DNA from: Sporomusaceae bacterium | GTDB taxonomy: Bacteria > Bacillota_C > Negativicutes > Sporomusales_B > UBA7701 | Assembly (NCBI GenBank): GCA_022839045.1 | Contig: JALHDI010000061.1 | Location: 1 to 16,837, forward strand | DNA length: 16,837 bases | Direction of reading: 5' to 3' | In this document: positions 1 to 16,837 of the stretch, piece after piece | How positions within the stretch are numbered: the stretch's first letter is position 1 | How the letters are laid out: each line of letters begins with the position of its first letter | Notes under the pieces: generated by a model | The model's database searches: none | Seen by the model: the letters and a program-made list of their open reading frames with translations, nothing else | What the model was told of the DNA's origin: nothing | Position numbers and translations under genes: made by a program

Positions 1-558
1 GATCTTGTCGATCTCGTCGATATAGACGATCCCCTTCTCCGCCTTCTCCACATCGTAATCGGCGGCCTGGATGAGCTTGAGGAGGATATTCTCCACATCC
101 TCGCCCACATAACCCGCCTCGGTCAGCGAAGTGGCGTCGGCGATCGCGAACGGCACATTCAGAATCTTGGCCAGCGTCTGGGCCAACAGCGTCTTGCCGC
201 TGCCCGTCGGGCCGAGCATAACGATATTCGACTTCTGCAGCTCGACATCTTCCAGCTTCGTGCCGAGATTGATCCGCTTGTAGTGGTTGTAAACAGCCAC
301 CGCCAGCGTCTTCTTGGCTTCGTCCTGGCCGATGACGTACTGGTCGAGAATATCCTTGATATCCTTCGGCTTGGGGATATCGCGAAGCTCAAGTTCGACG
401 TCCTCGCTCAGTTCTTCCTCTATGATCTCGTTGCACAGCTCGATACACTCGTCGCAGATATATACCCCGGGGCCGGCGACGAGTTTCTTGACCTGTTCCT
501 GCAGCTTGCCGCAGAACGAGCACTTTAACTGTCCCCTGTCATCTCCAAACTTAAGCAT
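1..558 (-). CDS. clpX: ClpX, ATPase subunit of the ClpXP protease (N-terminal 186 residues)
   Basis: AAA+ unfoldase that recognises tagged or misfolded proteins and feeds them to ClpP in the cytoplasm. The start is the ATG at 558, with GAGGTG just upstream on the minus strand. Residues 13-38 carry the zinc-binding C-x2-C...C-x2-C of the N-terminal domain (C13, C16, C35, C38). Residues 116-123 are a Walker A motif (GPTGSGKT). A Walker B motif with the sequence VYIDEID ends at the window edge. The gene continues past position 1, so the sensor and C-terminal parts are not visible. It starts 12 bp after the clpP stop and is almost certainly co-transcribed with it. Identity is very secure because the zinc-finger and AAA+ combination is specific to ClpX. 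Confidence 0.97.
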
Positions 559-570
559 CTTTTCACCTCA

Positions 571-1170
571 TTACTTGGGAATTTCCTTGCGGCGCTGGAT
601 CATGACGGCGTCGATGATACCGTACTCCTTGGCCTCCTCGCTCGACATGAAGAAATCCCGTTCCATATCGCGCTGGATCTTCTCCAGCGGCTGCCCGGTA
701 TGGCGCACGAGGATCTCGTTGCCGATCTCCCTCATCCGCAGAATCTCCCGGGCGTGAATCTCGATATCGGTAGCCTGGCCCTGAGCGCCGCCATGAGGCT
801 GGTGGATCATGATGCGCGAGAACGGCAGCGCGAAACGCTTGCCCTTCGCCCCAGCCGCCAGCAGCAGCGAACCCATGCTGGCCGCCTGGCCGATGCAGAT
901 CGTCGACACATCGGGCTTGACATGCTGCATCGTGTCGTAGATCGCCAGGCCGGCGGTGACAACGCCGCCGGGACTGTTGATATAAAGGTGGATGTCCTTG
1001 TCCGGGTCCTCGGATTCCAGGAAAAGCAGCTGAGCGATAATCACGTTGGCCACCGCATCGTCGATGGGGCCGCCGATAAAAACGATCCTGTCCTTGAGCA
1101 GACGGGAGTAGATATCGTAAGCTCGCTCGCCGCGGTTGGACTGCTCGACTACTATGGGAACGAAGTTCAT
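571..1170 (-). CDS. clpP: ClpP, ATP-dependent Clp protease proteolytic subunit
   Basis: Serine peptidase that forms the double-ring barrel which degrades proteins delivered by ClpX or other Clp ATPases. The protein is 199 residues, the usual length. The catalytic triad falls at the standard positions: Ser98 in GQAASMGS, His123 in MIHQPHGG, and Asp172 in MERDFF. The ATG at 1170 is preceded by GAGGTG at a suitable distance. It lies between tig (95 bp upstream) and clpX (12 bp downstream), the order common in Firmicutes. The 95-bp tig-clpP gap is A/T rich and may hold a clpP promoter, but I see no convincing -35/-10 pair, and no terminator follows tig. Confidence 0.98.
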
Positions 1171-1265
1171 TAATTATACACCTCGATACCGGTATTTTTC
1201 AACCTACAATATTTATCTTCAATACATTCAATATCTATAATATTATCCCGTCGGACCGTTTGCTA

Positions 1266-2555
1266 TTATTCCGCCGCCACGCTGTCGATAACCACCTGGG
1301 CCGCCTTCTTGCGGACCACCGAACGGGCCAGGGCCTCCAGGCGGCCCTCGGAAAGAATAATCTTGCGCACTTCCTCCACCGGAGCCCGGTAGCCGGCCGC
1401 CATCGCGGCCACCTCCTGGTCCAGGTCCTCGGGCGTGGCCTCGATCTCTTCCGCCTTGGCGATCGCCTCCAGCATCAGATCGGTCTTCACGCTCTCCACC
1501 GCCGCCTCGCGGTAATTGGCGCGCAGCGCGGCGATATCGGTCTTGGTCGCCTCGAGATACTTCGCCAGGCTCATGCCGCGATTCTGCAAGTTGATATCCA
1601 TCTCCCGCAGCATATTGTCGATCTCGCTCTCGATCATCACCGCGGGGATATCGACCGTACAGTTGTCCACCGCCGCCTTGATGGCGTTGGTGCGGAATTC
1701 GCGGTCCGCCTTATCGGCGGCGCCTTGTTTTAACTTATTCTCTATATCGGCCTTTAATTCCTCTACGGTATCAAAGTCGCTGACCTCCTTGACGAACTCG
1801 GCGTCAATGGCGGGCAGTTCCTTGCGCTTGACATCGTTGACCTTAACCTTGAACTCGGCCGTCTTGCCGGCAAGCTCGGACGCGAAATAATCGGCCGGAA
1901 ACTCCACCTTCACCTCGCGCTCCTCGCCGGCCTTGGCGCCCATGAGCTGATCCTCGAACCCGGGGATGAAGCTGCCGGAACCGATCTCCAGCGGGTAGCC
2001 CTTGCCTTCGCCGCCCTTGAACGGCGCCCCGTCGATGAAGCCCTCGAAATCGATGATCGCGAAATCGCCCTTCGCCAGGGCGGCATCCTCGATCACCACC
2101 ATCTTCGCGTGGCGGTTGCGGAGGTTCTCGAGCTGCTTGCTTACGTCCTCCTCGCTCACCGTCACCGCCGGCTTAGCGACCTTGAGTCCCTTATATTCGC
2201 CGAGCTCGATCTCCGGCTTGGCGATAACCGTCGCCTTGAACACCAACGGCTTATCTTCCTCGAACGTGACCACCTCGATCTCCGGGCGGGCCACCGGCTC
2301 GATCTTCTGCTCATCCAGAGCCTTGATGTAAGCGGGCGTCGCCAGCATCTCGAACGCCTCGTCCATGAGCGCCGCCTTGCCCAGGCGCATCTCCAGAATC
2401 TTACGGGGCACCTTGCCCTTGCGGAAACCGGGGATATTCACCTTAGCGGCCAATTTATGGTAAGCCTTATCAACCGCCTTCGCCACCTCGGGCTGCGGTA
2501 CCTCTAGCTCCAGGACCGTTTTATGGGCGTCGATCTTTTCTGCCGAAACTTTCAT
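1266..2555 (-). CDS. tig: Trigger factor, ribosome-associated chaperone and peptidyl-prolyl isomerase
   Basis: Binds the ribosomal exit tunnel and shields nascent chains; it also has prolyl isomerase activity. At 429 residues it has the usual full length. The ribosome-docking signature GFRKGKVP is at residues 43-50. The FKBP-type isomerase domain spans roughly 160-248 (GDFAIIDFEG ... GFEDQLMG). The rest is the helical chaperone domain, ending in a hydrophobic and charged helix. The ATG at 2555 has a strong AAGGAGG site on the minus strand. Tig heads the tig-clpP-clpX group, linking folding and degradation of cytoplasmic proteins. An A/T-rich promoter candidate lies about 85 bp upstream. No anomalies seen. 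Confidence 0.98.
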   Translation of the reverse strand: MKVSAEKIDAHKTVLELEVPQPEVAKAVDKAYHKLAAKVNIPGFRKGKVPRKILEMRLGKAALMDEAFEMLATPAYIKALDEQKIEPVARPEIEVVTFEEDKPLVFKATVIAKPEIELGEYKGLKVAKPAVTVSEEDVSKQLENLRNRHAKMVVIEDAALAKGDFAIIDFEGFIDGAPFKGGEGKGYPLEIGSGSFIPGFEDQLMGAKAGEEREVKVEFPADYFASELAGKTAEFKVKVNDVKRKELPAIDAEFVKEVSDFDTVEELKADIENKLKQGAADKADREFRTNAIKAAVDNCTVDIPAVMIESEIDNMLREMDINLQNRGMSLAKYLEATKTDIAALRANYREAAVESVKTDLMLEAIAKAEEIEATPEDLDQEVAAMAAGYRAPVEEVRKIILSEGRLEALARSVVRKKAAQVVIDSVAAE

Positions 2556-2637
2556 AGATTGTGTGGCCTCCTTATTTAATTATGATTCAGGCTTAGTATT
2601 ACCAGCGGAGCGAATTTTTCCGCCAAATATGCCATGA

Positions 2638-2666
2638 ATTATATGATAACATAATTATTAACTAAA
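2638..2666 (-). promoter_or_regulatory. Candidate promoter of tig
   Basis: On the minus strand there is a perfect -10 TATAAT (2638-2643) and a weak -35 TTTAGT (2661-2666) 17 bp away, inside a conspicuously A/T-rich stretch in a GC-rich genome. It would give a leader of roughly 75 nt in front of tig. The -10 is convincing and the -35 is not. Confidence 0.4.
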
Positions 2667-2775
2667 AATCAAGGTTAGCCGCTTCCTAAAAAACCCATCC
2701 ACGACCTCAAACCGCCTAAACCGCAAACGGTAGGGGGAAACGCGTTATTCGCGGCAGACCTGGGCGATATAGCCG

Positions 2776-2806
2776 AAAACCCCCGGATGTAAAATCCGGG
2801 GGTTTT
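2776..2806 (-). terminator. Intrinsic terminator downstream of tRNA-Gly
   Basis: Perfect 13-bp inverted repeat: AAAACCCCCGGAT (2776-2788), a 5-base loop, and its exact complement (2794-2806). It ends in TTTT on both strands, so it can act in either direction. It begins 5 bp past the encoded CCA end of the tRNA, so ending the tRNA transcript is its likely main role. Confidence 0.85.
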
Positions 2807-2811
2807 CCTCG

Positions 2812-2886
2812 TGGAGCGGAAAACGAGATTCGAACTCGCGACCCTCGCCTTGGCAAGGCGATGCTCTACCACTGAGCTACTTCCGC
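2812..2886 (-). tRNA. tRNA-Gly (anticodon GCC)
   Basis: A 75-nt tRNA on the minus strand with its CCA tail encoded (2812-2814 on the plus strand read TGG). The 7-bp acceptor stem starts GCGGAAG and closes with TTTCCGC, the last pair being G-U. The D-loop region reads AGCTCAGTGGTAGAGC. The anticodon stem is TCGCC/GGCGA around the loop TTGCCAA, giving anticodon GCC, which reads GGC and GGT glycine codons. The T arm holds GTTCGAATC. The discriminator base is U, as in bacterial glycine tRNAs. A full-consensus promoter precedes it and an intrinsic terminator follows, so it is a single-gene transcription unit. Confidence 0.97.
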
Positions 2887-2906
2887 ACGTTTCGGGGACA
2901 AGGGTT

Positions 2907-2935
2907 ATTATAGCGGATTTTTCCCCGCCTGTCAA
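2907..2935 (-). promoter_or_regulatory. Consensus housekeeping-sigma promoter of tRNA-Gly
   Basis: On the minus strand: TTGACA (2930-2935), a 17-bp spacer, TATAAT (2907-2912). All 12 positions match the sigma-70/sigma-A consensus and the spacing is optimal. Transcription would start about 14 nt before the tRNA 5' end at 2886, a usual leader length for a stable RNA gene. Confidence 0.92.
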
Positions 2936-3070
2936 CATAACCGCCGCGAGAAAATTCTCCCTTAAGTGGTAACTACCAAGGTCGGCGAGAAAGCCCCCTC
3001 CCTTCCCCCGATGCACACAGAGAAAACCGGTAGCATATTATGTACCAAACGCGCAAAAGGGGGAATTCTG

Positions 3071-4306
3071 TTGTATTACCGGCTACAGGAATACTGCCGG
3101 CTGGTCGCCGGCGCCCGCCGCGGCGCCGTCTACAACCTGCAAACAGGCAAAGTCCTGTCCATCAACCAGGGCGCCCTCCAACTCCTCCTCGCCTGCCAGC
3201 AAAGCCCCCTGGAGGACGTCCTGGACATACAAGCCCCCGAGGACAAAATCTTCATCGACTTCCTCCACCGCCTGGCCGAAATGGGCCTGGGCTCCTTCTA
3301 CCTCGACAAGCCTGCCGCTGTCAGAACCGAAACCCCGGCCGCGGAACCCTCCAAACTCAACTTCCTGTGGCTCGAGCTCACCTCCACCTGCAACAACCGA
3401 TGTCTCCACTGCTACGCCACCAGCGGACCCTGCGCCGACAGCGACGCCGTGCCCCACGAACGGTGGCTTTCCCTCATCGCCGAAGCCCGCGCCGCCGGCG
3501 CCACCGCCATCCAGTTCATCGGCGGCGAGCCCCTCCTCTACCCCCGTTGGCGGGAACTGGTCGAAAAAGCCCGCGCCGAAAACTTCGACTTCATCGAAAT
3601 CTTCACCAACGCCACCCTGATCGACGACGCCTGCGTCGCCTTCTGCAAACAGCACGGCGTCAACATCGCCACAACCATCTACGCCGACAACGCCGCCGTC
3701 CACGACCGCGTCACCTTGAACCCCGGCAGCTTCGCGAAAACCATGGCCGCCGTCGAAAAAATCCTCGCCGCCAAAATACCCCTGCGCATCGCCTCCATAA
3801 TCATGAAAGCCAACGAGAACGAAGCCCAGAAAATCATGGACCTGTGCGCCAGACTCGGCGTCGAGGTCACCCCTCCCGACGTCGTCCGCCCCACCGGCCG
3901 CGGCGACGACAAGGACCTCCTCCCGGCCGCCTACGCCAAACCGCCCATCCGGCCGCCCTTCTACACCGACCCCGACACCTTCGCCAAAGCGCAGCGCTGC
4001 CACACCTGCCTCGACGGAAAAATCGCCGTCACCGCCGGCGGCGACGTCATCCCCTGCATCTTCGCCCGCAGCGAGATATGCGGCAACATACTCTCCTCGT
4101 CCCTCGCCGACGTACTTAACGGGAGGCGCCTCCAACAGTGCTGGCATACCACCAAGGACCACGTCGACAAATGCAAAGACTGCGAATACCGCTACGCCTG
4201 CACCGACTGCCGGCCGCTCGCCCAGGGGGCGGACTCCGCCAAGCGCTGGCTTGCCTGCTCGGTGGACTGTCCGTATAATCCCTATACTGGAAAATGGGAG
4301 GAATGA
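3071..4306 (+). CDS. Radical SAM peptide-modifying enzyme with PqqD-like N-terminus and SPASM-type cysteine region
   Basis: Probably installs radical-based (for example thioether) modifications on the cysteine-rich peptide encoded next. I place the start at TTG 3071 because AAAAGGGGGA lies 7-16 bp before it and the folded domain begins there. An in-frame ATG at 2966 would only add 35 low-complexity residues. From the TTG the protein has 411 residues. Residues 1-80 resemble a PqqD-type peptide-recognition domain. The radical SAM cluster motif C-x3-C-x2-C is C107, C111, C114, followed by the SAM-binding GGEPLL segment. The C-terminal third has eleven cysteines (310, 313, 329, 337, 357, 368, 371, 377, 380, 396, 400), including C-x2-C-x5-C-x2-C, as in SPASM auxiliary-cluster domains. 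Only 6 bp separate it from the peptide gene. No exporter or peptidase is adjacent. The enzyme class is secure. The reaction and partner are inferred from context. Confidence 0.85.
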   Translation: MYYRLQEYCRLVAGARRGAVYNLQTGKVLSINQGALQLLLACQQSPLEDVLDIQAPEDKIFIDFLHRLAEMGLGSFYLDKPAAVRTETPAAEPSKLNFLWLELTSTCNNRCLHCYATSGPCADSDAVPHERWLSLIAEARAAGATAIQFIGGEPLLYPRWRELVEKARAENFDFIEIFTNATLIDDACVAFCKQHGVNIATTIYADNAAVHDRVTLNPGSFAKTMAAVEKILAAKIPLRIASIIMKANENEAQKIMDLCARLGVEVTPPDVVRPTGRGDDKDLLPAAYAKPPIRPPFYTDPDTFAKAQRCHTCLDGKIAVTAGGDVIPCIFARSEICGNILSSSLADVLNGRRLQQCWHTTKDHVDKCKDCEYRYACTDCRPLAQGADSAKRWLACSVDCPYNPYTGKWEE

Positions 4307-4312
4307 ACCTAC

Positions 4313-4720
4313 ATGTCCGACGAAAAGCTCAATCGTCCCAAATGGGAAAGCCCGGAGATGGCCGACTGGGATGACGACTGGAGCGATGACGACGACGACC
4401 GGCAGCAGCTCATCGGCTGCCCGCCCACCGGCACACCCTGCTTCCCCAACTGCCGGCCGCGCTGCAACCCCGTCTGCGCCCCGCCGGGCTGCAACCCCAA
4501 CTGTCGTCCCTTCTGCTTCCCCACCACCTGCTTCCCCGTCTGCCGGCCCCAGTCCTGCAACCCGCGCTTCTGCAACCCGCGTTTCTGCAACCCCCGCTGC
4601 AATCCCGGCTGCAATCCGCGCTTCTGCTTCCCCGTCACCGGCTGCAATCCTCGCTGCCGTCCGCGTTGCAACCCGATCTGTTCGCCCCCCTGCGGTCCCA
4701 TGTGCTTCCCCCCGGGGTAA
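4313..4720 (+). CDS. Cys-Pro repeat peptide, candidate substrate of the adjacent radical SAM enzyme
   Basis: A 135-residue protein in two sharply different parts. Residues 1-35 are acidic, with 13 Asp/Glu including a run of five Asp, and could act as a leader. Residues 36-135 contain 22 cysteines, 11 Arg and no Asp, Glu, Lys, Leu, Trp, Tyr or His. All 22 cysteines have Pro at +2 (C-x-P). Successive cysteines are almost always 4 or 5 residues apart (the exceptions are one 6 and one 7), with CNPR, CRPR, CNPRF and CFP units. No signal peptide or membrane segment is evident. Its ribosome-binding site (GGGAGG) lies inside the end of the radical SAM gene, so translation is probably coupled. I do not recognise a named family. 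It resembles in style the CXXX-repeat peptides paired with radical SAM maturases. Alternatives are a spore-coat or metal-binding structural protein that is crosslinked or modified. Confidence 0.75.
   Translation: MSDEKLNRPKWESPEMADWDDDWSDDDDDRQQLIGCPPTGTPCFPNCRPRCNPVCAPPGCNPNCRPFCFPTTCFPVCRPQSCNPRFCNPRFCNPRCNPGCNPRFCFPVTGCNPRCRPRCNPICSPPCGPMCFPPG
4556..4610 (+). repeat. 15-bp tandem repeats inside the Cys-Pro peptide gene
   Basis: The units beginning at 4556 and 4571 are 15-bp near-identical copies encoding CNPRF, differing only at a silent C/T. They are followed at 4586, 4598 and 4610 by shorter relatives (CNPR, CNPG, CNPRF). The repeats keep the reading frame, so gain or loss of units would only lengthen or shorten the cysteine-rich region. 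Confidence 0.8.
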
Positions 4721-4730
4721 CCTCAGCCAA

Positions 4731-4758
4731 GAGAGCCGCACCTGAGCGTGCGGCTCTC
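4731..4758 (+). terminator. Hairpin terminator after the Cys-Pro peptide gene
   Basis: Perfect 11-bp stem GAGAGCCGCAC (4731-4741) with its complement at 4748-4758 and a 6-base loop, 10 bp after the peptide stop codon. The following T-tract is broken (TCCATGTTTTCCC), so termination may be partial. It separates the peptide operon from the methyltransferase unit. Confidence 0.7.
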
Positions 4759-4771
4759 TCCATGTTTTCCC

Positions 4772-4800
4772 TTTACTGCCTTATAAAAATATGCTATTTT
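4772..4800 (+). promoter_or_regulatory. Candidate promoter for the structured leader and methyltransferase
   Basis: TTTACT (4772-4777), a 17-bp spacer, then TATTTT (4795-4800); each hexamer matches the consensus at 4 of 6 positions. It would start transcription near 4807, about 30 nt before the first hairpin of the leader. Moderate quality, supported by its placement right after a terminator. Confidence 0.35.
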
Positions 4801-4832
4801 GTATTTAACGTAAAGTCGAAGGAGTTGATTAA

Positions 4833-4999
4833 ATCCGATTCATTGTAACAATTGAATGAATTGGAACGGATATTTAAAACAACCCTTAAATCCGAATAAC
4901 CCGTTAGCGGACCATTAATGTCCGGATGGTTTATTCGTGATGAGTTGTTTTAAGTATTCTGGGTTTGCCTCTGGCGTCTCAGAATTCTGAGGCGCTTTT
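4833..4999 (+). promoter_or_regulatory. Structured leader RNA with attenuator architecture upstream of a methyltransferase
   Basis: This 4721-5062 gap has no gene but is rich in pairing. (1) Hairpin ATTCATT 4838-4844 / AATGAAT 4855-4861. (2) A 16-pair closing stem, 4868-4883 with 4944-4959 (14 Watson-Crick plus 2 G-U), enclosing stems 4893-4899/4931-4937 and CGGAC 4908-4912/GTCCG 4920-4924. (3) A terminator hairpin 4974-4995. (4) An alternative 8-pair helix, 4956-4963 with 4978-4985, that uses the 3' foot of stem 2 and the 5' arm of the terminator, so it excludes both. (5) ATCCG 4833-4837 can also pair with CGGAT 4867-4871, competing with stem 2. TTAAATCCGA occurs twice (4829, 4886). I recognise no known riboswitch consensus. 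A palindromic mobile repeat is the alternative. Confidence 0.55.
4974..4999 (+). terminator. Intrinsic terminator in the methyltransferase leader
   Basis: Stem GCGTCTCAG (4974-4982) / CTGAGGCGC (4987-4995), 9 pairs with one G-U, loop AATT, followed directly by TTTTG. It lies 63 bp before the methyltransferase ATG, between the structured leader and the gene, which is the position of an attenuator rather than of an end-of-operon terminator. Confidence 0.7.
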
Positions 5000-5062
5000 G
5001 TGTTCCCGAAAAAATGCCGACTTTTACCTTAACCGAATAATTATTAAAAGGAGATACTTGTC

Positions 5063-5923
5063 ATGAAAATTATCAGAAACAATAAACTTGACCTAAACGC
5101 ATTGGGAAAACTCATTGCCAGACCGGAAATCTTCGCCAAAGGCACCGCCAAATTCTGGGATGACGACCATATATCCGGGCAAATGCTCAAGCTCCACCTG
5201 AATACCACCGTCGAAGCCGCCAGCCGAACCAAAGAAACGATTACCGCCGAAGCGGCCTTTATCATCGAATCCACCGGCATGAGCGACGAAAAAACGGTCC
5301 TTGATCTTGGCTGCGGCCCTGGTCTTTATGCCGCGGAATTCGCAAAAACAGGGACCAAAGTCACGGGCATAGACCTCTCCGCCAGATCGGTCGGCTACGC
5401 TAACGAAAACGTCAGGCCGGTACATGCAAACACGGCCTTTCTGCAAATGAACTATCTGGACATGGCTTTCAAAGAAGAATTCGATATCGCAACCCTCATC
5501 TTTTACGACTTCGGCGCATTGAGCACCGACGAGCAGAATACGCTGCTCGCCAACATTCACCGGGCTCTCAAAGCTGACGGAGTTTTCGTCTTCGACGTTA
5601 TCGCCGCGAACTGGCAAAATCCCCTGTCGTCCGGTATCACGGTACTTGAAACTGGCGGCTTCTGGCGCCCCGGCCCGTATGTCGAAATCCTCACCGCCCA
5701 TTCGTACGAAAACCCGCGAACCGAAGGACGGCAATACGCGATTATCGACGAGGACGGAGAAGCCGAAGTCATCAGAATCTATATCCGGCTATTCGGCCTG
5801 GAGGAGATTACGAAACTGCTAAATAGGCACCGTTTTAAAGTCGAAAAAATTTATAAGAACCTTAAAGGCGACCTTCTCGGGGAAAACCCGGAAACATACG
5901 CAATTTTCGCCAGAAAAGCATAA
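5063..5923 (+). CDS. Class I SAM-dependent methyltransferase, substrate unknown
   Basis: A 286-residue cytoplasmic Rossmann-fold methyltransferase. Motif I, LDLGCGPG, is at residues 80-87, followed by the acidic residue D104 (GIDLS) that binds the SAM ribose. A motif-IV-like stretch LIFYDFGALS lies near 145-154. The N-terminus has the segment FWDDDHISGQMLK (31-43), seen in a group of Firmicute methyltransferases of unassigned function. The ATG at 5063 has AAAAGGAG 9 bp upstream. It stands alone between a structured attenuator-like leader and a strong terminator. Codon third positions are clearly more A/T rich than in neighbouring genes, suggesting transfer. Nothing in the sequence decides between small-molecule, RNA or protein substrates. 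The fold is secure. Confidence 0.85.
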   Translation: MKIIRNNKLDLNALGKLIARPEIFAKGTAKFWDDDHISGQMLKLHLNTTVEAASRTKETITAEAAFIIESTGMSDEKTVLDLGCGPGLYAAEFAKTGTKVTGIDLSARSVGYANENVRPVHANTAFLQMNYLDMAFKEEFDIATLIFYDFGALSTDEQNTLLANIHRALKADGVFVFDVIAANWQNPLSSGITVLETGGFWRPGPYVEILTAHSYENPRTEGRQYAIIDEDGEAEVIRIYIRLFGLEEITKLLNRHRFKVEKIYKNLKGDLLGENPETYAIFARKA

Positions 5924-5937
5924 CCAAGCAGCGAAAA

Positions 5938-5963
5938 CCCCGGCCGGATCGCTCCGGCCGGGG
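5938..5963. terminator. Bidirectional terminator between convergent genes
   Basis: Perfect 11-bp stem CCCCGGCCGGA (5938-5948) / TCCGGCCGGGG (5953-5963) with a TCGC loop. On the minus strand it is followed by TTTT, and on the plus strand by a T-rich stretch. It ends both the methyltransferase transcript and the vor operon transcript. Confidence 0.88.
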
Positions 5964-5968
5964 TCTTA

Positions 5969-6649
5969 TCATTTTATCCTTCGTATCGTCTGGGGCTTGC
6001 GCTTGGCGAACGCCAATATCCCCCCCAGCGCGATCGACAGGAACGCCGCCATCAGCACCCGGTACTCGGGCGGCAGCAGAAAGGTCGCGGTATGGGCCGG
6101 GATCCAGAACAGCGGCAAGGTTCTAAGCACCACAAAACTCACGAACCCGTGCCAGTCGATGCGGCTTATCACCATCTTGAGTTCTATCTGCCCCAGCCGT
6201 CCCAGTTTGCCGTCGGCCAGGTCGATGTACGTATCGGTGATGCGGTGCAGGCCCATGAAGGTCGGCGCGAAAGTCAGGTTCATCACCGCGCTGATCAGGA
6301 AGGCGGTCACGAAGGTCGCCGTCGCGCTGTAGCCGCCCGGCAGCATCCCCTTCGCGATCGCCGCCACAACCCCGGCGCTGAACACCTGGAACATCAGCGT
6401 GATGACCATCCCCAGCAGGCCCCACACCACCGCCCGGAGCGTTATGCCGACCGGCCGCCGCCACTGCCCGGCGGTTATCCTCTGCGCCAGCAGCTCGCCC
6501 ATCGTCGCCAGCACGGCGAACTTGGCGAACCCCATCACGTAAGGGTACGCGGTGCTCAGGGCGACGAACGACTGGCGGGTGTCGGGCAGCGCCAGCAGAA
6601 GAACGATGGCGCCCAGGCCCGCCAGCCACAGGAAATCCCCAAACCTCAT
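5969..6649 (-). CDS. Small integral membrane protein, possibly Mpv17/PMP22-like
   Basis: A 226-residue protein with about five or six hydrophobic segments (roughly 7-23, 36-58, 66-92, 108-126, 165-188, 197-216) and a basic C-terminal tail. I do not recognise it with certainty. Two stretches look like the eukaryotic Mpv17/PMP22 family: YPYVMGFAKFAVLATMGELLAQ near residue 36, recalling the family's YP...GDxxAQ, and a C-terminal PPEYRVL followed by a last membrane helix, recalling its PLQYRVL. That assignment is from memory and unverified. Its ATG at 6649 overlaps the vorC stop by 4 bp (ATGA), so it is translationally coupled to the oxidoreductase. A role in the membrane passage or handling of the operon's acids is conceivable but is only inference from position. 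Confidence 0.6.
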   Translation of the reverse strand: MRFGDFLWLAGLGAIVLLLALPDTRQSFVALSTAYPYVMGFAKFAVLATMGELLAQRITAGQWRRPVGITLRAVVWGLLGMVITLMFQVFSAGVVAAIAKGMLPGGYSATATFVTAFLISAVMNLTFAPTFMGLHRITDTYIDLADGKLGRLGQIELKMVISRIDWHGFVSFVVLRTLPLFWIPAHTATFLLPPEYRVLMAAFLSIALGGILAFAKRKPQTIRRIK

Positions 6650-7173
6650 TTACCGAGGCCCTTCCGCACCGCCGCCAGATTGAGGTCGTAAAGCTCGGGC
6701 TTCTTCTTGCCGACGACGGCGCCGACAGCCTTCTCGACGCCGGCCATGTCGACCATCGTCAGCTTCGGCAGCAGCGCTCCCAGGCAAACCATGTTGGCCA
6801 GGCTGACGTTGCCCAGCTCGTTGGCCATCTCCCCGGCCAGCACGGCGATAATCTCGATATCGTCCCGCTTCTCGGCCGCCGAAACGATCGAGCTGTTCGC
6901 CACCAGCACCCCGCCCGGCTTGACGCGCGGCAGGAACTTGTCGTACGACGGCTGGTTGAGGACGATGGCGAAATCGGCGTACTCGATAACCGGGGAATGG
7001 ATCTCCTCATCCGAGATAACCACCGAGCAGTTGGCCGTGCCGCCGCGCATCTCCGGGCCGTAGGAGGGGATCCAGCAGACCTCGCGCCCGTCCAGCATGC
7101 CGGCGTAGGTGAGGATTTTGCCGATGAACATTACGCCCTGGCCGCCGAAACCGGCCAGAAGAATCTTATCCAT
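6646..7173 (-). CDS. vorC: 2-oxoacid:ferredoxin oxidoreductase, gamma subunit
   Basis: The gamma chain of a thiamine-diphosphate 2-oxoacid:ferredoxin oxidoreductase, which helps bind coenzyme A and closes the complex. It has about 175 residues. The glycine-rich motif AGFGGQGV is at residues 7-14, and PSYGPEMRGG further on is typical of KorC/VorC gamma chains. The start is either ATG 7173 (sharing its A with the beta-subunit TGA) or GTG 7176. I prefer the ATG because family members begin M-x-K-I-L. It follows the beta gene with no gap. The symbol follows the VorB-type alpha chain and the ptb/buk context. A 2-oxoglutarate (Kor) enzyme is the main alternative. Confidence 0.88.
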   Translation of the reverse strand: MDKILLAGFGGQGVMFIGKILTYAGMLDGREVCWIPSYGPEMRGGTANCSVVISDEEIHSPVIEYADFAIVLNQPSYDKFLPRVKPGGVLVANSSIVSAAEKRDDIEIIAVLAGEMANELGNVSLANMVCLGALLPKLTMVDMAGVEKAVGAVVGKKKPELYDLNLAAVRKGLGK

Positions 7174-7925
7174 CACAGCGCCTTCACCTCCTCGGTCATC
7201 TTAAGCTCGCCCATCTCATAAACAGGCAGCATATTCTCCTGCAGCCACTTCAGACTGTCGGCCGGCGACAGGCCCCAGTTGGTCGGGCAGGTCGACAGGA
7301 TACTGACGAACGCGTACCCCAGCCCCGCCTGCTGCACCTGGAAAGCCTTCTTCAGGCACTTCTTGGCCTGCATGATATTCTTCGGCGTATCGACCGAGCA
7401 GGCGGCCACATACGCCGCGCCGCTTAAGGTCGCCACCGTCTTCGGCATGTCGATGGGCGCGCCCACCAGGGCGCAGTCGCGGCCGTACGGGCTGGTCGTC
7501 GTCACCTGGCCGCCGATCGTCGTCGGCGCCATCTGGCCGCCGGTCATGCCGAACACCGCGTTGTTGACCATGATCGAAGTAATCTTCTCGCCGCGGGCCA
7601 CCACGTGGATGGCGTGGGAAGTGCCGATCGCGGCGATGTCGCCGTCCCCCTGGTAAGTGAAGACGAGCTTGTCGGGCAGGGCCCGCTTGATGCCCGTAGC
7701 CACCGCCTGGGCGCGGCCGTGGGCGGCGCCCACGAAATCGCAGGCGAAGAAATCGAGGGAGAAACCGGCGCAGCCCACCGGCGCCACGCCGATGGTATCG
7801 CCGATGATGTCGAGCTCCTCCAGCACCTCGCCGATCAGACGGTGGATGACGCCGTGGGTACAGCCGGGGCAATAATGGAAAGGCAGCTCGGTAAGGCCCT
7901 TGGGTCGGCCGAATACTCTTTGCAC
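7173..7925 (-). CDS. vorA: 2-oxoacid:ferredoxin oxidoreductase, beta (thiamine-diphosphate) subunit
   Basis: Carries the catalytic cofactor. Residues 93-96 are GDGD and NN follows at 121-122, the GDG...NN thiamine-diphosphate and Mg2+ binding motif. The N-terminal CPGC (19-22) and later cysteines are typical of the beta chains that hold a 4Fe-4S cluster near the cofactor. At 250 residues it has a normal length. The start is GTG 7925 with GGAGGTG 8 bp upstream, 4 bp after the alpha stop. Together with alpha, gamma and the small ferredoxin it would oxidatively decarboxylate 2-oxoacids to acyl-CoA and reduce ferredoxin in the cytoplasm. Preference for branched-chain oxoacids is inferred from neighbours. 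Confidence 0.9.
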   Translation of the reverse strand: MQRVFGRPKGLTELPFHYCPGCTHGVIHRLIGEVLEELDIIGDTIGVAPVGCAGFSLDFFACDFVGAAHGRAQAVATGIKRALPDKLVFTYQGDGDIAAIGTSHAIHVVARGEKITSIMVNNAVFGMTGGQMAPTTIGGQVTTTSPYGRDCALVGAPIDMPKTVATLSGAAYVAACSVDTPKNIMQAKKCLKKAFQVQQAGLGYAFVSILSTCPTNWGLSPADSLKWLQENMLPVYEMGELKMTEEVKAL

Positions 7926-7929
7926 GCTG

Positions 7930-8991
7930 TTACACCTCCACCGCCAGGTCGAACACCTGGCCGAGCTTGCGCAGAATTTCGTTCTCGCTGGGCAGCATTC
8001 CGCCCAGACGGTTATGGAAATAGACCGGCGCGCGGCACTCCACCGCCAGCTTCACATCCTCCACCATCTGGCCGAAGTTCAGCTCGACGGTCAGGATGCC
8101 CTTCACGCCGTCCAGGTTGGCGAACGCCTCCTCCGGGAACGGCCAGAGGGTGATCGGGCGGATGAGCCCCACCTTGAGGCCCTGCTTGCGGGCCTTCAGC
8201 ACCGCGCTCTTGGCGATGCGGCCGCAGGTGCCGTAGCCGACGAGCAGATACTCCGCGTCCTCGGCGTGGAACGCCTCCCAGCGCTGCAAGTTATCCTTCA
8301 TCTCAGCGTACTTGGCCTCAAAATGGAGATTGTTGGTCTCGCCGATCTCGTTCGTGAGCGCATAATTGGCCACCTTGCGCTTGGCCCGGCCCTTGCAGCC
8401 GCCCACCGTCCAATCCTTGGCCGGCAGGTCGGCCTTGGGCCGTTTCTTGAGTTCCACCGGTTCCATCATCTGGCCGAGGAAACCGTCGGTCAGGATGACC
8501 ACCGGCGTCCGGTACTTATCGGCGAGATCGAAAGCCTCCATGGTGAAATCGTACAGCTCCTGGCCCTTCGACGGCGCCAGCACGACCTGGCGGTAGCCGC
8601 CGTGGCCGCCGCCCTTGGTGCACTGGAAATAATCCGCCTGGGACGGCCCCAGCCCGCCGAGGCCCGGGCCGGTGCGGTTGACGTTCACCACAACCACCGG
8701 CAGCTCGGCCGCCGCCAGGTATGACATCCCCTCCTGCTTGAGGCTGAACCCCGGGCTGGAGGAGGCCGTCATCACCCTCGCGCCGGTCGTCGCGGCGCCG
8801 TAACACATATTGATCGAAGCGATCTCATCCTCCCCCTGCAGGAGGGTACCGCCCGCCTTGGGAAGATGCTTCGACAGATATTCGACAATCTCGGTCGAAG
8901 GGGTTATCGGGTAGCCGAAAAACAGTTTGCAGCCGGCGCGGATAGCCGCTTCGCCGATGGCCTCGTTCCCCTTCATAAGCTCCTTGGACAC
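7930..8991 (-). CDS. vorB: 2-oxoacid:ferredoxin oxidoreductase, alpha subunit (VorB-type)
   Basis: Pyrimidine-binding half of the oxidoreductase. Diagnostic segments include GYPITPSTEIVE near the N-terminus, LQGEDEIASINM, TASSSPGFSLKQEG, and GPGLGGLGPSQADYFQ, the last typical of chains annotated as 3-methyl-2-oxobutanoate (VorB) subunits. The start deserves care. AAAGGAG touches an ATG at 9000 with no spacing, whereas GTG 8991, three codons in, lies 9 nt from it. I therefore choose the GTG, giving 353 residues. The gene lies 30 bp after the ferredoxin gene and 4 bp before vorA. Substrate preference cannot be read from sequence alone. Confidence 0.9.
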   Translation of the reverse strand: MSKELMKGNEAIGEAAIRAGCKLFFGYPITPSTEIVEYLSKHLPKAGGTLLQGEDEIASINMCYGAATTGARVMTASSSPGFSLKQEGMSYLAAAELPVVVVNVNRTGPGLGGLGPSQADYFQCTKGGGHGGYRQVVLAPSKGQELYDFTMEAFDLADKYRTPVVILTDGFLGQMMEPVELKKRPKADLPAKDWTVGGCKGRAKRKVANYALTNEIGETNNLHFEAKYAEMKDNLQRWEAFHAEDAEYLLVGYGTCGRIAKSAVLKARKQGLKVGLIRPITLWPFPEEAFANLDGVKGILTVELNFGQMVEDVKLAVECRAPVYFHNRLGGMLPSENEILRKLGQVFDLAVEV

Positions 8992-9021
8992 GCGCTTCAT
9001 CTCCTTTCCCGCTGCTTACTC

Positions 9022-9225
9022 CTACTTGTAGATCTCCAGGGCCAGATCGGGGCACACCGTGCCGCACAGCCCGCAGCCGATACACTTGTCGGGGTCGGCC
9101 GGCACCACCACGTAATAGCCCTTCGAATTGGGCTTGTCGCCGATGGCCAGCACCTTGCGCGGGCACACCCCGATGCACAGGCCGCAGCTCTTGCAGTACT
9201 CGCTCAACACAACGACTTTCGCCAT
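9022..9225 (-). CDS. vorD: 2x[4Fe-4S] ferredoxin subunit of the 2-oxoacid oxidoreductase (delta)
   Basis: A 67-residue ferredoxin-type protein with two complete C-x2-C-x2-C-x3-CP motifs (C11, C14, C17, C21 and C48, C51, C54, C58). It would pass electrons from the thiamine centre of VorA to free ferredoxin. Its position as the first gene of the oxidoreductase set, 4 bp after ptb, matches the delta subunits of Vor/Kor complexes. A ribosome-binding site GGTGAG lies before ATG 9225. Confidence 0.88.
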   Translation of the reverse strand: MAKVVVLSEYCKSCGLCIGVCPRKVLAIGDKPNSKGYYVVVPADPDKCIGCGLCGTVCPDLALEIYK

Positions 9226-9229
9226 ATGC

Positions 9230-10141
9230 TCACCGCCTTTCCGCCCCGCCCGCCGCCAGGCAGGCCAGAGCGATAGAATATAATTTCCCTTCCGGCGTTT
9301 CGGAACGGGAAGTCAGCACGACCGGGTTTCGGGCGCCGAGCACGATCCCGGCCATCTTGGCCTTGGCGTAATAGAGAAGCGACTTGCCCATCGCGTTCCC
9401 TGTCTCGATATTCGGCATCAGGAAAAGATCCACCTGCCCGGAAATCCGGCTGGTAAGCCCCTTATGCCTGGCCGCCTCCGGGCTGAGCGCCACATCCAGG
9501 GCGATCGGCCCCTCCACGATCCCCGGCGGCAGCTCGCCGGCGGCCGCCATATCGGCGAGCGCCTTGGCGTCCACCGTCGCCGGCATCTTCGGGTTGACCT
9601 GCTCGTTGGCCGTCAGCACCGCCACGTTCGGCCGCTCGATCCCCAAAGAGCGCAGCACCAGCATGGCATTTACCAGGATATCCTTCTTCTCCGCCAGGGT
9701 CGGGGCGATATTCATCCCCCCGTCGGTCTGGAAAACCAGCTTCGGCTCGCCCGGCACCTCGAACGCCGCCAGATGGCTAAGCAGCCTCCCGGTGCGCAGG
9801 CCCACCTCGGGGCTCAATACCGCCTTGAGGAAATCGCTGGTGTTTATCAGGCCCTTCATCACCACCTGGGCCTCCCCCTTGCTCACCAGCGACACCGCCG
9901 TCAGCGCCGCCGCGGTCATATCCTTCTCGTCCACCACCGGCGTATCGGCCGGCAGGCCGACCTCCGCCAGCAGCGGCCGGATGACCGTCGCGTCCCCCAC
10001 CAGCAGAGGGCTGGCCAGGCCGTTGTCCTGGGCCAGCTTGACGGCCTGCAGCACATCCTTGTCCTGCGCCGCGGCCACGCTGATCGTCATCTGCCCCGGG
10101 CGTTTGGCCCAGGCGAGGACCTCTTGAAAATTCCTAAGCAC
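9230..10141 (-). CDS. ptb: Phosphate butyryltransferase / branched-chain acyl transferase
   Basis: Converts acyl-CoA plus phosphate to acyl-phosphate and free CoA, the first half of ATP recovery. The 303-residue protein matches the phosphate acetyl/butyryltransferase family: KGLINTSDFLKAVL in the middle, FQTDGGMNIAPTL, and a C-terminal PNIETGNAMGKSLLYYA block. The start is GTG 10141 because GGGGAGG lies 7 bp upstream and the conserved protein begins there. The frame stays open through the upstream repeat element to 10327, but that part is not protein-like. With Vor upstream in metabolism, the likely substrates are isobutyryl-, isovaleryl- or 2-methylbutyryl-CoA as well as butyryl-CoA. Confidence 0.9.
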   Translation of the reverse strand: MLRNFQEVLAWAKRPGQMTISVAAAQDKDVLQAVKLAQDNGLASPLLVGDATVIRPLLAEVGLPADTPVVDEKDMTAAALTAVSLVSKGEAQVVMKGLINTSDFLKAVLSPEVGLRTGRLLSHLAAFEVPGEPKLVFQTDGGMNIAPTLAEKKDILVNAMLVLRSLGIERPNVAVLTANEQVNPKMPATVDAKALADMAAAGELPPGIVEGPIALDVALSPEAARHKGLTSRISGQVDLFLMPNIETGNAMGKSLLYYAKAKMAGIVLGARNPVVLTSRSETPEGKLYSIALACLAAGGAERR

Positions 10142-10160
10142 TAACTTACCTCCCCACTGG

Positions 10161-10397
10161 GTCGACTGTGTAAGAAATCCATCTACTGCGTACCCGCAAG
10201 GGGCAGGCCGTCGTTCTATGGTGCTAAAGCACCAAGAACTCCGCACTTGCTCCTCAGAGCGCTTGCTTGCGTACGTTCCGAGTACGCGGCGCGGCGCGCT
10301 CGCACCCTTTCGGGTATAAGCGATCACATCAACGCTAAAGCGCTGTGTGTCTGCTTATCCGGTGCGCCTTGTATCTGGAGCTTCTTACGCAGTCGAT
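10161..10397. repeat. Structured 237-bp non-coding element with terminal inverted repeats (MITE/REP-like)
   Basis: The ends are inverted copies: GTCGACTGTGTAAGAA (10161-10176) and TTCTTACGCAGTCGAT (10382-10397) match at 14 of 16 bases, with further weaker similarity inward (TCCATCTAC versus TCCAGATAC). Inside are several short hairpins: CCC-GCAA-GGG (10193-10202), GGTGC-TAAA-GCACC (10220-10233), GCGTAC/GTACGC (10269-10274/10282-10287), ACCC-TTTC-GGGT (10304-10315) and ATAAGC/GCTTAT (10316-10321/10353-10358). It contains no credible gene or transposase and separates buk from ptb, which are otherwise in a tightly packed operon. No clear target-site duplication is visible. A non-autonomous mobile repeat is the best reading; a structured intercistronic RNA is the alternative. 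Confidence 0.65.
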
Positions 10398-10410
10398 CGC
10401 AGAGCGAATA

Positions 10411-11475
10411 TTACTTATAAATCTTAGCTTTTTCCTCGCCGCGTAAAACCCGCAGCGCCCCCAGCATCAGCGACTCCATCTCCTCCTCGCCGGGGGAGAC
10501 GACCACCGGGGCGATATGCCTGACGCGGGCGGCCACGTCGTCCGTGATCCGCCGCGAATGCGCAATGCCGCCGGTCAGGACGACATAGTCCACCTCGCCG
10601 GCCATCACCGTCGCCAGCGCGCCGATCTCCTTCGCCACCTGGTAAGCCATCGCGTCCAGCACCAGGTCGGCCTGAGCGTTGCCCTCGGCCGCCATCCTCT
10701 CCGCCTCGCGGACATCCCGCGTGCCGAGGTAGGCGTACATGCCGCCCGCACCCATCATCCTCGTCGCCAGCTCCTTGGCGGCAACCTTGCCTGAAAAGCA
10801 CAGCTTCATCAGCAGCGACGCCGGCAGCCCTCCGCTGCGGTCGGGGGAGAACGCCCCCTCGTCCTTGCCGTTGCTCACGTCGACCATCAGGCCCTTGCGA
10901 TGGGCGGCCACCGAAATCCCCGAACCGAGGTGGGCCACCACCATGTTCAGCTCCTCGTAGCGTCGGCCCTTCTCGGCGGCCACCTTGCGGGCCACCGCCT
11001 TATGGTTGAGCGCGTGGACGAGGCTTAGGCGCGGCAGCTCCGGCAGCCCGGAAACGCGGGCCACGTCCTCAAGTTCGTCAACCGACACCGGATCGACGAT
11101 AAACGCCGGAATGCCCAGCTTCTTCGCCAGGTCCAAAGCCAGCGCCGCGCCGAGGTTGGAGGCGTGCTCGCCGGCCGGCCGGTGCTCCAGATCGTCGACC
11201 ATCTGCGCGTTGACTTCGTATGTGCCGCTGGTCAGAGGCTTCATCAGGCCGCCACGGCCGACCACGGCATTCAGGCTCTCCAGCGCGATGCCCGCTTCCG
11301 CCAGCGTTTTCAGGATGAGGTCGAGACGGTACTTCTCCTGGTCGAACACGCGCGCGAACCCCTTCAATTCCTCGCCGTGATGCTCGACCGTCTTCTTGAA
11401 CAGCGGCGTTTCGCCGTCGAACACGGCCAGCTTCGTCGAAGTGTTCCCGGGGTTGATGGCAAGAATCCTTTCCAC
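10411..11475 (-). CDS. buk: Butyrate / branched-chain fatty acid kinase
   Basis: Transfers phosphate from acyl-phosphate to ADP, releasing the free acid and ATP. The 354-residue protein has the acetokinase-family motifs: ILAINPGNTSTKLAVFDG at the N-terminus, VVAHLGSGISVAAH and GAFSPDRSGGLP in the middle, and the adenosine-site VVLTGGIAHS near the C-terminus. It is shorter than acetate kinase and fits butyrate kinase. The start is GTG 11475 with GGGGAGG 6 bp upstream. The 15 extra in-frame codons up to 11520 overlap a palindrome and have no ribosome site. It is the first gene of the buk-ptb-vor unit, with a candidate promoter about 100 bp upstream. Confidence 0.92.
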   Translation of the reverse strand: MERILAINPGNTSTKLAVFDGETPLFKKTVEHHGEELKGFARVFDQEKYRLDLILKTLAEAGIALESLNAVVGRGGLMKPLTSGTYEVNAQMVDDLEHRPAGEHASNLGAALALDLAKKLGIPAFIVDPVSVDELEDVARVSGLPELPRLSLVHALNHKAVARKVAAEKGRRYEELNMVVAHLGSGISVAAHRKGLMVDVSNGKDEGAFSPDRSGGLPASLLMKLCFSGKVAAKELATRMMGAGGMYAYLGTRDVREAERMAAEGNAQADLVLDAMAYQVAKEIGALATVMAGEVDYVVLTGGIAHSRRITDDVAARVRHIAPVVVSPGEEEMESLMLGALRVLRGEEKAKIYK

Positions 11476-11505
11476 AGCAAACCTCCCCAATTCGTTCCGT
11501 CTATC

Positions 11506-11518
11506 GGAACAATGTTCC
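11506..11518. promoter_or_regulatory. Operator-like palindrome upstream of buk
   Basis: A perfect 6-1-6 inverted repeat GGAACAATGTTCC, 31 bp before the buk start. A third copy of the half-site (GTTCC, 11494-11498) lies 7 bp away and can form a hairpin GTTCCG/CGGAAC (11494-11499/11505-11510). The symmetry suggests a regulator-binding site within the leader. I cannot assign the protein. Confidence 0.4.
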
Positions 11519-11528
11519 ACAAATACGT

Positions 11529-11565
11529 AAGTAGATAAATGGGGCCCAGCCCCACTTATCTACTT
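11529..11565. other. Long stem-loop in the buk leader
   Basis: AAGTAGATAA (11529-11538) pairs with TTATCTACTT (11556-11565). After one A/C mismatch the stem continues as TGGGG/CCCCA around a CCCAG loop, 15 pairs in all. A T6 run follows on the plus strand, so in that direction it would be a good intrinsic terminator. On the minus strand (the buk direction) it lacks a U-tract and would form a stem at the very 5' end of the mRNA predicted from the promoter at 11578-11606. Confidence 0.6.
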
Positions 11566-11577
11566 TTTTCTACTATG

Positions 11578-11606
11578 ATTCTACCTTATATTTTCTGCGC
11601 CTGCAA
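11578..11606 (-). promoter_or_regulatory. Candidate promoter of the buk-ptb-vor operon
   Basis: Minus strand: TTGCAG (11601-11606), a 17-bp spacer, TAGAAT (11578-11583). The -10 matches the consensus at 5 of 6 positions and the -35 at only 3 of 6. The predicted start near 11571 gives a leader of roughly 95 nt containing the stem-loop and palindrome. Confidence 0.35.
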
Positions 11607-11622
11607 CAATATTATCCCAGAT

Positions 11623-11663
11623 TGCCCGCTAAGGCCCCGTCTGCGGCGGACCCGCAGCGGGCA
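11623..11663 (-). terminator. GC-rich nested hairpin downstream of the symporter gene
   Basis: Outer stem TGCCCGCT (11623-11630) / AGCGGGCA (11656-11663) encloses CTGCGG (11641-11646) / CCGCAG (11652-11657), the last two pairs overlapping the outer arm. It lies 15 bp after the symporter stop. No U-run follows, so it may be a weak terminator or an mRNA 3'-end stabilising structure. Confidence 0.4.
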
Positions 11664-11678
11664 GGCAGGCCGCAAAAC

Positions 11679-13106
11679 TCAGCCGGCGGTTGTCCGGGTC
11701 GCCCCGCCCGCCACCTTGGCCGGGCGCGGGTCAATGAAGTACACAAGCAGGAAGGTGACGATCGCCACCGGCCAGGCGAGATAGATGGGATGGGAAACGA
11801 TGCGGATGGCCGGCACGAACTGCCACAGGGCCAGGAAAACGATGCCGGTCAGCAGCGTCCAGAAGGCCGAGCCCTTCTTGCACAGGCCGGGGGTGAACAG
11901 CAGGCCGAGCAGCACGACGGTGTACGAGGTCGTCAGCGTCAGGCCGATGAGCAGCGTCTTGATGATCCCCACCGCATACGTGGCCATCCAGTAAGTCAGG
12001 GCGCTGATGCCGAGCACCGTCAGCCGGGAAATCAGTATCTGCTGCTTCTCCGGCAGGTCGGGGTTGATGAAGCGCTTATAGATGTCGTTGACCACCAGCG
12101 TCGAGCTGCCGAGCAGCAGGCCGACCGCGGTCGAAACGTCCGCCGCCCACAGGCCGGAGAGAGCCGTGCCGGCCACCCACGGGTTGAGTTCCAGCAGCGT
12201 CTTCGGCAGGGCCATAGCCGGGGTGATGCCGGGGAACTTCGCGGCGGCCACGATGCCGAACACGGCGCAGATGAAGCCGGCGGGGAGGATTATCAGGCCG
12301 CCGAGGATGAAGCCCAGCCTGGCGCGTTTGCCGTCCTTGGCGGCGAAGGCGATCTGGGCCACCGCCTGAATGGACTGGGTCTGGGTCAGCATGACCACGA
12401 ACCAGGCGACGATCATCGCCAGCGGCAGGCCGGCGAGCAGATCGAAGCCCGGATGGCCGGCCGGCAGCGAAGAAACCACTTTGGCTATCCCGCCGGCGTT
12501 GTCCACCACCATGATCGCCCCGGCGACGACCCCCAGGTAAATGACGATGACGTTGATGATGTTGCTGAGGCCGGCGGCCCAATAGCCGCCCACCAGCGTG
12601 ATGCCGATGAACACGACCGCGCTGACCATCATGCCGCCGGTGAAGGTGAATATCCCGGGCATGAGCGCGGCCAGGATGGCCCCGCCGGCCACGTACTGCA
12701 GCGACGTGATGACCATCTGGATGACGATTTGGCCGAAAACGCCGATAACCCGCCCGGAGGTGTCGAAATGACGCTCGAGGATCTCCGGCACCGACGTCGT
12801 CTCGAACTGGCGGAATCTTTCCGCCACCAGGAAACCGGCGGCGACGGCCCCCGCCGCCCAGGCGGCGTTGTACCAGCCGGCGGCCAGCCCCTGCTTGTAG
12901 GCCCCCTCGGCCACGCCGATCGTCGACGCGCCGCCGACGGCCAGACCGGCGATCATCGTCGCCACGATCCCGGGGCCGAAACCGCGGCCGGCGAGCAGAT
13001 ACCCGAGGTAGCCGCCGCCCTTGCTCAGCTTGGTAGCATACCAGGACACCGCGTACAGGACGATAATATAAACAATGACAATACCCAGGGCGATGTTCAC
13101 CTGCAC
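11679..13106 (-). CDS. Sodium:solute symporter (SSS family), probable monocarboxylate uptake
   Basis: A 475-residue polytopic membrane protein with about 12-13 hydrophobic helices. It begins with the outward-facing first helix typical of the family and then the conserved GGASTIGVAEGAYKQGLAAG region of the sodium/substrate core, with further core segments such as WAADVSTAVGLLLGSSTL. It would couple Na+ entry to uptake of a small solute. The start is GTG 13106 or GTG 13100; AAGGGAGG fits the second slightly better by spacing. It is the last gene of the glcD-glcF-larA group, 113 bp after larA, so lactate, glycolate or a similar 2-hydroxyacid is the likely substrate. That is inferred from neighbours, since the family spans sugars, amino acids and carboxylates. 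Confidence 0.85.
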   Translation of the reverse strand: MQVNIALGIVIVYIIVLYAVSWYATKLSKGGGYLGYLLAGRGFGPGIVATMIAGLAVGGASTIGVAEGAYKQGLAAGWYNAAWAAGAVAAGFLVAERFRQFETTSVPEILERHFDTSGRVIGVFGQIVIQMVITSLQYVAGGAILAALMPGIFTFTGGMMVSAVVFIGITLVGGYWAAGLSNIINVIVIYLGVVAGAIMVVDNAGGIAKVVSSLPAGHPGFDLLAGLPLAMIVAWFVVMLTQTQSIQAVAQIAFAAKDGKRARLGFILGGLIILPAGFICAVFGIVAAAKFPGITPAMALPKTLLELNPWVAGTALSGLWAADVSTAVGLLLGSSTLVVNDIYKRFINPDLPEKQQILISRLTVLGISALTYWMATYAVGIIKTLLIGLTLTTSYTVVLLGLLFTPGLCKKGSAFWTLLTGIVFLALWQFVPAIRIVSHPIYLAWPVAIVTFLLVYFIDPRPAKVAGGATRTTAG

Positions 13107-13219
13107 AAACCTCCCTTTTTTACTTGGCCGTCGATGCTGCGGTTGCCCGTATCCCGGCGGCTCCGTCTAGTACCCCGCTGCCCAAAAAACGTCTGACCCT
13201 CCCCCTTCATTCTTCTATT

Positions 13220-14476
13220 CTAATCTAATTGCGGAAAAGTGAGCGTGCCGTGCGGCATGATATGGACCAGGCCGCCGCCTTTCGGCAGGGCCGCCGCCAG
13301 CGCCTCGGCCACCGACGCCGCCGGCTTCATCCCCACCCGCGCCGCCGTTTCGGCGGCCAGGCCGCTCACCAGATAAACGCTCTTGCTCTCCAGTATCTGC
13401 TTCGTCCTGAGTGCCACGAAGCCGGGCATGGTGAAATTCTTATGCAGCGCCGCGCTCATCGCGGCGTGCGTCTCGTGGCGGAACCAGCTCAGGAACGCCT
13501 CCGGGCCGGGCCCGTCGAAGCACTCGCTCACCAGGACGACGGCGCCGCCGTCCTTCGCCGCATAGTCGGCGTTATCGAGCGCCTTGATCGACTGGTAAAG
13601 CTGGATATCCTTCGGATAACCGCCGCAACTCGCAACGACGACGTCCGCCTTCTCGCGGATGGGGACGGCGAACGCCTCCTCCACCACCTTCGTGCCGGCG
13701 GCGTGGGCTTCGCGCCAGTGGCCGGCGACGATGCCGATGAACTCCTTGTTCTCGTTCACCACCACGTTCAAGAGAAAATCCGGCGCCGCCAGGGCGCAGA
13801 TCTCGTCCATATCCGCGGCCACCGGATTGCCGGCCAGCACGCCGGCGCCGATCTCCCCCGCCCCCGCCCTGAGGGCCAGGCCGTGGTTCTCCTGGATGGT
13901 CGCGTACCCGGCCACGCCCGGGGCGACGCTCTTGCGGCCGCCGCCGAAGCCGGCCAGCAGGTGGTAGGATATGCCGCCGGTCAGGATGAGCTTCGGCGCC
14001 TCGTACACCATGCGGTTGAGCAGGATCGCCGTCCCCCGGCTGCTCCTCCCCAGGTCTACAAGGTCGGCCGCCTGGCAGTCGTGGTCGTACACCCGCACCC
14101 GCCGCAGCACCTCGTCGCCGACGATCAGGCGGTGCTCCTCCGCCGTCTGGCTGCGGTGGTCGCCGGTGGCGAACACCACCGCCACATCGGCGTCAGGCAC
14201 GCCCACCGCGTTCAGCTCGTCGAGGAGGATGGGCACCAGCACGTCGCTCCGCACCCACAGGCGGGTCACGTCGCTGACGACGATCACCACCTTGTCGCCG
14301 CGCCCGCATACCTGCCGGAAGGGCGGCGAGCCTATCGGCGCGGCCAGAGCGGCCAGCACCCCGGCCTTCATGTCGGCCACCGGCCGGGTGGGGTTGGAGC
14401 CGATGACGTTCACCCGGTGCGAAGCGGGTATCTCGAATACTTCCTCGCGTTTGCCGTAATGGACGGAATATTGCAT
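13220..14476 (-). CDS. larA: Nickel-pincer-dependent lactate racemase family protein LarA
   Basis: Interconverts D- and L-lactate (or a related 2-hydroxyacid) using a nickel pincer nucleotide attached to a lysine. The 418-residue protein keeps the residues known from LarA: SDVTR (68-72), the catalytic histidines at 107 (TGDHR) and 172 (SYH), the cofactor-anchoring Lys182 in GGGRKSVAPG, the nickel-ligand His198 in ENHG, and Gln295 and Lys298 in QLYQSIK. ATG 14476 has AAAGGAA upstream and follows glcF with one base between. The cofactor-making genes larB, larC and larE are not in this window and must be elsewhere if the enzyme works. Members of the wider family racemise other hydroxyacids, so the substrate is only probable. 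Confidence 0.88.
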   Translation of the reverse strand: MQYSVHYGKREEVFEIPASHRVNVIGSNPTRPVADMKAGVLAALAAPIGSPPFRQVCGRGDKVVIVVSDVTRLWVRSDVLVPILLDELNAVGVPDADVAVVFATGDHRSQTAEEHRLIVGDEVLRRVRVYDHDCQAADLVDLGRSSRGTAILLNRMVYEAPKLILTGGISYHLLAGFGGGRKSVAPGVAGYATIQENHGLALRAGAGEIGAGVLAGNPVAADMDEICALAAPDFLLNVVVNENKEFIGIVAGHWREAHAAGTKVVEEAFAVPIREKADVVVASCGGYPKDIQLYQSIKALDNADYAAKDGGAVVLVSECFDGPGPEAFLSWFRHETHAAMSAALHKNFTMPGFVALRTKQILESKSVYLVSGLAAETAARVGMKPAASVAEALAAALPKGGGLVHIMPHGTLTFPQLD

Positions 14477-14477
14477 G

Positions 14478-15770
14478 CTATTCGTTCCTTTCCGTTGCCT
14501 TCTCTTCCCCGTACGCCCGGGCCAGCAGCTCGGCCGTGTGCAGCACCTCGCCGTCCACGCCCCGCTGGTTCATCCCGTCGCGGATATGCATCACGCACAT
14601 CGGGCAGCCCGTCACCACCATATCCGCACCGCTCGCCGCGATATCGTCCACCTTGTGGTCGTTGATCTTGCGCGACAGGCCGTAATGGGCGAGGCTGAAG
14701 CTGCCGGCCGCCCCGCAGCAGCGCGCGGGCGCCTTAAGCTCCCTGAAGGTCAGCCCCGGCACGCCGGCGATCAGCTCGCGCGGCTGCCGCCTCACCCCCT
14801 GCGAGCGGGCCAGGTGGCAGGAATCGTGATAAGTCGCCGTCGCCGCCAGCCCCCGCATCTCCGCCGTCAGGCCGGCCTCGGCGAGGAATTCGGCGAAATC
14901 CTTCGTCTTGGCCGCCAGCTTCGCGGCCTTCGCCGCGTACCCCGGCTCGCCGGCCAGCAGCGCCGCGTACTCCTTGCGGAGCGCCGCCCCGCACGACCCG
15001 CAGGCCGTTATCACCGCGTCCACGTCCAGGTCGGCGAACGTATCCACCGTCGCCCTGGCCAGCTCCACCGCCGTCGGCACGTCGCCGTTCACGTACACCG
15101 GCGTGCCGCAGCAGTGCTGGCCGGCGGGGATGACCACCGCGATGCCGTTGCGCCTCAGCACCTCGACCACCGCCTCGCCGATCCGCGGATAAACGTAATT
15201 GATCATACAGCCGGTGAAAAACGCCACCGTCCGGCGCGGCTTGTCCGCCGCCACCCGCTCCGGCGCGCGGCTGCGGAAAGGCCGCGCGTCCACCGGCGAC
15301 ACCAGCCGCCGCATATCCAGCCCCATCGGCAGCCTGGGCAGCATCCCCTTGCCTCCCGGCGCCGGGCGCAGCAGCAGCCCCTGGAACACCGAACCCATGC
15401 TCATCCCGAGATCGAACAGACGGCGGTTCCTCAGCCCCAGGCGGAAAATCAGCTTCTTCAAAAGCGGCAGGCCCTTATCCTCGGCCAGCTTGCGCCGGGC
15501 CGCCAAGATAAGCTGGTCGAGCTTCACCCCGCTCGGGCAGCTCTCCTGGCACGCCTTGCACATCAAACACCACGACATCCGCTCCTCGAAGCCCGCGCCG
15601 GCAGCGTCCACGTCGCCGCGGATGACCGCCCTGATGAGATTTATCTTGCCGCGGGCCACCGTCGACTCGGCCCTCAGCTCCCGGAAAACCGGGCACACCG
15701 ACTGGCACGCCCCGCACTTGATGCACCGTATTACTTCCCTCTCCAGCTCGCTCCACTGCACAGCCCCCAC
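14478..15770 (-). CDS. glcF: Glycolate/lactate oxidase iron-sulfur subunit GlcF-like
   Basis: Electron-transfer partner of the FAD subunit encoded just upstream. The 430-residue protein has two ferredoxin-type 4Fe-4S motifs (C16, C19, C22, C26 and C68, C71, C74, C78). Two CCG-type cysteine-rich domains follow: FFTGCMINY ... HCCGTPVY, and DSCHLARSQG ... RCCGAAGSF with GCPMC near the end. This is the GlcF/LutA-related heterodisulfide-reductase-like layout. It starts at GTG 15770, or at GTG 15761 which has better spacing from a G-rich ribosome site. The FAD gene stop is 3 bp upstream. With LarA and the symporter adjacent, lactate is as likely a substrate as glycolate. Confidence 0.88.
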   Translation of the reverse strand: MGAVQWSELEREVIRCIKCGACQSVCPVFRELRAESTVARGKINLIRAVIRGDVDAAGAGFEERMSWCLMCKACQESCPSGVKLDQLILAARRKLAEDKGLPLLKKLIFRLGLRNRRLFDLGMSMGSVFQGLLLRPAPGGKGMLPRLPMGLDMRRLVSPVDARPFRSRAPERVAADKPRRTVAFFTGCMINYVYPRIGEAVVEVLRRNGIAVVIPAGQHCCGTPVYVNGDVPTAVELARATVDTFADLDVDAVITACGSCGAALRKEYAALLAGEPGYAAKAAKLAAKTKDFAEFLAEAGLTAEMRGLAATATYHDSCHLARSQGVRRQPRELIAGVPGLTFRELKAPARCCGAAGSFSLAHYGLSRKINDHKVDDIAASGADMVVTGCPMCVMHIRDGMNQRGVDGEVLHTAELLARAYGEEKATERNE

Positions 15771-15773
15771 CCC

Positions 15774-16837
15774 CTAAACCAGATCGGGGTTGAGGATGTT
15801 ATTCGGGTCGAGCGCCCGCTTGATGGCCTGCATCGCCATCATGCCGCCCTCGCCCATCTCCAGCGGCAGATACTTCTTCTTCACCAGGCCGATGCCGTGC
15901 TCGCCGGTCAGCGTCCCATCCATCGCCAGCGTCGCGGCGAAAATCTCTTCCGCCGCCTTTTCCACCCGCGCCATCTCGTCCTTGTCCCGCTCGTCGGTCA
16001 GGATGGTCGCGTGCAGGTTGCCGTCGCCGGCGTGGCCGAGCACCGCGATGATGATATTGTACTTGTCCGCGATCGCGCGGATAATCCGCACCATCTCTGG
16101 TATCCTGTCGCGGGGCACCGTGCAGTCCTCGCCGATGATCGTCGGCCGCACCCTCGAAACGGCGGCGAACGCCGCGCGGCGGGCCACCCACAGCTCGTCG
16201 GCCTCCTTGGCGTCCTTGGCCACCTTCACCTCGGTCGCCCCCTGCTCGCGGCAGATGACCTCGATAATGCCGACCTGCTTGTCCAGCACCACGGCATCGC
16301 CGTCCACCTCGATCAGCAGCACCGCCTCCGCCTCCACCGGCAGGCCGATGTTCACCGCCGCCTCGATGTTGCGGATGTAGATATTGTCAAGCAACTCCAG
16401 CGTCGTCGGGATGACCCCGGCCATGAACACCTGGGCTACCGTCTCCGCCGCCTTCTCCATATCGCCGAAAATCGCCAGCATCGTCTTCTTCGCCTCGGGC
16501 AGCGGCAGCAGCTTCACGATCGCCTTCGTCACCACCCCCAGCGTCCCCTCCGAGCCGGTGATCAGCCGGGTCAGGTCGTAGCCGGCCACGCACTTCATCG
16601 TCCGCGCGCCCGTCTTGATGATCTCGCCCGTCGGCAGCACCACCTCCAGGCCGAGGACATAGTCCCGCGTCACGCCGTACTTGGCGCCGCGCGGCCCGCC
16701 GGCGCACTCCGCCACATTGCCGCCCATCGTCGAAAACGCCTTGCTCGCCGGGTCGGGAGGATAAAAAAGGCCGAGCTTCTCCACCTCGGTCTGGAACTCG
16801 GCGGTTATCACCCCCGCCTCCACCTCGGCGACCATAT
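15774..16837 (-). CDS. glcD: FAD-linked 2-hydroxyacid oxidase, GlcD-like (C-terminal 354 residues)
   Basis: Oxidises lactate, glycolate or another 2-hydroxyacid to the 2-oxoacid with FAD. The visible part contains the FAD-binding segment STMGGNVAECAGGPRGAKYG, GSEGTLGVVTKA at the end of the PCMH domain, and the FAD-oxidase C-terminal domain with GHAGDGNLH, LTGEHGIGLVKKKYL and LDPNNILNP, all characteristic of GlcD and D-lactate dehydrogenases of this type. The N-terminal part lies beyond 16837, so the start and any upstream partner (such as etfAB) cannot be seen. It is the first visible gene of the glcD-glcF-larA-symporter set. Confidence 0.9.
   Translation of the reverse strand, partial: MVAEVEAGVITAEFQTEVEKLGLFYPPDPASKAFSTMGGNVAECAGGPRGAKYGVTRDYVLGLEVVLPTGEIIKTGARTMKCVAGYDLTRLITGSEGTLGVVTKAIVKLLPLPEAKKTMLAIFGDMEKAAETVAQVFMAGVIPTTLELLDNIYIRNIEAAVNIGLPVEAEAVLLIEVDGDAVVLDKQVGIIEVICREQGATEVKVAKDAKEADELWVARRAAFAAVSRVRPTIIGEDCTVPRDRIPEMVRIIRAIADKYNIIIAVLGHAGDGNLHATILTDERDKDEMARVEKAAEEIFAATLAMDGTLTGEHGIGLVKKKYLPLEMGEGGMMAMQAIKRALDPNNILNPDLV

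Follow-up and report, generated by a model that had tools for sequence, protein, structure and literature searches.

A radical SAM maturase and cysteine-proline repeat proteins: a candidate spore coat modification system in Negativicutes

Introduction

Radical SAM peptide maturases are mainly known as makers of antibiotics, signals, and cofactors, and in the SCIFF arrangement a small cysteine-rich precursor lies beside a radical SAM/SPASM enzyme. The window analyzed here – a 16,837 bp stretch of a Sporomusaceae genome, taken at its full length – contains a pair of genes of this general kind, although its peptide differs from the six-cysteine SCIFF type in length, in cysteine number, and in an obligatory proline two residues after each cysteine. 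What does the enzyme do to such a peptide, and what is the product for? A first-pass annotation had proposed an undescribed enzyme-substrate pair that makes a heavily crosslinked peptide, perhaps associated with the spore.

The answer that we favor, and hold to be moderately probable, is that in spore-forming Negativicutes a single maturase acts in trans on a set of late-sporulation structural proteins, introducing thioethers at their C-x-P motifs, and that these proteins are destined for the spore coat. If so, a maturase that builds a spore layer from scattered precursors sharing a leader would connect RiPP chemistry with development and would offer a testable explanation of spore toughening in these spore-formers. 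The three-residue C-x-P rule, kept across phyla, would also be a simple aid in searching for the chemistry and in engineering enzymes for multi-site cross-links.

Results and Discussion

A radical SAM/SPASM enzyme followed by a C-x-P protein

The maturase gene occupies positions 3071-4306 of the plus strand and encodes 411 amino acids from a TTG start; the open frame reaches back to a GTG at 2966, and the family alignment gives MYYRL or LYYRL as the start common to the relatives. Its Radical_SAM (8.8e-18) and SPASM (1.1e-7) matches both exceed the Pfam cut-offs, in agreement with the first-pass annotation. Among 96 family sequences the CxxxCxxC radical SAM cluster motif (3389-3412, plus strand) is nearly invariant (C107 in 95/96, C111 and C114 in 96/96), as are seven cysteines of the SPASM domain (4007-4270, plus strand; residues 313, 329, 368, 371, 377, 380, and 400), six of which are present in all 96 and C400 in 95. 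The SPASM spacing is C-x2-C-x5-C-x2-C, as compared with C-x2-C-x5-C-x3-C elsewhere (PMC6231123). An eighth cluster cysteine is not conserved: 67 of the 96 sequences have no cysteine between residues 280 and 312, and the 29 with a cysteine in this linker include the window's Cys310, a position that is itself cysteine in 12/96. From the seven conserved cysteines we predict an open Aux I site, which would hold the substrate cysteine.

The first 80 or so residues (3071-3310, plus strand) form a putative RRE/PqqD-like domain. Sequence gives the earlier proposal of a PqqD-like front weak support: 5 of 23 family N-termini have weak PqqD matches (best E 0.0041), the window's own N-terminus has no Pfam match, and nothing convincing was recovered for it in a PDB profile search. 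The predicted secondary structure, four strands followed by helices, fits such a domain. The structure model of the maturase (pLDDT 95.3) was built with the 96 sequences and replaced a first model that was poor in the cluster loop. A structure search places SkfB and CteB among the best folds, with most matches covering residues 91-402 only; anSME, SuiB, ChlB, PqqE, and viperin-like chains lie within a few Z units of SkfB, and the scores of SkfB, CteB, SuiB, and anSME are too close for the fold alone to choose the chemistry.

The precursor gene begins 6 bp downstream (4313-4720, plus strand) and encodes 135 amino acids. Its translation bears out the layout first described, with a 35-residue acidic front, containing the leader motif WESPEMADW (4343-4369, plus strand), followed by a 100-residue core (4418-4717, plus strand) in which all 22 cysteines are part of C-x-P motifs. 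In 20,000 shuffles of this core the mean number of C-x-P motifs was 5.9 and the maximum 13, and the pattern is thus beyond chance; of the other five frames of the region, one contains a single C-x-P and four have none. The proline codons at +2 vary (CCC 14, CCG 7, CCT 1), and aligned C and P codons differ from those of the closest relative, L101, at 10 synonymous positions and 1 non-synonymous position; the corresponding ratios are 17:2 with L005, 14:2 with L100, and 13:0 with L001. Judged from these alignments, the C and P codons evolve under constraint while repeat number and order change. The peptide has no Pfam or NCBIfam match, and a phmmer search returned six candidates, none at E 0.001.

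A probable intrinsic terminator, identified by inspection at 4730-4769 on the plus strand (12-bp arms at 4730-4741 and 4748-4759, with a brief T-rich run behind them), probably closes a two-gene operon. The operon is preceded by a tRNA-Gly gene (2812-2886) and, on the minus strand at 1-2555, by what we take from the sequence to be clpX, clpP, and tig, and comparison of gene neighbors at 31 close loci shows that its chromosomal place is conserved. A downstream gene for a SAM-dependent methyltransferase (5063-5923) was considered as a component and rejected, having a counterpart in only one of the 31 (L005). Further along, at 6646-11520, are genes that by eye appear to encode a 2-oxoacid:ferredoxin oxidoreductase and then phosphate butyryltransferase- and butyrate kinase-like proteins, an order repeated in L001 and L002 and partly in L005.

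C-x-P proteins accompany the enzyme across phyla

A profile of 23 relatives was run on genome contigs, and the best 80 of 102 confirmed matches were kept, giving 79 loci in several phyla at 27-91% identity. Thirty-one are close (55-91%) and derive from Sporomusa, Pelosinus, Lucifera, Anaerospora, Propionispora, other Negativicutes and Bacillota MAGs, and one Ruminiclostridium; the other 48 are distant (27-40%) and include Clostridia, Deltaproteobacteria, Patescibacteria, Bacteroidetes, Synergistaceae, alphaproteobacteria, and a Woesearchaeon. Using a definition set after inspection of the close loci – at least four C-x-P motifs accounting for at least 60% of the cysteines – a C-x-P reading frame lies within 1.5 kb of the enzyme at 59 of these 79 loci (24/31 close, 35/48 distant) and is absent from 20. 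Homologues of the enzyme do, therefore, adjoin C-x-P peptides, and the refuting condition named in the first-pass annotation, that they consistently lie beside unrelated genes, fails. There are 70 such reading frames within 1.5 kb of an enzyme (222 kb searched) as against seven elsewhere (567 kb), and those seven are in L028, L042, and L054, loci with extra precursors.

The 24 close peptides, obtained by a cysteine-content screen blind to proline and with some starts moved, have C-x-P at 313 of 319 cysteines, with F, N, W, R, Y, and other residues at +1 and arginine at +3 in 145/318. The 26 distant peptides have C-x-P at 197 of 217 cysteines, a figure biased upwards by their having been picked by eye for C-x-P content, and aspartate at +3 in 51/216. 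With +1 and +3 varying, the cysteine and the proline are the only constant residues, and from clade to clade the motif goes with the enzyme. It is very unlikely, in our estimation, that these are unmodified metal-binding or disulfide-linked coat proteins whose neighboring enzyme serves something else. Disulfide-linked cysteine-rich coat proteins do occur in other spore-formers, according to PMC6101409, yet the pairing extends down to 27% identity, and the proline at +2 is kept in the clades looked at.

The adjoining peptide gene is not always intact. L006, L024, L027, and L029 show no intact C-x-P frame in the vicinity of the enzyme, contig ends cutting the last two; L013 keeps three C-x-P motifs in an otherwise different frame, the tract of L030 is partly masked, and the precursors of L028 are more than 2 kb from the enzyme. 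Among 11 loci added later, nine have a C-x-P frame and two (L106, L111) have none within 1.5 kb. The C-x-P gene adjoining the enzyme is thus dispensable and can decay, which makes sense if other precursor copies exist. In Pelosinus fermentans JBW45 (L018) a frameshift lies within the repeat tract, and in Sporomusa silvacetica (L015) the gene is lost beyond its surviving leader; these sequences suggest fast repeat turnover.

Possible chemistry at the C-x-P motif

Under the mechanism that we propose, the radical SAM/SPASM portion would act on one C-x-P repeat after another, and the most likely outcome is a thioether between each cysteine sulfur and a carbon close by. Anaerobic sulfatase maturases offer a different precedent, in that they oxidize (C/S)-x-P-x-R sites to aldehydes; a formylglycine maker could turn the C-x-P cysteines into aldehydes, and the resulting poly-aldehyde protein could cross-link the coat through amines. 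We regard this as improbable, because the C/S-x-P-x-R substrate is not what is found (arginine is at +4 of only 14/310 cysteines in the close set), because eight conserved cluster cysteines would be expected and seven are conserved, and because Ile or Val follows Cys329 in 95 of 96 sequences at the position that we take to be that of the catalytic Asp277 of anSME. Some other radical chemistry at the motif, such as epimerization, a bond to the proline itself, or another bond, with the product still a structural protein of the spore, is unlikely though a little less so: epimerization alone would not need cysteine, yet every motif keeps it, and a thioether between Cys and Pro would itself fall under the main reading.

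A putative mother-cell type promoter

A putative mother-cell (sigma-K-like) promoter precedes the operon at 3014-3042 on the plus strand, with a -35 region CACAC at 3014-3018 and a -10 element GCATATTATG at 3033-3042. Upstream of the enzyme genes generally there is mostly CAC, about 16 bases, and then GCATATTATGTA, kept where the surroundings diverge. Twenty-six of 30 operons (L027 and L029, at contig edges, being excluded) carry the motif AC-N15-18-CATANNNTR no more than 110 bp from their first gene, while L013, L024, L030, and L031 lack it there, the last having GCATATTATGTA further upstream; the background is 136 matches in 750 kb on both strands with the operons included (0.18 per kb). Where the peptide gene comes first (L009, L025), the motif precedes that gene. 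It also recurs within 110 bp in 10 of the 11 later loci, L115 having GCATATTATG further up; since the motif was derived on the discovery set and the organisms of the later loci are related, these counts are not independent of descent. By these counts the sigma-K regulon pattern AC-N15-18-CATANNNT is present in the great majority of the operons, and no match within 250 bp was found in the 23 distant systems checked (of 48).

The operon promoter most likely belongs to sigma-K first, as far as the motif can tell, with sigma-E possible too, whose -10 element resembles that of sigma-K (PMC3789822). A mother-cell sigma factor, most likely sigma-K, would then transcribe the maturase together with its adjacent precursor, and the unlinked precursors as well.

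Unlinked precursors that share the leader

The 12-mer GCATATTATGTA is present in exact form three, three, and five times in three genomes, compared with 0, 1, and 0 for the reversed control. In G093 the sites precede the operon, a second C-x-P gene (L130), and a ferritin-like gene (L127; PF00210), a possible further member of this late-sporulation regulon; in G001 they precede the operon and a second C-x-P gene (L129), with one lacking an ORF. In G002 there are sites at the operon, at one place without an ORF, and before a 126-codon ORF, and two more before near-identical stretches of long ORFs that are probably due to chance.

When the leader was searched as a DNA pattern, 81 matches were found in 36 of 300 Negativicutes genomes, at most five in any one (G001, G051), and the control gave none. 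The enzyme is present in 33 of these 36 (p 5.6e-28); G077 and G133 have SpoIVA and no enzyme, and the match in G192 is inside a long unrelated protein. The exact leader is absent from 17 of the 50 enzyme-positive genomes. Thirty loci of the 81 matches were examined, and 29 encode C-x-P proteins – one of them, L138, a frameshifted protein with three C-x-P – the exception being L149. Twenty-one of the 29 do not adjoin the enzyme: they lie on a different contig or 190 kb or more away, or, in one case (L145, from G077), in a genome without an enzyme match. The full promoter pattern lies within 200 bp of the leader tryptophan in 16 of the 21 unlinked precursors, the background around them being 43 in 122 kb on both strands with these included; four more have the CATANNNT box and L150 has neither. 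A glycine-rich stretch such as GLGLGLGF precedes the repeats in about a third of the 21.

In sequence the C-x-P proteins of this family have the attributes of RiPP precursors: a conserved leader WExPE[IM]x[DE]W, a variable core, and, in the operons, an adjoining maturase. The scattered genes look, from leader and promoter motifs together, like a regulon served in trans, in which the RRE-like N-terminal domain of the single maturase would bind the shared leader.

Co-occurrence with sporulation genes

The 300 Negativicutes genomes were scored for the enzyme at E <= 1e-60 and for SpoIVA (TIGR02836) at E <= 1e-40. The enzyme is present in 50 and SpoIVA in 52, with both in 47 and neither in 245 (Fisher p 2e-45, by a test that ignores descent). 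The discordant genomes, of unreported completeness, are G044, G072, and G122, with the enzyme and no SpoIVA, and G014, G032, G049, G077, and G133, with SpoIVA and no enzyme. The best enzyme matches in the latter group are 2.5e-58 in G133 (40% identity), 1.9e-17 in G049, and 4.6e-9 in G077, with none in G014 or G032. Spo0A (TIGR02875), tested in ten genomes, is present in G044, G133, and the enzyme-free G015, and was not found in G072, G122, G077, G011, G018, G040, or G042.

Because the enzyme is nearly confined to genomes with SpoIVA and has a sporulation-type promoter, the product of the pair is probably a component of the spore coat, and the suggestion of spore association in the first-pass annotation has good support from both the promoter and the phyletic distribution. 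The modified proteins would enter the coat or outer layer, covalently stiffened and redox-stable. We give very little credence, slightly less than to an unmodified coat protein, to a secreted antimicrobial or signaling peptide, such as a sactipeptide or ranthipeptide bacteriocin. Such a product would share the enzyme superfamily, and distant relatives do carry Nif11-type leaders (L051, 43.2 bits against a cut-off of 32.3) or, by eye, GG-type leaders (L054, L055); however, among the ORFs of the window, judged by eye, no exporter adjoins the operon, and the enzyme occurs in just 3 of the 248 genomes without SpoIVA. The conserved chromosomal place, the mother-cell-type promoter, and the scattering of precursors over the genome further disfavor a bacteriocin in Negativicutes. 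A small excised peptide is likewise an unlikely product there, structural proteins providing what we judge to be the better fit.

Relation to known systems

No NCBIfam cut-off is reached by the window's enzyme among the 25 families listed, or by nine distant enzymes among theirs, in keeping with the view that the pair is undescribed; scores and cut-offs in bits are 78.5/625 for StsB, 69.1/300 for SkfB, and 54.2/850 for AlbA. The best C-terminal SPASM likeness is to Grasp-with-spasm (TIGR04193; 99.5 bits at residues 337-446 of the 446-residue frame, cut-off 175), but no ATP-grasp ligase is apparent by eye among the window's ORFs. Sactipeptide and ranthipeptide maturases (SkfB, CteB, PapB, AlbA) similarly combine radical SAM with SPASM or Twitch domains and a cysteine-rich precursor, and their RRE-type front may have a counterpart here, whereas the system described here has C-x-P repeats (26 cysteines in L001), a long acidic leader, unlinked precursors, and a sporulation-type promoter.

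Two other radical SAM systems also have repeat substrates. The CXXX-repeat target (TIGR04117) is likewise a repeated cysteine motif, but gives only weak matches, one to the peptide of L050 (E 0.07) and one to that of L032 (E 0.09), and its cut-off was not reached in the peptides tested, in three genomes, or in 297 genomes, a search whose controls were also silent. The HxsA protein of the His-Xaa-Ser system has HxS repeats in place of C-x-P, and the C-x-P protein of L032 matches it (TIGR03979) with 37.6 bits against a cut-off of 121.65, by way of a peptidoglycan-binding domain at the C terminus; the window's peptide, unlike that protein, has no such domain.

The spore-surface proteins CdeC, CdeM, CotY, and ExsY have, to our knowledge, neither a dedicated maturase nor a C-x-P rule. 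They too are cysteine-rich structural proteins (PMC6101409, PMC8546674), and PMC6101409 describes disulfide cross-linking of such cysteine-rich coat proteins, CdeC and CotY among them. The modified C-x-P proteins would be the counterpart of these disulfide-linked proteins of other spore-formers. If confirmed, the system would be radical SAM RiPP chemistry, a known kind, put to use in the spore, and we know of no precedent for such use. Among the open-access titles and abstract openings listed, a body that leaves most subscription journals outside, none names a C-x-P radical SAM system or a radical SAM-modified coat protein. New radical SAM pathways outlined in PMC9062424 include one with an Asp-Cys repeat peptide, which may overlap the distant clade with aspartate after C-x-P.

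The wider C-x-P class

Distant C-x-P systems are also present in phyla that we do not know to form spores, and sporulation is thus not the function of the whole class; the chemistry seems to be shared across it and the use not. We tentatively advance, as somewhat short of probable, the broader proposal that the maturase was recruited from a phylum-crossing C-x-P class of RiPP enzymes acting on the Cys-x-Pro motifs of long repeat proteins, its in-trans regulon of unlinked mother-cell coat proteins armoring the spores of spore-forming Negativicutes, with Tat-exported, peptidoglycan-binding, or GG-leader products in other phyla. If true, it would amount to a novel type of ribosomal peptide modification, one devoted to building material and not to weapons or signals.

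The C-x-P proteins of L032 and L069 have Tat-type signals by eye and a peptidoglycan-binding domain (PF01471, 1e-13 and 8.3e-17), and that of the archaeal L042 has a Tat signal (TIGR01409, 18.9 bits against a cut-off of 16.7). Short ELLT or ECLT leaders are seen by eye in the peptides of Clostridia. We note that L032 (7275-7799) and L069 (816-1388), both deltaproteobacterial, have an HxsA-like architecture, and that on the Woesearchaeota contig (L042, 3525-5951) several C-x-P proteins, some with Tat-type signals, are encoded one after another ahead of the enzyme gene. In L055 (5303-7128) and L054 (3330-7128) a second maturase with 34-35% identity accompanies GG-leader C-x-P peptides; in L055 about 23 kb separate it from the main operon, both being on the L005/L055 contig, which is from a close relative of the window's organism.
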